A stretch of 64,000 bases of DNA, taken from assembly GCA_035623075.1 (NCBI GenBank), contig DASPUC010000024.1, positions 186,001 to 250,000 of the forward strand, given 5' to 3'. The stretch is from Nitrospiraceae bacterium (GTDB lineage: Bacteria > Nitrospirota > Nitrospiria > Nitrospirales > Nitrospiraceae). The translations under genes were made by a program, and so were the position numbers. The notes below the pieces were generated by a model. The model made no database searches. It saw nothing but the letters and a program-made list of their open reading frames with translations, and had not been told where the DNA came from. Shown one piece after another: positions 1-64,000 of the stretch (within the stretch, counting starts at the first letter, position 1; each line of letters begins with the position of its first letter).

Positions 1-1547
1 TCGTTGAAACCGTAAGTTACTCCCAGCCCGTTGAATGCCGAGCCGTTATTGGCGGAGGATGAAGAGAATTGATAAACAATCTGGGAGAGGCCGTGCGGGC
101 CGGGATTACTGACAGCCTTCTGCCCCCAATCCGTGGCGGCAAAGAGGCCGCTCGGTCCGAGAATCAAGAGCGGATGAATCAGGAGGGCGATCATGGCGAG
201 CTTGATCTCACGGGCCTCGATTTTCTTGCCCAAATACTCGGGCGTCCGTCCCACCATCATGCCGGCAACGAAGATTCCGATTACCACGTAGAGCAACATG
301 TTGATCATCCCGACACCCTTGCCGCCGAAGAGACTGTTCAGCCACATTCCAATCATGGGCGATAGGCCGGCGATCGGGTTCAGGCTGTCCGCTTCGGCGT
401 TCACGGCCCCACACGTCACGTCAGTCGTCACTGCTGCGTAGGTCGCGCCTGCCGAGATGCCGAATCGGAGTTCTTTGCCCTCGAGATTGCCTAGATGCTG
501 ATCCACCGGCAAGCCAGCGACCGGCGGCAAAGTCAGCACCCGTTTTCCGCCTGGTGCTGTTGCGCTGGGAATCTCGTAGGATCGTGCCACGGGATGGCGT
601 GTCAACCCCGGATTAGGGTTCAGCGTGTCAAAGTATACCGACCACACGATGGTGCCGGCCATCATGGCCAACATCACCGAAAAGATGACGAGGCTGTGCC
701 GTAGGCGACCGAGCATCCGGCCATACATCAGGACGAGCGCGTATGGGCCGATCATCATGGACAGCGTGTTCAAAAAGTTCGCCAATGCCGTGGGGTTTTC
801 ATAAGGGTGTGTGGAGTTCATCCCGTAAAAGCCGCCCCCGTTGGTGCCGAGCATCTTGATGGACTCAAAGGCCGCTACCGGCCCAACCACAATGGTCTGT
901 TGCCTGGCTTCGCCCGTGTCCGTGTTTCCCAGAGCCCCGGGTTCGAGTGTCGGCACGTGATAAGAGCTCTGAAGGGTCATGGGGCTGCCTTGGTGCAGAA
1001 AAACGAGGGCTACCACAATGGCGCCCGGCATGAACACGTAGACCAAGACCCGCCACACGTCGACGAAGAAGTTGCCAACCGACGGGTCGCCGCGCAAGGC
1101 CCGGATGATCGCCGCGAGTGCGCTCATTCCGATTGCCGCCGACATGAATAGATTGGCGATGACAAAGACAATCTGACTGAAGTTCGACAAATGCACTTCC
1201 CCCGCGTAGTGTTGGAGGTCAGTGTTCGTCATGAATGAGAGGACGCTATGAAAGATGGTGCTCGGGGCCAGCATCCCCTTGCCGTCCGGATTCAAAGGCA
1301 TCCACGGCTGGAGAGCGAGAATGACGAAGCCAAACGCAAAGAGCACCGTGTTGAAGATCAACAGGGAAGCTGTGTATTGCTTCCAGTTTTGTGGTCCGGT
1401 TGTGAGACGGTCCTCGAACCAGCGAAAGATTGGCCATGGCCGGTATTTCGCGTCTATGATCCACGCGAAATAGCGACTTAACGGGAACGCGATGAGGGTC
1501 GCCGTGGCAAGAAGCGAGAAGGGAAGCAACCAGGTTTGAGCGAACAT
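1..1547 (-). CDS. kdpA: KdpA, potassium-transporting ATPase channel subunit, divergent type (3' end outside window)
   Basis: Translating the minus strand from the ATG at 1547 gives an unbroken frame to the window edge, about 515 codons. It is KdpA, the K+-translocating membrane subunit of the Kdp P-type ATPase. Selectivity-filter signatures are present: GTNGGGFYGMNSTHPYENP, TCGAVNAEADS and NPGPHGLS followed by NNGSAFNGLG. AGGAGCG lies just upstream of the start. The N-terminus (MFAQTWLLPF) and filter contexts differ clearly from the two other KdpA proteins in the locus, so this is another KdpA subtype. It directly follows a kdpF, the canonical order, so its kdpB and kdpC are expected beyond position 1; that is inference. 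About 50-80 residues seem to be missing compared with family length. Confidence 0.93.
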   Translation of the reverse strand, partial: MFAQTWLLPFSLLATATLIAFPLSRYFAWIIDAKYRPWPIFRWFEDRLTTGPQNWKQYTASLLIFNTVLFAFGFVILALQPWMPLNPDGKGMLAPSTIFHSVLSFMTNTDLQHYAGEVHLSNFSQIVFVIANLFMSAAIGMSALAAIIRALRGDPSVGNFFVDVWRVLVYVFMPGAIVVALVFLHQGSPMTLQSSYHVPTLEPGALGNTDTGEARQQTIVVGPVAAFESIKMLGTNGGGFYGMNSTHPYENPTALANFLNTLSMMIGPYALVLMYGRMLGRLRHSLVIFSVMLAMMAGTIVWSVYFDTLNPNPGLTRHPVARSYEIPSATAPGGKRVLTLPPVAGLPVDQHLGNLEGKELRFGISAGATYAAVTTDVTCGAVNAEADSLNPIAGLSPMIGMWLNSLFGGKGVGMINMLLYVVIGIFVAGMMVGRTPEYLGKKIEAREIKLAMIALLIHPLLILGPSGLFAATDWGQKAVSNPGPHGLSQIVYQFSSSSANNGSAFNGLGVTYGFN

Positions 1548-1591
1548 TTTCGTCGCTCCTTTGACGTGCTCGGTTTCCTAGCCGCTCTTAC

Positions 1592-1681
1592 TCAAAACCA
1601 TTCCGGCCGTATGAGGGACACAACAAGGTAGATGAATAAGAATGCCGCGAGTGCTCCTGTCAGATAGATCATGATCGACAT
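1592..1681 (-). CDS. kdpF: KdpF, small stabilising subunit of the second Kdp module
   Basis: A 29-residue single-span membrane peptide that starts MSIMIYLTGA and ends IRPEWF. KdpF peptides are about 29 residues with one hydrophobic helix and a short tail of the type (L/I)xxE(W/A)F, and they stabilise the KdpABC complex. It lies 44 nt upstream of the divergent kdpA and 12 nt downstream of another tiny membrane ORF, the same arrangement as at 8682-8864. No strong ribosome-binding site is visible, so translation may depend on coupling to the upstream ORF. Confidence 0.8.
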   Translation of the reverse strand: MSIMIYLTGALAAFLFIYLVVSLIRPEWF

Positions 1682-1693
1682 TGCCCCGCTGTT

Positions 1694-1789
1694 TTAAATT
1701 TTCTCGCACGCTTCCATAAACAGGTAACAGAGCCCCATGAGCACAATACCGAGAAAGAACATCGCTGGGAGCCACAATACAAGGTTCAT
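1694..1789 (-). CDS. 31-residue membrane peptide preceding kdpF
   Basis: A 31-residue peptide, MNLVLWLPAM to CEKI, with one predicted transmembrane helix and a charged C-terminus. Its ATG overlaps the TGA of the upstream kdpA (ATGA at 1786-1789), which is strong evidence for translation. A comparable tiny ORF precedes the other kdpF (8784-8864), and similar unnamed ORFs sit upstream of kdpF in other bacteria as far as I recall. A role as an extra small Kdp subunit is plausible, but only context supports it. Confidence 0.65.
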   Translation of the reverse strand: MNLVLWLPAMFFLGIVLMGLCYLFMEACEKI

Positions 1790-3576
1790 TGTGGGGAGCC
1801 GAAGTTCAAGAGATGCTCGGCAACGGGGCCCAAGGCCAGCGCGGGTAGGAAGGTCATTCCCCCTATGCTCAGCGTCACGACCATGAGCCAAATAGCGAAC
1901 ATCGGAGTGTGCGTCGGCAGCGCGCCTGCACTGACATAGATGGTGGGCTTTCTGGCCAACGAACCTGCAAGCGCCAAGGTCGGAATGGCAATCCAGAAAC
2001 GCCCCATCAACATCACCAACGCGCCGCCGACGTTATAGAAGAGGTTATTCGCGTTCAACCCAGCAAAGGTACTGCCATTGTTGTTCGCCATGGAGGTATA
2101 CCCATAGAGGATTTCGCTGAACCCATGGGGACCAGGATTAAGAATCGCGCCTCTCCCGACATCCGTCATCGACGCGAGCGCAGTCGCGGCTAACGTCACG
2201 ATTGGCATGACCAAGATGGCGATCGAGGCCATCTTTATATCATAGGGCTCTAATTTCTTCCCCAAATATTCCGGCGTGCGGCCGATCATCAGACCGGAAA
2301 TAAACACGGCAATGAGGACGAGTATCACCATGCCGCTGAGTCCCGAGCCAATGCCTCCGAGAATCACTTCTCCGAGTTGCATCATCACGAGCGTGACAAG
2401 GCCCCCGATCGGGGTGAGAGAGTCCTGCATGCCATTCGGCGCCCCCGTGGACGTCGCAGTCGTCGCCGTTGCCACCAAGGCAGTTCGGGCGATCCCAAAC
2501 CGGACTTCCTTGCCTTCCATATTCCCGCCTGTCTGCTGGTCCGTCATAGCCACGTCCACTCCCAGTTCGGAGATGTGTGGATTGCCGGCCGCTTCCGACT
2601 GGTGCACGATTCCCACGCCTAAGGCCAGGACAACGAGCATAACCGACAGGATCGCCCATCCCTGACGCGTGTCACCGACCATCTTCCCGTATGTATAGGT
2701 CAACCCGGCAGCCAGGACCGTTTGCACCAGCAGCAGCAGGAAGTCACTCAGTGGGGTCGGGCTTTCGAAGGGATGGGCCGAGTTCGCGTTGAAGAAGCCT
2801 CCTCCGGACGTTCCCAGATCACGCGCGATCACTTGCGACGCAGCTGGGCCAACCGCGACCACCTGCTCGGTCCCCTCAACACGGTCGTTCACATTCGATT
2901 GACCGCCGGGGCCCGTGACCGGATGCGCATCAATCGTGGATTGCAACCATGGGGTGGCCACGGAACCTTCGAGCGACTGAACGGCACCCTGAGAGACAAG
3001 CACGAGCGAAGACACAACCGCCAGTGGCAGCAGGATGTAGAGAATAGTACGGACCAGATCCACCCAAAAATTTCCCACCGTGCGGATGCCCCGACGGGCG
3101 AGCCCGCGAATCAGTGCCATCAGGACGGCCATGCTGGTCGCTGCCGCCATAAAATTCTGTGCCGTCAATCCGGCCATCTGGGTGAAATGACTCATCGTGG
3201 ACTCACCGCCGTAGGCCTGCCAATTTGTATTGGTGACGTAACTGGCTGCCGTGTTGAAGGCGAGATCGGAGCGGAGTGGACCAAAGTGTTGCGGATTGAG
3301 CGGCAAGCTCTGTTGACACCGCTGTAAGACATAGAGCAACACCATGCCAAACGCGCTAAAGAGGATAAGGGAGGTTGCATACCTTTTCCATTCCATTTCC
3401 TCCTCGCTACGCAGACCACACAACCGATAGATTCCACGTTCGAAGGGGCCCAACAAGGCGGAGAGCCCTGGCGGGCGTCCCTCATACACCCGAGCCATAT
3501 ACACACCCAGTGGTTTTGTGAGCAGGAGAAGGAAGGCGAAGAACAGTGCGATTTGAAGGAGGGCGTTCAATGTCAT
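1786..3576 (-). CDS. KdpA paralogue without its own KdpB/KdpC
   Basis: A full-length KdpA (596 residues), similar to the KdpA at 6886-8682 throughout its length, including [20 protein letters not shown] and the [16 protein letters not shown] region. KdpA is the ion-conducting subunit with four pore-loop repeats. Here the second loop reads GTSGGGFFNANSAHPFESP where the other two copies have GTNGGG. The third-loop region is TSTGAPNGMQDSLTPIGG, also altered, although the glycines remain. It follows kdpC and two small ORFs of the first module and precedes the small ORF/kdpF/kdpA of the second. No kdpB or kdpC is paired with it. It may exchange into a Kdp complex or work alone; neither can be told from sequence. 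Confidence 0.92.
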   Translation of the reverse strand: MTLNALLQIALFFAFLLLLTKPLGVYMARVYEGRPPGLSALLGPFERGIYRLCGLRSEEEMEWKRYATSLILFSAFGMVLLYVLQRCQQSLPLNPQHFGPLRSDLAFNTAASYVTNTNWQAYGGESTMSHFTQMAGLTAQNFMAAATSMAVLMALIRGLARRGIRTVGNFWVDLVRTILYILLPLAVVSSLVLVSQGAVQSLEGSVATPWLQSTIDAHPVTGPGGQSNVNDRVEGTEQVVAVGPAASQVIARDLGTSGGGFFNANSAHPFESPTPLSDFLLLLVQTVLAAGLTYTYGKMVGDTRQGWAILSVMLVVLALGVGIVHQSEAAGNPHISELGVDVAMTDQQTGGNMEGKEVRFGIARTALVATATTATSTGAPNGMQDSLTPIGGLVTLVMMQLGEVILGGIGSGLSGMVILVLIAVFISGLMIGRTPEYLGKKLEPYDIKMASIAILVMPIVTLAATALASMTDVGRGAILNPGPHGFSEILYGYTSMANNNGSTFAGLNANNLFYNVGGALVMLMGRFWIAIPTLALAGSLARKPTIYVSAGALPTHTPMFAIWLMVVTLSIGGMTFLPALALGPVAEHLLNFGSPQ

Positions 3577-3595
3577 GTCGGCCTGAAGTTGATGT

Positions 3596-3727
3596 TCACA
3601 GCTTACTGGAGGGACTTTGCATCGGACGATGCACCTTTTCGTCCGGCGGCTTCCATTGCCACAGTGCCCAAATGGTGAAAGCGATGGCCCAAAGAGTGCC
3701 TAGAAACACGAGGGATAGGAACCACAT
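3596..3727 (-). CDS. 43-residue membrane peptide upstream of second kdpA
   Basis: A 43-residue ORF starting MWFLSLVFLG and ending QSPSSKL, with one hydrophobic segment (about residues 2-24), a WQWKPP step and a polar tail. It ends 19 nt upstream of the solitary kdpA and sits in the same polycistronic run. It is too short for normal gene calling, but its membrane character and tight spacing support it. I do not recognise a family. It may be a small subunit dedicated to the solitary KdpA. Confidence 0.5.
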   Translation of the reverse strand: MWFLSLVFLGTLWAIAFTIWALWQWKPPDEKVHRPMQSPSSKL

Positions 3728-3776
3728 GTCAACACCATTTCATAGACAATGAAAACGGCAGCTCGATACTGAAGAT

Positions 3777-4031
3777 CTATGCGTGAATACCTCTATACCA
3801 CCCTCCGAACAAACCAGCGACGAACACGAGGACACCCAAGATCAAGAGAAAGGGTTGCGTCGCCGGAAGGGCCGGGTCGGAAGGAAGAGGCCACTCAACC
3901 ATCAGCGAGAGAGCAATCAGCGCCGCTCCAACTCCCTGCAGCAATTTCCATCGGAGAGACAATCGGCGCGAGATCGCGGCGATTTGCTCGTCGGATGATT
4001 CAGGTTTCCGTTCCTTCTCTGACAAGATCAT
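3777..4031 (-). CDS. Small two-helix membrane protein in the kdp operon
   Basis: An 84-residue protein with a charged N-terminal 25 residues and two hydrophobic segments (about 31-47 and 60-77). It lies 31 nt after kdpC in the same orientation. The start is uncertain. The ATG at 4031 directly abuts GGAGGT, which is too close for a ribosome-binding site, while the in-frame TTG at 4025 sits at a normal distance from it, so the protein may begin two codons later. Family and function are not recognised. Its position suggests a link to potassium transport. Confidence 0.7.
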   Translation of the reverse strand: MILSEKERKPESSDEQIAAISRRLSLRWKLLQGVGAALIALSLMVEWPLPSDPALPATQPFLLILGVLVFVAGLFGGWYRGIHA

Positions 4032-4062
4032 ACCTCCGGGAGAACTCTTGGCCGGAACGGAC

Positions 4063-4638
4063 TCATGGCTTCAAGGCGTCGAGCGCGAGATTCAGCTGCA
4101 GGACGTTGACGCGTCGCTCTCCCAGTAATCCGAACTGGCGCCCTTCCGTGTGCTGAGCAACCAGCCTCAGCACGCTATCATCATTCAGGCCTCGAGCGCG
4201 GGCGACCCGCTTCAGTTGATACAGGGCAGCAGCCGGGCTGATGTGGGGATCGAGTCCGCTTCCGGAGGCCGTGATCAAGTCAACTGGGATGGGCAACTCG
4301 TTGCCCGGATCCGCGGCTCGTAAGGCAGCCACCCGCACTTTCACTGCCTCGATGAGTGCCGGGTTCGTAGGTCCGAGATTCGATCCGCCCGACGCGGCGG
4401 CGTTATAAGGAAACGGCGAGGTCGCAGATGGACGGCTCCAAAAATATTCCGGCCTATCAAAATACTGTCCGATCAATTTCGACCCGATCACTTTGCCATT
4501 CTGAACGATCAAGCTTCCGTTCGCATGGTCGGGAAAGAACAATTGCGCCATCCCGGTGACTGCTAGCGGATAGACCAATCCCGTAAGAACGGTCAGGATC
4601 AGGAGCAGCGTCAGCGCGGGTCTTATCTGGTCTTTCAT
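4063..4638 (-). CDS. kdpC: KdpC, potassium-transporting ATPase subunit C
   Basis: A 191-residue KdpC, the single-span subunit that bridges KdpA and KdpB in the Kdp K+ pump. An N-terminal membrane helix (about residues 8-30) is followed by the family region YFWSRPSAT, then [17 protein letters not shown], and by [20 protein letters not shown]. It ends in the usual [12 protein letters not shown] motif. Length is typical. An AGGAGAG site precedes the ATG. A long hairpin separates it from kdpB upstream, which could set the KdpC dose. Confidence 0.96.
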
Positions 4639-4660
4639 ATGTCTCTCCTATGACGACCCA

Positions 4661-4724
4661 AGGATGAACAAAAAGGCCGATTGGCAAGGCCGCAAGCGAC
4701 GCCAGCGGCCTTTTTCATCATCCT
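4661..4724 (-). terminator. Attenuator-like hairpin between kdpB and kdpC
   Basis: Arms 4661-4679 and 4706-4724 are inverted repeats with 17 of 19 positions matching. On the minus-strand transcript the second arm carries CGGCC followed by five U, resembling an intrinsic terminator, yet the next gene of the operon (kdpC) starts 23 nt later. A shorter competing stem can form from 4688-4693 and 4705-4710 (GGCCGC with GCGGCC), which would break the long hairpin. Partial termination or attenuation inside kdpBC is a reasonable reading but is inferred. Confidence 0.55.
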
Positions 4725-4727
4725 GCC

Positions 4728-6851
4728 TCAGACTAAATGCAACGCGACCAAGATCATATCGATCAGCTTGATGGCGATAAACGGCACGACGACACCGCCC
4801 AACCCGTAGATCACCAAATGACGCCGTAATAATGGTCCGGCGCCGATGGGACGATACTTGATTCCTCTCAAGGCCAGCGGAATGAGCGCGATAATGATCA
4901 ACGCGTTGAAAATGACTGCGGAGAGGACCGCGCTCTGCGGGGTCGCCAACCGCATCACGTTGAGCGCATTCAAAGCCGGATAGGTCGTAGCGAAGGCCGC
5001 CGGAATGATGGCAAAGTACTTCGCCACATCGTTGGCGATGCTGAACGTGGTCAAGGCTCCGCGGGTCATGAGCAACTGCTTGCCGATTTCTACGATCTCG
5101 ATAAGCTTCGTCGGGTTGGAATCCAGATCAACCAGATTGCCGGCTTCTTTCGCAGCTTGCGTTCCGGTGTTCATTGCCACAGCGACATCGGCCTGAGCCA
5201 GCGCTGGCGCATCGTTTGTCCCGTCGCCCGTCATCGCGACAAGCCTGCCTCCGGCCTGCATGTCCCGTATCAGCTTGAGCTTGGCTTCAGGCGTGGCCTG
5301 GGCCAGGAAATCGTCCACGCCGGCCTCCGCGGCCACCGCGGCAGCGGTCTGTGGATTGTCGCCGGTAATCATCACGGTCTTGATGCCCATGCGCCGCAGC
5401 TCTCCGAATCGTTCCTTGATCCCCCCTTTCACAATATCTTTGAGTGCGATGACGCCCAGCACATTCGGTCCCTCCGCCACAACGAGCGGTGTTCCGCCCT
5501 GGGTGCAGATGGCGTCCACGCTCGACTGGACAGCGACAGAGAATTTTCCCTCTCTCGCTGTGACATAGGACTCGATGGCATCGGCTGATCCCTTCCTGAT
5601 TTCCCGGCCGGTCAGGTTAACGCCGCTCATGCGGGTCTGAGCCGTAAAGGGAATGAATGTGGCGCCTAACTCGTGAATCTCTCGCGCACGTAGTCCATAC
5701 TTTTCCTTTGCCAGAACGACGATGCTTCGGCCCTCCGGCGTCTCATCCGCCAAGGATGACAGTTGGCACGCATCGGCTAAGGCTGCGTCGCTGACTCCCT
5801 CGGCCGGAATAAAAGTCGTAGCCTGCCGGTTACCTAACGTGATGGTGCCAGTCTTGTCGAGCAGCAGGACGTCCACATCGCCCGCCGCTTCGACCGCCTT
5901 TCCCGACACAGCAATGACGTTGGCTTGCACCATACGATCCATGCCAGCAATCCCGATCGCCGACAACAGCGCTCCGATCGTCGTCGGTATGAGACAGACC
6001 AATAAGGCGACCAAGACGGTGACTGTGACAGGGGAACCCTTGCCGGCAGCCGCCACGCTGTACAGGGAATACGGCAACAACGTGACAGTAGCGAGCAAGA
6101 AGATGATGGTCAGAGCCGCGAGCAGAATCGTGAGCGCGATTTCATTCGGTGTCTTCTGTCGCTTGGCTCCTTCCACCATGGCGATCATCCGGTCAAGAAA
6201 GCTTTCCCCCGGGCTGGCGGTCACGCGAATAACGAGCCAGTCCGACAGGACTTTCGTCCCCCCCGTCACCGCGCTCCGATCACCGCCGCTTTCCCGGATC
6301 ACCGGCGCGCTCTCGCCGGTGATCGCGCTCTCATTCACAGAGGCCACACCCTCGATCACCTCACCGTCGGCTGGAATGAAATCTCCGGCCTCGACGAGGA
6401 CAACATCTCCTTTTTTGAGCTGATTCGCGGATACCAGGCTGAAGGTGTTGTGCCGCTGAAACATCCCGCTCGTCACGACCACATAATCTGTCCCTGGCTC
6501 CACACCCCCGAGCTTCTTTGCCGTGAGTTCCTGCCGCGCTCGCCGGAGCGAGTCCGCCTGCGCCTTGCCACGCCCCTCCGCCATGGCTTCGGCAAAGTTG
6601 GCAAAGAGCACAGTGAACCACAGCCACAGGGTAATGGAGAGTATGAAGCCGGCCGGCGCTTCTCCGGTCCCCACCAACGCCTGCACAAACAGGAGAGAGG
6701 TCACGATACTACCGACCCACACGATGAACATCACCGGATTCTTGATCTGGTGACGTGGGCCCAGTTTCCGACAGGCATCGGAGATCGCGTGTCGGATTAT
6801 GGTCGGATCGAAAAGAGAGTAAGTCTTGTGGGTTCTCACTTGTGTCATCAT
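4728..6851 (-). CDS. kdpB: KdpB, catalytic P-type ATPase subunit
   Basis: A 707-residue KdpB, the ATP-hydrolysing subunit of the high-affinity K+ pump. The actuator-domain motif is ITGESAPVI, the phosphorylation motif is [14 protein letters not shown], and the hinge motif is [22 protein letters not shown]. The [14 protein letters not shown] element near residue 90 is typical of KdpB. Length matches the family (about 680-710). Two adjacent ATGs start the frame after a GGAG-type site. It follows kdpA by 34 nt. This is the only kdpB in the window, though three kdpA genes are present. Confidence 0.97.
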
Positions 6852-6885
6852 AAAACCTAGGCTCCGCGACTTTCGACTTGTCCCA

Positions 6886-8682
6886 TCACATCAGCAAGTG
6901 CTCGATGATTGGCCCGAGGGCCAGAGCCGGCAGAAATGTGAGGGCACCGACCATAATGACCACACCGATCAAGAGCGCGACAAACAGCGGGTTGTGAGTC
7001 GCCAGTGTGCCGGGGCCAGCCGGCACCACCTTCTTGCGCGCCAGCGACCCGGCCAGGGCCAGGGTCGGAATAGCCAACCAAAACCGGGACATCAACATCG
7101 CAACGCCTCCCGTAAGGTTATAGAAAGGAGTATTGACGTTGAGCCCAGCGAATGCGCTCCCGTTGTTATTGCCTTGGGAGGTATAGGCATAGAGAACTTC
7201 GCTGAACCCGTGCGGACCGGGATTCAAGATGGATGACCTGCCTGCCTCGATGCTGACCGCGAGAGCCGTGAAGCTCAGAACGACGATGGGCATGATGAGG
7301 ATGAGCAACGAGGCCATCTTCATTTCGTAGGGCTCGATTTTCTTTCCGAGATATTCGGGCGTTCTCCCGACCATCAGTCCCGCAATAAACACGGCGATGA
7401 TGGCAAAGACGATCATGCCATAGAGCCCTGAGCCGACTCCGCCAAAGACAACTTCGCCAAACTGCATCAGGAACAGCGGCACAAGTCCGCCCAGAGGGGT
7501 ATAGGAATCGTGCATCGAGTTCACCGACCCATTGGACGCGGCAGTCGTAACCGCGGACCACAAGACCGAATGGACAATGCCGAAACGCAGTTCTTTCCCT
7601 TCCATGTTGCCACCGGTTTGACCGGCTCCGACCTGCTGATTTGCGCCGACGCCGGTCAGCAACGGGTTGCCGCTTTGTTCAGCCCAGAGCCCGATTGGAA
7701 CGAAACAGAGCAGGAGGATGGTCATGGCGGCGAGAATAGCCCAGCCCTGGCGGGTATCTCCGACCATCACGCCAAAGGTGTAGCACAGGGCGGCGGGAAT
7801 CAAGACGATGGCCAAGACCTCAAGAAAATTAGAGAACGGCGTCGCATTCTCGAACGGATGGGCGGAGTTCACGTTGAAGAAGCCGCCGCCGTTGGTCCCC
7901 AGTTGTTTGATTGCAATTTGCGACGCGGCTGGTCCGACCGCAAGGATCTGCTCCGTTGACGTTGCGGATTCCGTCTTCGCTTTCCCCTGGTCATCCAAAA
8001 CCGGTTGCCCGTTCGCGTCCGTGACCGGTTTATCGTAACTGACGGGTTGTGTCATAGCGGCGCTTTGATACGCGCCGAATGTCTGCACCACGCCCTGCGA
8101 CACGAGGGCCACCGCCAACACGAGCGAGAGTGGCAATAAAATATATATCGTGCTTCTGGTGAGATCGACCCAAAAGTTTCCGATGGTCTGCGCGCTTCGT
8201 CGTGCCAAGCCCCTGATCAAAGCTACAAGGACGGCCATTCCCGTCGCAGCTGAGACAAAGTTCTGCACCGTGAGTCCCAACATCTGGGTCAGATAGCTGA
8301 GCGTCGTCTCACCACCATAGGCCTGCCAGTTGGTGTTGGTCGCGAAACTTACGGCTGTGTTGAAGGCCAAGTCGGAGCCGACGCCGCCGAGTCCCTGCGT
8401 GTTGAGCGGAAGCCACCCTTGGACGCGCTGCAGACCATAGAGCACCAACAGACCTGCTGCGTTAAACAACAACATAACGAGCCCATAGCTCCTCCAGTCC
8501 ATTTCATCCGTGCGTTGGACGCCGCACAAGCGATAGATACCTCGTTCGACAAAACCCAGCACTCGATCCAGCCTACAGGGTTGCCCCTCATAGACTCTGG
8601 CCATGTACCAGCCGAGCGGCTTGACCAGCGCCAGCAAGACCACAAAATAGAACCCGGTCTGGAAGAAGCCGTTCATGGACAT
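6886..8682 (-). CDS. kdpA: KdpA, channel subunit of the complete Kdp module
   Basis: A 598-residue KdpA with all four filter regions: [30 protein letters not shown], the [17 protein letters not shown] segment, and [16 protein letters not shown]. It moves K+ through the membrane in the KdpFABC complex. I chose the start at 8682 because this ATG shares one base with the TGA of kdpF (TGATG), a coupled start; the frame is open further upstream, but that stretch overlaps kdpF. The order kdpF-kdpA-kdpB-kdpC is canonical. No kdpD/kdpE sensor pair is visible within the window. Confidence 0.96.
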
Positions 8683-8771
8683 CAGAACCACTCCGCTTTC
8701 AGCAACGCAATCATGAGATAGACCAACAGACCTATCGACAGAATGCCGCCGAGCACGTACATCGCATTCAT
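8682..8771 (-). CDS. kdpF: KdpF, small subunit of the complete Kdp module
   Basis: A 29-residue single-span peptide, MNAMYVLGGI to LLKAEWF, a clear KdpF in length, hydrophobic core and C-terminal AEWF. It has the same length and a similar tail to the peptide at 1592-1681. Its TGA overlaps the kdpA ATG by one base, and GGGAGTACGGCT precedes its own start. KdpF binds between KdpA and KdpB and stabilises the complex. Confidence 0.88.
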   Translation of the reverse strand: MNAMYVLGGILSIGLLVYLMIALLKAEWF

Positions 8772-8783
8772 AGCCGTACTCCC

Positions 8784-8864
8784 TTAGAGTCGATCTAGCG
8801 CGGAGATAAGCCAACCAGAGAGGATGAAAAAGCCCACTGCGAGCAAAATGAAGACAACGTCCAT
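8784..8864 (-). CDS. 26-residue membrane peptide at the start of the kdp operon
   Basis: A 26-residue peptide, MDVVFILLAV to ISALDRL, with one hydrophobic helix. It is preceded by a good AGGAGTGACT ribosome-binding site and followed 12 nt later by kdpF. A similar ORF with a C-terminal charged end precedes the other kdpF (1694-1789), so the two modules preserve a small ORF-kdpF-kdpA order. It is the first gene of the operon as far as can be seen. No function is known to me. Confidence 0.6.
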   Translation of the reverse strand: MDVVFILLAVGFFILSGWLISALDRL

Positions 8865-8944
8865 AGTCACTCCTATCCGAGCAGACTAGATTACCAAAAG
8901 AGGGTGTAAAAAGTGTGTCAAAATCTGAGCGGGTTTCAGGTTCC

Positions 8945-9202
8945 TTACGCCGCTCGCCTCGGCTTGTCAGTCCCTTGGCCGATAAGTCGACGAGCGTCGT
9001 AGCGAGCCTTTAATCGTAGAAGTGCTCGACGGAGTTCTTCCTTGGTTTTGGGATGATTAACCTCGTGACCGCGCTGCAGCCGTTGATTGACGATGCGCGA
9101 TGTATCCACTCGTGACAGGTCAACACTTCGCCATTCCCTTACGGTCCCTACGATTTTTGTGAACCTTGGGAAGATCTTGCCTTTGAAGGTCACCGCTGTC
9201 AT
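8945..9202 (-). CDS. Hypothetical basic protein, 85 residues
   Basis: A small soluble protein, strongly basic and arginine-rich, with two likely helices (about residues 30-45 and 54-73, containing ELRRALLRLKARYDARRL). AAGGAGAG at a good distance before the ATG supports translation. No membrane segment and no recognised domain are seen. It lies about 80 nt upstream of the kdp operon in the same direction, so a regulatory connection is possible but unsupported. Confidence 0.55.
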   Translation of the reverse strand: MTAVTFKGKIFPRFTKIVGTVREWRSVDLSRVDTSRIVNQRLQRGHEVNHPKTKEELRRALLRLKARYDARRLIGQGTDKPRRAA

Positions 9203-9359
9203 GCCAACTCTCCTTGCATCTCTTCACCATCATATTCGTCGGCGAATCAAAATGCTGTTAAGATGCGTAGGCATGAGATAAGAACTCTGTTAAGACGGAC
9301 ACGGACGAGTAAGGGAAGAAGCAGGGATCCGTTTGATTATCTGAGCTTGATCGAACGAT

Positions 9360-9689
9360 CTAGCGCGGCCAGTACATAATCACAGCAACCCCGAGCAGAC
9401 AAATACCGCCGCCGAGAAAATCATAGCGGTCAGGCCGTATCGCATCAATACCCCACCCCCACGCAATCGACAGGACGACAAACCAGCCCCCGTATGCGGC
9501 GTACACGCGACCAAAGTGAGCCGGTTGATAAGTCGGAACAATACCGTATAACACCAGGATCATAGCTCCGATTGCGCCTATCAGCCATGGAGACCCGTTC
9601 CGCCACCATTGCCAAACGAGATAGCCGCCGCCGATTTCACAGAGACCTGCAACAAAAAACAGTGCAATCGAATGATAGATCGCGAGCAT
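9360..9689 (-). CDS. UPF0060 (YnfA) family small membrane protein
   Basis: A 109-residue protein with four hydrophobic segments. The conserved family elements are [34 protein letters not shown] and the end [20 protein letters not shown]0060/YnfA proteins are inner-membrane proteins related to small multidrug-resistance transporters; some have been linked to efflux of cationic compounds. A CGGAGG site precedes the ATG. It stands alone, with no obvious partner gene. Confidence 0.92.
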
Positions 9690-9833
9690 GGAGCCTCCGT
9701 ATAGCCCTCAATGAGCCAAATGCAACTAGTCCTTGCCGTCCAGGTTCGTGCCACTTTTTCCTCCGGCGCTGGCAACGCATTAGCGATCGCTCCCTCTCCC
9801 TAGCTACTAACGTCCCGGGTTTGCCACGATACG

Positions 9834-10265
9834 TTACGACGCCTTTGGTAAGAGATACTCCTCTTCGAACCGATGACGCTCGCCGGAAAATCCCCACTCG
9901 AGCGCGAGCGCTTCTGCTCTCTCCTCCTGAGTTGTCGTTGAACTCACTTTGCATCGCCAGGATTGACCGGGTTCAGAAAGCACGCGGGTAAGCTCTCGTG
10001 CGAGGATCCAGCGCACGGCTTCGTCCGAAAGCGTGTCGAGGCAAGATGTGTAGAACGTTACAATCCACGCTTCGTCCGACTTGAACTGCAGCCGGGCAGC
10101 ACAAGCGACGGCAGGCCGTCCCTGCGCGAGATCCAAAGTCTCTCGTGATTCTTCAAGCCGCACTACTCGGTTCGCATGCCAACCGGAAGGCAACCGGCGC
10201 AAGACTTCGTATGCCAGACGCTGATATCGTGTCGATAGCACCATGGAGATGTTGTTGTCATTCAT
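9834..10265 (-). CDS. Hypothetical protein with a degenerate zincin-like helix
   Basis: A 143-residue protein. The start at 10265 is favoured by AAGGAGGC just upstream; an ATG 27 nt earlier lacks this. The middle reads LSDEAVRWILARELTRVL, which has the layout of a metalloprotease helix (HExxH preceded by a D/EA.R.ILA segment) but with A and R in place of the zinc-binding histidines. It may therefore be a non-catalytic relative of small zincin-like proteins. No signal peptide or membrane segment is seen. The family assignment is tentative. Confidence 0.6.
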   Translation of the reverse strand: MNDNNISMVLSTRYQRLAYEVLRRLPSGWHANRVVRLEESRETLDLAQGRPAVACAARLQFKSDEAWIVTFYTSCLDTLSDEAVRWILARELTRVLSEPGQSWRCKVSSTTTQEERAEALALEWGFSGERHRFEEEYLLPKAS

Positions 10266-10307
10266 GGAAGCCTCCTTGGGTTCGTGTAGCACTAACTGTT
10301 CCTCACT

Positions 10308-11843
10308 TTAGAACCGCAACGTCATGTCGGCACCGGCCATAAGCATGTCCCTTTCTTTTCCCAGATCGAAAGCCGGACCTGACCAATTCCGGTAATAGCC
10401 GATCTCTGGCCGGATCGTCACTATGTCGTTGAACTGGTGGCTCCACCCTAGCGTATTGCTGGAATAGTTACCGGCGAAGCCTGAACGAAATCCGGTTTCG
10501 TCCCGCCACCATTCGTTCCGGACAGTAATGTAATCCCGCTGAGTGATGCCAAACAGCGTGTAATTGACGAGGCCATACGCATGGGATGTTCCGGGAATGA
10601 TGGGTCCTCGGCCCCCGCCGCCGCCGAACGGTTGGGCCGGTCCGATGCTCGGCGAGCCACCTACCGGCGCATCCACCTCCCACATGTAATAGCCTTCCAG
10701 CTTGGTATGGATCTCTCGCGTGAACCGGTGCTGCCATGTCCCGACGAGGTAATTAAAATTCGTATGACCATCGGGCTGACCGTCCACTTCAAAATTCCGG
10801 AACTTGGCATTGTTGATCGAATTCAACACGAGATAGACCGAATCGTTGTTGTCTAGGGCCACCCACCGGACACCCGCCATGCCCGTCGGTGTCGCGCCTT
10901 TGTACCAGGGCGCCATGTCGGTGCCGGAATGGACGCCGCCCTGAACGGACCATTGCTGGTTCAGCATTACAGTCGCCATGACGCCGGTCTGCGTGTATGT
11001 GTCATACGTGAACAAAATCGAGTGTGTCCCCAAGTAATTGTCCGGCGCGAACTGCGTTTCGATGTCGGGTGTCGCGACCCAACGGCCAACGCGCAGCACC
11101 AACCCCTGGACTACACCCGGAACATAGGTATCCACGTAGAGTTCGGTGGGATCGAACCCATAGCGAAAATTGTGTTTGTCGTATTGGTTGTAAAACCACC
11201 CTCCTGCCGTCATATATCTATAATCAATTCCGTACAGGCCTGTGGCACGAAATCCAAAGTCGACATGATCGGTCTGCACCGTGTCGACTTCCCGCTCCAC
11301 TCGGAAGACGGCCTGGTTCAGGACAATGGAGTTCGGAACAATCCAATAGGACGTCGGCATGTTCGAATTCTTATTCGTGCTCCAGTTATAGGAACCGTTG
11401 ACCCATCCGTAGGTCCTGATGCGGTTGTCCGTCAGCAAATTCCCGAACTGCCCGCCTTTGAGCGCCTTCTCCAACGGATACTCTTTCGTACTCAAAGGAA
11501 TCCCTAGTACGGGCACTCCTTGATATTCGGACATCGGAAAGGGCGGCGCATCCCAAGGGGAAGGCAAGGCTCGCCTGGCCGGTTCGGGTGCTGGTTCGCC
11601 TGTCGAAGGAGGCGGATTGAATTCATCGATATATGCATTCAGCAGTCTTCTGACAAACCATGGGCGTTCCTCGTTTGATCGGCTATCCTCCGGCCGATTG
11701 ATTGTGCCCTGAGTGCTGGCTTCTGTGGACTCGCGCGCCTGGAAGTCTGGGCCGACCGCCGGCTCCGCCCAAGCGATGGCGGAAAAACCCCACAGCACAA
11801 CCGTGACACACACATTTCCGGCAAATCGTTTCCTGATGCCCAT
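10308..11843 (-). CDS. Outer-membrane beta-barrel porin, OmpL-like (BBP2 type)
   Basis: A 511-residue exported protein. From the chosen ATG at 11843 (preceded by GGGGCAGGG) there is a signal peptide (FAGNVCVTVVLWGFSAIAWA). A proline-rich linker of about 100 residues follows, then alternating aromatic/polar strands typical of a beta-barrel, ending MAGADMTLRF with the terminal phenylalanine used for outer-membrane assembly. The GWVNGSYNWSTN, YGIDYRYMTAGGWFYNQYDK and TQFAPDNYLG segments fit the putative porin-2 family. The substrate is unknown. A related porin lies at 12773-14011. Confidence 0.82.
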   Translation of the reverse strand: MGIRKRFAGNVCVTVVLWGFSAIAWAEPAVGPDFQARESTEASTQGTINRPEDSRSNEERPWFVRRLLNAYIDEFNPPPSTGEPAPEPARRALPSPWDAPPFPMSEYQGVPVLGIPLSTKEYPLEKALKGGQFGNLLTDNRIRTYGWVNGSYNWSTNKNSNMPTSYWIVPNSIVLNQAVFRVEREVDTVQTDHVDFGFRATGLYGIDYRYMTAGGWFYNQYDKHNFRYGFDPTELYVDTYVPGVVQGLVLRVGRWVATPDIETQFAPDNYLGTHSILFTYDTYTQTGVMATVMLNQQWSVQGGVHSGTDMAPWYKGATPTGMAGVRWVALDNNDSVYLVLNSINNAKFRNFEVDGQPDGHTNFNYLVGTWQHRFTREIHTKLEGYYMWEVDAPVGGSPSIGPAQPFGGGGGRGPIIPGTSHAYGLVNYTLFGITQRDYITVRNEWWRDETGFRSGFAGNYSSNTLGWSHQFNDIVTIRPEIGYYRNWSGPAFDLGKERDMLMAGADMTLRF

Positions 11844-12111
11844 TCCCTGCCCCTTTCTTTCGAAACCTGCCCATTCGATTCTGCATGCATCCCCGCTGGC
11901 TCTGCTCACTCTATCGAATGTAGTATCAAAGCCGAATTAAACCGGAAGGACAGAGCGTCAAGAATCCGTAAAAACGGCGCTGGTCTAGCCACGTGCCCGA
12001 CGGAGAGCACCAAAGACACTGTTGTGACTAATAGAGGTGGGATCGACTCCGAGGGAGGTAAAAATCTGCCGCATGAAACAGGATGAGATTGAGTAGGAGG
12101 TAAATCAGCCC

Positions 12112-12552
12112 TCATTCCTGTGGCCCATCACTCACTATCACAGGGAACGTCGCTCGAATTGGCGCTCTGCTGGGAGATTGGACTGTCACCATCAGGCTCC
12201 ATTCTCCGGCCTTACTCAAGTAAAGTTTTGAAGAAAAAATACCGATGTCTGTATTCCGCAAGGGCGTCGTCATGGGGCTGACTGATGGTTCCTTATAGGT
12301 CAGAAGCACGTGAAATTCTGATAGGACTTTCTCGGATCCGGCCGCAAGTTCCACGAAGACGATGTTTTCGCCAACTCGCGCAGGACTCGGCACAGTCCAG
12401 AGCACGATACCGACACCTCCCGCGGTCTGTTCTTGCTTCTGGTCAGCCTTCACATAGCTTTCACGGTCAGACACGCATGAAACCAGACAACAAGCTAGGG
12501 GCAGGACCGTAGCCAGACGAATCGCTGATCCTCTTTTCCAGATTGCAGCCAT
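12112..12552 (-). CDS. Exported lipoprotein, YtkA/FixH-like
   Basis: A 146-residue protein with a type II signal peptide (lipobox LVSC near residue 26) and a compact beta-rich domain (VGIVLWTVPSPARVGENIVF, then AGEWSLMVTVQSP). This layout resembles YtkA-like domains, immunoglobulin-like folds found in exported proteins of metal and redox systems. It lies between two porin genes in the same orientation. The family call is by pattern only. It likely sits on the inner face of the outer membrane or in the periplasm. Confidence 0.6.
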   Translation of the reverse strand: MAAIWKRGSAIRLATVLPLACCLVSCVSDRESYVKADQKQEQTAGGVGIVLWTVPSPARVGENIVFVELAAGSEKVLSEFHVLLTYKEPSVSPMTTPLRNTDIGIFSSKLYLSKAGEWSLMVTVQSPSRAPIRATFPVIVSDGPQE

Positions 12553-12772
12553 CAGGCAAATCCCGACTTTCCCATAAGAAAAATACCTGCTGCTCTATTA
12601 CAAAGGCATAAAATCTGAGACCGATTCCGTCAAAATGTTGTGAAGTCTGATGGCGAATTTCATTCTTTGGCTATGGAACAGTCAGGCACTCTGCTTTAGT
12701 GCAATGCGGTACCTGCATAACGTCGAAGCGCTAAAGAAGAATAGGCTGCGGTGTGGGACGCTATGTTTCTAG

Positions 12773-14011
12773 CTACGGGGAATCGTAGGTCCACAGAATG
12801 GCAGCAATCAGCAAATGCTGAGCTTGCACAAGGCCGGGCACGCCGGGGCTGACTTCCCCCCCTTTGAAAAACCCGCCTTGCGGGCCGGTCGAATCATCGT
12901 ATCGGTACTCCAGCCTCAGTCTTGCGATGGTGGAGGCAACGGGCAACTTGTATTCGAGCGTCGTCGTGATGGCCTTAATGAATTGTTCCGCTCCAGTCAT
13001 TCTTCCGTTACGGTCCCAATAAAACTCAGGCCGAATAGACGCCCCCCAGCGGTCGGTAATCTGCCACCACGAATAGATTGCTCCTCCCGTCCAGAAGGTT
13101 CTGGGGGACCCGGATTGCTCCGCGGCATTTTCTGTTCCGACGTCGTAGGACATCGCGAGAGTGAGGTGATCACCCTTCCATTGGACGATGCTGTCGGAAA
13201 AGAAACGCCAGTACTTCAGATCCGTATTGCTTTGATCGGGACCGTAGTAGAAGTTTTGGGTCAACGTGAGTTGTGAGTTGGGCGTCCAGCTGAATTGGGT
13301 TCCATAGCTCGGTGCGTCATTGGGCCGCGAAAGCCAGCTGTACCCGTTGATCACGTATAGTACATGTTTGACGTTCTCACTCAGATAATATTGCGCACTG
13401 ACGCCCATCATGAAATATGGAGAGTAATCCGGCAGATACGTTCGGGTGTAATTGAAGTTATCCTTGGCGTAGAACGACTCATACCCGATAAAACTATTAA
13501 AGATCCCGGCGGTGAGCGTTACGCCGCTGCCGACGGGAGCCAGGTAAGACACGTTGGCGCGGGAAAAGTGCTTGAGCGTGTCTGCGCTGGCTAGTGGACG
13601 ATCTCGACCCGGAACGTCATTCGGTACTTGGCCGTTCGGATCGTTGCCGCCTTGAACGGCAAGCTCCAGACCCCAACGCGACGATTCATTCACATCCTTC
13701 CGCACGTAACCCAGCACCATATTGGGCGTCAGCTCATTCATGTTCTGCGTCGTGACCTTGCTGCGCCAGCTGTGATTCTCCGGAAAATTGAAGTCAACGG
13801 GATAACTCAGATCCAGATATGCACCATAGCGCCATGACGAATTGAGCCAGGAGGGTAAGCTCAGCCCTGTCGAGAGCTCTGGCGGCTGCGATACGGGCGG
13901 GGTTGCTTCCTCGGCGACGGCAGGAAGAACTAGAGCCACTATCATCACCAACTGCCACAGACACTCCCAGCAAGCCAGATACACGCTTATCAACGCACGC
14001 GTTCTCTTCAC
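12773..14011 (-). CDS. Outer-membrane beta-barrel porin, OmpL-like (BBP2 type), second copy
   Basis: A 412-residue exported protein with an N-terminal hydrophobic signal (residues about 10-33, ending AVAEE). Repeated amphipathic strands follow, for example ELTPNMVLGYVRKD, GIFNSFIGYESFYAKDNFNY and ITDRWGASIRPEFYWDRNG. BBP2-type porins contain this GxFxSxIGYE element. It is shorter than the porin at 10308-11843 and lacks that protein's long linker. The substrate is unknown. The 220 bp upstream of 12773 on the chart (12553-12772) show no gene. Confidence 0.82.
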   Translation of the reverse strand: MKRTRALISVYLACWECLWQLVMIVALVLPAVAEEATPPVSQPPELSTGLSLPSWLNSSWRYGAYLDLSYPVDFNFPENHSWRSKVTTQNMNELTPNMVLGYVRKDVNESSRWGLELAVQGGNDPNGQVPNDVPGRDRPLASADTLKHFSRANVSYLAPVGSGVTLTAGIFNSFIGYESFYAKDNFNYTRTYLPDYSPYFMMGVSAQYYLSENVKHVLYVINGYSWLSRPNDAPSYGTQFSWTPNSQLTLTQNFYYGPDQSNTDLKYWRFFSDSIVQWKGDHLTLAMSYDVGTENAAEQSGSPRTFWTGGAIYSWWQITDRWGASIRPEFYWDRNGRMTGAEQFIKAITTTLEYKLPVASTIARLRLEYRYDDSTGPQGGFFKGGEVSPGVPGLVQAQHLLIAAILWTYDSP

Positions 14012-14140
14012 TTCAGTCTCTTCTTCTCCCAGAGCCCTTGCTGTGCGACACTATACTTTCTCCCGTGCTTTGAGAAAAGCAGTTGCGTAGATCGTGCGTG
14101 CTGCCGATCGGTACCTGGGCTCCGTTCGCAGAACTTTCCA

Positions 14141-14292
14141 TGCCGGGCCGCGATGTCGTCGTTGGGGTCAGGCGTGGCTATCCAGTGGATCTCAGATTTG
14201 ATTTGGGGAACGATATCCGGGCGGCAACGAAGGATCTCGTTGAGGTGTCAAACACTCTTTGTGTAGAGTATGATGCTTCGCGAGCTGCTTAA
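14141..14292 (+). pseudogene. Chimeric gene remnant: DUF1566 tail (minus) joined to an unknown reading-frame end (plus)
   Basis: Minus-strand translation of about 14141-14210 gives IKSEIHWIATPDPNDDIA, matching IKSEIYWTATPHPTDDIV of the intact DUF1566 protein at 18618-19091; the similarity continues weakly (FCERSPGTDR against FFSGEPVTDQ). The plus strand from 14211 reads DIRAATKDLVEVSNTLCVEYD and stops at 14292. The plus-strand piece is related to the small ORF at 16296-16451 (QAATKDHAEVSNAVVLEYDGS). Both pieces occur in the same relative order at 16138-16451, so the join itself was duplicated. The rest of the 14012-14329 gap shows nothing further. Confidence 0.6.
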
Positions 14293-14329
14293 GCGGTAAT
14301 TGTCCGCTGGAAGATAAAAATCGATCTCT

Positions 14330-15997
14330 ATGTCTGATCCGAACGCTCCTCATACCGATAAAATTGTTCGGCACTTCCGGCAGATCCTGCTCTGGCCCGT
14401 GCAGCTCATGCCCATCCGCGACGCCGCGCCGATCCAGAAACACTGGGAACTCCTGCAGACGATGGAGCGAGACAATCCCTGGCGGGCGTTGGTGGACGAG
14501 TTCACGGGTGACCCGAATCAATTCCAGGAGCGCCATTACAGCGAGTTCGTGACGTTTCTCCCCTACGTTCAGCGGTTCCTCTACGGAGAAGGGAAAGGGA
14601 GCGACGTGGACGTCCGTCAGGAATCCTGCATTCGCGTGTTTCGCCGTTGTGATGTCGCCAAGGTGCGGGTGACCTTCCCCGGCCCCCGCACTGTCCCCGT
14701 AACCTTTCGTGTGGCGCACGTCGATCTGTATTTTTTCTATGACATTGACGTGGCAATTCTCGTCGTGGAGGTCTATGCCGACGATCTGCCGTTGCCTCAG
14801 GCACAGAACGCGCTGTTCCGACTGGGCCGCTGTTATCCCACGTATTGGGAGCCGGACGGGCATGGCGGCCACTGTCCCAAGTTTGTGGAGTGGCTGTCTT
14901 CCGAGGACAAGGTGCTCGCGGTATCCGACTACGAGAACCAGGAGAAATATCTCTCCTTCGTCTGCCAGTATCGGTCGCCGAGTCTCGCCTCCCACTGGGA
15001 ATTCTTGCTTGAACCGCTGGTGCTCCACCATTCTGGGAAGAAGGGCCTCATCCGGTACCGACAGATCGAATACCATCTGATGCCTGTGATGGCTTATCTG
15101 GTCATAGACGATCCGGGAGCGTTGACCCGCGCCGAATTCGTGCGGGTAGGGTTGGCCAGCGCGCCGGGTGCACCCGATGCCTTGCCCTATTCCGACCGCC
15201 ATCTGCGCGACTTCGAAGAACGCTACTGTTACGACCGCTACTGGAACGGATCGGGAATGGATCCACCTGGGACGCGTTTCATGTGTACCGGGCGCGTATT
15301 CACGATGGTGGGGGATTGCGGCGAGCGTGTGTTCGTAGACCGCAAAACCGACCTCGAACAGTTTCGACACGAATACTTTCTGTTGTTCCTGATCCCGCAC
15401 TTTCACAAGGCCGCCCTGCTGATGTTGGCGAACCGCCTGGTGGAAGCAACGAACCAACTGGATGTAACCCAGCGGGACTCCGTGCGGCAGTTCCGGCGCG
15501 TCATACGTCAGACGCTAGGGGTCTTTCTGCGCTTCACCCATCGCTATTGGTCCCATCAGGTCTCGGATCACGGGCAGGTGAAAGAGCTGTATCGAATGAT
15601 CAGCGAGCATCTGGGCACGGATCGGCTCTTTGCCGAACTCAGGTCCGAGATCGAAGACATGAGTCAGTATCTCGACAGCGAGGCGCTGCGGCGCCAGGGC
15701 GAGACCATGGTGCGCCTGAGCGTCGTGGCCACGATCGGCTTGATCGGTGTCGCGACGACCGGTTTTTGGGGCATGAACTTGTTTGTGGTGACTGAGGAGC
15801 CGCCTCTGACACGGTTCGTCTATTTTTTGATCATCCTGACTCTGGCCATCGGCTTGACCTTCTACACGATGTGGAAATCCAGGCGACTATCCGACTTCCT
15901 GGAAACGCTCGCTGACGAGCGCCAATCATCGCGAGCAAAGCTTGCAGCATTAGTGAACGTCTGGAAAACAGCCGGGGATCTGGAGCGACAGCGTTAG
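14330..15997 (+). CDS. CorA-like divalent-metal transporter, divergent
   Basis: A 555-residue protein with a large N-terminal soluble part (about 470 residues) and two C-terminal membrane helices. The first helix is followed by GFWGMNLFVV. The GMN motif after the first helix is the hallmark of the CorA/Mrs2 superfamily, which carries Mg2+, Co2+ or similar ions as pentamers. The soluble part is longer than in classical CorA (total about 320-370) and not recognisably similar to the ordinary corA at the right end of the window. Ion specificity cannot be read from sequence. Confidence 0.8.
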   Translation: MSDPNAPHTDKIVRHFRQILLWPVQLMPIRDAAPIQKHWELLQTMERDNPWRALVDEFTGDPNQFQERHYSEFVTFLPYVQRFLYGEGKGSDVDVRQESCIRVFRRCDVAKVRVTFPGPRTVPVTFRVAHVDLYFFYDIDVAILVVEVYADDLPLPQAQNALFRLGRCYPTYWEPDGHGGHCPKFVEWLSSEDKVLAVSDYENQEKYLSFVCQYRSPSLASHWEFLLEPLVLHHSGKKGLIRYRQIEYHLMPVMAYLVIDDPGALTRAEFVRVGLASAPGAPDALPYSDRHLRDFEERYCYDRYWNGSGMDPPGTRFMCTGRVFTMVGDCGERVFVDRKTDLEQFRHEYFLLFLIPHFHKAALLMLANRLVEATNQLDVTQRDSVRQFRRVIRQTLGVFLRFTHRYWSHQVSDHGQVKELYRMISEHLGTDRLFAELRSEIEDMSQYLDSEALRRQGETMVRLSVVATIGLIGVATTGFWGMNLFVVTEEPPLTRFVYFLIILTLAIGLTFYTMWKSRRLSDFLETLADERQSSRAKLAALVNVWKTAGDLERQR

Positions 15998-16137
15998 TAT
16001 CTTGACCCGAGGCGCGCCGGCATTCCAAACATATCCACAGCAATCTCTTCTTATTCTTGTCGATTCCGCACTGACGGATGTGTTTGCTATCTCACAATCG
16101 CTCACGCTGACCCATGGGAGGAAGAAAAAAGAAGGGC

Positions 16138-16296
16138 TCAGTTGGATGGATTAACCACCATACACCACATGCGACGGGTGCCGGATTTTTGATCCGCCAC
16201 CGGTTTGTCGCTGAAAAAAATGACCTGCCTGGCAACGCTGTCGTTTTCTTGATCGGGCGTGGCCGTTCAGTGGATCTCAGATTTGACCTTGGGGAA
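16138..16296 (-). pseudogene. Decayed 3' fragment of a DUF1566 (Lcl C-terminal-like) gene
   Basis: The minus frame reads KVKSEIH, then a stop, then TATPDQENDSVARQVIFF, and ends KSGTRRMWCM. This matches the C-terminal third of the intact protein at 18618-19091 (KSEIYWTATP ... VAWQVSFFSG ... KSGTRRMWC). A TGG to TGA change destroys the conserved tryptophan codon, and no 5' part of the gene is present. DNA identity with 18640-18780 is high by eye over about 130 bp. Similarity ends exactly where the plus-strand ORF at 16296 begins. Confidence 0.75.
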
Positions 16297-16451
16297 TGGA
16301 CGTCCAAGCGGCCACGAAGGATCATGCCGAGGTTTCCAACGCCGTTGTCCTGGAGTATGATGGCTCCTGCTTTGGCTGGTGCAAGACCATCAAAGTGTTG
16401 CAGCCCATCCGTGAACAGGCAACCAAGCAACATGAGGACTATTTGAGGTAA
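16296..16451 (+). CDS. Small ORF of unknown function, possibly a gene fragment
   Basis: A 51-codon frame, starting MDVQAATKDHAEVSNAVVLE and ending KQHEDYLR, with a CFGWC cysteine pair. A truncated relative is present at 14211-14292 (AATKDLVEVSNTLCVEYD), which shows that this frame was once selected as protein. The upstream sequence is the decayed DUF1566 tail, so the N-terminus is probably lost and this is likely the 3' end of a larger gene. There is no clear ribosome-binding site. Whether it is expressed is doubtful. Confidence 0.4.
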   Translation: MDVQAATKDHAEVSNAVVLEYDGSCFGWCKTIKVLQPIREQATKQHEDYLR

Positions 16452-16454
16452 GGT

Positions 16455-16907
16455 ATGCCTCTCCCCGATGCTCTACCGTTTAGATCGACTGTGCAGGGTG
16501 TGGTGCCTATGAGCTGGCCTCCCCTGGTCGTCATCGTCGCGCTCTGTATGGGGGCTGTCCTTCTCGTCCTCGGCTGTGCCTCCACAGAAGATCGGCAGCG
16601 TACAGCACGCGCAGCTGACTTTAACCAATGGCTCGGGCAAGACAAACAAAGCCGGGTCAAACAGGCAGGCCCACCAGCCAGCTGCACCCAGACTGGCGGT
16701 GGCGAGCTCTGTGAATGGCACCCCGAGGGGAATACGTTGCGGTACCGCTATGACACCAAAGGGATCGCGCAAAGTTGGGCGTATACGAATCGGCAATCGG
16801 GCGTGATGGAACGGGCCGAGGATTCGGCAGCACAGGGGGGCGTGTGGGAGTCATTCACCGGCTGGTTTATGGAGCCGAAGCGCGCTCCTGGAGGCCCTAG
16901 TCAGTGA
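16455..16907 (+). CDS. Exported lipoprotein of unknown function
   Basis: A 150-residue protein with a hydrophobic signal and lipobox LVLGCAS. The mature part has a CTQTGGGELCEWHPEG cysteine pair, so it may be disulphide-bonded in the periplasm. The start at 16455 has GAGGTAAGGT upstream; an ATG at 16509 would give a more usual signal-peptide length (n-region MSWPP). The final 20 residues are polar. No domain is recognised. Its neighbours are other small exported proteins. Confidence 0.65.
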   Translation: MPLPDALPFRSTVQGVVPMSWPPLVVIVALCMGAVLLVLGCASTEDRQRTARAADFNQWLGQDKQSRVKQAGPPASCTQTGGGELCEWHPEGNTLRYRYDTKGIAQSWAYTNRQSGVMERAEDSAAQGGVWESFTGWFMEPKRAPGGPSQ

Positions 16908-16940
16908 TCGCTCTATTCCGCGGTTTGCACAGAAGGTGAT

Positions 16941-17210
16941 GTGCGGCCTAGACAAACAAGAGAAGTTACACTTTTTGCATCCGTCATCATGACCATCCTC
17001 GTCGCAGTCGCTGCGGTGATAGGTGGGGGCGTTGGGGTCTGGTGGATTCATCAACCACTTCTTTCATCAGCGCTACCGGAGATCAACACGGCAACGGTGA
17101 GTGAGCGGACCACCTTATCTGGAATTGACCAATCGACAGGGGAGAAGATTGTCACTGAACGCCCCGATATTCGAATCGATGATCTCGTAGGGAAAAACAT
17201 CATCCCCTGA
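16941..17210 (+). CDS. Small membrane-anchored hypothetical protein
   Basis: An 89-residue protein that probably starts at the GTG at 16941, with AAGGTGA in ribosome-binding position. A basic N-terminus (RPRQTRE) is followed by one membrane helix (about residues 10-36, VAVAAVIGGGVGVWW), and about 50 polar residues would lie in the periplasm. No cysteine or metal motif is seen. The family is unknown. It lies between the lipoprotein and the cytochrome genes on the same strand. Confidence 0.55.
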   Translation: MRPRQTREVTLFASVIMTILVAVAAVIGGGVGVWWIHQPLLSSALPEINTATVSERTTLSGIDQSTGEKIVTERPDIRIDDLVGKNIIP

Positions 17211-17327
17211 GCAACCACCAACAAGATCAAGGGCCAAGTGGTAGCGAAGCAGAAGTAATTCGTATACAGTGCGCTCGGTGTGGCAACCGCGACGCGGCGA
17301 CGTTCAAAGAGCCAAGAGACTCGGGCG

Positions 17328-17696
17328 ATGAAGGTCAACCGGCTGATGGTTCTCATACTTGGCCTGACGATTGTGGCCAGCACCTCGGTCGTGGCTGAGC
17401 CAGGCCCAGGCAATCTCAAACAGGGTCAGGCCCTCTACCAGCAGCACTGTCTGCGGTGTCACGGCGCGAGGTTGGATGGGAAAGGGCCAGAGGCGGTGAA
17501 ACTGAGTGTGAACCCTACCGACTTTCATCAATACCTCTCCCGCGTCAAAGGAGAGCTGGAATTGGAGGTCACGATCCGACGAGGCCGAAAGGCCACCGCG
17601 ATGCACGAGTGGGACAGCCTCTTAACCGATCAGCAAGTTACAGATCTGATCGCGTACATCCGAAGCGCCGTTCCGCATCTAGAGGTGAACCCCTAA
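17328..17696 (+). CDS. Periplasmic c-type cytochrome, single haem
   Basis: A 122-residue exported protein. The signal peptide (MVLILGLTIVASTSVVAEP) is followed by a class I cytochrome c fold with the haem-attachment motif CLRCH near residue 40 and the late helix LTDQQVTDLIAYIRSAVP. The methionine in KATAMHEW is the likely second axial ligand. The domain resembles the small electron carriers of the cbb3/cytochrome c551 group. The frame is open further upstream, but the ATG at 17328 gives a proper signal peptide. Its redox partner is not evident. Confidence 0.88.
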   Translation: MKVNRLMVLILGLTIVASTSVVAEPGPGNLKQGQALYQQHCLRCHGARLDGKGPEAVKLSVNPTDFHQYLSRVKGELELEVTIRRGRKATAMHEWDSLLTDQQVTDLIAYIRSAVPHLEVNP

Positions 17697-17823
17697 ACCT
17701 CGCAAGCCCTGCGGGTTGCGTCTAGCTGTTTGACGACAACAAGATGAGCATCTGATGAAAGAGACGTCGCGAGTCCCTTCCGAGAGATGGACCAGAACCT
17801 AGACCTGTAGATGGAGCTTGACC

Positions 17824-18270
17824 ATGAACGTTGCGCGTATTGGTGTGCTGCTCGTGAGTCTTGGAATACTAATCACCGTGGGGTGTGCGAGTCAGCCCCC
17901 CTTCCCCGAATCGTCTTTAACCGGAGGACTGTTTGAGGTCAAGATTGGTGAATCGGTGACGCCTCCGGTGGTTACTGCGAAACGAGGCGATGAAGTAAGG
18001 TGGGTCAATATGACGAGCGGCCCGGTCGACATCTTCTTGGTGCAAGCTCAGGATGATCTCATCTCTTGTCAGAAGGGATTTGCCTCAACCGGATGGGGCT
18101 ATCTGTTCGGATCGCAGGCACACGAGACTATCTTGGTCGCCACGGTTCACCCGAACGACTCCGTCAGCCTTTGCTTCGCCGTCCCCGGGACGTACGACTA
18201 TACGGTGCGTAGGCATCCGCCCATACCGGGCCTTGCAACCAAGCTCACCGGCACGATCACGATCCAGTAG
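17824..18270 (+). CDS. Lipoprotein with a cupredoxin-like domain
   Basis: A 148-residue protein with lipobox ITVGCAS and a beta-rich domain: VTPPVVTAKRGDEVRWVNMTSGPVDI early and VPGTYDYTVRR late. The pattern (GDEVRWVN ... PGTYDY) is that of plastocyanin-type cupredoxins, but the usual His-Cys-His-Met copper ligand set is not obvious. It may be a copper-free member or bind metal differently. It starts at the ATG at 17824, with a GGAG site upstream. It lies close to the cytochrome c gene, which suggests an exported redox role. Confidence 0.65.
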   Translation: MNVARIGVLLVSLGILITVGCASQPPFPESSLTGGLFEVKIGESVTPPVVTAKRGDEVRWVNMTSGPVDIFLVQAQDDLISCQKGFASTGWGYLFGSQAHETILVATVHPNDSVSLCFAVPGTYDYTVRRHPPIPGLATKLTGTITIQ

Positions 18271-18328
18271 TCTCTGCCGCGATCGGTAGGAGGAGTGACC
18301 ATGTGATAGGGACAGGCCGCCAGGGCTT

Positions 18329-18575
18329 CAGTTTGCTCTCGGCCTCGCCTTGCTGCTCCTTCCGTCCTCGCTCCATGCCTGGGCACAGGAAGGCCATGAG
18401 ATCATCGCCCTGATTGCAGAGCCACGACTTCACGCCGACGTGCGAGACATCGAGCGCCTCCTCGCGATCATGGAACGGATGCGGACCGAGCCGGTGACGA
18501 ATGAAGAACTGAAAGAAACGAATACGGGTGGTCGAGCTGACGAGGGAAGAGATCCTGACCGTGAGCGAAGAATGA
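18329..18575 (+). pseudogene. Mosaic pseudogene: S1/P1 nuclease start fused to M16 peptidase pieces
   Basis: The frame first gives a signal peptide and mature start, SSLHAWAQEGHEIIALIAEP, typical of S1/P1-type nucleases (W..GH..IA). It then passes directly into ERMRTEPVTNEELKE, which matches ERMRTEPVTNEELEE of the M16 peptidase at 21836-23308, with near-identical DNA over about 45 bp. After a frameshift, VELTREEILTVSEE matches a later part of the same peptidase (KLTKEEILAAAKK). It ends at a TGA at 18575. An ATG at 18301 is immediately followed by stops. No functional protein can result. Confidence 0.7.
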
Positions 18576-18617
18576 ACGAACAACGCTGGCTGACGGATAC
18601 TCAGAGCAGATCCAGAC

Positions 18618-19091
18618 CTACTTTGCAGGTTGTCCGAGCACACACCACATGCGACGGGTGCCGGATTTTTGGTCTGTGACCGGCTCACCGCTGAAGAAGC
18701 TGACCTGCCAGGCGACAATGTCGTCTGTCGGATGCGGCGTGGCAGTCCAATAGATTTCGGACTTGATGTTGGAGAAGGGATGACCCGTTGGTAAGGCAGG
18801 GTCATGCTGAGATGAATCGATCAAGGTCTTGAGTTCGTCGACCGACGGAGCACGCCAGCCGGTTTTCCCCCCAACCGTTTCCGTCCCGCAGCGGGCCACG
18901 GAGGCATTCCACACATCATGGATGCGATCCGGCTCTTGTTCCCAGATGAGACCAGTCTGGTTGTCCTTTACGCCAGCCCCGTCCAGAACGACCGTAAATC
19001 GTTCTGGAGCGTCTGCGCCTGCCACGCCCCCGTACCACGCAACACATACGATCCCTGCAGTGAGCCCAAGGGCTCGCGATAAACTTTTCAT
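18618..19091 (-). CDS. Exported DUF1566 (Lcl C-terminal domain) protein
   Basis: A 157-residue protein with a signal peptide (GLTAGIVCVAWYGGVAGA). The DUF1566/Lcl C-terminal-like module includes VKDNQTGLIWEQ, WRAPSVDELKTLID, SEIYWTATP and a final RRMWCVLGQ. The D..TGL.WE and WR.P...EL.. signatures are diagnostic. These domains occur in secreted or surface proteins and resemble C-type-lectin-like folds; their ligand is generally unknown. Two decayed copies of its 3' end lie at 14141 and 16138, showing repeated local duplication. Confidence 0.8.
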   Translation of the reverse strand: MKSLSRALGLTAGIVCVAWYGGVAGADAPERFTVVLDGAGVKDNQTGLIWEQEPDRIHDVWNASVARCGTETVGGKTGWRAPSVDELKTLIDSSQHDPALPTGHPFSNIKSEIYWTATPHPTDDIVAWQVSFFSGEPVTDQKSGTRRMWCVLGQPAK

Positions 19092-19161
19092 CGTCGCCCT
19101 CCTCGTGAGGAAGATAGACGTATCCTAAGAGAGTCATCCAGACGGCGCAAGCGGCGGCTGT

Positions 19162-19914
19162 TCAAGAAGAGAGCCGGCGGTATTGTCGGATTAAGAGGAG
19201 TCCGCCCCAAAGAAATGAGACAAGCATGAGCAGGATACCGAGATTGTAACACAGATGCGCGAGCCGATGATCGTACGGAAGCCAGCCGAGCATACTCAGA
19301 ATATTCTCCCAGTCGTGTCCGTCGGTTTCTTTACCCGTCACGCCACCCAACAGCATTAAATCCAGCGCTCGGGCATCGTTGACATATGGAGCGATGTCCA
19401 TGAAATTTTCCGCCGTCCACCAGAGAGCCACCGAGGCCCCGAACGGATCCCGCGTCTTGAGGAGAAACGTCGCGAGACAAATGAGCGGCATCAGGATCTG
19501 TCCCAGAGTCCCGCCGAGAAACATCATGAACCGGCCAAAGGGCATGAAGAGCAGGTGGCCGGCTTCATGGAACGGCAAATTGATGAGATGAAGAAACGAC
19601 TCGCCTGTGTCGTTCGTTTCAAGTGGCGTCGTGATGAACTTCCAACCCCACCACAAGAGCAGAAGCAGGACCAGGCCGCGGCCGGCGAGGGTCAGGGCAT
19701 CATCGGCCTGATCGGACTCGATGAACCACTCTTTCACGAACAGTCTCCACTGCGAATGATTCGAGATCGATGTCCGATGCTGAAGCTGAATGCCCATGTC
19801 GACCGGTCGATACTTGGCAAACACGATTCCACATTTCGGGCAGTCCACTGCTCCATTCTGTTGCTCAAACTGACATTTGGGACAAACAACGGTTGCTGTC
19901 GCCGGAGTTGCCAT
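19162..19914 (-). CDS. Zinc-ribbon membrane protein with HExxH motif
   Basis: A 250-residue protein. An N-terminal zinc ribbon (CPKCQFEQQNGAVDCPKCG, residues 11-29) is followed by several membrane helices. The helix LPFHEAGHLLFMPFGRFMMF carries a HEAGH metalloprotease motif, as in M50-like intramembrane proteases. No clear C-terminal (N/D)PDG partner motif is visible, so activity is uncertain. It is the last gene of the run that includes the site-2-protease-like protein just upstream (75 nt), so the two may act together. Confidence 0.72.
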   Translation of the reverse strand: MATPATATVVCPKCQFEQQNGAVDCPKCGIVFAKYRPVDMGIQLQHRTSISNHSQWRLFVKEWFIESDQADDALTLAGRGLVLLLLLWWGWKFITTPLETNDTGESFLHLINLPFHEAGHLLFMPFGRFMMFLGGTLGQILMPLICLATFLLKTRDPFGASVALWWTAENFMDIAPYVNDARALDLMLLGGVTGKETDGHDWENILSMLGWLPYDHRLAHLCYNLGILLMLVSFLWGGLLLIRQYRRLSS

Positions 19915-19988
19915 ACCTCACCCTACGAAGGAAGGCGAAATTGGGCAAGGATTTGACTAGATTCCTACCGCGAAACGGAGGGCACTCA

Positions 19989-20963
19989 TTAATGGAAGGA
20001 AAAGGGAACCGGCGCAAACGTGACAACGAAAACGATGAGCGCCAACCAGCCGACCAGGATCCTGGCGATCCCTAACGGAAGCTGCGGATTACGAACCGGC
20101 GGATGACCCAACCCCCAGAGACCTGCCATGAAGGCCCACACGAACCACCCGGGCCAGCCGACAAATCCCAACACGATCAACACCGGCACGATGGCAAACG
20201 CCATGGTCCGCTGCCGTGACCCCCAGAGTGCATAGGCGACGTGGCCTCCGTCCAATTGCCCGATCGGAATGAGATTGAGCGAGGTCACGAAGAGTCCGAA
20301 CCAGGCGGCGAATGCGATGGGATGGAGCAACACATCCGCTTGCGGGGGAAGCGATCCGATGATAATCCACGAGGCAAACTGTAGGAGGAGCGGCTCGCCC
20401 AATTGCAGACCGTAGGTCGAAGTCCGATCGACGATTGTGGAGAGCTTGAGACCAATGACTAACGCGATGACTGCCACAGCGAAGCCAGCCAACGGCCCAG
20501 CCACGCCGATATCGAAGAGGGCGCGGCGGTTCATGATCGGCCCGCGCATACGGATGATCGCTCCAAACGTGCCGATAAAATGCGGAGGCCCTGGAATGAA
20601 CAACGGCAACGACGCCGGTACTCGATGGATTCGAGACAACAGATAATGTCCGAATTCATGTGTGACGAGGATGGTCAGTAGGGTAGCGGCGAAGGGAATC
20701 CCGCGCCAGAGTGACTCCGGAGAGTCCAGCAAAAACTGCAATGGCCCCCGCGCCGGACCGGTATGCGTCTGATAGGCCCCGGCCCAGAGAGTCGTAAAGA
20801 TCGTGACGATGAACAGGCCGGTAGGCAGAATATAGTCCGAGAAGGGTCTGTCTTCGATCTCCTCGTCGTGCGAGAGATCCTGCGTCGTCTCGAACGGTCG
20901 GCCAAGAATCTGGATATCTTCCCTACGAATCAGCTGGTCGGTATTTCGCGTATCGCGATCCAT
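19989..20963 (-). CDS. Site-2 protease family (M50) membrane metalloprotease
   Basis: A 324-residue multi-span protein. The zinc-binding motif is LVTHEFGHYLLSR (HExxH), and the second catalytic element is NLIPIGQLDGGH (the LDG motif), both inside membrane segments. This layout fits site-2-type intramembrane proteases, which cut membrane-anchored regulators or clear signal peptides. About 50 polar residues precede the first helix. It is separated by only 12 nt from the HTH-beta-lactamase-fold gene upstream, implying co-transcription. The substrate is unknown. Confidence 0.88.
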   Translation of the reverse strand: MDRDTRNTDQLIRREDIQILGRPFETTQDLSHDEEIEDRPFSDYILPTGLFIVTIFTTLWAGAYQTHTGPARGPLQFLLDSPESLWRGIPFAATLLTILVTHEFGHYLLSRIHRVPASLPLFIPGPPHFIGTFGAIIRMRGPIMNRRALFDIGVAGPLAGFAVAVIALVIGLKLSTIVDRTSTYGLQLGEPLLLQFASWIIIGSLPPQADVLLHPIAFAAWFGLFVTSLNLIPIGQLDGGHVAYALWGSRQRTMAFAIVPVLIVLGFVGWPGWFVWAFMAGLWGLGHPPVRNPQLPLGIARILVGWLALIVFVVTFAPVPFSFH

Positions 20964-20975
20964 GATGCGTCCATC

Positions 20976-21818
20976 TCATTGATCGAGGGCGAACGGGTTG
21001 TGGTCGATCTCTTCCTTCACCGTCGTCGCCGGTCCGTGGCCCGGCAGCAGCACAGAGTCCTGGGGTAATTTCAACACGCGCTGCCTCACCGAGTCCAGAT
21101 GCGTGGCGTAAAGCGTGTGAGGAGACGATCTCCCGATTGATCCGGCAAAGATGGTATCGCCGACGAAACAGACTGGGTGTGATTGCGAGTCCGTCACAAA
21201 ACAGATTCCGCCAGGTGTATGACCAGGTGTGGTCATGCAGCGGACTGTTCGCCGCCCAACCCTAAGCGTGAGTCCCTCGCTGGGACCGGCAAGCCGATCG
21301 TCAGACGGCCGCCAGTGAAGGAGCGAGATATCTTCCGGTCCCAAGTACACCGGCACGGGCCATCGTTTCAGCAATTGTTGGATGCCATCTGAATGGTCCG
21401 AGTGGCCGTGCGTGAGACAGATTCCCACGAGACGTAGGTGGTGCGACTCCAAGAACTCGATCATTGCCGGAGCATTGTAGGCGGTGTCGATGAGAAGGGC
21501 CTCTCCGGCATCATGAACGACATAACCCTTTACGGCATAGCCGTTCACATCGCCATGCATAGTTTCGATGCCAGAAAGCGGCGGCGTGGGCTGAGGCATC
21601 CACTTGTCGAGCACAATGTGCTCAAGCGGACCCAGTCGGAGGCCCAACGTATCGGCGAGCGCCCGTACTTCCGCACGATCCCGAGGTTGGTCGCCCCGTT
21701 CAAGCGCCGTAATGTCCGCCCCGGGCAACCCGGTCATCCTCGCCAGGTCTGGTACGGACAGGTTTTGTCCCGCCCGCGCCTTCTTGATGATGTCGCACAA
21801 ATCGTCTTCGAGGGGCAT
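20976..21818 (-). CDS. HTH domain fused to a metallo-beta-lactamase-fold hydrolase
   Basis: A 280-residue protein with two parts. Residues 1-70 form an XRE-type helix-turn-helix (LSVPDLARMTGLPGADITALE). From about residue 75 there is a glyoxalase-II-like metallo-beta-lactamase domain, with the metal motif LTHGHSDHSDG, TTPGHTPGG, FVGDTIF and LLPGHGP. All zinc ligands of the HxHxDH family are present. Known members hydrolyse thioesters or persulphides. A DNA-binding domain on such an enzyme suggests a regulator controlled by substrate turnover, which is inference. It sits 18 nt after the M16 peptidase pair. Confidence 0.88.
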   Translation of the reverse strand: MPLEDDLCDIIKKARAGQNLSVPDLARMTGLPGADITALERGDQPRDRAEVRALADTLGLRLGPLEHIVLDKWMPQPTPPLSGIETMHGDVNGYAVKGYVVHDAGEALLIDTAYNAPAMIEFLESHHLRLVGICLTHGHSDHSDGIQQLLKRWPVPVYLGPEDISLLHWRPSDDRLAGPSEGLTLRVGRRTVRCMTTPGHTPGGICFVTDSQSHPVCFVGDTIFAGSIGRSSPHTLYATHLDSVRQRVLKLPQDSVLLPGHGPATTVKEEIDHNPFALDQ

Positions 21819-21835
21819 GAAGAGGCTTTCAGCGA

Positions 21836-23308
21836 TCAGCTCTCAGGAGATAACTTGATTTCCTTGGCGTCACCGAATACCGAGAGGACTTTAGGCAATG
21901 TCTCACCGATTCCAACAGCCACGATCGTGAGCCGGTCCGGGTGCCAGTGTTTCTTCGCCGCGGCCAGGATCTCTTCCTTCGTCAGCTTAACCACCCGTTC
22001 ACGCAGTTGTTGGAGAAAATCTTTGGGCAATCCGTCGTACTCCAGTTCAACCAACCGATTCACGATGGCCGAGGGGCTCGCGAACGAGAACACGAACGAA
22101 TTCACATACGCTTCTTTCGCTTCTTCCAGTTCTTCGTTCGTCACCGGCTCGGTCCGCATCCGCTCCATGTTCGCGACGAACCGCTCGATGACCTCCTGAG
22201 TCGACAGTAACTTCGTTTCGGCCCGCATCAGCCAGACACCTTGATCGTGGACCCCCGCGTTTAGTCGACTCCCGACCGAATAGGCCATCCCCCGCCTGGT
22301 CCGCACGTCGTTGAAGAGACGGCTGCGGAATGAACTGCCGCCGAGGATGTCGTTGGCGATCGCCAGCGCCACATAGTCCGGATCGTTCTCTTTGATCGAG
22401 AGGTGGCCGACGCGCAAGTGCGTCTGCGAGGTCTCTTTGTTGATGAAGCGGACGGTTCGACGGCCGCCGATCGGCTCAGGCGCATCCGTAATCGTGAGCT
22501 CCGGCACCTCCCCTTTCTTCCAGTCGCCAAATGCGTCGCGCAGCGAGGCCAGCATGGCCTGCTTGTCGAAATCCCCGGTGACGCCCAGGATGATGCCGTT
22601 CGGATGAATCGTCCGTTGGTGAAACGCCGTCACATCGTCGCGGGTGATGCGCGTAATGGACTCGATCGTGCTCTCACGGGCGGAAGGATGATCCGGCCCG
22701 TACAGTACCTTCACAAATTCGCGACTGACGACTGAACCCGGATTATCCTGCCGGCGGCGAATCGATTCGATCGCCTGAAGTTTGGCTAATTCGAGCCGGG
22801 CCGGTTCAAATGCCGGACGGCGCACCAGCCCCGTCAGGATGGCAAGACCTTTCTTGAAGTCCTTCGCCAGGACATCGAGTGAGGCGGCCCCGGATTGCCG
22901 ACCGATTGAAATATTGAGAGACGCAGCAACCTGCTCCAACTCTTCATCGACCTGCTCCGACGAGAGACCCCCTCCTCCGCCAGTTCGCATAACCGATCCG
23001 GTGAGTGCCGCCAGACCAACCTTGTCCGTCGGATCGAGCCAGCTGCCCGTTCGCATGGTCGCGGAGAGACTGATCAACGGCAGTTCATGGTCCTCGAGAA
23101 GATAGACGACCATGCCGTTTTCGAGCACGACGCGGTCGGCATCGGGAGGCGTGAATTCGACCGGCTTGAACTTCATCTGCCGCGGGTCGCCAAGCACCAT
23201 GCCGCCGGCGTAGGCATCCAACACTGGGACAAGCAGCAACATGACGATCATGCCGCAAACAATTCCCCGACGGTTGACGCGCATGGTGCCACCCTTCACG
23301 CTAGTCAT
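21836..23308 (-). CDS. M16 family peptidase-like subunit, zinc site lost
   Basis: A 490-residue exported protein with a signal sequence near residues 12-34. It has the two-lobed M16 fold, but at the place of the HxxEH zinc motif it reads KVGLAALTGSVMRTGG, so the active site is absent. M16 enzymes often work as pairs of one active and one inactive subunit. Its start overlaps the stop of the active partner (ATGA, 23305-23308). A fragment of a close relative is found in the pseudogene at 18329-18575. It likely binds peptide in the periplasm with its partner. Confidence 0.9.
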   Translation of the reverse strand: MTSVKGGTMRVNRRGIVCGMIVMLLLVPVLDAYAGGMVLGDPRQMKFKPVEFTPPDADRVVLENGMVVYLLEDHELPLISLSATMRTGSWLDPTDKVGLAALTGSVMRTGGGGGLSSEQVDEELEQVAASLNISIGRQSGAASLDVLAKDFKKGLAILTGLVRRPAFEPARLELAKLQAIESIRRRQDNPGSVVSREFVKVLYGPDHPSARESTIESITRITRDDVTAFHQRTIHPNGIILGVTGDFDKQAMLASLRDAFGDWKKGEVPELTITDAPEPIGGRRTVRFINKETSQTHLRVGHLSIKENDPDYVALAIANDILGGSSFRSRLFNDVRTRRGMAYSVGSRLNAGVHDQGVWLMRAETKLLSTQEVIERFVANMERMRTEPVTNEELEEAKEAYVNSFVFSFASPSAIVNRLVELEYDGLPKDFLQQLRERVVKLTKEEILAAAKKHWHPDRLTIVAVGIGETLPKVLSVFGDAKEIKLSPES

Positions 23309-24882
23309 CGCGCCACCTCGCTCGTTGGGACCACCGCCATTTTCTTATCCGGTTGTTTTTTGACCACCATTGCTACTGTCCGATTCGACTTCGTGAAATA
23401 CTGGGCTGCCACTCGCTGGATATCCGTCGGCTTCACCGCGGCAATCTTGTCGCGCGATTTCAAGACATAGCGCCAATCGCCGGCCACGGTTTGGAAGAGC
23501 GCCAGTTGGGACGCCAAGCCGCCGTTGGATCGAAGGGCGCGGACCAGATCGGCATCGAGATTGTTGACCACTTTTTCGAGTTCCTTTGCCAAAACGGGCT
23601 CGGTTTTCAGCCGTTCCAATTCTTCGTAGATTGCGGCTTCGACCTCCGCCGTCGTGTGCGGCGCCAGCGGCGTGGCGGTGAGGATGAAGAGATTCGGTGC
23701 ACGCACACCGGGGTAATTCGCATCCGAACCGATCGAGGCTGCCAGTCGTTTCTCCCGCACGAGCTTGGAATACAATCGCGACGTCAGCCCGTCGCTCAAC
23801 ACGGCGTCGATCACGTCGAACACGTAATCGTCGGCATGGCCGAGCGCCGGCTTATGGTAGCCGATCGCCACGGACGGCTCAGCATCGAATTCCACCTCGA
23901 CACGACGCTCCCCCCGTTGCGGCGGTTCGACCGTGACGATCTGAGGCGGAGGGGGTGCGGCTGGGATCGTACCGAACGTTTGTTCGATCAGCGCAATGAC
24001 CTCTTTTGGATCGATATCACCCACGATGGCGATCGTGGCCCGGCCGGGACCATAATACGTCTTGAAGAACGCCTGCGCCTCAGCCGGCGTCAACGAAAGA
24101 ATGTCCGATTCCCAGCCGATCGTGGGAATCCCGTATGGATGCGCGCGGAAAGCCGCCGATGTGAATGTTTCGAACAAAAGCCCGTTCGCACTGTCGTCGT
24201 TGCGCAGGCGCCGTTCCTCCATGACAACGCCCCGTTCTTTGTAAAATTCCCGAAGGACCGGGTTCGCCATGCGATCCGACTCAAGTGCGGCCCAGAGAGG
24301 GAGACGATTCGACGGAAGGCTGATCATGTAGCGCGTAAGGTCCTTGCCGGTCGAGGCATTGAGCCCGATCCCGCCGTGCCGCTGGTAGAGCAACGCCATT
24401 TCGTTGCCCATGACAAACTGCGCTGCCTGTTCCTGTAACGAGGTGAACCGTTTTTGGAGCGCCTCGATGCCCGCGGTTTCCTCGGAGCTTGCCGGCCCAT
24501 CTGCGATTCTCCTGGTCAGCTCACGCTGCCGTTGTTCGAGCTCGGTGCCGACTCGACTCAGCTCCTCAAGTATTGGACGTTCTTTTTCATAATTCTTGGT
24601 CCCGAGCGTCCGCGTACCTTTGAACGCCATGTGTTCATAAAGATGGGCGAGACCGGTCTGGCCAACCTGCTCGTTTACACCTCCGACCCCGAAGGTCATA
24701 TTGATCGAGACGACCGGTGTCTGGTGTCGTTCAACCATGAGAAGGGTCAATCCGTTGGCCAGCTTGTGTTCGATCACACGATCGGCAAGACCGGACGCAC
24801 TTGCCAATTCGCTGATCACGGGCATGAAGCCTATGACGAATATGAGCATGAAGATGACGTTGAGACGTAACGGTTTGGTCAT
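23305..24882 (-). CDS. M16 family zinc peptidase, catalytic subunit
   Basis: A 525-residue exported protein. The ATG at 24882 overlaps the upstream stop (ATGA) and gives a signal peptide (VIFMLIFVIGFMPVISELASA). The zinc motif is GLAHLYEHMAFKG (HxxEH), with a downstream glutamate region around EERRLRNDDSAN. M16 metalloproteases degrade short peptides in a closed chamber. The inactive partner is encoded immediately downstream with a 4-base overlap, so a heterodimer is expected. The peptides cleaved are unknown; pitrilysin- and PqqF-type enzymes are relatives. Confidence 0.92.
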   Translation of the reverse strand: MTKPLRLNVIFMLIFVIGFMPVISELASASGLADRVIEHKLANGLTLLMVERHQTPVVSINMTFGVGGVNEQVGQTGLAHLYEHMAFKGTRTLGTKNYEKERPILEELSRVGTELEQRQRELTRRIADGPASSEETAGIEALQKRFTSLQEQAAQFVMGNEMALLYQRHGGIGLNASTGKDLTRYMISLPSNRLPLWAALESDRMANPVLREFYKERGVVMEERRLRNDDSANGLLFETFTSAAFRAHPYGIPTIGWESDILSLTPAEAQAFFKTYYGPGRATIAIVGDIDPKEVIALIEQTFGTIPAAPPPPQIVTVEPPQRGERRVEVEFDAEPSVAIGYHKPALGHADDYVFDVIDAVLSDGLTSRLYSKLVREKRLAASIGSDANYPGVRAPNLFILTATPLAPHTTAEVEAAIYEELERLKTEPVLAKELEKVVNNLDADLVRALRSNGGLASQLALFQTVAGDWRYVLKSRDKIAAVKPTDIQRVAAQYFTKSNRTVAMVVKKQPDKKMAVVPTSEVAR

Positions 24883-25526
24883 ACGAAAAGCTCCGTCAGT
24901 TCTTCCGGTCGTTCGATAAACCAATCGGGTTGACAGGCAACCATTCTCTCCCGGTTGCCCATCCCGTATCCCACTGCACAAACCCGGATTCCTGCGTTGT
25001 GCCCCCCATTAATGTCGTTGGTGCTGTCTCCCACCAGGACGGTTCGATCTCTTGGCACGTTCAATTGCTCCATCACATGAAGCAACATCCCAGGCTCCGG
25101 TTTTAAACCAAAGCCATTGTCCCCGCCCACGACACACTGGAAATGGTCGCCGCCGAGTCCTTGCAGGATGACCGTGGTGTACTCGATCGATTTATTGGTC
25201 GCCACGGCCTTACGCTTCGTTCCGAAATGCCTGAGTATTTGCTCGACGCCCGGATAATAGGTCGTGCGATCCAGGCAATGGGCCAAATAATGCCCGCGAA
25301 ACACGTACAGTGCCTCTTCGAAGCTGACGCGGTTATTGTCGCCTACGGCCAACCGCAACAGCTTCTTGACCCCGTCACCCACGAAACCAAAAATTTCTTC
25401 CAGCGGCCGTTGCGGGAGCCCCAACTCCTGAAGGGTCAGGTTTACCGATTTGGCGATGTCCCACTTGGACTCGATGAGTGTTCCGTCCAAATCGAAGATG
25501 AGCAGATCCACCGGGGTCTTCGCCAT
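24879..25526 (-). CDS. HAD-family phosphatase, phosphoglycolate-phosphatase-like
   Basis: A 215-residue HAD hydrolase. Motif I is LLIFDLDGTLIESKWD (nucleophile Asp and general acid Asp), motif II lies in AVATNKS, and motifs III/IV are GLKPEPGML and VLVGDSTNDINGGHNAG. The cap between motifs I and II matches phosphoglycolate phosphatases, which detoxify 2-phosphoglycolate. The exact substrate is not proven. The ATG at 25526 shares a base with the upstream TAA, and the stop overlaps the M16 peptidase start; this tight coupling marks one operon. Confidence 0.9.
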   Translation of the reverse strand: MAKTPVDLLIFDLDGTLIESKWDIAKSVNLTLQELGLPQRPLEEIFGFVGDGVKKLLRLAVGDNNRVSFEEALYVFRGHYLAHCLDRTTYYPGVEQILRHFGTKRKAVATNKSIEYTTVILQGLGGDHFQCVVGGDNGFGLKPEPGMLLHVMEQLNVPRDRTVLVGDSTNDINGGHNAGIRVCAVGYGMGNRERMVACQPDWFIERPEELTELFV

Positions 25527-26077
25527 TACTTTGCCTTTCGCAGTTCCTCTTGCAACGTCGCGAGCGCGGCGCGCTTTTCCGAATCGGTTTCTTTGATCCA
25601 GGCTTCCCGCACAAAATTCACCATGCGCTTTTGACCGACGTGCGGTGGAAGCAGCGGATCGACAATTGTCCACCGGTTTTTGATAGCTTTCACGCGAAAA
25701 CGAACTTCTTCCGTCTCGGGCTTCGACACAAATCCGGCCGTTTCGAAGTACACAAGCCCCATCACATGAAAGGTGACGGGAATGACGACCTCCATCCGGT
25801 CGATGACTTCCCACTGACGGTAATCCTCAGCCACCACGAAGTCCTGTGTCACGACCGCCCGGCTCCAGAGAGGCTCTTCCTTCCAACTGGTGTACGGCAA
25901 CATGGCATCGATGGTCATCGATTCGAGGCGGGCTCCTTTCTTGTCCAATCCCAGATAGCGCTTCACGACCTCTGCCGGAGAATTAGTCAATGATCCGGTT
26001 TGCGCCGACCCAAGAGCCGGAGTCATCACCAGAGCTGCGAGCAACGTCAGAATGATGGACGCGCTTCTTCCTACCAT
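25526..26077 (-). CDS. Exported protein of unknown function
   Basis: A 183-residue protein with a signal peptide (SIILTLLAALVMTPALGSA). A mixed domain follows, containing SPAEVVKRYLGLDKKGARLES and FVSKPETEEVRFRVKAIKNRWTIVDPLLPPHV. The last phrase resembles exported NTF2-like or DUF4878-like domains, but I cannot name a family. The ATG at 26077 is chosen because it starts the signal peptide. It lies 50 nt after pyruvate kinase and is coupled (TAATG) to the HAD phosphatase. Confidence 0.7.
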   Translation of the reverse strand: MVGRSASIILTLLAALVMTPALGSAQTGSLTNSPAEVVKRYLGLDKKGARLESMTIDAMLPYTSWKEEPLWSRAVVTQDFVVAEDYRQWEVIDRMEVVIPVTFHVMGLVYFETAGFVSKPETEEVRFRVKAIKNRWTIVDPLLPPHVGQKRMVNFVREAWIKETDSEKRAALATLQEELRKAK

Positions 26078-26127
26078 TGTCGTGCCTTCGTCCCCATCTC
26101 TTGCTGAAACGACCGAGCCTCTCCTGC

Positions 26128-27579
26128 TCACTCCACTTCGTGCAGCTTCATGAGGTTCGTACGCCCCGGCTGGCCGATTCGAGTTCCCGAGAGAATGACG
26201 ATCCGTTGACCGGGCTTCACCAGTCCCTCGGCTTTCAACCGACGTTCCGCTTCATCGACACGTTCGTCCGTCTGTGCGATCTGTTGCATGGTGTGGGGAA
26301 TGACCCCCCAGTAGAGCGCCATCCGTTGCCGGATCGACTCAAACGGGGTAAAGGCGATGATCGGAGCAGCGGGACGCTGTTTGGAGATCAACCGAGCCGT
26401 CAATCCCAATTCGCTGAACGCCACGATGGCGTTGGCCGTGATCGCAGCGGCCGCGGTTGAGGCAGCCGTGCAAATCGCTTCCGAACAGGAGATCTCATCA
26501 TGGTTGTGAACACGCCGCTGCGTCGGGGTTGGCTCGATCCCTTCCTCCGCGGCTCGAATGATCCGATCCATGACGTGGACTGTCTCAACCGGATATTGGC
26601 CGATCGCGGTCTCAGCGGAAAGCATGACGGCATCGGATCCATCGAACACGGCATTGGCGACATCCGACGCTTCTGCTCTGGTCGGGCTCGCGCGCTGCGT
26701 CATTGACTCCAACATTTGGGTCGCGGTGATGACGAGACGGCGACGACGGTTGGCCTCCGCGATGATACGTTTCTGTAAGATCGGCACGGCTTCTGGTCCC
26801 ATTTCGACGCCCAAATCGCCGCGCGCAATCATCACACCGTCCGCCTGATACAGGATGGCGCTCAGCGTGCTCACCGCTTCGGATCGTTCGATTTTCGCGA
26901 TAATTGGGAGATCCCCGTTGCATTCGGAGACGACCTGTCTTGCTGCGACCACATCCTCAGGACCGCGAACAAACGAGAGGGCCAGATAATCGACACCCGC
27001 CGCCACGCCAAATCGAATGTCCTCTCGATCCTTTTCCGTCAGAGTCGGAGCGCTGACGCGCGTCCCGGGAAGATTGATACCCTTATGTGATGTGATCCTT
27101 CCACCCGTGATGACCGTGCACTCGACGACACCACCGGTGATTCGGTTCGCGACCAGTTCGATGAGTCCATCGTCGATCAGAATCCGGGCACCAGGTTGAA
27201 CATCACGGACGAGGTACTGATAGGTCACGGAAATCTCCGGAACGCCGGATGAAGCCACGGAGGAGGCGCCGAGCTGTCCTCCGGACCGCGCAAGCACGGT
27301 CTGTAATCGCACGGACTGGCCGCTGGTTACTTGGACCCCGCTCTCACCCAGATCGCCGACACGGATTCGTGGTCCTTGCAGATCCTGGATGATCGCGACC
27401 GCCACTTGTCTGCGAGCCGCAGCTTCACGGATCGTCTGAATGGCGCGGCCGTGCGACTCGTGAGTACCATGAGAAAAGTTCAGCCGGGCCGCATCCATGC
27501 CGTTCTCGATGAGCCGGTCCAGCGATGCCAGCGAATCACTGGCTGGACCGATCGTGCACACGATCTTCGCTTTTCTCAT
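26128..27579 (-). CDS. pyk: Pyruvate kinase
   Basis: A 483-residue pyruvate kinase, which converts phosphoenolpyruvate and ADP to pyruvate and ATP. Signatures are RKAKIVCTIGPASDS at the start, ARLNFSHGTHESH, the active-site block PIIAKIERSEAVS, then MIARGDLGVEMG and SDAVMLSAETAIGQYP. The C-terminal allosteric domain is present. The start at 27579 follows AAGAAGGAATC. It heads the minus-strand run down to 19162 and faces the phosphofructokinase fusion gene across a 192-bp divergent region; TACAAT at 27624-27629 could be its -10 element. Confidence 0.97.
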   Translation of the reverse strand: MRKAKIVCTIGPASDSLASLDRLIENGMDAARLNFSHGTHESHGRAIQTIREAAARRQVAVAIIQDLQGPRIRVGDLGESGVQVTSGQSVRLQTVLARSGGQLGASSVASSGVPEISVTYQYLVRDVQPGARILIDDGLIELVANRITGGVVECTVITGGRITSHKGINLPGTRVSAPTLTEKDREDIRFGVAAGVDYLALSFVRGPEDVVAARQVVSECNGDLPIIAKIERSEAVSTLSAILYQADGVMIARGDLGVEMGPEAVPILQKRIIAEANRRRRLVITATQMLESMTQRASPTRAEASDVANAVFDGSDAVMLSAETAIGQYPVETVHVMDRIIRAAEEGIEPTPTQRRVHNHDEISCSEAICTAASTAAAAITANAIVAFSELGLTARLISKQRPAAPIIAFTPFESIRQRMALYWGVIPHTMQQIAQTDERVDEAERRLKAEGLVKPGQRIVILSGTRIGQPGRTNLMKLHEVE

Positions 27580-27771
27580 GATTCCTTCTTCTTGCTTGAC
27601 AAGACGGGAACAGGCACCCAATCATTGTAGACCAGCGCCAGCAGAAATCGGGTATCGGGGTGGCTGAAGGGCCATTCGTCCTCGCGCTCTGCGCACGGAA
27701 GTCATTCTAGCAAACGAGAATTCTGGCCGCAAAGGTTCTTCGAGACGCTGACGAGCGGTGAAAGGGTGGCA

Positions 27772-30087
27772 ATGGGAAGTGACACGGGACGACTCGATTT
27801 CGTAACGATCGACGGGTTACTGGCATACGGGGCTGCGCTCGCACAACGCCAACCGGGCGAAGGCGCACTCCTCCCTCCGCCTCCTTCTCCATCCGTCGAC
27901 CGACTTCATCTAGTTCATCGCGCGATGGATCAGATACGCGGTTTTGTCCAGCGCGCTCAAACCGGGTTTCCCGGAGCCGAAGCGTACCGGTCAGCCCGTC
28001 AGGCAATTCTGCGGGAAAGTTGCGCGGGTGACGACCTGGTATTTTTCGCCGCGTGGAACCGGCTCCTTGCCGAAGGTGAACTGTTGCCCTTGCTTCATGC
28101 TTCCATCGGATCGGTGTTGAAGCCGCCCCACCGCCGGCCGGTGGCGATTGTCCCGCGGGCTCACCTCACGCCGCAGTTGGCCGAGGGTCGCATCGTGCTG
28201 GACTTGGGCGATGATCGGTTCTGGCTGCTGCCTCGCGATTTGACAGGCCGAACGTTGCTCTTCACGATGCGCCACGGCATTTCCCGCGTCGAGAGCAAAA
28301 CGCATCGGGTCGGGCGCCGCTTGATGAACCAACTCGATGCTGAGCAGGGCATTCCGCGAGCAGACGCGGTTGGTGCCGCGTTGGCCCGGATGGTCGGCGT
28401 GGTGGCCCAGCAACTCGATTTTCTCCATCTGTCAAATTATCTCGATCCGCACACGTTCCTTCACTTCATCAGTCACAGTCCCAACACTCGACAACTCTAT
28501 AACCGAGTGATTGGTGCACTTCTCCCCGAATCCGTTGCACCCCCTGAACCGCTGCTCGAAGCAGCGCTGGAGTCGTCGGATTTTGGGTGGGTGACCGGCA
28601 TGGAGAAAACGATGGAGGCGGAGGAGGCGGCCAAGGCCTTCGGCGTGGACGTCAAAACAGCTAAGCGCCTTCTCAAGGACCCTCTGTACTGTTATCCGGG
28701 CGGCAATTCGTTTTTCGATCTGTACGTGGATGTGATCGACGGCCTGCACGAGGTAGGACGATCCCATCCTGGCAAAGTCGCCTGCCTGTACACACACAGT
28801 TCGACCTTGCGGGCGCTCATGATCTATCTGGACCCGCGTCCTTTCCACGAAGCCTTCACCGAATTCAGCGACTACAAAGAGAGCCAGGATAACGTCGTGC
28901 TCCTGACGTTTGAACATGGGCGCTTATCCGGTTATTCCACTGCCGTGGGATTGTCTGAACGAGAACGGATTGCACGGGAGGCATGGATCGCCGTCGAACG
29001 GGAACGGAAGGATCGGGTCACCCTCAAGCCGCGGCAAATCAAGCGGATCGTCGCCCTGGTGTCCGGTGGCGATTTTGCCGGCGCCGGCGCTGCCTTAAAG
29101 GAACTGCGTGTGACGGGGAATCGGCTCGGCCTGGAGGTGTACTTCGTCCGTCACGGTTTCCTCGGGCTCGCGAACAATTGGATCGAGGCTGTCCGGGAGG
29201 ACGATACGCGCGGGATGAGCAGCCTTGCCAGCAGTCCGATCGGCAGCAGTCGGTTCGAAGATTTCAAGGAGGAGCAGGTCCAACAGGCCGCCATGCAACA
29301 CCTTGAACCTTACATGAAAGACAGTGCGTTGATCGTGCTGGGGGGCGACGGCAGTCTGCGAGGAGCCCGCGCGATCTATGAAAGCTTCGGCGTTCAAGTC
29401 GCCGGAATTCCCGGGACCATCGATAACAATATCGACGGCACGACCGCGCTCGGCTTCCATTCGGCCGTGGCACTCGCAAATCAGTCGATCGAATCGTTGA
29501 AAGCGACCAGCTCCGCGATGGGCAGCATCTTCTTCGTCGAGGTGATGGGGGCCGGATCAGGTCATCTTGCGTTGGCTTGCGCCTATCAGGCGAGGGCCGA
29601 AGGGGTACTGGTAAACGAACATCCTGATCCTGATGCCTATATCGACGAGTTTATTCTTGGAACCCTCAAGAGGACGTTAGGCGTACCCAATAAGAGCCAT
29701 TTATTTGTGGTGGCGGAACGCACGCCTCATCGGCACCACCGTGAGGGCGGAATCCACGGCTTGGTCGATTATGTGGCCGCAACGATTGCGCAGTGGCCAC
29801 AACGCCAGGGGAACGCCAATCAGTATCCTCTCACTGTGGCCACTAAAGCCACCATTCTCGGCCATACGCTCAGAGGAGCCCCACCCACGCCGGAAGATAA
29901 AACTATCGCCCAGCACCTGGCGTATGAGACTGTTCGACGATTGGTCGAGGACCCAGAGACTGTGGTCGGTTGTATGGTGGCCTACCGAGATCAGGCCACG
30001 ATTCAGATGATTCCCCTCCATGCCGTCGCGGCAAAACCCTTCAATTGGGAACTCTTCGCTCGGATGCACGGGAGCGAATTGTCATAA
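27772..30087 (+). CDS. Histidine-phosphatase / 6-phosphofructokinase fusion protein
   Basis: A 771-residue two-domain protein. Residues about 160-400 form a histidine-phosphatase (phosphoglycerate-mutase-like) domain: MRHGISRVESKTHRVGRR, SHSPNTRQ, YCYPGGNSFFDL and YTHSSTLRALMIYL, whose last two blocks resemble fructose-2,6-bisphosphatase. From about 425 a PFK domain follows: RIVALVSGGDFAGAG, LGGDGSLRGA and GIPGTIDNNIDGT. GGDGS and PGTID are the ATP-type residues. The usual TIDND reads TIDNN, and VEVMGR reads VEVMGAG, so phosphate-transfer and sugar-binding residues differ from standard PFK. The N-terminal 160 residues are unassigned. The ATG at 27772 fits the AAAGG site better than the GTG at 27766. 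Confidence 0.85.
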   Translation: MGSDTGRLDFVTIDGLLAYGAALAQRQPGEGALLPPPPSPSVDRLHLVHRAMDQIRGFVQRAQTGFPGAEAYRSARQAILRESCAGDDLVFFAAWNRLLAEGELLPLLHASIGSVLKPPHRRPVAIVPRAHLTPQLAEGRIVLDLGDDRFWLLPRDLTGRTLLFTMRHGISRVESKTHRVGRRLMNQLDAEQGIPRADAVGAALARMVGVVAQQLDFLHLSNYLDPHTFLHFISHSPNTRQLYNRVIGALLPESVAPPEPLLEAALESSDFGWVTGMEKTMEAEEAAKAFGVDVKTAKRLLKDPLYCYPGGNSFFDLYVDVIDGLHEVGRSHPGKVACLYTHSSTLRALMIYLDPRPFHEAFTEFSDYKESQDNVVLLTFEHGRLSGYSTAVGLSERERIAREAWIAVERERKDRVTLKPRQIKRIVALVSGGDFAGAGAALKELRVTGNRLGLEVYFVRHGFLGLANNWIEAVREDDTRGMSSLASSPIGSSRFEDFKEEQVQQAAMQHLEPYMKDSALIVLGGDGSLRGARAIYESFGVQVAGIPGTIDNNIDGTTALGFHSAVALANQSIESLKATSSAMGSIFFVEVMGAGSGHLALACAYQARAEGVLVNEHPDPDAYIDEFILGTLKRTLGVPNKSHLFVVAERTPHRHHREGGIHGLVDYVAATIAQWPQRQGNANQYPLTVATKATILGHTLRGAPPTPEDKTIAQHLAYETVRRLVEDPETVVGCMVAYRDQATIQMIPLHAVAAKPFNWELFARMHGSELS

Positions 30088-30091
30088 AAAG

Positions 30092-30165
30092 AAGCGGCGC
30101 CGTGGCTTCCCTCGTACCTGGTGATTGAGAGATCCAGGTTATGGTCCCCTCTCCACGAGCCGCTT
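30092..30165 (+). terminator. Branched hairpin after the phosphofructokinase fusion gene
   Basis: AAGCGGC at 30092-30098 pairs with GCCGCTT at 30159-30165, with GTGG/CCAC extending the stem. A second stem (ACCTGG/CCAGGT, 30116-30121 with 30134-30139) lies in the loop. It starts 4 nt after the fusion gene stop and is followed by TTTCC, a weak U-tract. A terminator or mRNA 3'-end structure is likely. Confidence 0.5.
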
Positions 30166-30231
30166 TCCGTTCGTTGACCTCTGTTCAGAGCGCGTGGTAG
30201 CGTTTCGCCCTCAACCTCCATCGACTCCATA

Positions 30232-30690
30232 ATGATGTGTCTGAACTCACGACTTTTCTCGCCGGTGTTCCTTGGGCTGGCGCTCGCGGTCGGTTCCACC
30301 GGAAGTTTGGTCGCGCAGATCAACAATCCTGCTGCAACCGCGGCACAACACTCTGATGCTTTTCACGTTCGAACGAGTGATCCCGCATCATCTGTCACGT
30401 CTGAAACGAGTATTCCAGCGAGCACACAGGCGGAAGAGCCTCCTCAAAAAGCGAGAGATCTGTTGCATGCGATTCAGGGGCGTCAAGGCGAGCCGCCCAT
30501 GGGATATGTCGGCGGACGTACGTTTCACAACCGAGAGCGACACCTCCCCAAGGGCCGATATCGCGAATATGACGTGAATCCGAAACTGCGTGGAAGACCG
30601 CGCGACGAGGAACGTATCGTGATCGAACAAGACACAGGCAAGGCCTATTACACTGGCGACCATTATCGAACCTTCATCCCGCTGAACTGA
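30232..30690 (+). CDS. Exported barnase-type guanyl-specific ribonuclease
   Basis: A 152-residue protein with a signal peptide (FLGLALAVGSTGSLVAQ), a low-complexity linker of about 50 residues, and a C-terminal N1/T1-type ribonuclease domain: GGRTFHNRERHLP, YREYDVNPKLRGRPRDEERI and YYTGDHYRTFIPLN. The barnase catalytic residues have counterparts: Glu in REYDV, Arg in ERIVI and His in DHYRTF. It would cleave RNA, preferably after guanine. A barstar-type gene begins 6 nt downstream. The domain is shorter at its N-terminal side than in Bacillus barnase. Confidence 0.9.
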   Translation: MMCLNSRLFSPVFLGLALAVGSTGSLVAQINNPAATAAQHSDAFHVRTSDPASSVTSETSIPASTQAEEPPQKARDLLHAIQGRQGEPPMGYVGGRTFHNRERHLPKGRYREYDVNPKLRGRPRDEERIVIEQDTGKAYYTGDHYRTFIPLN

Positions 30691-30696
30691 ATACCG

Positions 30697-31239
30697 ATGA
30701 AATCCCCGTTGTCTCTCTCAAAACATCTGCAATCGACGAGAGCTCCCTGGACCTCGCTGTTGGTCCTGAAGCCGAGAGATTCCGTCGAATCTCTCGTCAA
30801 GCCTCCTCTCGGGTTCGTGCTGAAATCGATCAAAGGCGCGAAGTGCAAGACCCCGGCTGCCCTCTTTACCGAATTCGCCAAGGTGATGGAGCTCCCTGAT
30901 TACTTTGGCCACAATTGGGATGCGCTCGAGGAATGTTTGGCTGACTTGGACTGGATGCCGGCGAAGGGCTATGTACTGCTCCTCACCGATGCAGAACAGA
31001 TCCTGCCCGAGGACGAAGAAGATTATGCCACGCTGCTCGAAGTGTTGAGCGATGCCGGAGAGGCTTGGGCATCGGGACAGGCAGGGATGGGCGAGCGACC
31101 GGTCACACCTTTTCACGTGCTGTTTGCCGTCACGGAACGGGGAAAGGCGTCACGAGCCCATTGGGGAATGCAAGAGATTGCTGTCTCGGAGGATCGAGAG
31201 CCAAACGGGCAGAGACGGACTTCCAAAAAACGGACCTAA
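30697..31239 (+). CDS. Barstar-family ribonuclease inhibitor
   Basis: A 180-residue protein. The barstar fold signature is LPDYFGHNWDALEECLADLDW, followed by GYVLLLTDAEQILP. Barstar blocks barnase by inserting an acidic helix into the active site; here the key acidic pair appears as D and E within NWDALEE. It follows the barnase-type gene by 6 nt, so toxin and inhibitor are co-transcribed. The first about 35 residues and the last about 25 (basic, EPNGQRRTSKKRT) lie outside the core. Cytoplasmic location is expected, since no signal is seen. Confidence 0.9.
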   Translation: MKSPLSLSKHLQSTRAPWTSLLVLKPRDSVESLVKPPLGFVLKSIKGAKCKTPAALFTEFAKVMELPDYFGHNWDALEECLADLDWMPAKGYVLLLTDAEQILPEDEEDYATLLEVLSDAGEAWASGQAGMGERPVTPFHVLFAVTERGKASRAHWGMQEIAVSEDREPNGQRRTSKKRT

Positions 31240-31403
31240 CGCGGCAGCAGATACCCCCACCTCGCTCACGATTTTCCCATCATCAAGTTCGAACTAGGAT
31301 CACGCGACCATCTGTTCAGGTAATGTCATCAAAGTCGGTGTCTGAATGGAGCCGGGGAGAATTGCGCGTGGAGTCGCATGAAGATGGGTTCGGTCAAAAA
31401 ATG

Positions 31404-31646
31404 TTAGCTTCTGGAGAGATGCAAGAGGTTCCCCCAACGTCGCAAGGTGGACAGTACGACGTTACGGCTGTTGCGTCGGACACCCAATGGACCATGTACG
31501 CGAACCGTTTCCTGCCACTGGGTCCGGACTTCACGATGATGGATGATACAGATTCCGTGTGTCTCGCGCTGGTCGTCGAGCGGTGTCTTCTCTCCGAGAA
31601 ACTCGTTGTTTCCTTCCTTACGACACCAGGAACAGACGATGATCAT
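31404..31646 (-). CDS. Small zinc-finger-like protein
   Basis: An 80-residue protein. The N-terminus IIVCSWCRKEG followed by RETHGICIIHH gives a C-x2-C ... C-x3-H set, a probable zinc site. The CSWCRK and THGIC layout resembles short modules found after PAS or receiver domains in two-component proteins. AAAGGATTGAAG precedes the ATG at 31646 and supports the start. It is opposite in strand to its neighbours. The flanks, 31240-31403 and 31647-31863, show no other gene. Confidence 0.55.
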   Translation of the reverse strand: MIIVCSWCRKEGNNEFLGEKTPLDDQRETHGICIIHHREVRTQWQETVRVHGPLGVRRNSRNVVLSTLRRWGNLLHLSRS

Positions 31647-31863
31647 CTTCAATCCTTTGAGAAGAATGAGCGCTATCATCACGCAAGAGTCAGGCCGCAG
31701 CCTGTGGATAAGCTCGCCTCAAGAGTTTCAAGTGATTACAAAGCTTTTAATGATTAGGAATCCACTTTCATGTATCAAAAAAGATAGAACTGAATCTGAT
31801 CAGACACTTTTTGACCTCACCTGAGGCGTTCGTCCTCACGGCTTTCTCCAAGTTTCGCCTTTC

Positions 31864-31892
31864 TTGACCCCTTTCTTGTTCCATGATACGGT
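31864..31892 (+). promoter_or_regulatory. Probable sigma70-type promoter of hemL
   Basis: TTGACC (31864-31869) and TACGGT (31887-31892) are separated by 17 bp. The hemL ATG is only 11 bp after the -10 element and no Shine-Dalgarno sequence is present, so the transcript would have a leader of a few bases at most. Confidence 0.45.
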
Positions 31893-31903
31893 GCGCCCCC
31901 GTT

Positions 31904-33187
31904 ATGAACACCCTTCGCTCCGCCAAACTTTTTGCACGCGCACAACAATTGATTCCCGGAGGGGTGAATAGTCCGGTTCGAGCATTCCGGTCTGTCGGTG
32001 GACAACCGCGTTTCATCCAACGGGCCAAAGGCGCGCGCCTCTACGACGTCGATGGAAACAGTTACCTCGACTACGTCTTGTCATGGGGACCGATGATCTT
32101 GGGACACGCACCAACGACCGTGATCAGCGCGATCAAGAAAGCTGCTGCCAACGGCACCAATTATGGCGCGCCGACCGAGTTGGAAATCACACTGGCACAG
32201 ATGATCCGCGAGGCGCTTCCTTCGATGGAGAAAATGCGGCTGGTCAGCTCAGGGACCGAGGCAGTGATGAGTGCGATTCGCGTCGCACGCGCGTTCACCA
32301 AACGTGACGCCATCCTAAAGTTTGAAGGTTGCTACCACGGGCACAGCGATTATTTGCTGGCCAAAGCTGGATCGGGGCTCGCGACCTTGGGCATACCCGA
32401 TTCACCAGGCGTACCGGCCGACTTTGCGAAACACACCCTTACCGCACCATACAACGATCTTCAGGCGGTTCGCCGCATCATCAACGAGCATCGAGACAAG
32501 CTCGCCTGCATTATTCTCGAGCCGATTGCGGGAAATATGGGGGTCGTGCCTCCTGCGCCGGATTTTCTTTCCTCACTACGTCGGCTCACAACCGAGAACG
32601 GTATCCTGTTAATCTTCGATGAGGTAATTTCAGGCTTCCGTGTCGTGTACGGCGGCGCACAGACATTGTACGGCGTGACGCCGGATCTCACGGTGCTGGG
32701 GAAAATCATCGGCGGCGGCCTGCCGGTCGGTGCCTACGGAGGGCGAGAGGAGATCATGGATCTGATTGCCCCGTCCGGGCCGGTGTATCAGGCCGGCACC
32801 TTGTCAGGCAACCCCTTGGCCGTCTCGGCCGGCATTGCCACTCTGAAACAACTCAAAGTGCGTGGGATTTACAAGAAGCTGGAAGAACGATCAGCCGCTC
32901 TGGCCAAAGGATTGGGCGAAGCAGCCAAGAAAGCCGGCGTGCCGTATACGCAAACACGAGTCGGCTCGATGCTCTGCGGATTCTTTACGTCAGGGTCAGT
33001 GGTGGATTGGAATACCGCGAAACAGTCAGATACAAAGCGCTACGGAATATTCTTTCATATGATGTTGGAGCAGGGCGTGTATTTTGCCCCCTCTCAGTTC
33101 GAAGCTGCCTTCCTCTCGACTGCCCATACCTCAGCCGACATCGAGAAGACCGTCCGAGCCGCGCATGCGGCATTCAAAACCCTGTGA
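31904..33187 (+). CDS. hemL: Glutamate-1-semialdehyde 2,1-aminomutase
   Basis: A 427-residue PLP enzyme that makes 5-aminolevulinate from glutamate-1-semialdehyde in haem synthesis. Motifs are [12 protein letters not shown] near the N-terminus, [39 protein letters not shown] and [16 protein letters not shown] with the PLP-binding lysine. Length is typical. The ATG at 31904 aligns with the family start; an earlier in-frame ATG (31883) would add only seven unrelated residues. No ribosome-binding site is visible before either ATG. Confidence 0.97.
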
Positions 33188-33192
33188 CGTAG

Positions 33193-33238
33193 CCGTTCGC
33201 CCTTCGATGGGACTCAGGACCGTGAGCCTGTCGAACGG
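33193..33238 (+). repeat. Palindromic intergenic repeat after hemL
   Basis: CCGTTCG (33193-33199) and CGAACGG (33232-33238) form the outer stem, with CTCA/TGAG pairing inside. The sequence style (CCTTCGA ... CTCAGGAC ... TGAGCCTGTCGAAC) is that of short palindromic units common between genes in many GC-rich bacteria. Located 6 nt after the hemL stop, it may also act as a transcript-end hairpin. Confidence 0.55.
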
Positions 33239-33280
33239 TATCTCGCCGGATACAGAATGCATCGGTTCAGATACAGCGCC

Positions 33281-33406
33281 GCGGAATGTTCAAAGGGACT
33301 GTTCAGCAAGGCCGCAGTGAGCGAGAGGCTGACTCGTACTCTTTGCCGTACGTCGAGGCCTTGAGCGAGACGAGAACGAAGCTGACAGCCCCTTTCAACA
33401 TTCCGC
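33281..33406 (+). repeat. Interspersed repeat with inverted ends, about 126 bp
   Basis: The outer arms GCGGAATGTTCAAAGGGACT (33281-33300, continuing to 33307) and 33381-33406 are inverted copies with few mismatches. The core holds CAGCAAGGCCGCAGTGAGCG and CCGTACGTCGAG...GAGCGAGACGAGAACG. A related copy in the opposite orientation lies at 39971-40110. It looks like a small non-coding mobile or REP-like unit. Its right end touches the stop codon of the gene at 33408. Confidence 0.6.
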
Positions 33407-33407
33407 T

Positions 33408-33638
33408 TTATTCGTCGTCCTCGTCCGCTGCTTCTAGTGCCTCCTGCCGTTTCTGTTCTTCCATCGCGTTGTGGAGCAGCATGCGGATAAACATGGAATA
33501 GAGCGAGCCTTTTTCCAAGGTTCCCCCCGGCGGAATCGCAATCTTCCCTTCTTTGATCATGCGGTCCATCCAGACCTTTTGATCCGGAGCGATTAATACT
33601 GGAATTTCGACCAACCCCACACGTCCCATCATGTCCAT
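33408..33638 (-). CDS. Small acidic hypothetical protein
   Basis: A 76-residue protein with an ordered first half (MMGRVGLVEIPVLIAPDQKV) and a helical, acidic end (EEQKRQEALEAADEDDE). GGAGGATTTGAAG before the ATG at 33638 fixes the start; the longer open frame upstream is not needed. I do not recognise the family. It is bordered downstream by the repeat at 33281-33406. Confidence 0.6.
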   Translation of the reverse strand: MDMMGRVGLVEIPVLIAPDQKVWMDRMIKEGKIAIPPGGTLEKGSLYSMFIRMLLHNAMEEQKRQEALEAADEDDE

Positions 33639-33853
33639 CTTCAAATCCTCCGTGAAACGTAGAGTACTAAGAGCTAATAGCGTATAGCTAATGGCTGATG
33701 GCACGGATATAGTAGCGGTCTGCACCTCTTGTCCGTACCATATGCGATAAGCCATAAGCTCTTCGTCACCCGCTCATTCCAGCATGCGATTTTCCCGGTT
33801 GTCAACCGCAGCGCCGTGGCGCGGTGGGACCAGCATTAGCCACATCGATCACC

Positions 33854-34474
33854 ATGAGGAGATGCCCAAGAGGTTACCCGAGCGTCGTCGTCTGGCCGAT
33901 CATGCTCATGTTGTTCACTCCCCAAGTCTTGCCGGCTCAGCAGTCCACCGCTCCTCCATCGTCATTGTCCACCACGCCCTTGACGCCAGGTGACTATGGC
34001 TCAGGCCAACTGCCACTCTGTGATCTCTGCCGGAAACCAGACTCGCGGGCAGGAAGCGATGTCCGCCCCCATCGACTTCCCCGTGACAAGGCTCTTCGCC
34101 CACACAAGAAGCCAAAGGGAATGCATCGTCCCAGTCGTCACAGCCTCAGATCTCTCCTGCCACACCATAGCCCCGAATGGGTCAGTCCAGGAGAGCGGAC
34201 CTTAGAAAGTGATCGGACCCAAGCCATTGACGGCGATACGATTCGATATGGGTCAGAGCGGATCCGCATTCGCGGACTCAACGCTCCGGAATTAACGGAA
34301 CCAGGAGGACGAGAAGCGCTGGATCGACTCACTCAATTGTTGCGCGAAGGCACCATCCATATCGTGCCTCACGGCAAAGATGTGTACGACCGAACGGTCG
34401 CCGACGTGTTTGTGAACGGACAGGATGTGGCGGAGACGCTCGCACGAGATGGCTATACCAAGCCCCGGTCGTAA
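33854..34474 (+). CDS. Exported thermonuclease-like (SNase) protein
   Basis: About 206 residues from the ATG at 33854. A signal-like segment (VVVWPIMLMLFTPQVLPAQ) is followed by a long basic, proline-rich linker and a C-terminal staphylococcal-nuclease-like domain: IDGDTIRYGSERIRIRGLNA, PELTEPGGREA and VYDRTVADVFVNGQDVAETL. The DGDT and RxRGxxAPE elements and the later R (DRTVA) match SNase catalysis of DNA/RNA. The domain is short at its C-terminal side. No clear ribosome-binding site is seen, and the GC-rich linker may be poorly conserved. Confidence 0.75.
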   Translation: MRRCPRGYPSVVVWPIMLMLFTPQVLPAQQSTAPPSSLSTTPLTPGDYGSGQLPLCDLCRKPDSRAGSDVRPHRLPRDKALRPHKKPKGMHRPSRHSLRSLLPHHSPEWVSPGERTLESDRTQAIDGDTIRYGSERIRIRGLNAPELTEPGGREALDRLTQLLREGTIHIVPHGKDVYDRTVADVFVNGQDVAETLARDGYTKPRS

Positions 34475-34573
34475 ATCGTCTCGCGCCCGTGATGAAATCA
34501 CAAGGGATTTATTCGGTGCTGCAATGCAATGGGCACCTCTTGCAGAACAAATAAATTATTAGATGTTGAAATC

Positions 34574-34996
34574 ATGACCTCTGAATACGCACCATCGAGT
34601 GGAAAAGCGTTGGGCATATCACTAGGTGCGGCAATCGTCATTTTTCTATTGCCCTACATCGTCGAGCCAACCGTAGAATATGTTCTAGGGTATGACCCAT
34701 TGTTGGTAGAGCACAACCCGTCTCGTGCTCTAAAGCAAGAGCTGCTTAAAGCAACTTTGGTTGCGGGAAGCCTTAACTTTGTGTGCCTCGTATTGGGCAT
34801 TGGAGCCATTCTTGTTGGAGCAAAGTCTATTTATGGTCGGCGCTTTCCACCAGCTGGTATGCCGGTGCCATTTCGAATCAAAGTTCATAGCGGTAAGACT
34901 GCTCTTATTACTGGGGTTGTATGGTGTATCTTGGGCTGCGCATCGCTACTTAGGGCAGCGAGCTTCGTAATCTTTTGGCCGTGGAAACTTCTGTGA
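34574..34996 (+). CDS. Hypothetical membrane protein
   Basis: A 140-residue protein with three or four hydrophobic segments (ALGISLGAAIVIFLLPYIV, SLNFVCLVLGIGAILVGA, TALITGVVWCILGCASLL). The family is not recognised. Base composition is visibly more AT-rich than that of neighbouring genes, as it is in the next gene, which suggests that both were acquired. The ATG at 34574 is preceded by GATGTTGAAATC with no strong ribosome-binding site. Confidence 0.55.
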   Translation: MTSEYAPSSGKALGISLGAAIVIFLLPYIVEPTVEYVLGYDPLLVEHNPSRALKQELLKATLVAGSLNFVCLVLGIGAILVGAKSIYGRRFPPAGMPVPFRIKVHSGKTALITGVVWCILGCASLLRAASFVIFWPWKLL

Positions 34997-35090
34997 CATT
35001 CAACCTCGCGTTCGAGGCTGACACGGCGAGACAACGCACCATGTTCTGTGGGCATTGTGGCTCGCGCGGCTCAACGAGGCGCTATACCCA

Positions 35091-35417
35091 ATGAATTCAA
35101 ACAAAGCGTTAACTCTAGTTCACGGCTTTATGGTTATCCTCGGGATTTACGCTGGCTATTGGCTCGGCGCATCAAGGGCACAGACTGTATATGAGAATAT
35201 GAAGTTTCTTCTCAATTCCGACAGGAATTTGGAAATTGTCCAAAACATTAAGGCTCTTGAGGGGCTGAGAGAGAATCGAATGGAAGAAACAATTCAGTTC
35301 ATGCATGTGCGCCTCGAAAGCGCCTTGAAGTATGATGGGATTCAACAGGCCACCCTTGCTCGAGCCAGAGAGTACCAGCGCAAGTACTGCAAAACTCTCT
35401 GTCTTGGTCTTCAATGA
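35091..35417 (+). CDS. Hypothetical membrane-anchored protein
   Basis: A 108-residue protein with an N-terminal membrane helix (LVHGFMVILGIYAGYWLG) and a helical soluble part (SDRNLEIVQNIKALEGLREN and following) ending in a cysteine pair (YCKTLCLGLQ). The sequence is AT-richer than its surroundings. The start at 35091 is preferred over an upstream in-frame start because it begins the membrane anchor. The function is unknown. Its topology is similar to small phage- or island-encoded proteins, but there is no specific match. Confidence 0.5.
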   Translation: MNSNKALTLVHGFMVILGIYAGYWLGASRAQTVYENMKFLLNSDRNLEIVQNIKALEGLRENRMEETIQFMHVRLESALKYDGIQQATLARAREYQRKYCKTLCLGLQ

Positions 35418-35450
35418 AACATATCGGGCATAGCAAGACCTTCCTTCAGC

Positions 35451-35512
35451 GGAATTAAGGGGGACATGCTGAATTCCTACGCGCGACTACGAAGGAGACT
35501 TAAGGAGACATT
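35451..35512 (+). repeat. Transposon-like debris with repeated TTAAGG...GACAT motifs
   Basis: GGAATTAAGGGGGACATGCT and a second partial copy TTAAGGAGACATTCTGAGCT occur within 60 bp, and GGAATTAAGGGG recurs at 35997-36008 on the other side of the cupin gene. Such phrases commonly flank IS200/RAYT-type transposase genes, as far as I recall. No transposase is left here. The remainder of 35418-35679 shows nothing else. Confidence 0.4.
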
Positions 35513-35679
35513 CTGAGCTAGCCGCACGGAGTGAGTCATTGTCTTCCGCCGTTGAGAATGTTCCCCTTTTTGTTAAGCTGAAAGCATTCGACGCGTATCA
35601 TTCTAGGCCTAGCCCTTAACCAACGTGGAAATCGCGGGCGCCTTTCCGCGCGGCGCAGCTTCCCCTGAGCGAGACTCAC

Positions 35680-35982
35680 ATGCGCTATCTCACCCCGAAT
35701 AAGTTTTCGGTGCCCATTAACCGCGAAGAGGTGACTCAAGACTGGGGCAAGCGGGGGTACTCCTGCGATTTATTCGTCGATCCTCCGGGACGAGAGTGGA
35801 ATAATTTCGTCCATGCGACCAATGAGCTTGTGACCGTTGTAAGTGGCAGGTTACGACTAACCATCGATAGCGAAGAGATCATCGCCGAACGGGGAGACGA
35901 GGTGTTCATTCCAAAAGGCATCTGCCACTCGGTCAAAAATATTTCTCCTTCCACAACTCATTGGCTGTATGGCTACGATTAG
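35680..35982 (+). CDS. Cupin-domain protein
   Basis: A 100-residue single-domain cupin: GREWNNFVHATNELVTVVSG, RGDEVFIPKGICHSVKNI and a final WLYGYD. The metal-binding pattern is present in reduced form (HATNE in motif 1, H in GICHS of motif 2). Small cupins bind metals or small ligands and include isomerases and regulators; no specific role can be given. It is flanked on both sides by the same 12-bp direct repeat (GGAATTAAGGGG), suggesting insertion as a unit. Confidence 0.75.
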   Translation: MRYLTPNKFSVPINREEVTQDWGKRGYSCDLFVDPPGREWNNFVHATNELVTVVSGRLRLTIDSEEIIAERGDEVFIPKGICHSVKNISPSTTHWLYGYD

Positions 35983-35996
35983 CTCGCTATAAGAAG

Positions 35997-36025
35997 GGAA
36001 TTAAGGGGTCGGGAGTCTATTTTCA
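35997..36025 (+). repeat. Second copy of the transposon-like flank
   Basis: GGAATTAAGGGG followed by TCGGGAGTCTATTTT. The first 12 bases repeat those at 35451. It lies 15 nt after the cupin stop codon. Confidence 0.4.
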
Positions 36026-36041
36026 GGATCAGCGAGGACAA

Positions 36042-36155
36042 TTAGTCTTTCTTCTTTTTCTTGTCCGAAGGATTTTCTGAGAATAGCAACCAGGCCAGTA
36101 CGATGAACCCGATTGAGACACCTGCGATCGCCAACCAAGTGCCCAACTTTTCCAT
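36042..36155 (-). CDS. 37-residue membrane peptide coupled to a thioesterase gene
   Basis: A 37-residue peptide, MEKLGTWLAIAGVSIGFIVL then AWLLF, with a lysine-rich end (SDKKKKKD). There is one membrane helix with a positively charged C-terminal tail. Its ATG overlaps the TAA of the upstream gene (TAATG), which argues for translation. The function is unknown. The tail is reminiscent of small accessory peptides of membrane complexes. Confidence 0.6.
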   Translation of the reverse strand: MEKLGTWLAIAGVSIGFIVLAWLLFSENPSDKKKKKD

Positions 36156-36556
36156 TATTTGACCTTTCCTGCTCCCGATTCCAACGCGACCGCCAAGGAC
36201 TTGTCCAACCGCTTGACCTTTCCTTCCAGATTCACGGTGACGAGTTTCGCCGACCCTTCCACCACGATGCGATGGCTGGCCCGCTCACGGATCACATGCG
36301 AGAAGGTAAGCGAAGCGTTCCCGATCGAAGTTAATTTTGTCGCGATGGTCAACGTGTCACCGTAGCGGGCCGGCGAGCGATAGTCGAGCTCGGCGTGCAC
36401 TACCAGAAACTGCGTCCCTTGTTTCAACAGGCCCGCCACGGAGAGGCCTCGATCTTCCAGGTACTGCGTCCTCGCCCGTTCGAAATACTTCAGGTAGTTG
36501 GCATAGTACACCACCCCGCCGCAGTCGGTGTCCTCATAATAGATGCGAACTTCCAT
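36155..36556 (-). CDS. ybgC: Acyl-CoA thioesterase, YbgC/4HBT family
   Basis: A 133-residue hotdog-fold thioesterase. The YbgC signature is VRIYYEDTDCGGVVYYANYL with the catalytic aspartate, then YFERARTQYLEDRG. YbgC-type enzymes hydrolyse short- to medium-chain acyl-CoA and are often linked to the Tol-Pal envelope system; no tol genes are visible here. Length is normal. It is followed by the small membrane peptide with a one-base stop/start overlap. Confidence 0.92.
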   Translation of the reverse strand: MEVRIYYEDTDCGGVVYYANYLKYFERARTQYLEDRGLSVAGLLKQGTQFLVVHAELDYRSPARYGDTLTIATKLTSIGNASLTFSHVIRERASHRIVVEGSAKLVTVNLEGKVKRLDKSLAVALESGAGKVK

Positions 36557-36624
36557 TAGAGCTTATGGCGTATGGCCAATGGCTTATGGCACGGACAATG
36601 AACTGATACCCTTTTGCGAAATTC

Positions 36625-36948
36625 TCAAGACAACAAGAGCGTGTTTCGAAAGGCATTGATGCTTTTCGCCAATCGCTCACCATCCTCGTACAAACCCTTA
36701 TGCTCAACTTCGCTGACGTAGGCACGTTCCATTGCCAGAGATGATCCAGCAATCACTTCAAACGTTGAACACAATGCGACCTCCAGATGGTAATCGAAGG
36801 CATTATTGGAGTTCTTGGCAGAACCTTCTGCGATATTGAGACCGATTGAATTGACTGCGCGATTCAGTTGGGATTTCAATCCATAATCTTCATGCCTCGG
36901 GAACTTAGCGGTCACGGCATAGACCTTCGTCGCGTAATCTTTTGCCAT
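36625..36948 (-). CDS. Four-helix-bundle protein (23S rRNA IVS type), 5' frameshift
   Basis: A 107-residue frame matching the four-helix-bundle family: YGLKSQLNRAVNSIGLNIAE and YHLEVALCSTFEV. The usual N-terminus of the family (about 10 more residues, of the MAFRFETLKIWQ type) is encoded just upstream from the ATG at 36983, but in another frame; one added base near 36954 in a short A/T run would join them. So the gene either carries a one-base deletion or the base was lost in sequencing. Relatives are often encoded within rRNA intervening sequences or as orphan genes. Function is unclear. Confidence 0.8.
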   Translation of the reverse strand: MAKDYATKVYAVTAKFPRHEDYGLKSQLNRAVNSIGLNIAEGSAKNSNNAFDYHLEVALCSTFEVIAGSSLAMERAYVSEVEHKGLYEDGERLAKSINAFRNTLLLS

Positions 36949-37029
36949 TTGCCAATTTTCAACGTTTCAAACCTGAACGCCATCTCTGTTCTTTATTAGC
37001 TCGTGCTATACGCCATAAGCCATACGCTC

Positions 37030-38286
37030 TTAAAGACTGAGCGCCGGAAACCTCGGCAGCGAGGTCTCGGTGACGCCCGATAGCTTGAAAACAACTTCAT
37101 ACAACTGCTGGACCCGCTCGACCTTAATCGGTTCGAAGCCGTGGCCGAGGACGGCGTGGCTGGCCGCGTCGAGCAGGGGCTTCATGGTCGGCCACTCGCG
37201 AAGAAACCCCTGCCCGAGTTGATCCCCTAATCCGGCCAGCGTTCGAAACTGTGCCTGCAACGGTAACTTGTACTTCCCATCCACATCGTCCAAGAAGCAG
37301 GTCCGGCAGGTCTCTTGGAGCGCTTGCGGCAATTGTTCCGGCTGAAGATCCCACGTTTTGATCCTGTGCTGTTTGAACAGTTGTCGCTGGGCGATTGCTT
37401 CGAGGGCTCGCATGAGTGCAATCATGGCCCGCTCAGGATCACGATCCATATCGAGGCGCCGACGGACGTGGGCGAGGAGGTCAAGGGCGGCAAAATCCTT
37501 CACCTCGGCCGGATCGAGCACGAGCTTTTCCAGAAAACCCGCGTTCGCCTTAATCGCGGACACTAGCTCTTTCAAGCCAGGAGGTCCACCCCACAGAGAG
37601 GCCATCTCTAACGCTTTGACCGATGTCTTCAGCTTGTCCCATGCCTGTCGGTAGTGAAATCGTTCCCAGAGATCGTAGCCTTCGGCGAGGTCGAACAATG
37701 CTCGGTAGAGCGGTTTCTGCCCGCCGCTCACCCTCATTTCGATCAGTCGAAACATCGCTGCAGCAGCCACGAAGGTCCCGCGGTTAAAGTAATCGCGGGC
37801 TTCTTGGCGGGATACCGTCGCGGCTTCGTCCCAGGGATTCACCTGGACCCAGAGAAACGCCTGACCGTCGATGGTGACCGCATCGCCCTCCCGTCCTTCT
37901 GCGACTGGAACGAGCGACACCACGCGCGACGTGAAGGGTCTCGTGACCAGCGCCAGACTGCCGCTCATCGCGGCTGTGGCTCCGGTCAGGTCCACAACCA
38001 ATTCACCAGGCTGGACTTCCCAAGCCTTGAGGATCGACGGCACTGAACGAGCCATCGTTTGGTAGCAAGAGGGAAAGGGCTCGACATCCGCGAGCGTCAC
38101 CCAATCCCACCGGCGAGGCATCTGCTCGATTTTCGGCTGCACCGATGACTCGACGAGCGATTTCGCCGACTCGGGCAGGACAAAACAGAGCGATTCGGGA
38201 CGGAGGCGATTAATCGAATAGACGGCGGGGGCGGGATGATCGGTCAGGGTAATGACAAGAGATTTAATTGGTTGGTCTGGTGCCAT
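37030..38286 (-). CDS. Stand-alone CARF protein, TIGR02710 (Cas02710) family
   Basis: A 418-residue protein. Residues 1-170 form a CARF-type Rossmann domain, with SLVITLTDHPAPAVYSINRL first and VVDLTGATAAMSGSLALV as the ligand-loop motif (canonical DxTGGTKxMS, here with A for G and A for K). The rest is helical: ARDYFNRGTFVAAAAMFRLI, the YDLWERFHYRQAW segment, and ALEAIAQRQLFKQHRIKTW, which holds a possible R-x5-H HEPN-type pair. TIGR02710 proteins accompany type III CRISPR systems, sensing cyclic oligoadenylate. No CRISPR array or other cas gene is in the window. Confidence 0.82.
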   Translation of the reverse strand: MAPDQPIKSLVITLTDHPAPAVYSINRLRPESLCFVLPESAKSLVESSVQPKIEQMPRRWDWVTLADVEPFPSCYQTMARSVPSILKAWEVQPGELVVDLTGATAAMSGSLALVTRPFTSRVVSLVPVAEGREGDAVTIDGQAFLWVQVNPWDEAATVSRQEARDYFNRGTFVAAAAMFRLIEMRVSGGQKPLYRALFDLAEGYDLWERFHYRQAWDKLKTSVKALEMASLWGGPPGLKELVSAIKANAGFLEKLVLDPAEVKDFAALDLLAHVRRRLDMDRDPERAMIALMRALEAIAQRQLFKQHRIKTWDLQPEQLPQALQETCRTCFLDDVDGKYKLPLQAQFRTLAGLGDQLGQGFLREWPTMKPLLDAASHAVLGHGFEPIKVERVQQLYEVVFKLSGVTETSLPRFPALSL

Positions 38287-38359
38287 CGCGCGCGGAATAT
38301 ATCACCCGCCTGGACCCTGTTCAATTCCTGTCAGGTATACATCACGCCCGCGCAACTGT

Positions 38360-38388
38360 TTGACAGGATGGAGCCCCTCGCCTAGAAT
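38360..38388 (+). promoter_or_regulatory. Strong sigma70-type promoter of gmhA
   Basis: TTGACA (38360-38365), a 17-bp spacer, and TAGAAT (38383-38388). The gmhA ATG starts 9 bp after the -10 box, so transcription should begin at or within 1-3 bases of the start codon. With no Shine-Dalgarno present, a leaderless mRNA is likely. Confidence 0.72.
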
Positions 38389-38396
38389 CGCGGTCG

Positions 38397-38975
38397 ATGA
38401 AAGAGCAGGCGATCCAAGCGTTCGAGGAGAGCGCCGCGGTCAAGCAACAGTTCGTCCGCGATCACGCCGGCCGCATCGAGCAAGTGGTGAAATTGATCGC
38501 GACGGCGTTCCGCGAAGGCCGCAAAGTGCTCCTGTTTGGTAATGGCGGCAGCGCGACCGACGCGGCCCACCTCGCGGCCGAGTTTGTCGGCCGGTACCAT
38601 CGCGAACGGGCCCCGCTTCCCGCAATCGCCCTCGCAACCGACATCGCCGCCATCACGTGTATCGCGAACGATTATGGTTACGACGAGCTGTTCGCTCGCC
38701 AGGTTCGCGCCCATGGGCAAAAAGGCGATATCGCCATTGCGATCAGCACGAGCGGAAACTCCGCCAACGTGCTCAAGGGCGTCGAGGCCGCTCGAACAAT
38801 CGGCATGGCGACCATTGCCTGGACCGGCGGCAGCGGAGGCAAGCTCGCCGCGATGGTCGATCATCCATTCGTCGTGCCATCCAAGGTCACAGCGCGCATT
38901 CAAGAGACTCATATCACGCTCGGCCATGTCCTGTGCGAACTCATAGAGGAACAGCTCCTTGGCAAAGCGTCCTAG
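38397..38975 (+). CDS. gmhA: Phosphoheptose isomerase (SIS domain)
   Basis: A 192-residue SIS-domain isomerase. KVLLFGNGGSATDAAHLAAE and DIAIAISTSGNSANVLKGVE are the sugar-phosphate-binding loops, and ARIQETHITLGHVLCELIE the C-terminal catalytic helix (Glu/His) of GmhA. It converts sedoheptulose-7-phosphate to glycero-manno-heptose-7-phosphate for LPS core synthesis. A later pathway gene (rfaE2) is at 42024. Its last 17 bases overlap the next gene, implying co-translation. Confidence 0.93.
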   Translation: MKEQAIQAFEESAAVKQQFVRDHAGRIEQVVKLIATAFREGRKVLLFGNGGSATDAAHLAAEFVGRYHRERAPLPAIALATDIAAITCIANDYGYDELFARQVRAHGQKGDIAIAISTSGNSANVLKGVEAARTIGMATIAWTGGSGGKLAAMVDHPFVVPSKVTARIQETHITLGHVLCELIEEQLLGKAS

Positions 38976-39957
38976 ACGGACTCCTCCTCGCCTTCCGACT
39001 CCTCCTCTCATTCCCCCGATCAACGTATCGGATCTCAAGACCTATCCATTGAAGAAACGGCACAGTAAGGTGCGTGTCTCGGACTTCGCGAAACCCTGGA
39101 AGCGAGGAGGGAGTTTCACCCAGTTCTATCGCACCCTGCCGGATATTCTGGCCGTAAAGACCTTGCGAGCCGTCGCCAAGACCATGGCTGCCACGCACCG
39201 ACAAGGCCGGCCGGTGATCGTCGGTGTCGGCGCGCACGTCGTGAAGGTGGGACTCAACCCGATTGTCGTCGATTGGATGAAACAGGGCATTGTGTCCGCG
39301 GTGGCGATGAACGGAGCCGGGATCATTCATGATTTCGAACTGGCGTTGATGGGCCATACCTCGGAAGAGGTCGATGCGGAAATCGATGAAGGACGATTCG
39401 GTATGGCGGAGGAAACCGGACGTATCCTCAACGAAGCGATTACGCGCGGCGCGCGCGACCGTCAAGGCCTTGGCGAGACCGTCGGCCACCACATCAATCG
39501 GCACACAGGACAATTTCCCCATCGCGAGACAAGTATCCTCGCCACCGGAGCGCGACTCGGCATCCCCGTGACCGTGCATGTGGCCGTCGGGACCGACATC
39601 ATTCACATGCACCCCTCGGCTGATGGAGCCGCGATCGGCGCGACGTCGCTGCTCGACTTCCGCCGGCTCGCCGCCGTGGTGGCAGGCATGGAAGGCGGCG
39701 TCTACCTCAATCTTGGTTCTGCGGTGATCCTTCCGGAAGTTTTCCTCAAGACCGTGTCCCTAGGGCGCAATCTGGGTCACGCTCTCACGAAGATCACCAC
39801 CGTCAACATGGATTTCTTGTCCCACTATCGTCCACTCACGAATGTGGTGCGGCGCCCTACCCAGAAAGGGGGCAGGGGCTACTCGTTGATCGGTCACCAT
39901 GAGATTATGGTGCCGTTATTGGCAGCGGCACTCCAAGAAGAATTGGCAGACCGCTGA
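38959..39957 (+). CDS. Deoxyhypusine-synthase-like protein of unknown substrate
   Basis: A 332-residue protein. A basic, proline-rich N-terminus is followed by a Rossmann-type domain: VIVGVGAHVVKVGLNPIVVD, VAMNGAGIIHDFELALMGHT, HVAVGTDIIHMHPSADG and GGVYLNLGSAVILPEVFLK. These blocks recall bacterial DHS-like (deoxyhypusine synthase fold, NAD-binding) proteins. The eukaryotic enzyme uses spermidine on eIF5A, which bacteria lack, so the substrate here must differ. The name is given from memory of similar sequences and is only moderately certain. It overlaps gmhA by 17 nt, so a role tied to heptose or sugar metabolism is possible. Confidence 0.5.
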   Translation: MAKRPRRTPPRLPTPPLIPPINVSDLKTYPLKKRHSKVRVSDFAKPWKRGGSFTQFYRTLPDILAVKTLRAVAKTMAATHRQGRPVIVGVGAHVVKVGLNPIVVDWMKQGIVSAVAMNGAGIIHDFELALMGHTSEEVDAEIDEGRFGMAEETGRILNEAITRGARDRQGLGETVGHHINRHTGQFPHRETSILATGARLGIPVTVHVAVGTDIIHMHPSADGAAIGATSLLDFRRLAAVVAGMEGGVYLNLGSAVILPEVFLKTVSLGRNLGHALTKITTVNMDFLSHYRPLTNVVRRPTQKGGRGYSLIGHHEIMVPLLAAALQEELADR

Positions 39958-39970
39958 TAAATGTGTCCCG

Positions 39971-40110
39971 CGTCGTTCTCAGTCGCTCGAACCACTCAAC
40001 GTACGGCCCGGGAAAGAGCTGCTGGGAGCTCGGGGCGGGCGGGTGAGAAACGTCTACGCCTCGCGGTCCTCGCTCCTTGCGGCCTTGCTGGGTAACATTT
40101 TTGAGCGGTC
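39971..40110 (-). repeat. Interspersed repeat, second copy (opposite orientation)
   Basis: Read on the minus strand this contains CAGCAAGGCCGCAAGGAGCG, later CCGTACGTTGAG and GAGCGACTGAGAACGA. These three blocks occur in the same order in the repeat at 33281-33406. The outer inverted arms are less well kept. It fills the space between the DHS-like gene and the SprT-like gene; nothing else is seen there. Confidence 0.55.
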
Positions 40111-40121
40111 TAACGCAGCGT

Positions 40122-40796
40122 ATGAGTACACACGACTCTATACGACCTCTGCCCTATTCCACGGAAAAACTTGCGAGGATCTGGTCCGATCTCAATATTC
40201 GATACTTCAACGGGACTCTGCCTCCCATCGACATCGTATGGAGCACTCGCCTGACCGCGTCGGTCGGCTTGTTCGTGACGACCGTCGGCCCCCGCAAGTT
40301 GGCCCAGCGCTGGGGCATGAGTACGACGCGGCGACGGGAAATTCGGCTCTCGGTACCGTTACTGTCGCAAGCCTTCGCGAAGTCTCCGTATGGCGAGCAC
40401 GAAATCACGAGTACGCTGGCTCACGAAATGATTCACCAATGGCAGTACGACATCCTCAAACGACGTCCCAACCATGGGCTCGACTTCCTGAAGAAGATGG
40501 CTGAGATGAATCGTGATGGCATGCTGGCCATTACGACGTACCATTCGTTACAGGACGAGGTGATTGCACTGACACGCTTCGCCTGGCGCTGCCGGCAATG
40601 CGGCCGCGTGTATCGACGCCAGCGGCGAACGATCGAACCTCGCCGGCACCATTGCGGCGTGTGCCGCGGCTCGCTTCAAGAACTGAGGGCGGTGACGCGA
40701 CGACACGACCTGTCGAACGAGCTGGAGTCACGAGATGGTTGTCGCATGCGCTCTTCGACCTCCTTGCAACCGGCCCAATTGTCTTTTACCTTTTAG
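40122..40796 (+). CDS. SprT-like zinc metalloprotease-type protein
   Basis: A 224-residue protein. IWSDLNIRYFNGTLPPIDIVW is the SprT-like opening, STLAHEMIHQWQY the HExxH zinc helix, and CRQCGRVYRR...CGVCRG a C-terminal zinc ribbon. SprT-like proteins include the DNA-protein crosslink protease SPRTN; bacterial members are poorly studied. The ATG at 40122 is chosen because similarity starts soon after it. The next gene, a Y-family polymerase, begins 24 nt after its stop, so a shared role in tolerating damaged DNA is plausible. Confidence 0.85.
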   Translation: MSTHDSIRPLPYSTEKLARIWSDLNIRYFNGTLPPIDIVWSTRLTASVGLFVTTVGPRKLAQRWGMSTTRRREIRLSVPLLSQAFAKSPYGEHEITSTLAHEMIHQWQYDILKRRPNHGLDFLKKMAEMNRDGMLAITTYHSLQDEVIALTRFAWRCRQCGRVYRRQRRTIEPRRHHCGVCRGSLQELRAVTRRHDLSNELESRDGCRMRSSTSLQPAQLSFTF

Positions 40797-40819
40797 GCTT
40801 CACGACTGGGGAACGAGGA

Positions 40820-42010
40820 ATGCGCTGGTCCCGCCGGATTCTGTTCGGGGATGTGGATGCTATGTTCGCTGCCGCGGCTGTCGTCGCCGATCCCACTCTC
40901 GCCGGCAAACCGGTCGCCGTCGGAGGACAACCTCCGCGCGGCATTATCGCCGCCGCCAGTTATGTGGTACGTCCTTATGGCGTGCGTTCTGCCATGCCGA
41001 CGATCGAAGCATTCCGGCTCTGCCCCCATTTGGTTCTGATCCCGCTGGACCGGCCGTTGTATCGCCGCCTGCATGACCAGATGCGAATCGTCACGGATCG
41101 CCTCTTTCCCTTGACCGAGTGGAGCAGCATCGACGAATTCTACGCAGACACCACAGACCTGCAATCCAGCCATCCCGACCCCCGGTCGCTCGGCCGGCTG
41201 GTGAAACAATCAATTTTCGACGCGACTGGGTTGCGATGCACCGTGGCGCTGGCCACGGGAAAAACCGTCGCCAAGATCGCGGCAGATTCTCATAAGCCTG
41301 ATGGACTCGTAACGATTGACCCTGGGACCGAACAGGCGTTTCTCGCTCCCCTACCGATCCGGGCCCTACCGGGAATCGGTCCGAAGACCGCAGCACGATT
41401 GGAGCCGCTCGGCTTGCGGACGATCGGGGGTCTTCTGGACACGCGCTGGGAAGGGGTCCTACGCGGCCTTTTCGGCTCCCGTCTCCTAGAGGTCAGGGAA
41501 TTGGCCCGTGGGATTGATCGTGAACCGGTCTGTGCCGATCGCGAATCGAAGAGCCTCAGCCACGAGACCACCTTTGAGCATGACACGGATGATCGTGCCT
41601 TCATCGAACAGACGCTCCGAGGGTTCCTGCGTAAACTCGCGCATGAGCTTCGACAAGAAGGACTCGCTGCCAGCTGCTGTACGGTGAAGTTAAAGGATGC
41701 CCGTTTCACGATTACGACGAAACAGCGGCGCTTTCCCGGTCCCTTGAACTATGACCCCGCAATGTGGCCGATCGTCCAGCGGATCCTGCAAGAGCTCTTT
41801 ATACCGGGGACGAAGTACCGCCTCGCCGGACTATCCCTCTCGTCGCTGAATCCTGCGTCACCCGGGCTCTTCGATCAGCGGCGCGCCAAGGCTGTCGAGG
41901 CGATGGATGCCATCATCGCACAACATGGATCATCGGTGATGGGCCTCGGCGGCGTGACACGTGACTCCCCCCTGAGCCGCTCGATCTCTTTTCATCTGTC
42001 CTTCGACTAG
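40820..42010 (+). CDS. dinB: DNA polymerase IV (Y-family, DinB)
   Basis: A 396-residue Y-family polymerase for translesion synthesis. The first catalytic motif reads LFGDVDAMFAA where most members have HxDMDxFFA; the steric-gate F is kept. TEWSSIDEFYAD holds the second catalytic DE pair, ALATGKTVAKIAADSHKPDG and LPGIGPKTAARLEPLG are the palm/thumb motifs, and a little-finger domain follows. No clear C-terminal clamp-binding motif of the QxxLF type is seen. The start at 40820 follows GGGGAACGAGGA. Odd substitutions at the N-terminus may affect activity. Confidence 0.92.
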   Translation: MRWSRRILFGDVDAMFAAAAVVADPTLAGKPVAVGGQPPRGIIAAASYVVRPYGVRSAMPTIEAFRLCPHLVLIPLDRPLYRRLHDQMRIVTDRLFPLTEWSSIDEFYADTTDLQSSHPDPRSLGRLVKQSIFDATGLRCTVALATGKTVAKIAADSHKPDGLVTIDPGTEQAFLAPLPIRALPGIGPKTAARLEPLGLRTIGGLLDTRWEGVLRGLFGSRLLEVRELARGIDREPVCADRESKSLSHETTFEHDTDDRAFIEQTLRGFLRKLAHELRQEGLAASCCTVKLKDARFTITTKQRRFPGPLNYDPAMWPIVQRILQELFIPGTKYRLAGLSLSSLNPASPGLFDQRRAKAVEAMDAIIAQHGSSVMGLGGVTRDSPLSRSISFHLSFD

Positions 42011-42023
42011 GTATGATGGCCTC

Positions 42024-42506
42024 ATGACAAACAAAGTCGTGACTAAGAACCAACTCGCACCGTTGTTGGCGGAGGCGCGAGCACAGCGGAAGCGAATCGT
42101 CTTCACGAACGGGTGTTTCGATCTTATGCATGTCGGCCACACGCGTTATCTCCAGGCCGCGAAGGGACTGGGGGACCTGCTCGTTGTTGGAGTGAACAGC
42201 GACGCTTCCGTGAAAAGTCTGAAGAAGTCCCCCGACCGCCCGATCGTTCCGGAGTCTCAACGCGCGGAGATTCTCGCAGCGCTGGGCTGCGTCGATTATG
42301 TCGTCCTCTTCTCCGAACCGGACCCGCACAAGCTCATCCACGCCGTACAGCCCGACGTGTTGGTCAAAGGGGGAGATTGGTCGGTCGAGACCATCGTCGG
42401 ACGGGACATCGTCGAAGCTCGCGGGGGCGTGGTAAAAACGATCCCGCTGGTCCCCGGCATCTCCACGACGACCCTCATTCACCGTATCCGTTCAACCCAC
42501 ACGTAA
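42024..42506 (+). CDS. rfaE2: Heptose 1-phosphate adenylyltransferase (RfaE2/HldE C-terminal type)
   Basis: A 160-residue nucleotidyltransferase. FTNGCFDLMHVGHTRYLQAA carries the HxGH active site, VNSDASVKSLKKSPDRPIVP and DVLVKGGDWSVETIVGRDIV complete the RfaE2 pattern. It activates glycero-manno-heptose-1-phosphate to ADP-heptose. In E. coli this activity is fused to a kinase (HldE); here it is a separate protein, as in many other bacteria. It is 3 nt before mfd, so these genes are translated from one message. Confidence 0.94.
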   Translation: MTNKVVTKNQLAPLLAEARAQRKRIVFTNGCFDLMHVGHTRYLQAAKGLGDLLVVGVNSDASVKSLKKSPDRPIVPESQRAEILAALGCVDYVVLFSEPDPHKLIHAVQPDVLVKGGDWSVETIVGRDIVEARGGVVKTIPLVPGISTTTLIHRIRSTHT

Positions 42507-42509
42507 GCC

Positions 42510-45500
42510 GTGTCCATCACCCGCGGGCCGGCTGGCCCCCAGTGGTTCGCTCCGATTGTCGCCGCACTGACGAGTGAAGGGGGACGACCGTGCTTGACGG
42601 GATTGCATGGCTCGACGGCGGGGTTTGCCCTGTCGGCGCTGGTTGATCCTCAGGCAAGTTCCCTGGCAACCAGGCCCTGGCTCATCGTCAGCCGTTCAGA
42701 CGAAGCCGCCGAGCGTCTCTACGACGACCTCCGTTTCTTCTCGATGCTGTCCGGTCTCCCGACTGACTCGCTCGCCTTCTTCCCCAAATGGGAAACCTTG
42801 CCCTACGAAGCCACAGAGCCGCACGTCGGCTTGATCGCTCGTCGCATGAACGCCCTCTATCGCGCCAGGACGATGCCCCGGATTCGGCTCATCACGTCAA
42901 TCGACGCCCTTATCCACCGATTACTTCCGGTCGAGACCTTTACCGCTATGACGCTGCAATTCGCGCTCGATGGGTCGCTCGAGCGCGAGGCTCTTACGGG
43001 AGGATTGCTCCGGTTGGGCTATCGTCGCGTATCGGTCGTGGAAATTCCCGGCGAGTTCAGCATCCGAGGGGGAATCGTGGATATATTCTCCACCGCGTAT
43101 GCCGACCCGCTTCGTGTCGAGTTCCTTGGCGAAACCATCGAGTCTCTCCGGCTTTTCGATCCTGCAACGCAGAAGTCCATCGTTAAGCTCGAGAGCGCGC
43201 TGGTGCTCCCGGCCCGAGAATTTCTGCGGTCCGAGAACGATCCTGATTCGCTGGCGCCGATTCCTCCGGAGGCCGAATGGCGGACGCCCGATCTGTATCC
43301 ACGGTTGGCGACGCTCTTCGACTTTTTTCCTGAACGACCGTTGTTGGTCTTCGACCAGCCGGCTGCTTTACAAGCGGAGTGTGCCGCCCTGTGGGACAGG
43401 ATCGACGATGGATACCGGCATCATGCCGACCTGGAGGAGTCAACTCCGTACCCGTCACCAGAAAAACTGTTTCTTTCATGGGAAGGGCTCACGGACCGGA
43501 TCTCGGGCTGGCCCGTTCTCGCTCTCGAACCGGTTGCACCGACCGATGCATCATGGGTACCGGTCGAATCGTTTTCTGCCCAAACTCCATCCAGTGCTGG
43601 GCTTGGCGCGCGGGGTACGCCGTTCAGCGAGACCCTGAACATCCTCGATCGTCTGCGGAACGAGTGTCGCGTGATGCTCGTCGCGCGAAGCCGAGGCCAA
43701 GTCGACCGGCTCCTCGCGCTTCTGCGCGAGCACGACGTCCCGGCAATGGAATGGACATCCGCTGCCTGGACAAGACCGTCCACTACCAGATCGCCGTTCT
43801 ACATCTTGCACGGCGATCTGTCTGCTGGGTTCGTCTCGACAGAGCTCCGTCTGGCTGTCTTGACCGAAGAGGAACTCTTCGCCAAAGGTGCCCGCCACAA
43901 GCCGCAGCCCAAGAGTAAGACTGCCACGTTCCTGTCGTCCCTTGAAGATCTCCACGTCGGCGACTACGTGGTTCACGTGCAACATGGCATCGCGAAGTAT
44001 CAGGGGCTCAAGCGCCTGTCCGTTCAAGATTTCGACAGTGACTATCTCATCCTGGAGTTCGCCGGAAGCGACAAATTGTACGTCCCCCTCGATCGGCTGA
44101 ATCACGTGCAGCGCTATAGCGGAGCGGAAGGGCATGTGCCGCGACTCGACCGACTAGGCGGAACCAGTTGGGCGAAAACGACGGCCCGGGCCAAGAAAGA
44201 CATCGAGGAAATGGCGCACGAGCTGATCGACCTCTACGCCAATCGCGAGCTTGTCAAGCGGCAGTCGTACGGGCTTCCTACGACCTTGTATCACGAGTTC
44301 GAGGCTGCCTTCGAATACGAGGAAACACCGGATCAGATGAAAGCCATCGACGACATTGTCCGTGACATGGAAGCGAGCAGGCCGATGGATCGGTTAGTCT
44401 GCGGAGACGTCGGCTACGGGAAAACCGAGGTGGCGATGCGGGCGGCCTTCAAAGCGGTCGAGGACAATCGTCAGGTCGCCGTCCTCGTCCCGACGACACT
44501 CCTCGCTCACCAACACTACGAGAATTTTGCCGACCGATTCGCTCCCTTCCCCACTCGCGTCGGGTTGCTCTCTCGATTCCAATCATCAAAGGCCACGCAG
44601 GCGATTCTGAAAGACGTGGCCGCAGGCACGATCGACGTCGTCATCGGAACTCATCGGGTGCTGCAAAAAGACGTCGTCTTCAGAAACCTGGGACTCGTAA
44701 TCATTGACGAGGAACAATGGTTCGGCGTCAGGCATAAAGAACGACTGAAACAGCTGCGCACGCAGGTGGACGTCCTCACATTGACCGCGACGCCGATTCC
44801 CCGCACGTTGCAAATGGCCATGTCGAGCGTTCGCGATTTGTCCATTATGGACACGCCGCCCGCCGGGCGCCTGGCCATTCGCACCCAGGTCGTCCGTTTC
44901 AGTGACAATCTGGTCCGGGAGGCGATTCTTCGCGAACTGGGACGCGGCGGGCAAGTCTACTTCGTTCACAATCGTGTCGAAACCATGGAACGAACCGGTG
45001 CCTGGCTCAGGGAATTGGTGCCGGAAGCACGGATCGTGATGGCGCATGGACAAATGAACGCAAAGCCGCTCGAATCGGTCATGCTGAAATTCTTTCACGG
45101 TGAGGCCGATGTGCTGATTGCATCAGCCATTATCCAATCTGGTCTGGATGTCCCGAATGCCAACACCATCATCGTGAATCGCGCCGATACGTTCGGGTTG
45201 GCGCAGTTGTACCAACTCCGAGGGCGCGTGGGACGCGGCGGCGATCAGGCCTATGCGTACTTTCTGACCCCTGACGAGGGGATGTTGACGGGCGACGCCC
45301 AGAAGCGGCTGACCGCGATTCAGCAATTTACCGAGCTCGGGTCGGGTTTTAGGATCGCCGCGGCCGATCTGGAGATCCGCGGCGCGGGAAATCTGCTCGG
45401 TAGACAGCAGTCGGGCCATATCGCCGCGATCGGTCTCGACCTGTACATGCGGATGGTGGAGCAGGCGGTACAGAAACTGAAGGGGAAAGTCGTTGAAGAA

Positions 45501-45974
45501 GAAATCGATCCCGTGCTGCGTCTCAACGTCTCCGCCTATATCCCGGACGTCTATGTCACAGATCCTCACCATCGGCTGTCATTCTATAAACGGCTCTCGT
45601 CATATACACAGATCGGCGATCTTGCCCTGCTTCACGGGGAACTGCAAGATCGGTACGGATTACCGCCGGAACCGGTTGAACGGCTGTTTGAAGTCATGCA
45701 GATCAGGATCCTGGCGAAGGTGCTCCGGCTGGCTTCGGTCGAATTGAAAACACAGTCTGTGGTTATCACGCTCGACGCCAAGAACCCAGTTGGAAACTCC
45801 GGCATCCAACGCCTGATGGATCGGCACAAGAAACAGCTTCGGTTTCTCTCTCCCCTGTCATTCGAGCTCCAAATACCGCATCAAGACTGGGCTTCCACCT
45901 TTCGGGAACTCACAGCAACCTTGCAAAGCCTCAATGTCTGTGATACCAACACATCACAATCTGCGCAGGGATAA
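42510..45974 (+). CDS. mfd: Transcription-repair coupling factor Mfd
   Basis: A 1154-residue Mfd, full length for the family. In order: UvrB-like N-terminal region, RNA-polymerase interaction domain (LHVGDYVVHVQHGIAKYQGL), and a RecG-type motor with GDVGYGKTEVAMRA (Walker A), DEEQWFGV (Walker B) and LTATPIPRTLQMA. The TRG region (RGRVGRGGDQAYAYF) and the C-terminal TRCF domain complete it. It removes RNA polymerase stalled at lesions and recruits UvrA. A GTG start is used, immediately after rfaE2. Confidence 0.97.
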   Translation: MSITRGPAGPQWFAPIVAALTSEGGRPCLTGLHGSTAGFALSALVDPQASSLATRPWLIVSRSDEAAERLYDDLRFFSMLSGLPTDSLAFFPKWETLPYEATEPHVGLIARRMNALYRARTMPRIRLITSIDALIHRLLPVETFTAMTLQFALDGSLEREALTGGLLRLGYRRVSVVEIPGEFSIRGGIVDIFSTAYADPLRVEFLGETIESLRLFDPATQKSIVKLESALVLPAREFLRSENDPDSLAPIPPEAEWRTPDLYPRLATLFDFFPERPLLVFDQPAALQAECAALWDRIDDGYRHHADLEESTPYPSPEKLFLSWEGLTDRISGWPVLALEPVAPTDASWVPVESFSAQTPSSAGLGARGTPFSETLNILDRLRNECRVMLVARSRGQVDRLLALLREHDVPAMEWTSAAWTRPSTTRSPFYILHGDLSAGFVSTELRLAVLTEEELFAKGARHKPQPKSKTATFLSSLEDLHVGDYVVHVQHGIAKYQGLKRLSVQDFDSDYLILEFAGSDKLYVPLDRLNHVQRYSGAEGHVPRLDRLGGTSWAKTTARAKKDIEEMAHELIDLYANRELVKRQSYGLPTTLYHEFEAAFEYEETPDQMKAIDDIVRDMEASRPMDRLVCGDVGYGKTEVAMRAAFKAVEDNRQVAVLVPTTLLAHQHYENFADRFAPFPTRVGLLSRFQSSKATQAILKDVAAGTIDVVIGTHRVLQKDVVFRNLGLVIIDEEQWFGVRHKERLKQLRTQVDVLTLTATPIPRTLQMAMSSVRDLSIMDTPPAGRLAIRTQVVRFSDNLVREAILRELGRGGQVYFVHNRVETMERTGAWLRELVPEARIVMAHGQMNAKPLESVMLKFFHGEADVLIASAIIQSGLDVPNANTIIVNRADTFGLAQLYQLRGRVGRGGDQAYAYFLTPDEGMLTGDAQKRLTAIQQFTELGSGFRIAAADLEIRGAGNLLGRQQSGHIAAIGLDLYMRMVEQAVQKLKGKVVEEEIDPVLRLNVSAYIPDVYVTDPHHRLSFYKRLSSYTQIGDLALLHGELQDRYGLPPEPVERLFEVMQIRILAKVLRLASVELKTQSVVITLDAKNPVGNSGIQRLMDRHKKQLRFLSPLSFELQIPHQDWASTFRELTATLQSLNVCDTNTSQSAQG

Positions 45975-45995
45975 GCCGCTGTACCAGTTACGCTT

Positions 45996-46892
45996 ATGAA
46001 CTTAATTCGCAGTGCTACCGTCCGTAGGGGATACGCTCGTGTTTCACTGGTCTTTGCCGGTCTTATCGGCAGCGTGCTGCTACTCATCAGCTGCACTCCC
46101 CCGCCCGAGGATCCCGTCCTCGCGCTCGTCAATGGGCGACAGATCATGCAAAGCGAATTCGACATCCGGTGGTCAGAACTCGCCGACGCGACCCGCGCCC
46201 GCTACGAGAAGGAGGGCGGGAAACGGCGCTTCCTCGACGAATTGATCACGCGCGAGCTTCTCATGCAGGAAGCCCGGAAGAAAGGCCTGGACCAGGACGA
46301 CACTATCCGCGAACGGACCCAACGGTACAAGGAACAGCTCATTCTTGACGAGCTGCTCAAGGACAAGATCAAGGCAAAGATCGAGCTCACGAAGGAAGAA
46401 TTGGACGCCTACTATGAAAAACATGCCCGCGAGCTTCTGACACCGCTCAAGGTGAATGTATTCCAGATGCTTCTTCCCAACTATCCGGCTGCAAAAGACC
46501 TCGAGAAACAGGTCAACCAGGGAGGAGATTTTGTGAAATTCGCCCAACGCTATTCCATCGACGGGAAGACGAAGGCCAACGGGGGCGACCTCGGCCCTTA
46601 TCGCAAGGGTCTCGTCATGCCTGAAGTCGACGAGGTGATCCACACCCTCAAACCCGGAATGGTCAGCGCGCCGATTAAGACGGACGCCGGATACTATCTC
46701 GTCAAAATCGTTCCCCTCGACAAGGAAGTCATCCAAGCGGACCTCGCGACCCGCGAACGTCTCCGGCAGGAATTGCTCAACGAGAAACGCCGCAAGCGGT
46801 TTGACGAAATGATCGCCGACATCCGAGGGAGGGCGATCGTCCGCCTCGCCGACGCCTCGCGCTACGTGGCGGATGACGTTGGAAAACGCTGA
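45996..46892 (+). CDS. Parvulin-type peptidyl-prolyl isomerase lipoprotein
   Basis: A 298-residue exported lipoprotein (VLLLISCTPPP lipobox). Helical SurA-N-like segments are followed by one parvulin/rotamase domain: VFQMLLPNYPAAKDLEKQVN, YSIDGKTKANGGDLGPYRKG and MVSAPIKTDAGYYLVKIV. It should assist folding of outer-membrane or periplasmic proteins. No ribosome-binding site is seen at the ATG. It lies 21 nt after mfd and is followed by a SurA-like gene, so the two chaperones form a pair. Confidence 0.88.
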   Translation: MNLIRSATVRRGYARVSLVFAGLIGSVLLLISCTPPPEDPVLALVNGRQIMQSEFDIRWSELADATRARYEKEGGKRRFLDELITRELLMQEARKKGLDQDDTIRERTQRYKEQLILDELLKDKIKAKIELTKEELDAYYEKHARELLTPLKVNVFQMLLPNYPAAKDLEKQVNQGGDFVKFAQRYSIDGKTKANGGDLGPYRKGLVMPEVDEVIHTLKPGMVSAPIKTDAGYYLVKIVPLDKEVIQADLATRERLRQELLNEKRRKRFDEMIADIRGRAIVRLADASRYVADDVGKR

Positions 46893-47019
46893 TCTTCGCT
46901 GTTTTCAGCTTGTCACTCCTCCCTCCTCAATTCCCGATGAATTCATGTACAATTAATCGGATTCCATCAGCCCGATAGGGCAGTTCAGGTTGGCATAGCG
47001 GAGGTTCGAAGTCTGTAAC

Positions 47020-48042
47020 ATGATGCATCGATCTAGCCACACGCCATCGCATCGGCACCTTCATCCGGCGATCAGTGTCTTGACTGCTCTCCTCGGGTTT
47101 GCTTCCCTCGGAGCGGCTCAAGTGGAAGAACGGATCGTCGCTGTCGTGAACTCCGACCTGATCATGCTGTCGGAGTTGAAACGAGAACTCGCTCCTGAAC
47201 GCGAGAGACTCAAGAAGCATTACCAAGGCCGTGAGTTGGCCCGTCGGATAAAGATGGCCGAGTCCATGGTCCTAACCACGATGATTGAGCGCAAGATCCA
47301 ACTTCAAGAAGCGAAAGCTCGCGGCGTCGACGTCTCCGACCAAGAGGTTAAGCAAACGATCAAACAGATGAAGCAACAAGGGGAAAAGATCGACGACATT
47401 GATCCGTGGACGCTCAAGAACGTTCGCGACCAACTCACACTGCTCAGGCTCGTCGATCGCGAAGTCCGCAGTGGTGTGATGGTCGTCGATTCGGACATGA
47501 GACGATACTACCAGGAGCATCGCGACCGGTTTGCACTTCCTGAAGAATATACGCTGAGCCAAATCCTGCTTGAACGCCGATCATCGGACGACGCTGCCGC
47601 CTCGAAGGCCAAAGCCGGCGAGATATTCGCCATGCTCAAGCGAGGAGAAACCTTTGAGGATCTTGCGCTCCGATATTCTGAAGGCCTCAACGCGTCGCGG
47701 GGGGGAGCTCTCGGTTTGGTGCGACAGGGAGAATTGCTGCCAGCCATCGAACGGGCCATTGCGGACCTGGCGCCCGGGGGTATCTCAGACCCCATTGATG
47801 CCCCGGAAGGCATTCACATCGTCCGCGTGGACGAGAAGCAGCCGAAACAGTTCCGGCCCTACGAAGCGGTCAAAACGGAAATCCAGGGTTTGGTGTTTCA
47901 GCAGAAGAGCGAGGATGTGTTCCAGGCGTGGCTGGCGAACCTGAAGAACAAATCGTATATCGAAGTTAAGTTCGAACCCGCAGCAACAGGGCAGCCCACA
48001 GGCGGTCTCTCCCCTCCTTCGTCACCGATGAAAAAGGAATGA
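47020..48042 (+). CDS. surA: SurA-like periplasmic chaperone / peptidyl-prolyl isomerase
   Basis: A 340-residue exported protein. The signal region ISVLTALLGFASLGAAQ precedes a SurA N-terminal chaperone domain (ERIVAVVNSDLIMLSELKRE). There is only one parvulin domain (YTLSQILLERRSSDD, SEGLNASRGGALGLVRQGEL, PEGIHIVRVDEK), whereas E. coli SurA has two. GGAGGTTCG lies upstream of the ATG; TACAAT at 46948-46953 may be a -10 box. It escorts outer-membrane proteins. Its last 77 bases overlap the convergent engB gene. Confidence 0.88.
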   Translation: MMHRSSHTPSHRHLHPAISVLTALLGFASLGAAQVEERIVAVVNSDLIMLSELKRELAPERERLKKHYQGRELARRIKMAESMVLTTMIERKIQLQEAKARGVDVSDQEVKQTIKQMKQQGEKIDDIDPWTLKNVRDQLTLLRLVDREVRSGVMVVDSDMRRYYQEHRDRFALPEEYTLSQILLERRSSDDAAASKAKAGEIFAMLKRGETFEDLALRYSEGLNASRGGALGLVRQGELLPAIERAIADLAPGGISDPIDAPEGIHIVRVDEKQPKQFRPYEAVKTEIQGLVFQQKSEDVFQAWLANLKNKSYIEVKFEPAATGQPTGGLSPPSSPMKKE

Positions 48043-48595
48043 GCGCCTCACGATTTTGGATGGCCAGGACATCGCATAAGCGACGCAAGGCCCCGACTCG
48101 TTCGCCGGCTTTCAGTTTATCCGCCTTGGTGGCGACCACGATCGGTGAACACCCAATCGACGCCAGCCAGGCGATGGTGTCGCCATCTTGTTCTCTCGGC
48201 ACTCGGCTCTCGACCAACAACACCACAGCGAGCAATTGGTCCCGATTGGCAAGATAGCCTTCGACCAGTGGGGCCCATTGAGCACGCACCGATTTCGAAA
48301 CCTTGGCGTATCCATAACCAGGAAGATCGACGATGTGACAATGTGGCATGGTCGGGTCGTCGGTCGACACAGCAAACAGATTAAGCGCCCTGGTCTTGCC
48401 CGGTGTCCGACTCACCTTGGCAAGACCCCTCCGCTGGAGGAGAGTATTGATCAAGGACGATTTGCCTACGTTTGATCGTCCTGCAAAGGCAAATTCCGGA
48501 ATCGTGCCGGACGGAAGCTGTTCTGTGGTCAGACAACTTCTGATAAACTCCGCCCTCAGGATTTTCAACGGCAACCCTCTAGGAGTAGGTGGCAT
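47966..48595 (-). CDS. engB: Ribosome-biogenesis GTPase EngB/YihA
   Basis: A 209-residue small GTPase: FAFAGRSNVGKSSLINTLLQ (G1), the TRALN switch region, VDLPGYGYAKVS (G3) and VATKADKLKAGE (G4). EngB is essential for 50S subunit assembly in many bacteria. The start is uncertain because no ribosome-binding site is present; the ATG at 48595 matches family length better than the ATG at 48667. The 3' end overlaps surA on the opposite strand by 77 bp, a rare amount for two conserved genes. Confidence 0.93.
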   Translation of the reverse strand: MPPTPRGLPLKILRAEFIRSCLTTEQLPSGTIPEFAFAGRSNVGKSSLINTLLQRRGLAKVSRTPGKTRALNLFAVSTDDPTMPHCHIVDLPGYGYAKVSKSVRAQWAPLVEGYLANRDQLLAVVLLVESRVPREQDGDTIAWLASIGCSPIVVATKADKLKAGERVGALRRLCDVLAIQNREALIPFSSVTKEGRDRLWAALLLRVRT

Positions 48596-48670
48596 GGGGC
48601 GAAACGCGGGAACGAAATTCTCATCGACTCCGTTGCCACACGCTTCACGACAGTTCATACGCATCACGCT

Positions 48671-49405
48671 ATGGCGAAGTCAACCACGCAACGTCGCGCA
48701 CGCCTGATTCTCTCCGTCGTCCTCTTGGTGTGCCTTCCCATCGGCGCGGTACTGTTCGTGTGGCTGGTGACGCTGCCCAACGTCTCAGCCCTAAAAACGA
48801 GCAACCCGTCAACCACCGCTCTCATGGAGATGCGTCGGGCCCAGGCTCAGGATCGGGGCCACACGATCGAACGCCAATGGAAGTGGGTGCCGCTGTCACG
48901 CATCTCGCCCCATCTTCGCCGCGCCGTCGTGGCCGCGGAAGACGCGTCGTTCTTCACGCATGAAGGATTCGATTGGGAAGGTATCAAGGACGCCGCCATC
49001 GCCAACCTCGAAGCCGGTGAGCTAAAACGTGGCGGGAGCACCATCACGCAGCAGCTCGCGAAGAACCTGTACCTGTCCTCCGAGCGATCGATGTTCCGCA
49101 AGGCGCGAGAAGCTCTGATCACGCGCCTCCTTGAGCACCAACTCAGCAAAGATCGCATCCTCGAGCTGTATCTCAACGTCGCGGAGTGGGGCATCGACGT
49201 GTACGGAGCCGAAGCGGCCGCACGCCATCACTTCCAAAAATCTTCACACGACCTCACCGCAGAAGAAGCGGCCTGGTTGGCTGCTATCCTGCCTTCACCA
49301 CGCCGGTACGACCCCATTCGTAAATCTACCGCCTTGAGCCGACGATACGAACGGATCATCTATCGGATGAACAAGTATCCTTCCTCAAAGCGCGCTACTC
49401 ATTGA
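48671..49405 (+). CDS. mtgA: Monofunctional biosynthetic peptidoglycan transglycosylase
   Basis: A 244-residue glycosyltransferase-51 protein with one N-terminal membrane anchor (LILSVVLLVCLPIGAVLFVW). The active-site motifs are VAAEDASFFTHEGFDWEGI (catalytic Glu) and KRGGSTITQQLAKNLYLS, with RILELYLNVAEWGIDVYGAE later. It polymerises lipid II into glycan strands. There is no transpeptidase domain, so it is MtgA rather than a class A PBP. It is divergent from engB, 75 bp apart. The 3' end is followed directly by a TonB-receptor remnant. Confidence 0.95.
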   Translation: MAKSTTQRRARLILSVVLLVCLPIGAVLFVWLVTLPNVSALKTSNPSTTALMEMRRAQAQDRGHTIERQWKWVPLSRISPHLRRAVVAAEDASFFTHEGFDWEGIKDAAIANLEAGELKRGGSTITQQLAKNLYLSSERSMFRKAREALITRLLEHQLSKDRILELYLNVAEWGIDVYGAEAAARHHFQKSSHDLTAEEAAWLAAILPSPRRYDPIRKSTALSRRYERIIYRMNKYPSSKRATH

Positions 49406-49409
49406 GGCC

Positions 49410-49620
49410 GCCGCCATGAGCAGCAGACCGGAGACTTCGTCGTGGTCGATGCCTTGATTCAAAAACCGATCGCAAAAGGAATTCGAGTGTTCCTCAACGG
49501 CGAGAATCTGACGAATCGACAGGACATCGCGGCACAGACCGGACCAGTGAAGACCCTCGGCGTCCCATTGCTCGTGCTGGGAGGGATCTGCGTGGAACAT
49601 GAACTGACGTTGCAGGGCGA
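49410..49620 (+). pseudogene. 3' remnant of a TonB-dependent receptor gene
   Basis: The plus frame gives GDFVVVDALIQKPIAKGIRV, FLNGENLTNRQDIAAQTGP and TLGVPLLVLGGI. This is the typical last barrel-strand region of TonB-dependent receptors (F.VVD..., .EVF...ENLF.R.Y, T.G.P...GGI). It lacks the rest of the gene, and the frame then runs into unrelated residues. No start codon context is present. It fills the gap between mtgA and the VOC-protein gene. Confidence 0.65.
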
Positions 49621-49625
49621 TTGGT

Positions 49626-50054
49626 CTAGCGGTCTCCGACGTGTTGGAATTCGTGCTCGCCGAAGATGGCTGATTCGTGTGTGTAGTATTTGAACTCCAG
49701 TAGATTCCTCGAGGGATCTTCGATGAAGAACGTGTGGTGCTCGATGCGTGTCCCGGGATACCGTACCCGCGGTTGTTGATAGAAGGACAGCCCCTTTCCC
49801 CTGGCACGGTCAGCCAGTTCCTGCCAACCTGTCTTCGAGAGAAAAATCAGGCCGAAATGCCGCGGGTAGATCCCCTGTTGGGCTGGCTGAAGTTCCGGCA
49901 CCAGATGCGCCACGAGTTGATGGCCGGCGAGGCCAAACGTCACGGCGGTCGATGATTCGCGGCCCAGGGTACAGCCGAGTCCTTCAACGTAGAAACGTTT
50001 GGCTGCCGTCACATCATGCGTGGGAAATGCCAGGTGCAAGATACTGTCACTCAT
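49626..50054 (-). CDS. VOC-superfamily (glyoxalase/dioxygenase-like) protein
   Basis: A 142-residue protein: ILHLAFPTHDVTAAKRFYVE and GLGCTLGRES at the start, HFGLIFLSKTGWQELADRA in the middle, and HHTFFIEDPSRNLLEFKYY at the end. The paired beta-alpha-beta units with H/E metal ligands fit the vicinal-oxygen-chelate fold. The substrate is unknown. The ATG at 50054 overlaps the stop of the isoaspartyl-peptidase gene (ATGA), so they form an operon. Confidence 0.88.
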   Translation of the reverse strand: MSDSILHLAFPTHDVTAAKRFYVEGLGCTLGRESSTAVTFGLAGHQLVAHLVPELQPAQQGIYPRHFGLIFLSKTGWQELADRARGKGLSFYQQPRVRYPGTRIEHHTFFIEDPSRNLLEFKYYTHESAIFGEHEFQHVGDR

Positions 50055-50980
50055 CGAAATCGTCCTTGGACGCTGGGCTTTCTTTTCCCATCCCACCATC
50101 CTGCCGCCATACAGGGCGTGACGTGGCGAATTGCGAAGCGGCCGTTCGAGGCTAAAACCAACAGTCCTGCCGAACCCTGGAGCCTGGATACTAACTGACG
50201 CAAGATCTGTTGCGCAGCCACTGCGGGACTTGCCCCGGAGGCCAAACGATCGCAGATTGTCTTGGCCATGGCAAGACGAATGATGCCCTCACCGAGTCCC
50301 GTCATGGACACGGCCCCGCTCCGATTATCGGCGTAAACTCCGCAGCCGATCAGAGGGGTATCGCCGACTCGCCCCGGAAGCATTGAATCAATGCCTCCCG
50401 TGGAAGCTCCGGCTGCAACCGTTCCTCTTCCATCTAAAGCCACGGCTCCCACCGTGCCATGCCGTTCTATCGATCCGGACTCTTTTCTCGCCATCATGCG
50501 GTAGAGGAGCGTCGTTTTGATGGCCGCAGCGGAGACAGGCCGAGCGAGACGTGGCAGGCGGGACGCCTTCCTCTGTGTATGACGCTCAAGGTGGAAGTAC
50601 CGAGCAAACCGGGTGGCCGAAGGCCCGACAAGCAACACATGCTTCGTCTTCTCCATGACCAACTTGGCTGCGGAAATGGGATGCACGATTCCTTCGATCG
50701 AAGCCACCGCCCCCGCCTTCAAGGTAGCGCCATCCATAATCGATGCGTCCATCCGCATCACGCCATCTAGCTGGCGGCGTGACCCCCGCCCGGCATTGAA
50801 AAGGCCGGAAGCTTCCAACAGGCTGATCGCACGTTCGACTGCGCAGACGGCCGGCCCCCCCTCCTCAAGGATGACGTAGCTCGTGGCTAACGCCTCGGCA
50901 AGACAGGCTGTCTGTAATGGAGTGACGGGTCGGCGACCGGCGCCGCCATGAACGAGGATCACGGGGCGAGAGGATTTCAA
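50051..50980 (-). CDS. Isoaspartyl peptidase / L-asparaginase, Ntn-hydrolase family
   Basis: A 309-residue precursor of a plant-type asparaginase. The N-terminal VILVHGGAG, GLFNAGRGS and MDASIMDG motifs are present. The autoproteolysis site is in RHGTVGAVALDGRG, with Thr becoming the nucleophile, and GGIDSMLPGRVGDTPLIGCG lies further on. It hydrolyses isoaspartyl dipeptides and asparagine after self-cleavage into two chains. It overlaps by 4 bases with genes on both sides (50051-50054 and 50977-50980). Confidence 0.92.
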   Translation of the reverse strand: MKSSRPVILVHGGAGRRPVTPLQTACLAEALATSYVILEEGGPAVCAVERAISLLEASGLFNAGRGSRRQLDGVMRMDASIMDGATLKAGAVASIEGIVHPISAAKLVMEKTKHVLLVGPSATRFARYFHLERHTQRKASRLPRLARPVSAAAIKTTLLYRMMARKESGSIERHGTVGAVALDGRGTVAAGASTGGIDSMLPGRVGDTPLIGCGVYADNRSGAVSMTGLGEGIIRLAMAKTICDRLASGASPAVAAQQILRQLVSRLQGSAGLLVLASNGRFAIRHVTPCMAAGWWDGKRKPSVQGRFR

Positions 50981-51543
50981 TTGAGTAGGAGATCCCGGGC
51001 GCGCTTGTAGGCCGGATCCCTCATGCGATCTAAATCTGACCGCACGAAGCCCAGGCCTGTGACACAGAGTTCAAAATTGTCAGAGAGCGTTTTGAACAAT
51101 GGGAGGCCTTCCGAAGACGATGTATCGGCCATTTGCGCCACAATTCCGTATGACCGTTTTCCGGTTTTGACGTAATCGACCAGAAAATCCTTATGGTAGA
51201 TCAGTCCCGCGGTTTTGAGGCGACGAAGGTACTCGGGGAAAATCCCGGCCATGAACAACGTGAAGTCCCCGATGTGCTGATGTACGTCTCGTTCGCGATC
51301 GAGCGATTGGGCTTCGAGCAGCACCTCAGACTCGAAGAGCAAATCCACGACCGTCTCGACTGACGCGCCGTGGCGATTTCGAATTTTATAGAGCTGGTCA
51401 GTGTGGGTAAAGTCGACGAGAAGATTGGAGACATATTCGGTGACGTTCTGGTCCGGCCAACCGAGGTGTTCGGTGAAACTTCGCTCGGTCAGGGCACCGA
51501 AGAGCGCTCGCAGCGGATGTCGAGGAGGGACCTGCGTTCCCAT
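50977..51543 (-). CDS. Hypothetical protein, conserved helical
   Basis: A 188-residue soluble helical protein with phrases such as EYVSNLLVDFTHTDQLYKIR, HIGDFTLFMAGIFPEYLRRL and LIYHKDFLVDYVKTGKRSYG. I do not recognise the family. The second ATG (51543) is preferred because AGGGGG lies at normal distance from it, while it abuts the first ATG (51549). The stop overlaps the isoaspartyl-peptidase start (ATGA), placing it first in a three-gene operon. Confidence 0.68.
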   Translation of the reverse strand: MGTQVPPRHPLRALFGALTERSFTEHLGWPDQNVTEYVSNLLVDFTHTDQLYKIRNRHGASVETVVDLLFESEVLLEAQSLDRERDVHQHIGDFTLFMAGIFPEYLRRLKTAGLIYHKDFLVDYVKTGKRSYGIVAQMADTSSSEGLPLFKTLSDNFELCVTGLGFVRSDLDRMRDPAYKRARDLLLN

Positions 51544-51594
51544 CTCCATCCCCCTGTTACAGAAGACTCTTTGGCTAGTATAGCAGATGTCCGG

Positions 51595-52056
51595 TCACGA
51601 ACTGCGTTCGGTTGTCCCTCGACTGTCGAGGATGAAGGTCACTGGGCCATCGTTGAGCAGCTCGACACGCATGTGCGCGGCAAACTGTCCGGTCTCGACC
51701 TTGGTTCCCAGTACCCGTAGATCCGTCACCACCCGTTCGTAGAGACGTTTGGCATCATCAGGGGACGCGGCATCATCGAAACTCGGGCGGCGGCCATTGG
51801 TGGTCCTGCCGAGCAAGGTGAACTGCGAGACGACCAGAACAGACCCGCCGACATCCGCCAACGATCGATTCATCTTGCCTTGTTGGTCCGAGAAGATCCG
51901 CATCGTTCGGATCTTCTCGACCAGATAGCGAGAATCTGCCTCAGCATCTCCTTTGGCCACCCCGAGCAAAACCAGCAGACCTGTTTCGATGCGCCCAACG
52001 ATCTGACCGGACACCTCGACCGACGCGTAACTCACACGCTGGATGACCGCCTTCAT
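51595..52056 (-). CDS. dtd: D-aminoacyl-tRNA deacylase
   Basis: A 153-residue Dtd that removes D-amino acids wrongly attached to t[21 protein letters not shown] at the start, the SQFTL motif ([20 protein letters not shown]) and the [11 protein letters not shown] end with the Gly-Pro motif are all diagnostic. Length is typical (about 145-150). It starts at 52056, 11 nt after the MGMT gene ends, on the same strand. Confidence 0.96.
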
Positions 52057-52066
52057 GGTCGTTCGT

Positions 52067-52666
52067 TTACGATCTGAGCTGAGACAGGGTTCCTTCAAGG
52101 GTCAGCAATTTTCGCTTCACAGACAATCCTCCCGAAAAGCCACCCAGCCCGCCATCGTGCGCGACAATCCGGTGGCACGGAATCATGATCGGAACAGGAT
52201 TTGCCCCCACGGCATTTCCCACAGCTCGGGCGTACGGCCGACCTCCCACGCGTGCAGCGATCCATTGATAGGAACGAAGCTTGCCGTAGGGGACTCGTTG
52301 CAACGTGCGCCAGACCTGACGCTGAAACGGCGTCCCCTGCGATAGATCGAGCGGGAGATCGAAGCCTTGGCGCGTCCGGCGCAAGTACTCGGTTACCTGA
52401 ATCCGCGCGGCTTGCAACCGTTCCGACGTTCGAGAGTCGATCGGTTTATCATCGGAGGATCGAAGGATCGACTCCACTGCAGCGCGGGATGGTTTGGGCA
52501 AGACAATCGCATCAATCCCTCGCTTCGTTTCTGAAATTCCCATCCAACCCCAAGGGGTCATAAAAATCATCGCCACTCTTGGACAAGAAGGAAGTGAGCG
52601 GCGAGCTGGAGCTGTACTTCTCTTCTTTTTTTTTACCGAGCGCCTCTTATTTCCTTGCTGGGCCAT
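52067..52666 (-). CDS. Methylated-DNA-protein cysteine methyltransferase
   Basis: A 199-residue repair protein. The acceptor motif is [20 protein letters not shown] (PCHRI with the reactive cysteine), preceded by [20 protein letters not shown]. It transfers alkyl groups from O6-alkylguanine to itself. An N-terminal lysine/arginine-rich tail ([11 protein letters not shown]) is unusual. AAGGAG before the ATG at 52666 supports this start, which lies inside the 3' end of murJ (20-nt overlap). It is probably co-transcribed with murJ and dtd. Confidence 0.93.
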
Positions 52667-54287
52667 TGCTCTCGCTCCTTCCCGTTCGACCAATTTTACG
52701 CTGAACCATCCTCCATACCACGTCCAATTCCTCCGACCGCAGTAGGGCATGGACGCCGAGATAGCCTGTCATACTTAATCCAATCGCCACGAACAGCATC
52801 ACGACCTTCGCGATCCATTCACCCGGATGACCCCAGACTTGCGCCCCTGCGACCCACCAGCATGCCAGAGTCAACGGAACGGAGGCGCCTATGGCACGAA
52901 GAGACGCGTAGCCAATGGACAACCAGTCGACGCCCCCCAATCGACGGTCCAGCACTGCCACGAGAATCGCACCGTTCAGCATCGCCGCCAGTGCCGTTGC
53001 GAGCGCAAGGCCGGCCGCGCCCAACGCCCGCATGAAGATCAGGGAGAACACCACGTTGGCTCCCACCGATACCGCTGCCGTGATCGCAGGCGTCTTCGTA
53101 TCTTGTAAAGAATAGAACGCCGAGACGATGATCCGAACACCGGCAAACGCCCACAGACCCACCGCATAACACAAGACGGCCGTGGCAGTCATGACCGTAT
53201 CATTGTGGGTGAACGAACCGTGCTCGAAAAACAGATGAACAATCGGCTGGCGCAACAGGATCAAGCCCAGCATCGCGGGCACAATGATAAACAGAATCAT
53301 GCGGAGGCCGAACCCCAAGGTCGTTCGCAATTCATCCAACGCCTTACGAGCCGCCTGTGAAGACAGCGTCGGCAGAATCGCGGTCGCCAGGGCCACGCCG
53401 AAGATCCCGAGGGGGAATTGAATCAGGCGCATCCCGTAGAACAAATAAGTGGGCCCGCCGGCAAAGAAGGACGAAAGCACCGTGCTCACCGTAATATTGA
53501 TTTGCGTGACGGACAAACCCAACAACGACGGTACCATGAGCCAGCCGATTCGTCGCACCCCCGGATGACCCGGCTCATACCGGAGCCCGAACAGCATCCC
53601 GCGCGACTTGAGCCCAGGCAGTTGCATGGCGAATTGAGCAGCCCCGCCGGCCACAACACCGATGGCAACACCGACGATCGGTTCCGGCAGCACCGGCGAC
53701 AGAAAGTACGCACAGCTGATGATGACAATGTTGAAAAACACCGGAGAAAACGCCGGAGCCGCGAAGGCCCGCAGAGAGTTCAGAATGCCCATCGCCAGTG
53801 CAGCTAGGCTGATGAAAATCAAATAGGGAAACATGATCCGCGTAAGCAGCGTTGTCATCTCCAGCTTCATTGGTTCGTCATGGAAGCCAGGTGCGAACAG
53901 CCAGACGATGCCGGACGCAACGACAATGCCAATGAGGGTGATCCCGGTGACGATCGTGAGCAGGGTCGTGAACACCGCGCTCGCCAATTCCCATGCGTCC
54001 CGCTTTGACTTGAGAGTCTGATATTCGGTGAAAACCGGGATAAAGGCGGAAGACATCGATCCTTCGGCAAACAATTCACGCAACAGGTTCGGGATCCGGT
54101 AGGCCACGAAGAAGGCGTCGGCTGCGGGTGTCGCGCCGAAGAGCTGGGCGAGAACCATGTCCCGAATGAACCCGAGAATACGACTGGAGAATGTTGCGAC
54201 ACCGATCATCCCGGCGGCGTCGACCACCGAATGATTCTCGTCCTGGCTTTGGTCGGGTGACGTGGAGCTTACGGCGGGATCAGCCAT
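52647..54287 (-). CDS. murJ: Lipid II flippase MurJ (MviN family)
   Basis: A 546-residue multi-span membrane protein with the MviN/MurJ start VATFSSRILGFIRDMVLAQL, followed by GATPAADAFFVAYRIPNLLR and FAEGSMSSAFIPVFTEYQ. Fourteen or so helices are expected. MurJ moves lipid II across the inner membrane for peptidoglycan synthesis, matching the MtgA encoded nearby. Length is normal. It heads a minus-strand run with the MGMT and dtd genes; a TATAAT on the plus strand in the divergent gap belongs to the next gene. Confidence 0.96.
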   Translation of the reverse strand: MADPAVSSTSPDQSQDENHSVVDAAGMIGVATFSSRILGFIRDMVLAQLFGATPAADAFFVAYRIPNLLRELFAEGSMSSAFIPVFTEYQTLKSKRDAWELASAVFTTLLTIVTGITLIGIVVASGIVWLFAPGFHDEPMKLEMTTLLTRIMFPYLIFISLAALAMGILNSLRAFAAPAFSPVFFNIVIISCAYFLSPVLPEPIVGVAIGVVAGGAAQFAMQLPGLKSRGMLFGLRYEPGHPGVRRIGWLMVPSLLGLSVTQINITVSTVLSSFFAGGPTYLFYGMRLIQFPLGIFGVALATAILPTLSSQAARKALDELRTTLGFGLRMILFIIVPAMLGLILLRQPIVHLFFEHGSFTHNDTVMTATAVLCYAVGLWAFAGVRIIVSAFYSLQDTKTPAITAAVSVGANVVFSLIFMRALGAAGLALATALAAMLNGAILVAVLDRRLGGVDWLSIGYASLRAIGASVPLTLACWWVAGAQVWGHPGEWIAKVVMLFVAIGLSMTGYLGVHALLRSEELDVVWRMVQRKIGRTGRSESNGPARK

Positions 54288-54321
54288 TGAGCGGATTCTA
54301 TCGGAACCGGTCAGGACAGTC

Positions 54322-54327
54322 TATAAT
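54322..54327 (+). promoter_or_regulatory. Candidate -10 box for the 54375 gene
   Basis: TATAAT, a perfect -10 hexamer, lies about 48 bp before the ATG at 54375. There is no good -35 at 17 bp, so the call is weak. Confidence 0.3.
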
Positions 54328-54374
54328 CGACACGATGGAGTGGTAAGATCTCCCTGATTGGAGGCCACGCCATC

Positions 54375-54680
54375 ATGTCTCTTGAACCATCATCCCGTCT
54401 ATCAGGCGGGTTTCAGATTCGGCATCGCACGCTGGGAGTCTATCAAGGGAGTGCGATCGAATTGGCATTTTGGCACCCCTCGTCTGGAATGCCGGAATAT
54501 GGATTGTGTCGATTCGCCACGAAGGAGAAGGCGGATGCTTACGTCGCGTATCTCACTTCTCCCGCGTGCCCTGAGCCACTCGATTTCAACGACTTGATCA
54601 TCGAGCCCTATGACCTCGCGGAACATGAGCGACTGACCAACGACTATCCGCTCCCTTCCGCGTGGGAGAATCCCATCTGA
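54375..54680 (+). CDS. Conserved hypothetical protein, 101 residues
   Basis: A small soluble protein with a central YGLCRFATKEKADAYVAYLT helix and an acidic second half (LDFNDLIIEPYDLAEHERL). GGAGG about ten bases before the ATG supports translation. I know of no function. It stands alone between murJ and the PilZ gene. Confidence 0.62.
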   Translation: MSLEPSSRLSGGFQIRHRTLGVYQGSAIELAFWHPSSGMPEYGLCRFATKEKADAYVAYLTSPACPEPLDFNDLIIEPYDLAEHERLTNDYPLPSAWENPI

Positions 54681-54756
54681 TGCCTTCACAGTATGCGATG
54701 AGGACAGTGGGCGAGATAATCTGTTGTCTGGCCCCATCTCATTCGTATCCCGAGAA

Positions 54757-55275
54757 TCAGCCGGCAACGCCGACTTTCATCGGAGATTTTTCGTGGTGGT
54801 CTGAGGTTCGGGTTTGGACGAACGCCAGAAGTCGCTTATTTTCCTGCGCGGCGCGGAGAAACTTGAATGCGATTCCTCGGGCGCTCACGGATCGGACCAT
54901 CGCGGCCACTTCGAGCGGAGGTTCGCTCTCGTCGAGCGTTAACTGCAGATAGAAAATGTCGTTCGGATGGACCTGCGTCTCACTCTTGATAATGCATCCG
55001 CCCACGGAGATGTCCAAGACCGTCCCCTCCCCACGAACCTTCCCTCCTGAAAACGACAAATAGAGCCGTACGGGAATTCGGAGATGTTCGCGGCGATCCA
55101 TCGGGTGCTTGGGAAGGTCGAGCCCGATTCGGGAAGCCATAAAGCGAAAGCTACAGTGGGGACAATAGAAAGGGGACACCATGAGGAACGCCGCGAAATG
55201 TTCGCAAGGCGATCGGGGGCGAGTTTGGAGTACGGTCGACTGGTGGCATTGTGGGCAGCTCAGAAGTCGTCCCAT
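54757..55275 (-). CDS. PilZ-domain protein with an N-terminal zinc ribbon
   Basis: A 172-residue protein. The first 50 residues hold two CxxC pairs (CPQCHQ and CPHCSF), a likely zinc ribbon. A PilZ domain follows: RREHLRIPVRLYLSF (the RxxxR c-di-GMP-binding arm) and GTVLDISVGGCIIKSE (DxSxxG). PilZ proteins respond to the second messenger c-di-GMP. The ATG at 55275 has GAGGAAC upstream. The combination of ribbon and PilZ suggests a regulator acting on nucleic acid or protein, which is inferred. Confidence 0.82.
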   Translation of the reverse strand: MGRLLSCPQCHQSTVLQTRPRSPCEHFAAFLMVSPFYCPHCSFRFMASRIGLDLPKHPMDRREHLRIPVRLYLSFSGGKVRGEGTVLDISVGGCIIKSETQVHPNDIFYLQLTLDESEPPLEVAAMVRSVSARGIAFKFLRAAQENKRLLAFVQTRTSDHHEKSPMKVGVAG

Positions 55276-55465
55276 TCGATTAGTTCCTCGGTTCCACAAC
55301 CTGGTCTCGCCTGCAAAACGTCGTGATAGTTGAAATATATCGGGGTTTTCGCGGCCGTCAAGCCGAACACCAACTCGCCCTGATGGAAGTCCATCCTGAT
55401 TTCCTGTCCCATGCCTTGTTCTATGACTTGCCTTCTACTCAGGCGCTCATTACAACGAGAGGGTC

Positions 55466-55837
55466 ATGCGCGCTGCTAGAACTCACTTCATTCAGGTCGT
55501 GGCCTTCGTCGTGGGGATGACATTGGCGAGTTGCGACGGAGACTCCCAGACGGTGCGCATTACGGCGCAGGATTTCCGGTTCACCCCGGTCACGGTTCAC
55601 CTGACGGCCGCATCGCCGATCCGTCTCACGATCGTCAACGAAGGGCGCGAACCCCACGAGTTCGAGAGTTCTCTCCTCGCACACCGTGTTGACGGGTCGA
55701 GTGGGAGTTCGACGAGCTTGCGCGTGGCTCCGAATCAACGGACAGATGTAATGATTCGCACCATTCCCGGCACCTACATTTTCTATTGCAGAATCCGGGG
55801 TCATGCCAATATGAGCGGCACGATTGTCGTTGAATAG
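55466..55837 (+). CDS. Cupredoxin-domain lipoprotein
   Basis: A 123-residue exported protein: signal and lipobox (FVVGMTLASCDG), then a plastocyanin-like domain with NEGREPHEFESS (His ligand) and PGTYIFYCRIRGHANMSGTI (Cys, His, Met ligands). All four type-1 copper ligands are therefore in place. It is likely an electron carrier or copper-binding lipoprotein of the periplasm. The start is at an ATG after GAGAGGGTC. The gap 55300-55465 shows no gene. Confidence 0.85.
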   Translation: MRAARTHFIQVVAFVVGMTLASCDGDSQTVRITAQDFRFTPVTVHLTAASPIRLTIVNEGREPHEFESSLLAHRVDGSSGSSTSLRVAPNQRTDVMIRTIPGTYIFYCRIRGHANMSGTIVVE

Positions 55838-55870
55838 CTGGTGTATTGAAGCCTCTTCACGACGGCTGTC

Positions 55871-56221
55871 TTAGCGAGGAATCCCATCACCCAGATCCAT
55901 TAAAAATTGACCCAGCCGATTCGCCCGTCGCAACCAACAATTTCCCCGACAAGATATCTGAGCCGGAAACGCCGCCAGTCCATTGTTAGTGATGTGGTGA
56001 TCGCCGAGCCAATGTGTCGGCTTGACCGTCTCATGCGTCACGTTGCACCAGCCGGCGGCCGAAACCAAAGTCTTGCCCCCACTGGTCTGCGCGCCATCCA
56101 ACACGACGATCGCGCATCGGCATGATATCTCAGCTGTTTCCCCGGCAAATTTGGTGGCCGTGAGCCCCGCTATTCCTGCTTGAACAACCATCACATCGCG
56201 ATTGTTCTCCTGAATAGACAT
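55871..56221 (-). pseudogene. Decayed N-terminal part of a YhiN/HI0933-type flavoprotein gene
   Basis: The frame reads VQAGIAGLTATKFAGE, then VVLDGAQTSGGKTLVSAAGW and CNVTHETV. Intact members of this FAD-binding family have GGGAAGL...A, LLE...GRKILISGGGRCN. Here the dinucleotide-binding glycines and the SGGG loop are changed (VQAGIAGL, VSAAGWCN), about 300 residues of the normal protein are missing, and the end (GQFLMDLGDGIPR) is unlike the family. It is probably not functional. The remaining 56222-56333 holds only the upstream region of the next gene. Confidence 0.6.
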
Positions 56222-56333
56222 TAGAGATTTTTAACTGCCTGTTAACACCCTATTAATGTGACGATGTTACAGTCCTGCTCGTGCAATGCATCTTCCGCTT
56301 TGTGGGGATGTGCAACACCAGGAGGTCACAACG

Positions 56334-56504
56334 ATGACTTGCCGAAAATGCAAAGGATTTATGGTTGAAGAGTGGCGACCCGACTTTTCACCGGAGTCGA
56401 CGGCGCTTCGCTGCATCAATTGTGGTCTGATCTTGGATCCGCTGATCGAGCAGAATCGTCTCGCGCGACTTCGGATGAACCAGCCGGCCCTCGATGCAGC
56501 ATGA
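56334..56504 (+). CDS. Small zinc-ribbon protein
   Basis: A 56-residue protein with CRKCKGFMVEEW and LRCINCGLILDP, giving a C-x2-C ... C-x2-C zinc ribbon. A strong AGGAGGTCACAACG ribbon-type ribosome-binding site precedes the ATG. The rest is a short basic helix (EQNRLARLRM). It may bind nucleic acid or a partner protein; no function is known to me. Confidence 0.7.
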   Translation: MTCRKCKGFMVEEWRPDFSPESTALRCINCGLILDPLIEQNRLARLRMNQPALDAA

Positions 56505-56594
56505 ACTGTAGTGAGTGCCAAAAAGCCCGTTCGGTCGTAATGGACGACTTGCTATTGCGGCCGGACCTGGGAGATGTGGACGTGGCGTTCACGG

Positions 56595-57368
56595 TTAGAC
56601 CGAAAACTCTGCCCATAAAAACGTATGATCTGAGGGGTCTTTCGCTCGCCGTGGCTCAACGTCCACTTCTATCCTGACACACTTCTCAGCCAGCGGCGCG
56701 GTTGCCAGAATATGGTCGATGCGCCATCCCTTATTCGCTTCCAGTGATCCGGGAGCGCGGTAATCCCAGAACGTGTACTGTCGTCGATCCGGATGGAGCT
56801 TCACAAAAACATCCTGGAATCCCCACGCGACTGTGTGCTCATACGCTTTTCTCGCGTCCTCGTGGTAGCAGACGTGTTTAAGATGTTTCTCGGGACTGTG
56901 CACATCGATCGGTCTGGGCGCGACGTTCATATCGCCCAGCCAGATTGCCCGCTCTGTCGGCGACAGATGCGTTTCGAAATACTGTCGCAGCCGTTTGTAC
57001 CACTCTAGTTTGTAGACATACTTCGGTGAGTCAATCTCAAATCCCTGCGGGACGTATGTATTGATAATCGGAATTCCTTGAATCACTACCCGGATGATCC
57101 GCGCCTCGTCCGGCTCTCCGCCGTCATCCAATCCGTACGCGATCGATTCCGGTTTGCATCGACTGAGGACCGCCACACCGTTGTACGATTTCATCCCTCG
57201 AAACGTGATCTCGTATCCAGAAGGAGCCAAGGCCAGCAACGGAAACTCGTTGTCCTGAACTTTTGTCTCCTGTAGGCAGAGCACATCGGGCTTCTGCTTC
57301 TCCATCCAATCGAGCACAATGGATAATCGTTTCCGGAGCGAATTCACGTTGAAGGTGGCGACTTTCAT
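56595..57368 (-). CDS. xthA: Exodeoxyribonuclease III
   Basis: A 257-residue endonuclease/exonuclease/phosphatase-fold enzyme: MKVATFNVNSLRKRL, VLCLQETKVQDNEFP (metal Glu), NTYVPQGFEI, WLGDMNVAPRPIDVH, WRIDHILAT and DPSDHTFLW (catalytic His). It cuts at abasic sites and trims 3' ends in base-excision repair. The start at 57368 aligns with the family; the open frame upstream is not used. TTGTTG and TAGGAT with a 17-bp spacer lie upstream as a possible promoter. Confidence 0.96.
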   Translation of the reverse strand: MKVATFNVNSLRKRLSIVLDWMEKQKPDVLCLQETKVQDNEFPLLALAPSGYEITFRGMKSYNGVAVLSRCKPESIAYGLDDGGEPDEARIIRVVIQGIPIINTYVPQGFEIDSPKYVYKLEWYKRLRQYFETHLSPTERAIWLGDMNVAPRPIDVHSPEKHLKHVCYHEDARKAYEHTVAWGFQDVFVKLHPDRRQYTFWDYRAPGSLEANKGWRIDHILATAPLAEKCVRIEVDVEPRRAKDPSDHTFLWAEFSV

Positions 57369-57515
57369 AGCGGCGAAACTCGAAGAGGGCGACGGCATCC
57401 TAGCAAAAGCGCTGTCAGGCAACAAGCGAGATGGTCGGCGACTGGCTCATGAGGAGATGGGATCCGCGTCCCTCAGGCTTTCCTCACGGGACCTCGAGAA
57501 TGTGCGTGACGGAGA

Positions 57516-57552
57516 ACGGCCCGCTGAAACAGGTCGTGCTCCAGCGGGCCGT
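57516..57552 (+). terminator. Perfect 11-bp hairpin between xthA and the repeat-protein gene
   Basis: ACGGCCCGCTG (57516-57526) and CAGCGGGCCGT (57542-57552) pair perfectly across a 15-nt loop and are followed on the plus strand by ATTTTAC. It lies downstream of the minus-strand gene at 57595 and could end that transcript; the T-tract faces the plus strand, so polarity is unclear. Confidence 0.45.
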
Positions 57553-57594
57553 ATTTTACTCACGCGAGAGACGTGATGCGCAATGCAGAGGAAG

Positions 57595-58023
57595 TTATTT
57601 GCCCGTTATGGCACCCATGGCGTCTTGGCCGGTAGCCTTCATGTCCTGACCTGTCGCCTTCATTTCCTGTCCCATGGACTGGCCAGCAGCCTTCATCTCT
57701 TGACCCTGAGCCTTCATGGCATCGCCCTGCGCTTTGGCCTTGCCCTTCATTTCCTGTTCCTTGGCCTTCATGGCATCGCCTTGTGCCTTGGCTTTGCCCT
57801 TCATTTCTTGTTCCTTAGCCTTGACCTTATCCTGGTGTTCCTTCGCCTTGGCCTTCATGGCATCCTGCTCAGCTTTCACATCGGCCTTCATCGCATCTTT
57901 CTCGGTCTTCATGTCGGTCTTCATCTTGTCTAGTTCGGCCTTCATGGCATCATCGGCCATAACGAGTGATCCGGCCCCGACCAGGCAAACCATGGTGAAC
58001 GCGACAACGATCACTTTTTGCAT
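57595..58023 (-). CDS. Exported repetitive Lys/Ala/Met-rich protein
   Basis: A 142-residue protein with a signal peptide (IVVAFTMVCLVGAGSLVMA). The mature chain is almost wholly charged helix with short repeats: KAKEQEMKGKAKAQGDAM occurs twice in tandem, followed by degenerate GQEMKATGQDMKATGQD units. There is no cysteine and no enzyme motif. The composition recalls LEA-like or apolipoprotein-like helical proteins that act as chaperones or spacers; this is analogy only. The DNA contains two 54-bp tandem units (57713-57820). Confidence 0.75.
   Translation of the reverse strand: MQKVIVVAFTMVCLVGAGSLVMADDAMKAELDKMKTDMKTEKDAMKADVKAEQDAMKAKAKEHQDKVKAKEQEMKGKAKAQGDAMKAKEQEMKGKAKAQGDAMKAQGQEMKAAGQSMGQEMKATGQDMKATGQDAMGAITGK
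57713..57820 (-). repeat. Two tandem 54-bp coding repeats
   Basis: Units 57713-57766 and 57767-57820 differ at only a few, mostly third-codon positions and encode the same 18 residues twice. A recent internal duplication is indicated; the shorter GQ-rich repeats downstream may be older copies. Confidence 0.7.
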
Positions 58024-58143
58024 GAGACACCTCCTGTCATAGACTTAGGGATAAACAATGGATTGCATCGTCTTGACGAGACGGGCACCAGCCTGGCACG
58101 GCCTCGAAGTCCTGTCAAGCACCGGCTGGCCGAGATCGAAAAA

Positions 58144-58965
58144 TTACCGTGTCGCGGCTAGATACCGGCGCAAAATCGCCTGCTCAACTCGTGATCGGCC
58201 TCGATCAGGCGCAGGGAAACGCAATACAAGATGGATCCGGCCCGGTTCCGGGAATTGGAGGCTGATTCGCGGCTCCGGTGACGGGGCCTCGAGCAGATTG
58301 GTTCGTTCCGAGAGTTTCAACTCGCGGGCGACATCGGCCATGAATGGTGCGCACTCGGCCTTGGCCGCATCCAGAAGCCGCTGCTCTGCATGCTGCCAGT
58401 CTTCTTCTGCCTTCAGAGGGATCACGATCGTGTAGAGGCCATAATTTTGACTCGGATTTTCTTTGACCAGTGGGTTCGACAACAGCAGACTGTTGGGAAA
58501 GATCGTGACACGGCCGGTATAGAAATGCGCGGACTGGCCCGGTCCGATCTCAAGCAATTTTGTGGCAAACACATCATGATCCAGCACCACGCCACGATGA
58601 CCGGCAATTTGTATCCGATCACCCACTGAATAGATTTTCCCACCGACTCGCAGTGCAGCTCCGCTCCAACAGAGGATCAATTCTTTCGTGGCCAAAACCA
58701 GTGCGGCTGCCAAGGCCACCAGCGAGACGGTAAAGGCTTCCAGTTCGTGCGCCCATACGACGACCAATCCAACCAAGAAGACGAAGACTGTGGAATTCCG
58801 CACGGTGACAACCCACCGGCGCTTGGCTTCCATCGAAAGTGCGGCATTTTTCAGAATCCAGCGAACAAGCAGTGTGCGAGCAATCAGGAGCAATGCCAAC
58901 CAGAGAACGGACTTGAGGCCATCCAACACTACCGAGCTGTCGATCTGCGGAAACCAGGATGGCAT
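58144..58965 (-). CDS. MscS-family mechanosensitive channel-like protein
   Basis: A 273-residue protein. Two or three N-terminal helices (SVLWLALLLIARTLLVRWIL; VFVFLVGLVVVWAHEL) lead to a pore-type helix and a beta domain: LRVGGKIYSVGDRIQIAGHR, then VTIFPNSLLLSNPLVKENPS. The VGDRI and PN(S/N)....P elements are MscS signatures. The pore helix is less glycine/alanine-patterned than in E. coli MscS, so it may differ in gating. It lets solutes out upon membrane tension. Confidence 0.85.
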   Translation of the reverse strand: MPSWFPQIDSSVVLDGLKSVLWLALLLIARTLLVRWILKNAALSMEAKRRWVVTVRNSTVFVFLVGLVVVWAHELEAFTVSLVALAAALVLATKELILCWSGAALRVGGKIYSVGDRIQIAGHRGVVLDHDVFATKLLEIGPGQSAHFYTGRVTIFPNSLLLSNPLVKENPSQNYGLYTIVIPLKAEEDWQHAEQRLLDAAKAECAPFMADVARELKLSERTNLLEAPSPEPRISLQFPEPGRIHLVLRFPAPDRGRSRVEQAILRRYLAATR

Positions 58966-58985
58966 AGCTTACTCCTCTGAACGCG

Positions 58986-59417
58986 CTACTGAGCGTTGAG
59001 TGTGTCGCGGGTCCCCGGTACGCATTCTTCGCGCTTCCAATTCTTTAGGATCTTGTCTTCATTGAAGGTCAGCGTGTATCGGTAACAATAGAGTCGTTGC
59101 TTCGGCCCCTCGCTCTGCTTTCCGATTAACGAAGCCGCATCTCGAGCGGCATCGGCCAGTCCCGAAAAATTCACTGGGTCTAACTCTTTGTCGCTGACCG
59201 GAACGCGATAGGTCCAGATCGTGTCTCCCCCCAAGGCCGGTGTCTTGGCCGTGTGCGGAGGACCTAGTTGTTCAGCCACCTGATCCTGCGTGAGCCGGTT
59301 GACGCCTTTTTTAAAATACGTGTCCCGCCAAGGTCCGCCGCACGCAGACATCGCCCCTGCCAGGAGTATTATCAGACCTCCTGTCATGCCTCGAAACATT
59401 GGCCTGTCCGATCTCAT
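58986..59417 (-). CDS. Lipoprotein of unknown function
   Basis: A 143-residue protein with lipobox LAGAMSAC and a beta-rich mature part (RLTQDQVAEQLGPPHTAKTP, DTIWTYRVPVSDKEL, YRYTLTFNEDKILKNW). The layout recalls SmpA/BamE-like small lipoproteins, which bear a (V/T)xxxLGPP element, but the match is loose. The ATG at 59417 overlaps the upstream TGA (ATGA), which decides the start. Confidence 0.7.
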   Translation of the reverse strand: MRSDRPMFRGMTGGLIILLAGAMSACGGPWRDTYFKKGVNRLTQDQVAEQLGPPHTAKTPALGGDTIWTYRVPVSDKELDPVNFSGLADAARDAASLIGKQSEGPKQRLYCYRYTLTFNEDKILKNWKREECVPGTRDTLNAQ

Positions 59418-59656
59418 GGTTTTGGCGGGTGTTGCAATTCCTGCATGCGCCTTATCGAGCAATAGAGCGCATAGCCCTGCGCCAATATCCCGGTCACAAG
59501 CAGCCCTAATGCCGTTTGCAACCAGTGGGCCGTTGGCTGATCGAAGCTATAGATTCCGATCATAAAACCAAGCGCGATCGCGACGATTCCGACGAATCGG
59601 GCAATCATCGCGTTCATGCGCCAATTGACTGGTGATGGTTGGGGGGCCGAAGACAT
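59414..59656 (-). CDS. Small two-helix membrane protein
   Basis: An 80-residue protein with two hydrophobic helices (FVGIVAIALGFMIGIYSF and LQTALGLLVTGILAQGYALY) and polar ends. It is translationally coupled (ATGA) to the lipoprotein gene downstream. The family is not recognised. Confidence 0.62.
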   Translation of the reverse strand: MSSAPQPSPVNWRMNAMIARFVGIVAIALGFMIGIYSFDQPTAHWLQTALGLLVTGILAQGYALYCSIRRMQELQHPPKP

Positions 59657-59688
59657 TGATGTACGCTACACCGGCAGGCCGGTTTGGT

Positions 59689-60366
59689 TCAACTCCGCTG
59701 AGCACGGAGCGCGCGCGCCCGCGCTTCCAGCTGCGCCGCCTCGTCTGGCCGTTTTAACTTCCTCAGCACGTTGGCAAGGTCGTCGAGGGTTTTCCCCACG
59801 TCGGGATGCGAGGCGCCAAGGGACTTTTCGCGAATCGCGAGCGCGCGGCGATAGAGTGGCTCTGCCTTATCCGGCTGACCCTGGGCGACTCGCAGCTGGG
59901 CTAGATTACTCAAGCTGAGTGCAACCTCGGGATGATCGGGACCTAACAGTTTCTCTTTGATGGCGAGGGCGCGCAGCAGTAGCGGCTCGGCCTGCGCATA
60001 CTGGCCATACATGCGATGGAGCACGCCGAGATTATTGAGCGTGGCGGCGACGTCGGCGTGGTTCTCTCCGTATACGGACTCGTATATCTTCAGCGCTTGG
60101 AGGTACACCGGTTCCGCCTCAACATATTTGCCTTGACCAGCATAGACCTGTGCCATCTGCGAGAGACTGACCGCGACACGCCTGTCCTGAAGGCCGAATT
60201 CCTCCGCCTTATGGACGGCTGCGAGATAGATTCGTTCCGCATCAGCATAGTTTCCCTGTTTGACTGCCTCCTGTCCCGCAGCCATGGCGGATTCCCAGGT
60301 CTGTTGCTGACAGGTTGGCAGCGACAATAGAAGAAGACCGGCCGCGATGACACGATAGCGTTTCAT
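59689..60366 (-). CDS. TPR-repeat exported lipoprotein
   Basis: A 225-residue protein. The signal (VIAAGLLLLSLPTCQQQ) is followed by about four kinesin-light-chain-type tetratricopeptide repeats of 42 residues: GQGKYVEAEPVYLQALKIYE, YGQYAQAEPLLLRALAIKEK and GQPDKAEPLYRRALAIREK are equivalent positions. Such repeats form protein-binding scaffolds. The repeats near the C-terminus are the most alike, suggesting recent duplication. The partner is unknown. Confidence 0.85.
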   Translation of the reverse strand: MKRYRVIAAGLLLLSLPTCQQQTWESAMAAGQEAVKQGNYADAERIYLAAVHKAEEFGLQDRRVAVSLSQMAQVYAGQGKYVEAEPVYLQALKIYESVYGENHADVAATLNNLGVLHRMYGQYAQAEPLLLRALAIKEKLLGPDHPEVALSLSNLAQLRVAQGQPDKAEPLYRRALAIREKSLGASHPDVGKTLDDLANVLRKLKRPDEAAQLEARARALRAQRS

Positions 60367-60426
60367 GGGACATCCGGATTGCTAGCTATGGAGGATTCGA
60401 GGTCTCCTTCCCTCTTTAACAGACCG

Positions 60427-60903
60427 TTACGTCAACCAGGTCCAGTGCGAGAAGGTCGCGGCCTGCCCGACACACTGTCCTTGGTGATCAACGACGTTCC
60501 AGACCAGCGCGTCTTCGACGAGGAATCGTCTACCGGTCGCTGTGATTCGAACGCCGCGATAGGTGTCGAGGTACCCGCGCCTCCTGGCTTGTTCCAACAT
60601 CCACTCCCGTTCCGCCCGATTCACCGGTTCGGCAGTCAGCCTCGAAGGAGTTTGCACGAGTCGGTCCCATGTCATCTCCCAAAGATCCAACGCCATCTGA
60701 TTTCCGTAGTTGAGGATCGGGTCGTCTTCTCTTCCGTGCGACACCACCACAAAGGGTGCTTCAAAGAGCGCCTGTGCCTGGAAATCAGGCGCACCCACCC
60801 GTTCGAGCAATTCTCTTCCCGTCCAGTAGCGGTAGCTGTTTAAAAGCCATGCTGTCCATTCAACGACGGCAGGATGGGTCCACACAGGCAGCATCATGAA
60901 CAA
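60427..60903 (-). CDS. MEKHLA-domain protein
   Basis: A 158-residue protein of the MEKHLA type, a PAS-like sensor fold: [20 protein letters not shown] and [20 protein letters not shown] in the middle, [20 protein letters not shown] later. The GNQ.AL.L(W/F)...W..L...PSR(L/T) signature is diagnostic. MEKHLA domains may sense a small ligand or redox state. No enzymatic partner domain is fused. It is divergent from leuC. Confidence 0.8.
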
Positions 60904-61015
60904 TCCGACTCCACAATCGAGGTGTCAATTGCTCGACACACCAGTTGCTGCCTATCACGCCGGTAGAAGCAATGCAAGAACGACCAGCCCTTGCGCAGCC
61001 CCTACCGGACATAGG

Positions 61016-61021
61016 TATAAT
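61016..61021 (+). promoter_or_regulatory. Candidate -10 element upstream of leuC
   Basis: A perfect TATAAT lies 59 bp before the leuC ATG. The nearest -35-like hexamer (TTGCGC) is 19 bp away, a little long, so the promoter is tentative. Confidence 0.35.
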
Positions 61022-61079
61022 GCTTTCCCTTTTCCGTCGTGTTCCTCATCGCGAGAGAGTCAAGCGCCAAGGAGTCCGC

Positions 61080-62483
61080 ATGGCCGGGAAGACATTGTTC
61101 GACAAGATTTGGGAATCCCACGTGGTCCGTGAGGAACCGGACGGAACCACCCTGCTGTATATCGACCGACAGCTCGTGCATGAAGTCACATCTCCCCAGG
61201 CCTTCGAAGGGCTCAAGCTCGCAGGACGCCGGGCTCATCGACCACACACGATCTTAGCCGTACCGGATCACAATGTACCGACGACCGATCGGAAACTTGG
61301 CATTGCTGACCCGGTCAGTGCGAAGCAGATCCAGACGCTGGAGGAGAATTGCCGGGACTTCGGAATCACGCTGTTCGGTATGAACGACATCCGCCAGGGT
61401 ATCGTCCATGTGATCGGTCCAGAGCAGGGCTTCACTCTTCCGGGAACGACGATTGTCTGCGGCGATTCCCACACCTCGACTCACGGTGCATTCGGTGCCC
61501 TCGCTTTTGGCATCGGCACGAGTGAAGTTGAACACGTGCTCGCTACCCAGTGTTTGGTCCAAAAGCGTCCGAAGACGATGGAAATCCGCGTCGACGGCGT
61601 CCTGTCGCCTTGCTGCTCGGCCAAGGACATCATCCTGGCTATCATCGGTAAGATCGGCACGGCGGGAGGAACCGGATATGTCATCGAGTATACGGGTTCG
61701 GCCATACGCACGCTCAGCATGGAAGGGCGCATGACGCTCTGCAACATGTCTATTGAGGGTGGTGCGCGCGCCGGCCTCGTTGCCCCCGACGAAAAGACGA
61801 TTGCGCACATCAAGGGTCGGCCGTTGGCTCCCGCTGGAGCGATGTTCGACCAAGCCGTTCGCGCGTGGCATCAGCTCAAGACCGACGCAACGGCGGCGTA
61901 CGATGCGACGGTGACGTTGAGAGCCGAAGAAATTGCCCCGCAAGTGAGTTGGGGAACGAGCCCCGGAATGGTGATGGGCGTAGATCAGCACGTCCCAGAC
62001 CCCCGCACCATGTCGGACGACAACATGAGACAGGCGACGGAACGGGCGTTGGAGTACATGGGCCTCAGGCCGAACATGCCCATCACCGACATTCGAATAG
62101 ACAAAGTGTTCATCGGTTCCTGTACCAATTCACGTATCGAGGACCTCCGTCTCGCTGCGAGTTTGGCAAAAGGCAAACACGTGGCCAAGGGGGTACACGC
62201 ATTGGTGGTGCCAGGATCCGGCCTGGTCAAGCAGCAGGCTGAACAGGAAGGTCTCGATCAAGTCTTCAAAGAAGCTGGCTTTGAGTGGCGAGAAGCCGGC
62301 TGCAGCATGTGTCTGGCCATGAACGCCGACGTGTTGCAGCCCGGTGAACGGTGCGCCTCCACCAGCAATCGAAACTTTGAAGGGCGACAGGGAGCCGGTG
62401 GACGGACCCATCTCGTCTCTCCCGCCATGGCCGTGGCCGCCGCTGTCGAGGGCCATTTCGTGGATATCCGGAACTGGAGCTAG
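61080..62483 (+). CDS. leuC: 3-isopropylmalate dehydratase large subunit
   Basis: A 467-residue aconitase-family enzyme of leucine synthesis. The iron-sulphur cluster cysteines lie in [18 protein letters not shown] and [12 protein letters not shown], with a further one in the [20 protein letters not shown] region. It isomerises 2-isopropylmalate to 3-isopropylmalate with LeuD. AAGGAG before the ATG at 61080 fixes the start; the open frame upstream is non-coding. leuD follows after 7 nt. Confidence 0.97.
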
Positions 62484-62490
62484 CGGACCG

Positions 62491-63114
62491 ATGCGAGCGT
62501 TTACCACACTGACCGGCCTGGTTGCAGCGTTGGATCGCGTCAACGTCGATACGGATCAGATTATCCCGAAACAATTTTTGAAGACGATCAAACGCACAGG
62601 ATTGCGGGAAGGGCTGTTCTTTGACTGGCGGAGGAAGAAGGATGGATCGCCCGATCCGGAATTTTTTCTCAACCAACCGCGGTATCAAGGCGCGACGATC
62701 CTCCTCACCCGAGAGAACTTCGGCTGTGGCTCCTCGCGCGAACATGCTCCCTGGGCGCTGCTCGACCAGGGATTCCGCTGCGTGATCGCCCCGAGCTTTG
62801 CTGACATCTTCTACAACAACTGTTTTCAGAACGGCATCCTGCCAGTGGTCTTGAAGACCGATGAGGTGCAGGCTTTGATCCAAGCCGTCCTCAAGACGCC
62901 GGGGTTCCAGTTGACGGTGGACCTCGAAAACCAGACGGTGACGACTCCGTCCCACACCAGCCACCGTTTCGACATCGATCCGTTCAGAAAACGCTGCTTG
63001 TATCAGGGACTCGATTCGATCGGGCTGACACTGCAGCACGAGGCCGCCATCACCGCGTACGAGACGCGGCGCAAGACCGAGGTGCCATGGTTGTTCGCCG
63101 ATCCTCGTCCCTAA
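62491..63114 (+). CDS. leuD: 3-isopropylmalate dehydratase small subunit
   Basis: A 207-residue swivel-domain subunit. [20 protein letters not shown] and [20 protein letters not shown] are the substrate-binding motifs; [19 protein letters not shown] is the other conserved block. Length is standard for the long LeuD form. It joins LeuC to make the active isomerase. It is 7 nt after leuC, with the ATG at 62491. Confidence 0.97.
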
Positions 63115-63129
63115 ACTGAGGAGACTTTG

Positions 63130-63516
63130 ATGAACTGGTCGATTATTCTGTTCCCTGTCATGTGGCTCTGGCGTCCAAAATTGCTTCTGACTCTCATCTT
63201 CTTCATCGGCGCCGCCTACCTCCTCATCGCATTTAATTACAGCTATTCAGACGGGAGCCGGGCCGGTTATGTTCAGAAGTTTTCCAAAAAGGGCTGGTTC
63301 TGCAAGACATACGAGGGGGAGCTGGCGATGACCACGGTACCGGGAGTTGCGCCTGTGCTCTGGGACTTTACCGTGTGGGACGACAACGTTGCATCACAAT
63401 TTAGTCACATGATGAGCAAGCGATTGGTGCTCCATTATAAGGAGTATCGCTATCTGCCCACGACCTGCTTCGGAGAAACCCAATACTTCGTCGATAGTGT
63501 CGAAGTGCAGGAATAG
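63130..63516 (+). CDS. Conserved hypothetical membrane-anchored protein
   Basis: A 128-residue protein with an N-terminal membrane segment (LLLTLIFFIGAAYLLIAF). The soluble part is well ordered (GSRAGYVQKFSKKGWFCKTY, EGELAM, then VLHYKEYRYLPTTCFGETQY and FVDSVEV). The family is common in bacteria, but its function is unknown to me. It is 15 nt after leuD, so it is probably in the leu operon. The ATG at 63130 follows GAGGAGA. Confidence 0.72.
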   Translation: MNWSIILFPVMWLWRPKLLLTLIFFIGAAYLLIAFNYSYSDGSRAGYVQKFSKKGWFCKTYEGELAMTTVPGVAPVLWDFTVWDDNVASQFSHMMSKRLVLHYKEYRYLPTTCFGETQYFVDSVEVQE

Positions 63517-63537
63517 CGCGCTGCTCGGTAGCCGGTC

Positions 63538-64000
63538 TCACAACCATTGCTTCATTCGAAAGACCACCAGCATCACCACGCCTACGGCCGTCATTACCGC
63601 CAAGACGATCGGATACCCCCATTCGGTTTTCAACTCCGGCATGTACTCGAAGTTCATGCCGTAAATGCTCGCAATAAAACTGAGAGGCATGAAGATAGTG
63701 GTGATGACCGTCAGCACACGCATGACCGCATTCAGGCGGTAACTGACGCTCGACAGGTAAATATCGAGGCTCGCTGATACCATTTCGCGCAGCGTCTCGA
63801 TGGTATCGACGATCTGCACGACGTGATCATAGACGTCCCTGAGGAAGAGCTTCGTGGCCTGTTGCAAGGACGGGCATTCCGAACGGGATAAGCTGTTCAT
63901 CGCATCCCGGAGCGGCCAGACGGCACGACGGAGAAACAGCAACTGCCGCTTGAGCGCATGAATATTCTTGAGCGTTTCCGGTTTGGGATCGGCCACCACG
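63538..64000 (-). CDS. corA: CorA magnesium/cobalt transporter, C-terminal part (5' end outside window)
   Basis: The last 154 or so codons of CorA; the frame is open to the right edge. The long helix (ETLREMVSASLDIYLSSVSY) leads to two membrane helices and the strictly conserved YGMNFEYMPEL loop (GMN motif) for Mg2+ selection. About 170-220 N-terminal residues lie beyond the window. This is ordinary CorA, unlike the divergent relative at 14330-15997. Confidence 0.95.
   Translation of the reverse strand, partial: VVADPKPETLKNIHALKRQLLFLRRAVWPLRDAMNSLSRSECPSLQQATKLFLRDVYDHVVQIVDTIETLREMVSASLDIYLSSVSYRLNAVMRVLTVITTIFMPLSFIASIYGMNFEYMPELKTEWGYPIVLAVMTAVGVVMLVVFRMKQWL

Follow-up and report, generated by a model that had tools for sequence, protein, structure and literature searches.

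Organization of the locus

We analyzed a 64,000-nucleotide stretch of a Nitrospiraceae genome, referred to here as the window, and identified in it a gene that joins a histidine-phosphatase-like (HP) domain to a domain of the phosphofructokinase-1 (PFK) family, with a divergently transcribed pyruvate kinase (PK) gene as its neighbor (Table 1). The frame is open from the ATG at 27772, directly 5' of which is a Shine-Dalgarno-like GAAAGGG, to the stop at 30087, and a GTG at 27766 is an alternative start. The presence of a phosphatase and a phosphofructokinase domain in one chain, claimed in an initial annotation of this DNA, was borne out by profile searches. Residues 425-722 matched the Pfam family PF00365 (PFK) with an E value of 2.3e-56 and 191.6 bits, passing the gathering cut-off of 30.9 bits. 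The match to the HP family PF00300 was below the gathering score when the whole chain was searched (E = 1.8e-3) and barely above it when the HP piece was excised (E = 1.3e-4, 22.2 bits). All 18 orthologous HP domains that were scanned matched PF00300, the best with E = 4.3e-8, and the HP assignment is therefore not due to chance.

About 160 N-terminal residues had initially been described as unexplained, and in agreement with this the first 115 to 160 or so residues matched no Pfam family. The conserved segment on the 5' side of the RHG motif likewise matched nothing in Pfam. AlphaFold2 models made with four sequences as input were of low confidence, with a mean pLDDT of 44 for the N-terminal and HP part and of 36 for the PFK part.

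Table 1. Features of the HP-PFK fusion gene and its pyruvate kinase neighbor (window coordinates)
Feature	Position	Strand	Remarks
Pyruvate kinase, divergent neighbor	26128..27621	-	PF00224, E = 7.6e-113; ORF from TTG 27621, likely ATG ~27579
HP-PFK fusion CDS	27772..30087	+	771 aa + stop; open frame; orthologs in 118/197 Nitrospiria genomes
N-terminal region, residues 1-114	27772..28113	+	Least conserved part; mostly predicted helical (low-confidence model); omega 0.15-0.24
Conserved segment KP..RRPVAIVPR..LTP.L...RIVLDLG..RFWLLPRDL, residues 115-160	28114..28251	+	Leads into HP domain
Histidine-phosphatase-like domain, ~residues 161-395	28252..28956	+	PF00300 in 18/18 orthologs
RHG, residues 167-169	28270..28278	+	His168 = would-be nucleophile; invariant, 52/52
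SPNTR, residues 236-240 (S-x-L-x-R site)	28477..28491	+	Arg240 variable, 30/52
Ser268, at superfamily catalytic Glu position	28573..28575	+	Ser in 51/52
His342, second catalytic His (LYTHSS)	28795..28797	+	Invariant, 52/52
PFK-1 family domain, residues 424-755	29041..30036	+	PF00365, E = 2.3e-56; NCBIfam
GGDGS, residues 524-528 (Asp103/Gly104, ATP-type signature)	29341..29355	+	GGDG invariant
PGTIDNN, residues 547-553	29410..29430	+	Gly124 and Asp127 kept; Asp129 to Asn in 51/52
Ser585, at Arg162 position	29524..29526	+	Ser/Thr in 52/52
Ala594, at Arg171 position	29551..29553	+	Ala in 52/52
Glu649 (Glu222)	29716..29718	+	Retained
K692..H698..R701	29845..29874	+	Arg243 to Lys (52/52); His249 and Arg252 retained

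Distribution and conservation

A domain search for further fused examples, as the initial annotation had proposed, recovered the HP-PFK fusion from 118 of the 197 sampled Nitrospiria genomes, nearly all of them with full-length copies of 62-89% identity. The N-terminal and HP part was not found outside the class in a sample of 198 genomes of the phylum, except for two generic HP matches with E values of about 1e-3. When genome contigs were scanned for fusions outside the phylum, only records labelled Nitrospirota were returned. Plasmid records gave PFK-domain matches, none of which covered 80% of the query, and viral contigs gave no match.

Against three orthologs, pairwise omega (NG86) of the HP part was about 0.05-0.08 and that of the PFK part about 0.03-0.04; against two orthologs, the N-terminus gave 0.15-0.24. 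All of these values are rough, because dS was high and, in several further comparisons, saturated. Judged by these ratios, the HP and PFK parts are both maintained under strong purifying selection, which argues that neither part is decaying.

Two irregular copies were seen. One is a degraded fusion with five internal stops that still adjoins a PK gene (G134:C1:133633-135933). In the other, from a metagenome-assembled genome (MAG), the HP and PFK parts are out of frame with each other and meet near the interdomain linker (G051:C1:3677962-3680249). This break is probably a frameshift or assembly indel of the MAG rather than a natural gene fission.

The PFK domain

The PFK domain was aligned with PfkA of E. 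coli MG1655, whose residue numbers are used for this domain, and with standalone ATP-type and PPi-type PFKs of the class. Residue conservation was scored over 52 fusion orthologs. In the alignment the fusion retains Gly11, Arg72, GGDG (103/104), Gly124, Asp127, Met169, Glu222, His249, and Arg252. Among these, Asp127 (52/52), GGDG, Gly124, Glu222, His249, Arg252, and Arg72 are invariant, which argues for a working ATP/phosphosugar site. The combination of GGDG with Gly124 is the donor signature of the ATP type, whereas the PPi type has GGDD and Lys124.

The initial annotation had remarked on altered catalytic neighbors in this domain, citing the motifs TIDNN and VEVMGAG. Both are present and nearly invariant over the 52 orthologs, and the alterations are fixed features of the family: Arg162, Arg171, and Arg243 are replaced in every ortholog and Asp129 in all but one, which retains it. 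Arg243, a ligand of the fructose 6-phosphate (F6P) phosphate group in PfkA, has become Lys throughout. Arg162, a ligand of the F6P phosphate that comes from the neighboring subunit (PMC12203962), is likewise absent, with Ser or Thr in its place. The aligned standalone ATP-type PFKs of the class keep both arginines. Residues of the bacterial PfkA effector site have also been lost in the alignment, with K213 replaced by N and K211 by V.

The fusion thus shares with PfkA (PF00365, TIGR02482) the fold family and the invariant residues named above, but differs from it in the four substitutions, in the altered effector site, and in the added N-terminal HP and helical regions. Against TIGR02482, the equivalog model for ATP-dependent PfkA, it scored 180.8 bits, about half the cut-off of 371, and in a PFK tree the fusions formed a separate clade on a very long stem. 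This pattern suggests that the domain has shifted in function or specificity rather than decayed.

The HP domain

With branch 1 of the HP superfamily (PF00300; PhoE, dPGM, and F2,6BPase), the fusion shares the RHG motif, the second His, and a YPGG.S motif ahead of the final helix-strand-His unit, although its similarity to any solved member is very weak. It departs from the branch in having Ser at the catalytic Glu position and a variable Arg in the S-x-L-x-R site, in a region where the low similarity makes the alignment less certain than that of the PFK domain. The catalytic Glu position is the one four residues ahead of a conserved Gly, and in the fusions a Glu or Asp sits one residue earlier. 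Comparison with the canonical HPs of relatives by hhalign gave a low probability from a shallow query profile; a global alignment paired the RHG motif, the SP motif, the Glu position, and the last His.

A resemblance of the phosphatase domain to fructose-2,6-bisphosphatase, as initially put forward, did not hold up. In profile searches PFKFB2 (E = 0.86) came behind PhoE (E = 0.55), neither match being significant, and the catalytic Glu and pocket Arg are not conserved. By eye, the fusion also has roughly 40 more residues than PFKFB between the RHG and PGG motifs. By these comparisons F2,6BPase is no closer a relative of the HP half than the remaining phosphatases of branch 1. Without the catalytic Glu and a conserved pocket Arg, the domain may have little or no phosphatase activity.

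Association with pyruvate kinase

A PK gene lies within 2 kb of the fusion in at least 55 of the 118 fusion genomes (41 head-to-head, 10 co-directional downstream, and 4 convergent), and locus-level checks revealed further adjacencies beyond these. The fusion usually adjoins PK in both families of the Nitrospirales, in three relative orientations and with two types of PK, the neighbor in the sister family (f2) being of the other type and about 37% identical to the PK of the window. Because the pairing survives inversions and spans two PK types, it suggests that the fusion and PK are functionally tied. The other orders of the class lack the adjacency, as do some members of the largest genus. 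PK itself is present in 114 of the 118 fusion genomes as against 47 of the 79 non-fusion genomes, in raw counts that ignore kinship. The link to central sugar metabolism drawn in the initial annotation is strengthened by this conserved neighbor.

At four loci of family f2 (L091, L092, L096, and L098) and at L005, the different-type PK (~37% identity) occupies the same head-to-head place. Two genes past PK, on the side away from the fusion, the window contains a HAD-family (phosphoglycolate-phosphatase-like) gene (24879-25814, minus strand). At 30232-31239 (plus strand) it encodes a guanyl-specific, barnase-like RNase (PF00545, E = 7e-14) that seems to carry a signal peptide and, immediately after it, an inhibitor of the barstar family (PF01337, E = 2e-26); this pair is likely a secreted RNase and its immunity protein.

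Other phosphofructokinases and fructose bisphosphatase

Besides an FBPase of class I, the genome from which the window comes encodes two canonical PPi-PFKs (G000:C34:22678-23637, minus strand, and G000:C14:9714-10673, plus strand), both with the motifs GGDD and PKTIDND, so that PFK and FBPase functions are available there independently of the fusion. We considered and rejected the fusion as supplier of a missing FBPase, given the class I enzyme, and as the only PFK of this genome, given the PPi-PFKs. The description of the protein as a bifunctional PFK/FBPase-like enzyme accordingly stands as regards its fused architecture, but not as regards an FBPase role, for which there is no need. In three of 21 relatives (G061, G062, and G330) the fusion is the sole PFK-family gene found, and elsewhere, for example in G013 and G018, standalone ATP-type PFKs occur alongside it. 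The PPi-PFK gene on contig C14 is located about 6 kb from one for glycogen phosphorylase.

Proposed function

The fusion is probably a specialized regulator and not an ordinary enzyme of glycolysis, to judge from its residue pattern. The reading that we prefer, with a probability of roughly 0.36, is that of a bifunctional protein specific to the Nitrospiria, a re-specialized kinase/phosphatase that would tune the amount of a sugar (bis)phosphate at the fructose-phosphate/PK node. The PFK domain would still bind ATP and a phosphosugar, and would phosphorylate either a changed acceptor or F6P with altered affinity. The HP domain would dephosphorylate this compound or one related to it, and the relative strength of the two activities would determine how much of the sugar (bis)phosphate is present and so steer carbon at this node. 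Such a protein would act like PFK2/FBPase2, the kinase halves of the two being unrelated. This reading is supported by the retention of the fusion in 118 of 197 genomes with low omega in both parts (~0.03-0.08), by the invariance of the catalytic cores (RHG and the second His; Asp127 and GGDG), by the frequent adjacency of PK, and by the coverage of housekeeping needs by the PPi-PFKs and FBPase. Against it stand the lineages in which PK is not adjacent, the lack of the catalytic Glu and pocket Arg in the HP domain, and the lack of Arg162, Arg171, and (with its one exception) Asp129 in the PFK domain. We regard as doubtful the more far-reaching proposal of a kinase/phosphatase couple that would have arisen in bacteria independently of PFK2/FBPase2 and would make and remove a regulatory sugar phosphate controlling PK and the glycolytic or gluconeogenic direction in nitrite-oxidizing and comammox Nitrospira and their relatives.

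Given the loss of Arg162, Arg171, and Asp129, the role of the PFK domain may be confined to ligand binding. Eukaryotic PFK-1 provides an example in its C-terminal halves, which have turned into ligand-binding regulatory modules, and in our alignments the loss of Arg171 and Asp129 recalls the human PFK regulatory half, with its ISNN and MGG. A sensor-phosphatase, in which the PFK module would read a sugar phosphate, ATP, or both and the HP domain would provide the catalytic output on a metabolite or phosphoprotein, is accordingly a possibility that we hold tentatively. The lost effector-site residues and the invariant RHG and second His of the HP domain agree with it, but the general base Asp127, which the human regulatory half has lost, is invariant in the fusion, and the HP domain itself is without the usual catalytic Glu.

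Non-consensus residues are fixed at catalytic positions in both domains, as they would be if the protein were a double pseudoenzyme acting by binding, for example to PK, with which it is associated in the genome. We consider such a scaffold unlikely, since the core nucleophile His168 and base Asp551 are invariant over 52 sequences, which would be unexpected had catalysis been lost in both domains.

Less probable still is a plain bifunctional glycolytic enzyme, in which an ATP-PFK making fructose bisphosphate and an FBPase or PGM-like phosphatase would be the PFK/FBPase pair of the cell. The ATP-type GGDG and Gly124, the three relatives with no other PFK-family gene found, and the FBPase activity of an HP in Mycobacterium tuberculosis, GPM2 (PMC4535450), all favor it, but it fits poorly with the PPi-PFKs and class I FBPase of this genome, with the standalone ATP-type PFKs that coexist with the fusion elsewhere, and with the replacement of Arg162 and Arg243, both ligands of the F6P phosphate. 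Despite the marginal HP match of the window protein taken alone and the frame break of the MAG near the linker, an artefact (read-through, chimeric assembly, or a chance domain call) has a negligible probability in view of the 18 orthologous HP matches, the low omega, and the identical full-length frame in more than 100 other, independent genomes, which rules out an assembly chimera or read-through as the origin of the fusion.

Bacteria of the Nitrospira class are major nitrite oxidizers, and few studies have asked how they change over from the synthesis of sugar stores to their consumption and back. The conserved HP-PFK fusion, with its tie to PK, points to a dedicated regulator, and its changed residues offer a testable case of a shift in PFK specificity or function.

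Relation to known fusions

The initial annotation named no described bacterial enzyme of this architecture, and our search of mostly open-access literature found no published description of an HP-PFK fusion. A review of the PFK superfamily published in 2025 mentions N-terminal glyoxalase-like fusions in yeast and includes neither a histidine phosphatase nor a Nitrospira sequence (PMC12203962).

In uniting a kinase-type domain for sugar phosphates with a domain of HP type in a single chain, and in its possibly opposing activities, the fusion resembles the eukaryotic PFKFB enzymes. The kinase half of PFK-2, however, has a P-loop fold unrelated to the PFK-1 family, and the kinase half of the fusion matches PF00365 only, with no P-loop 6-phosphofructo-2-kinase domain. 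The order of the domains is also reversed, and the fusion has not kept the Glu and Arg of the F2,6BPase catalytic site of PFKFB. The parallel with PFK2/FBPase2 that had been drawn is thus reasonable as an analogy of working, but fails as a statement of family membership.

The kinase of another kinase/phosphatase fusion, PPIP5K, is of the ATP-grasp type. As described in PMC11836120, PPIP5K joins its kinase to an HP phosphatase and sets the level of one signalling metabolite, a precedent for the arrangement seen here, but it is eukaryotic and acts on inositol pyrophosphates. The bacterial precedent for an HP-family FBPase is GPM2/Rv3214 of M. tuberculosis, a histidine phosphatase that genuinely acts as an FBPase and is a stand-alone protein of 22 kDa with no PFK domain (PMC4535450).

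Follow-up and report, generated by a model that had tools for sequence, protein, structure and literature searches.

What is the function of the hypothetical protein whose gene overlaps the end of the phosphoheptose isomerase gene gmhA in a Nitrospiraceae bacterium, and does its position point to a part in heptose synthesis? The ADP-heptose pathway itself is established, and the window, the whole 64,000-nucleotide stretch of DNA that was analysed, carries gmhA and hldC on the same strand as the hypothetical gene.

The gmhA locus

The locus is composed of the following features.

38397..38975, + strand: gmhA, sedoheptulose 7-phosphate isomerase (phosphoheptose isomerase); ATG start, 192 aa, SIS_2
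38959..39957, + strand: gene of the GSU2086 family, product with DHS-like fold and proposed to epimerise heptose at C6; TTG start, 332 aa, NF052581
38959..38975, + strand: 17-nt gene overlap, the TTG of the GSU2086-family gene lying within the end of gmhA; read from the sequence
40077..40796, + strand: SprT-like protein, in between, no role proposed; NCBIfam SprT family 32.5 bits, cut-off 113
40598..42010, + strand: DNA polymerase IV-like gene (dinB), in between, no role proposed; NCBIfam models at most 265 bits, under their cut-offs
42024..42506, + strand: hldC, heptose 1-phosphate adenylyltransferase; TIGR02199 198.3 bits, cut-off 181.5

The gmhA product matches Pfam SIS_2 with 106.5 bits (cut-off 27) and NCBIfam TIGR00441 with 203.4 bits, slightly below a cut-off (209.45) that is passed by only 2 of 195 Nitrospirota genomes, 171 of which have a match at E 1e-50. 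Downstream of hldC is a gene that we take, by its sequence, to be mfd. On the other side, gmhA is adjoined by a gene for a TIGR02710-family CRISPR-associated CARF protein (37030-38286, - strand; 132.9 bits, cut-off 83.9).

The 17-bp overlap with gmhA described in the earlier note is real, both open reading frames being present with bases 38959-38975 in common. It is also conserved, as that note had proposed to check. Among 110 loci, 30 from a first set and 80 from a second with some genomes in both, the two genes lie on the same strand with gmhA first in 106, and in 84 of these 106 adjacent pairs a start codon allows an overlap of exactly 17 nt. The remaining pairs overlap by 14 nt (eight), 20 nt (five) or 8 nt (four), or have none near (five). 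The overlap is more than chance.

Family and fold of the second product

The window protein is a direct member of the GSU2086 family (NCBIfam NF052581; 432.5 bits, cut-off 250), residues 20-324 aligning with positions 1-301 of the 301-position profile, and the same model is matched by all 44 aligned Nitrospirota members. Profile searches thus led to a family without assigned function and not to the different, characterised enzyme family that the earlier note had named as the refuting outcome. The family is uncharacterised in NCBIfam, and the heptose role proposed here is new for it.

The description of the gene as deoxyhypusine synthase (DHS)-like holds for the fold, is weak by sequence and fails as a family name. 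Pfam DS (PF01916) gives 23.3 bits over residues 67-136 of the window protein (cut-off 27), and the models for homospermidine synthase, bis(guanidino)aza-nonane synthase and DHS remain far under their cut-offs. A first structure model, for which 18 sequences were aligned, was of moderate confidence (pLDDT 74); a second, using 44 sequences of greater diversity, was confident (pLDDT 92.5, pTM 0.86), and the comparison with DHS that had been suggested earlier gave a DHS-like fold, with a Z-score of 22.3 to archaeal DHS 7cmc (rmsd 3.6 over 271 residues, 13% identity; Foldseek E to DHS 1.8e-9). For most other DHS entries Z is 19-21, for archaeal ornithine cyclodeaminase 3c2q it is 20.0, and for AgrE and ArgZ, whose C-terminal domains align over 211-224 residues with rmsd 3.0-3.2, it is 20.6-20.9. 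On these Z-scores the fold by itself does not choose between DHS and AgrE/ArgZ.

Sequence comparisons are mixed and do not settle whether the closer kinship is to DHS or to ArgZ. A 7-row profile including two distant plasmid members finds ArgZ (E 0.0008) and AgrE (0.002) ahead of DHS (0.017), the 44-row Nitrospirota profile finds only a DHS among the related entries (E 0.12) and no ArgZ, and a search with the single Chloroflexota protein ranks DHS first. The DHS model PRK02301 is matched by 28 of the 44 members at E <=0.01 and TIGR00300 by seven. With the window protein TIGR00300 scores 19.0 bits (cut-off 410.8) and PF21570, the ArgZ C-terminal domain, 17.7 (cut-off 27); the two plasmid members exceed the latter cut-off (30.0 and 30.3 bits), their matches covering part of the profile. 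No match to the window protein at E 10 was found among PDB sequences by phmmer, and no relative in the viral contigs and phages searched.

Compared with deoxyhypusine synthase (PF01916, TIGR00321) the overall fold is alike, but GSU2086 differs in its scores below cut-off, in the absence of a conserved C-terminal lysine and in its heptose context; DHS proper was rejected for the window protein on score, lysine and context. Compared with the AgrE/ArgZ C-terminal domain and archaeal ornithine cyclodeaminase (PF21570, TIGR00300), GSU2086 has a like fold and, in HMMER alignments, a short common stretch around HD-x-E and G-T-S, but it is far below the TIGR00300 cut-off and no amino-acid pathway context was found. 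Residues invariant in both the 44 Nitrospirota members and the 7-row set include H93, H124, D125, E127, H207, D213, H216, H218, K264, R270, D285, R291, R299 and H314. Among the lysines K264 alone is invariant in the two alignments, and after it none is conserved in the 44 members, as judged on aligned sequence. A separate DHS homologue is encoded elsewhere in the same bacterium (L001 1456-2562, - strand, contig C34; PF01916 246 bits). It carries near its C-terminus the motif SWGK, whose lysine is the catalytic one of DHS, and its best NCBIfam scores are all below cut-off. Aligned with it by hhalign, the GSU2086 family matches over 32 columns only.

Distribution of GSU2086 and HldD in Nitrospirota

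The window's genome also has hldA (386 bits, cut-off 345) and a Kdo-transferase-like gene, but no recognisable HldD, the best match reaching 137.9 bits (cut-off 274.6). That this match is an overlooked HldD was rejected, as it fits GalE best, itself below the GalE cut-off. The window protein has no match to the HldD model TIGR02197 (cut-off 274.6) at E 1. In the same genome heptosyltransferase II (WaaF) and a GmhB-like HAD phosphatase are fused in one 564-aa open reading frame (L215 7500-9191, + strand, contig C20), and long reading frames around GmhB matches recur across Nitrospirota.

Across the phylum GSU2086 and HldD are nearly mutually exclusive. GSU2086 is over cut-off in 155 of the 195 genomes and HldD is found at E 1e-60 in 27, all 27 over the curated cut-off; 151 genomes have GSU2086 only, 23 HldD only, four both and 17 neither. 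When the count is confined to the 171 genomes with gmhA (E 1e-50), 143 have GSU2086 only, 21 HldD only, four both and three neither, so that GSU2086, HldD or both are present in 168; in one of the three with neither, G119, GSU2086 matches in part. Exactly one of the two is present in 81 of 86 gmhA-positive genera, a figure reached in 0 of 100,000 shuffles, which ignore relatedness, and the HldD-only genomes are spread over six families. Eight GSU2086 genomes have no gmhA at E 1e-50, perhaps a threshold effect. The other pathway enzymes do not follow this division, as HldC (176 of 195 genomes, E 1e-45) and GmhB (155 of 195, E 1e-30) occur with either epimerase type. Replacement of GmhB or HldC by GSU2086 was rejected on these counts, and replacement of HldA on the presence of hldA in the window's genome.

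Within the sister genera the exchange can be seen in place. In genomes G018 and G206 hldD, over the curated HldD cut-off in both, begins 11 and 13 nt past the end of gmhA and is followed by dinB, and so occupies the slot that GSU2086 has in the window. In G194 gmhA is followed by a 33-residue remnant of GSU2086 (76% identity), which runs on through a short stretch into a stop, HldD being encoded on another contig; in G204, where HldD is likewise on another contig, no remnant was detected. The HldD proteins of five Nitrospiraceae (G001, G177, G194, G204, G208) form one clade with 69-83% mutual identity and are 39-44% identical to those of G018 and G206, two diverged groups that indicate the entry of at least two HldD lineages into the Nitrospiraceae. 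GSU2086 is still kept in three of the five, and these three look like a stage before its loss.

Gene neighbourhoods elsewhere

In the first set gmhA is near the GSU2086 gene in 30 of 30 loci. Among 40 loci from other families of the phylum, some on stretches cut by contig ends, gmhA or hldC is present in 13 and neither in 27, where the housekeeping genes leuS, holA and rpsT recur as neighbours. The relatives taken from genome contigs, the best 80 of 427, are nearly all from Nitrospira or its relatives, so that other phyla are sampled only through two plasmids. On that of Solidesulfovibrio carbinolicus GSU2086 lies directly between an HldE-like gene and one for a SIS isomerase. On the Chloroflexota plasmid CP069395 genes for a HAD protein, GSU2086, an HldA-like kinase and a SIS isomerase form one run (L218 8044-11471, + strand), adjoining sugar ABC transporter and inositol-dehydrogenase-like genes. 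No adenylyltransferase is among the annotated neighbours there, and the run possibly serves a sugar-phosphate route other than that of lipopolysaccharide heptose.

In Geobacter sulfurreducens the gene has the same neighbours, hldE, GSU2086 and gmhA bearing consecutive locus numbers in PMC5585712. The same paper gives transposon scores for growth on electrodes of -3.1 for hldE, -3.2 for GSU2086 and -3.7 for gmhA, to which polarity could partly contribute.

Proposed function and alternatives

The near mutual exclusion with HldD, together with replacement in place, suggests GSU2086 stands in for HldD, and the linkage to heptose genes in part of the phylum and outside it, as well as the lack of a recognisable HldD in the window's genome, point the same way. 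We consider it probable that where bacteria lack HldD this gene provides the enzyme that sets the stereochemistry of ADP-heptose, the reaction itself being deduced from the exclusion and the replacement. GmhA would supply D-glycero-D-manno-heptose 7-phosphate, HldA, GmhB and HldC would carry this on to ADP-D,D-heptose, and GSU2086 would invert C6, yielding the ADP-L,D-heptose that goes into the inner core of lipopolysaccharide. Inversion at an unactivated carbon needs a transient oxidation, as is established for HldD. In GSU2086 a pyridine-nucleotide-type cofactor in the DHS-like Rossmann domain would take the C6 hydride and give it back on the other face, with invariant histidines as putative acid and base, a mechanism that the fold and the conserved residues make plausible. 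The proposed reaction and pathway slot would be common to GSU2086 and HldD (ADP-glyceromanno-heptose 6-epimerase, TIGR02197), as is the operon position in G018 and G206, but the folds are unlike, HldD being of the short-chain dehydrogenase type. Against this reading are the four genomes with both proteins, the three gmhA genomes with neither, and the 27 of 40 loci from other families without gmhA or hldC in the fetched stretch.

Three other explanations account for part of the same data. The enzyme might act earlier, on heptose 7-phosphate or 1,7-bisphosphate directly after GmhA, with the later steps then running on L,D-heptose phosphates. The 17-nt overlap that is possible in 84 of 106 pairs would suit such a succession, and the Chloroflexota run, with no annotated adenylyltransferase beside it, fits a sugar-phosphate substrate better. 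We nevertheless consider an earlier step unlikely. HldC and GmhB are found in HldD genomes and in GSU2086 genomes alike, and would have to accept both epimers. HldD is known to act on ADP-heptose, and the simplest account of its exchange with GSU2086 is that the two catalyse one step. An altogether different change to the heptose, such as oxidation, reduction or amination, with a product that replaces L,D-heptose in the inner core, would produce the same near mutual exclusion with HldD, and is permitted by a fold in which DHS and ornithine cyclodeaminase perform hydride chemistry other than epimerisation. The standard heptosyltransferase II domain and the presence of hldD in the same operon slot of sister genera suggest the product is the same, which makes such a change quite improbable.

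The earlier note had expected an undescribed sugar- or polyamine-related reaction tied to gmhA, and of this the sugar part stands, while the polyamine part gains no support from the DHS-type scores, from the alignment, in which no lysine is conserved past K264, or from the partner genes, which are heptose genes. A DHS-like enzyme of polyamine or protein modification that lies beside gmhA by accident would explain the fold and the weak matches of 28 of the 44 members to PRK02301 (E <=0.01), but it has to be set against scores under every DHS-type cut-off, the lack of a conserved lysine after K264, the separate DHS homologue already in the genome, and both the HldD exclusion and the heptose linkage. 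We hold it to be very improbable.

Cofactor

The identity of the hydride carrier is a separate matter from the epimerase assignment. In this fold NAD is indicated by the crystal structure titles of 1dhs (DHS) and 6lrg (AgrE with NAD+), and the crystallisation of AgrE with NAD+ favours NAD over the nickel-pincer nucleotide. The alternative carrier is suggested by the co-occurrence of GSU2086 with LarC, which inserts nickel into the nickel-pincer cofactor. LarC is found in 169 of the 195 genomes and LarA in only 19; LarC is present in 152 of 155 GSU2086 genomes (not found in G048, G100 and G199) versus 4 of 23 HldD-only genomes, and in 136 GSU2086 genomes it occurs without LarA. These counts agree with the cofactor pathway being lost once GSU2086 had gone, the clades concerned being few. 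In the window's genome LarB and LarC are over cut-off about 0.7 kb apart (L213 9640-12364, - strand, contig C49), and LarA has no match.

We tentatively put forward GSU2086 as a nickel-pincer-nucleotide-dependent sugar epimerase of DHS fold, akin to the ornithine cyclodeaminase domain, that would invert heptose C6 by hidden hydride transfer and so be a user of the cofactor other than LarA; we regard this as possible but would not call it probable. TIGR00300 takes its name of nickel-pincer-dependent ornithine cyclodeaminase from NCBIfam, and no paper on such an enzyme was among the literature matches listed. PMC11770544 describes racemisation and epimerisation by hidden redox with the nickel-pincer nucleotide in the LarA lactate racemase superfamily, the chemistry proposed here for GSU2086, but the window protein has no LarA-domain match in a Pfam scan at E 1. 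Speaking against the cofactor link are 14 genomes with LarC in which LarA is not found and GSU2086 does not reach its cut-off: six of genus g24, which are also without gmhA, four HldD-only genomes, and G047, G059, G072 and G119, of which G047 and G119 have partial GSU2086 matches. The g24 genomes (G026, G029, G040, G175, G185, G188) keep LarC without LarA and are missing gmhA, hldC, GmhB and GSU2086 at the thresholds used, which implies another user of the nickel-pincer nucleotide or slow loss. In PMC11796402, where LarA with the cofactor attached is 450.2 Da heavier, about 15% of the genomes analysed have larB, larE and larC without larA, and nickel-pincer proteins other than LarA should hence exist; if the cofactor link holds, GSU2086 would be a concrete candidate for the proteins sought in that work.

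Implications

Among the literature matches listed, we found no earlier statement of a heptose-epimerase idea for Geobacter, or of one joining heptose genes with DHS or the nickel-pincer nucleotide. In the hypothetical gene of the window we see a strong candidate for the heptose epimerase that these bacteria otherwise lack, its reaction being predicted. If the assignment is true, an enzyme unlike HldD would supply the epimerase activity missing from the ADP-heptose pathway of most Nitrospirota genomes in this survey, and perhaps from that of Geobacter.
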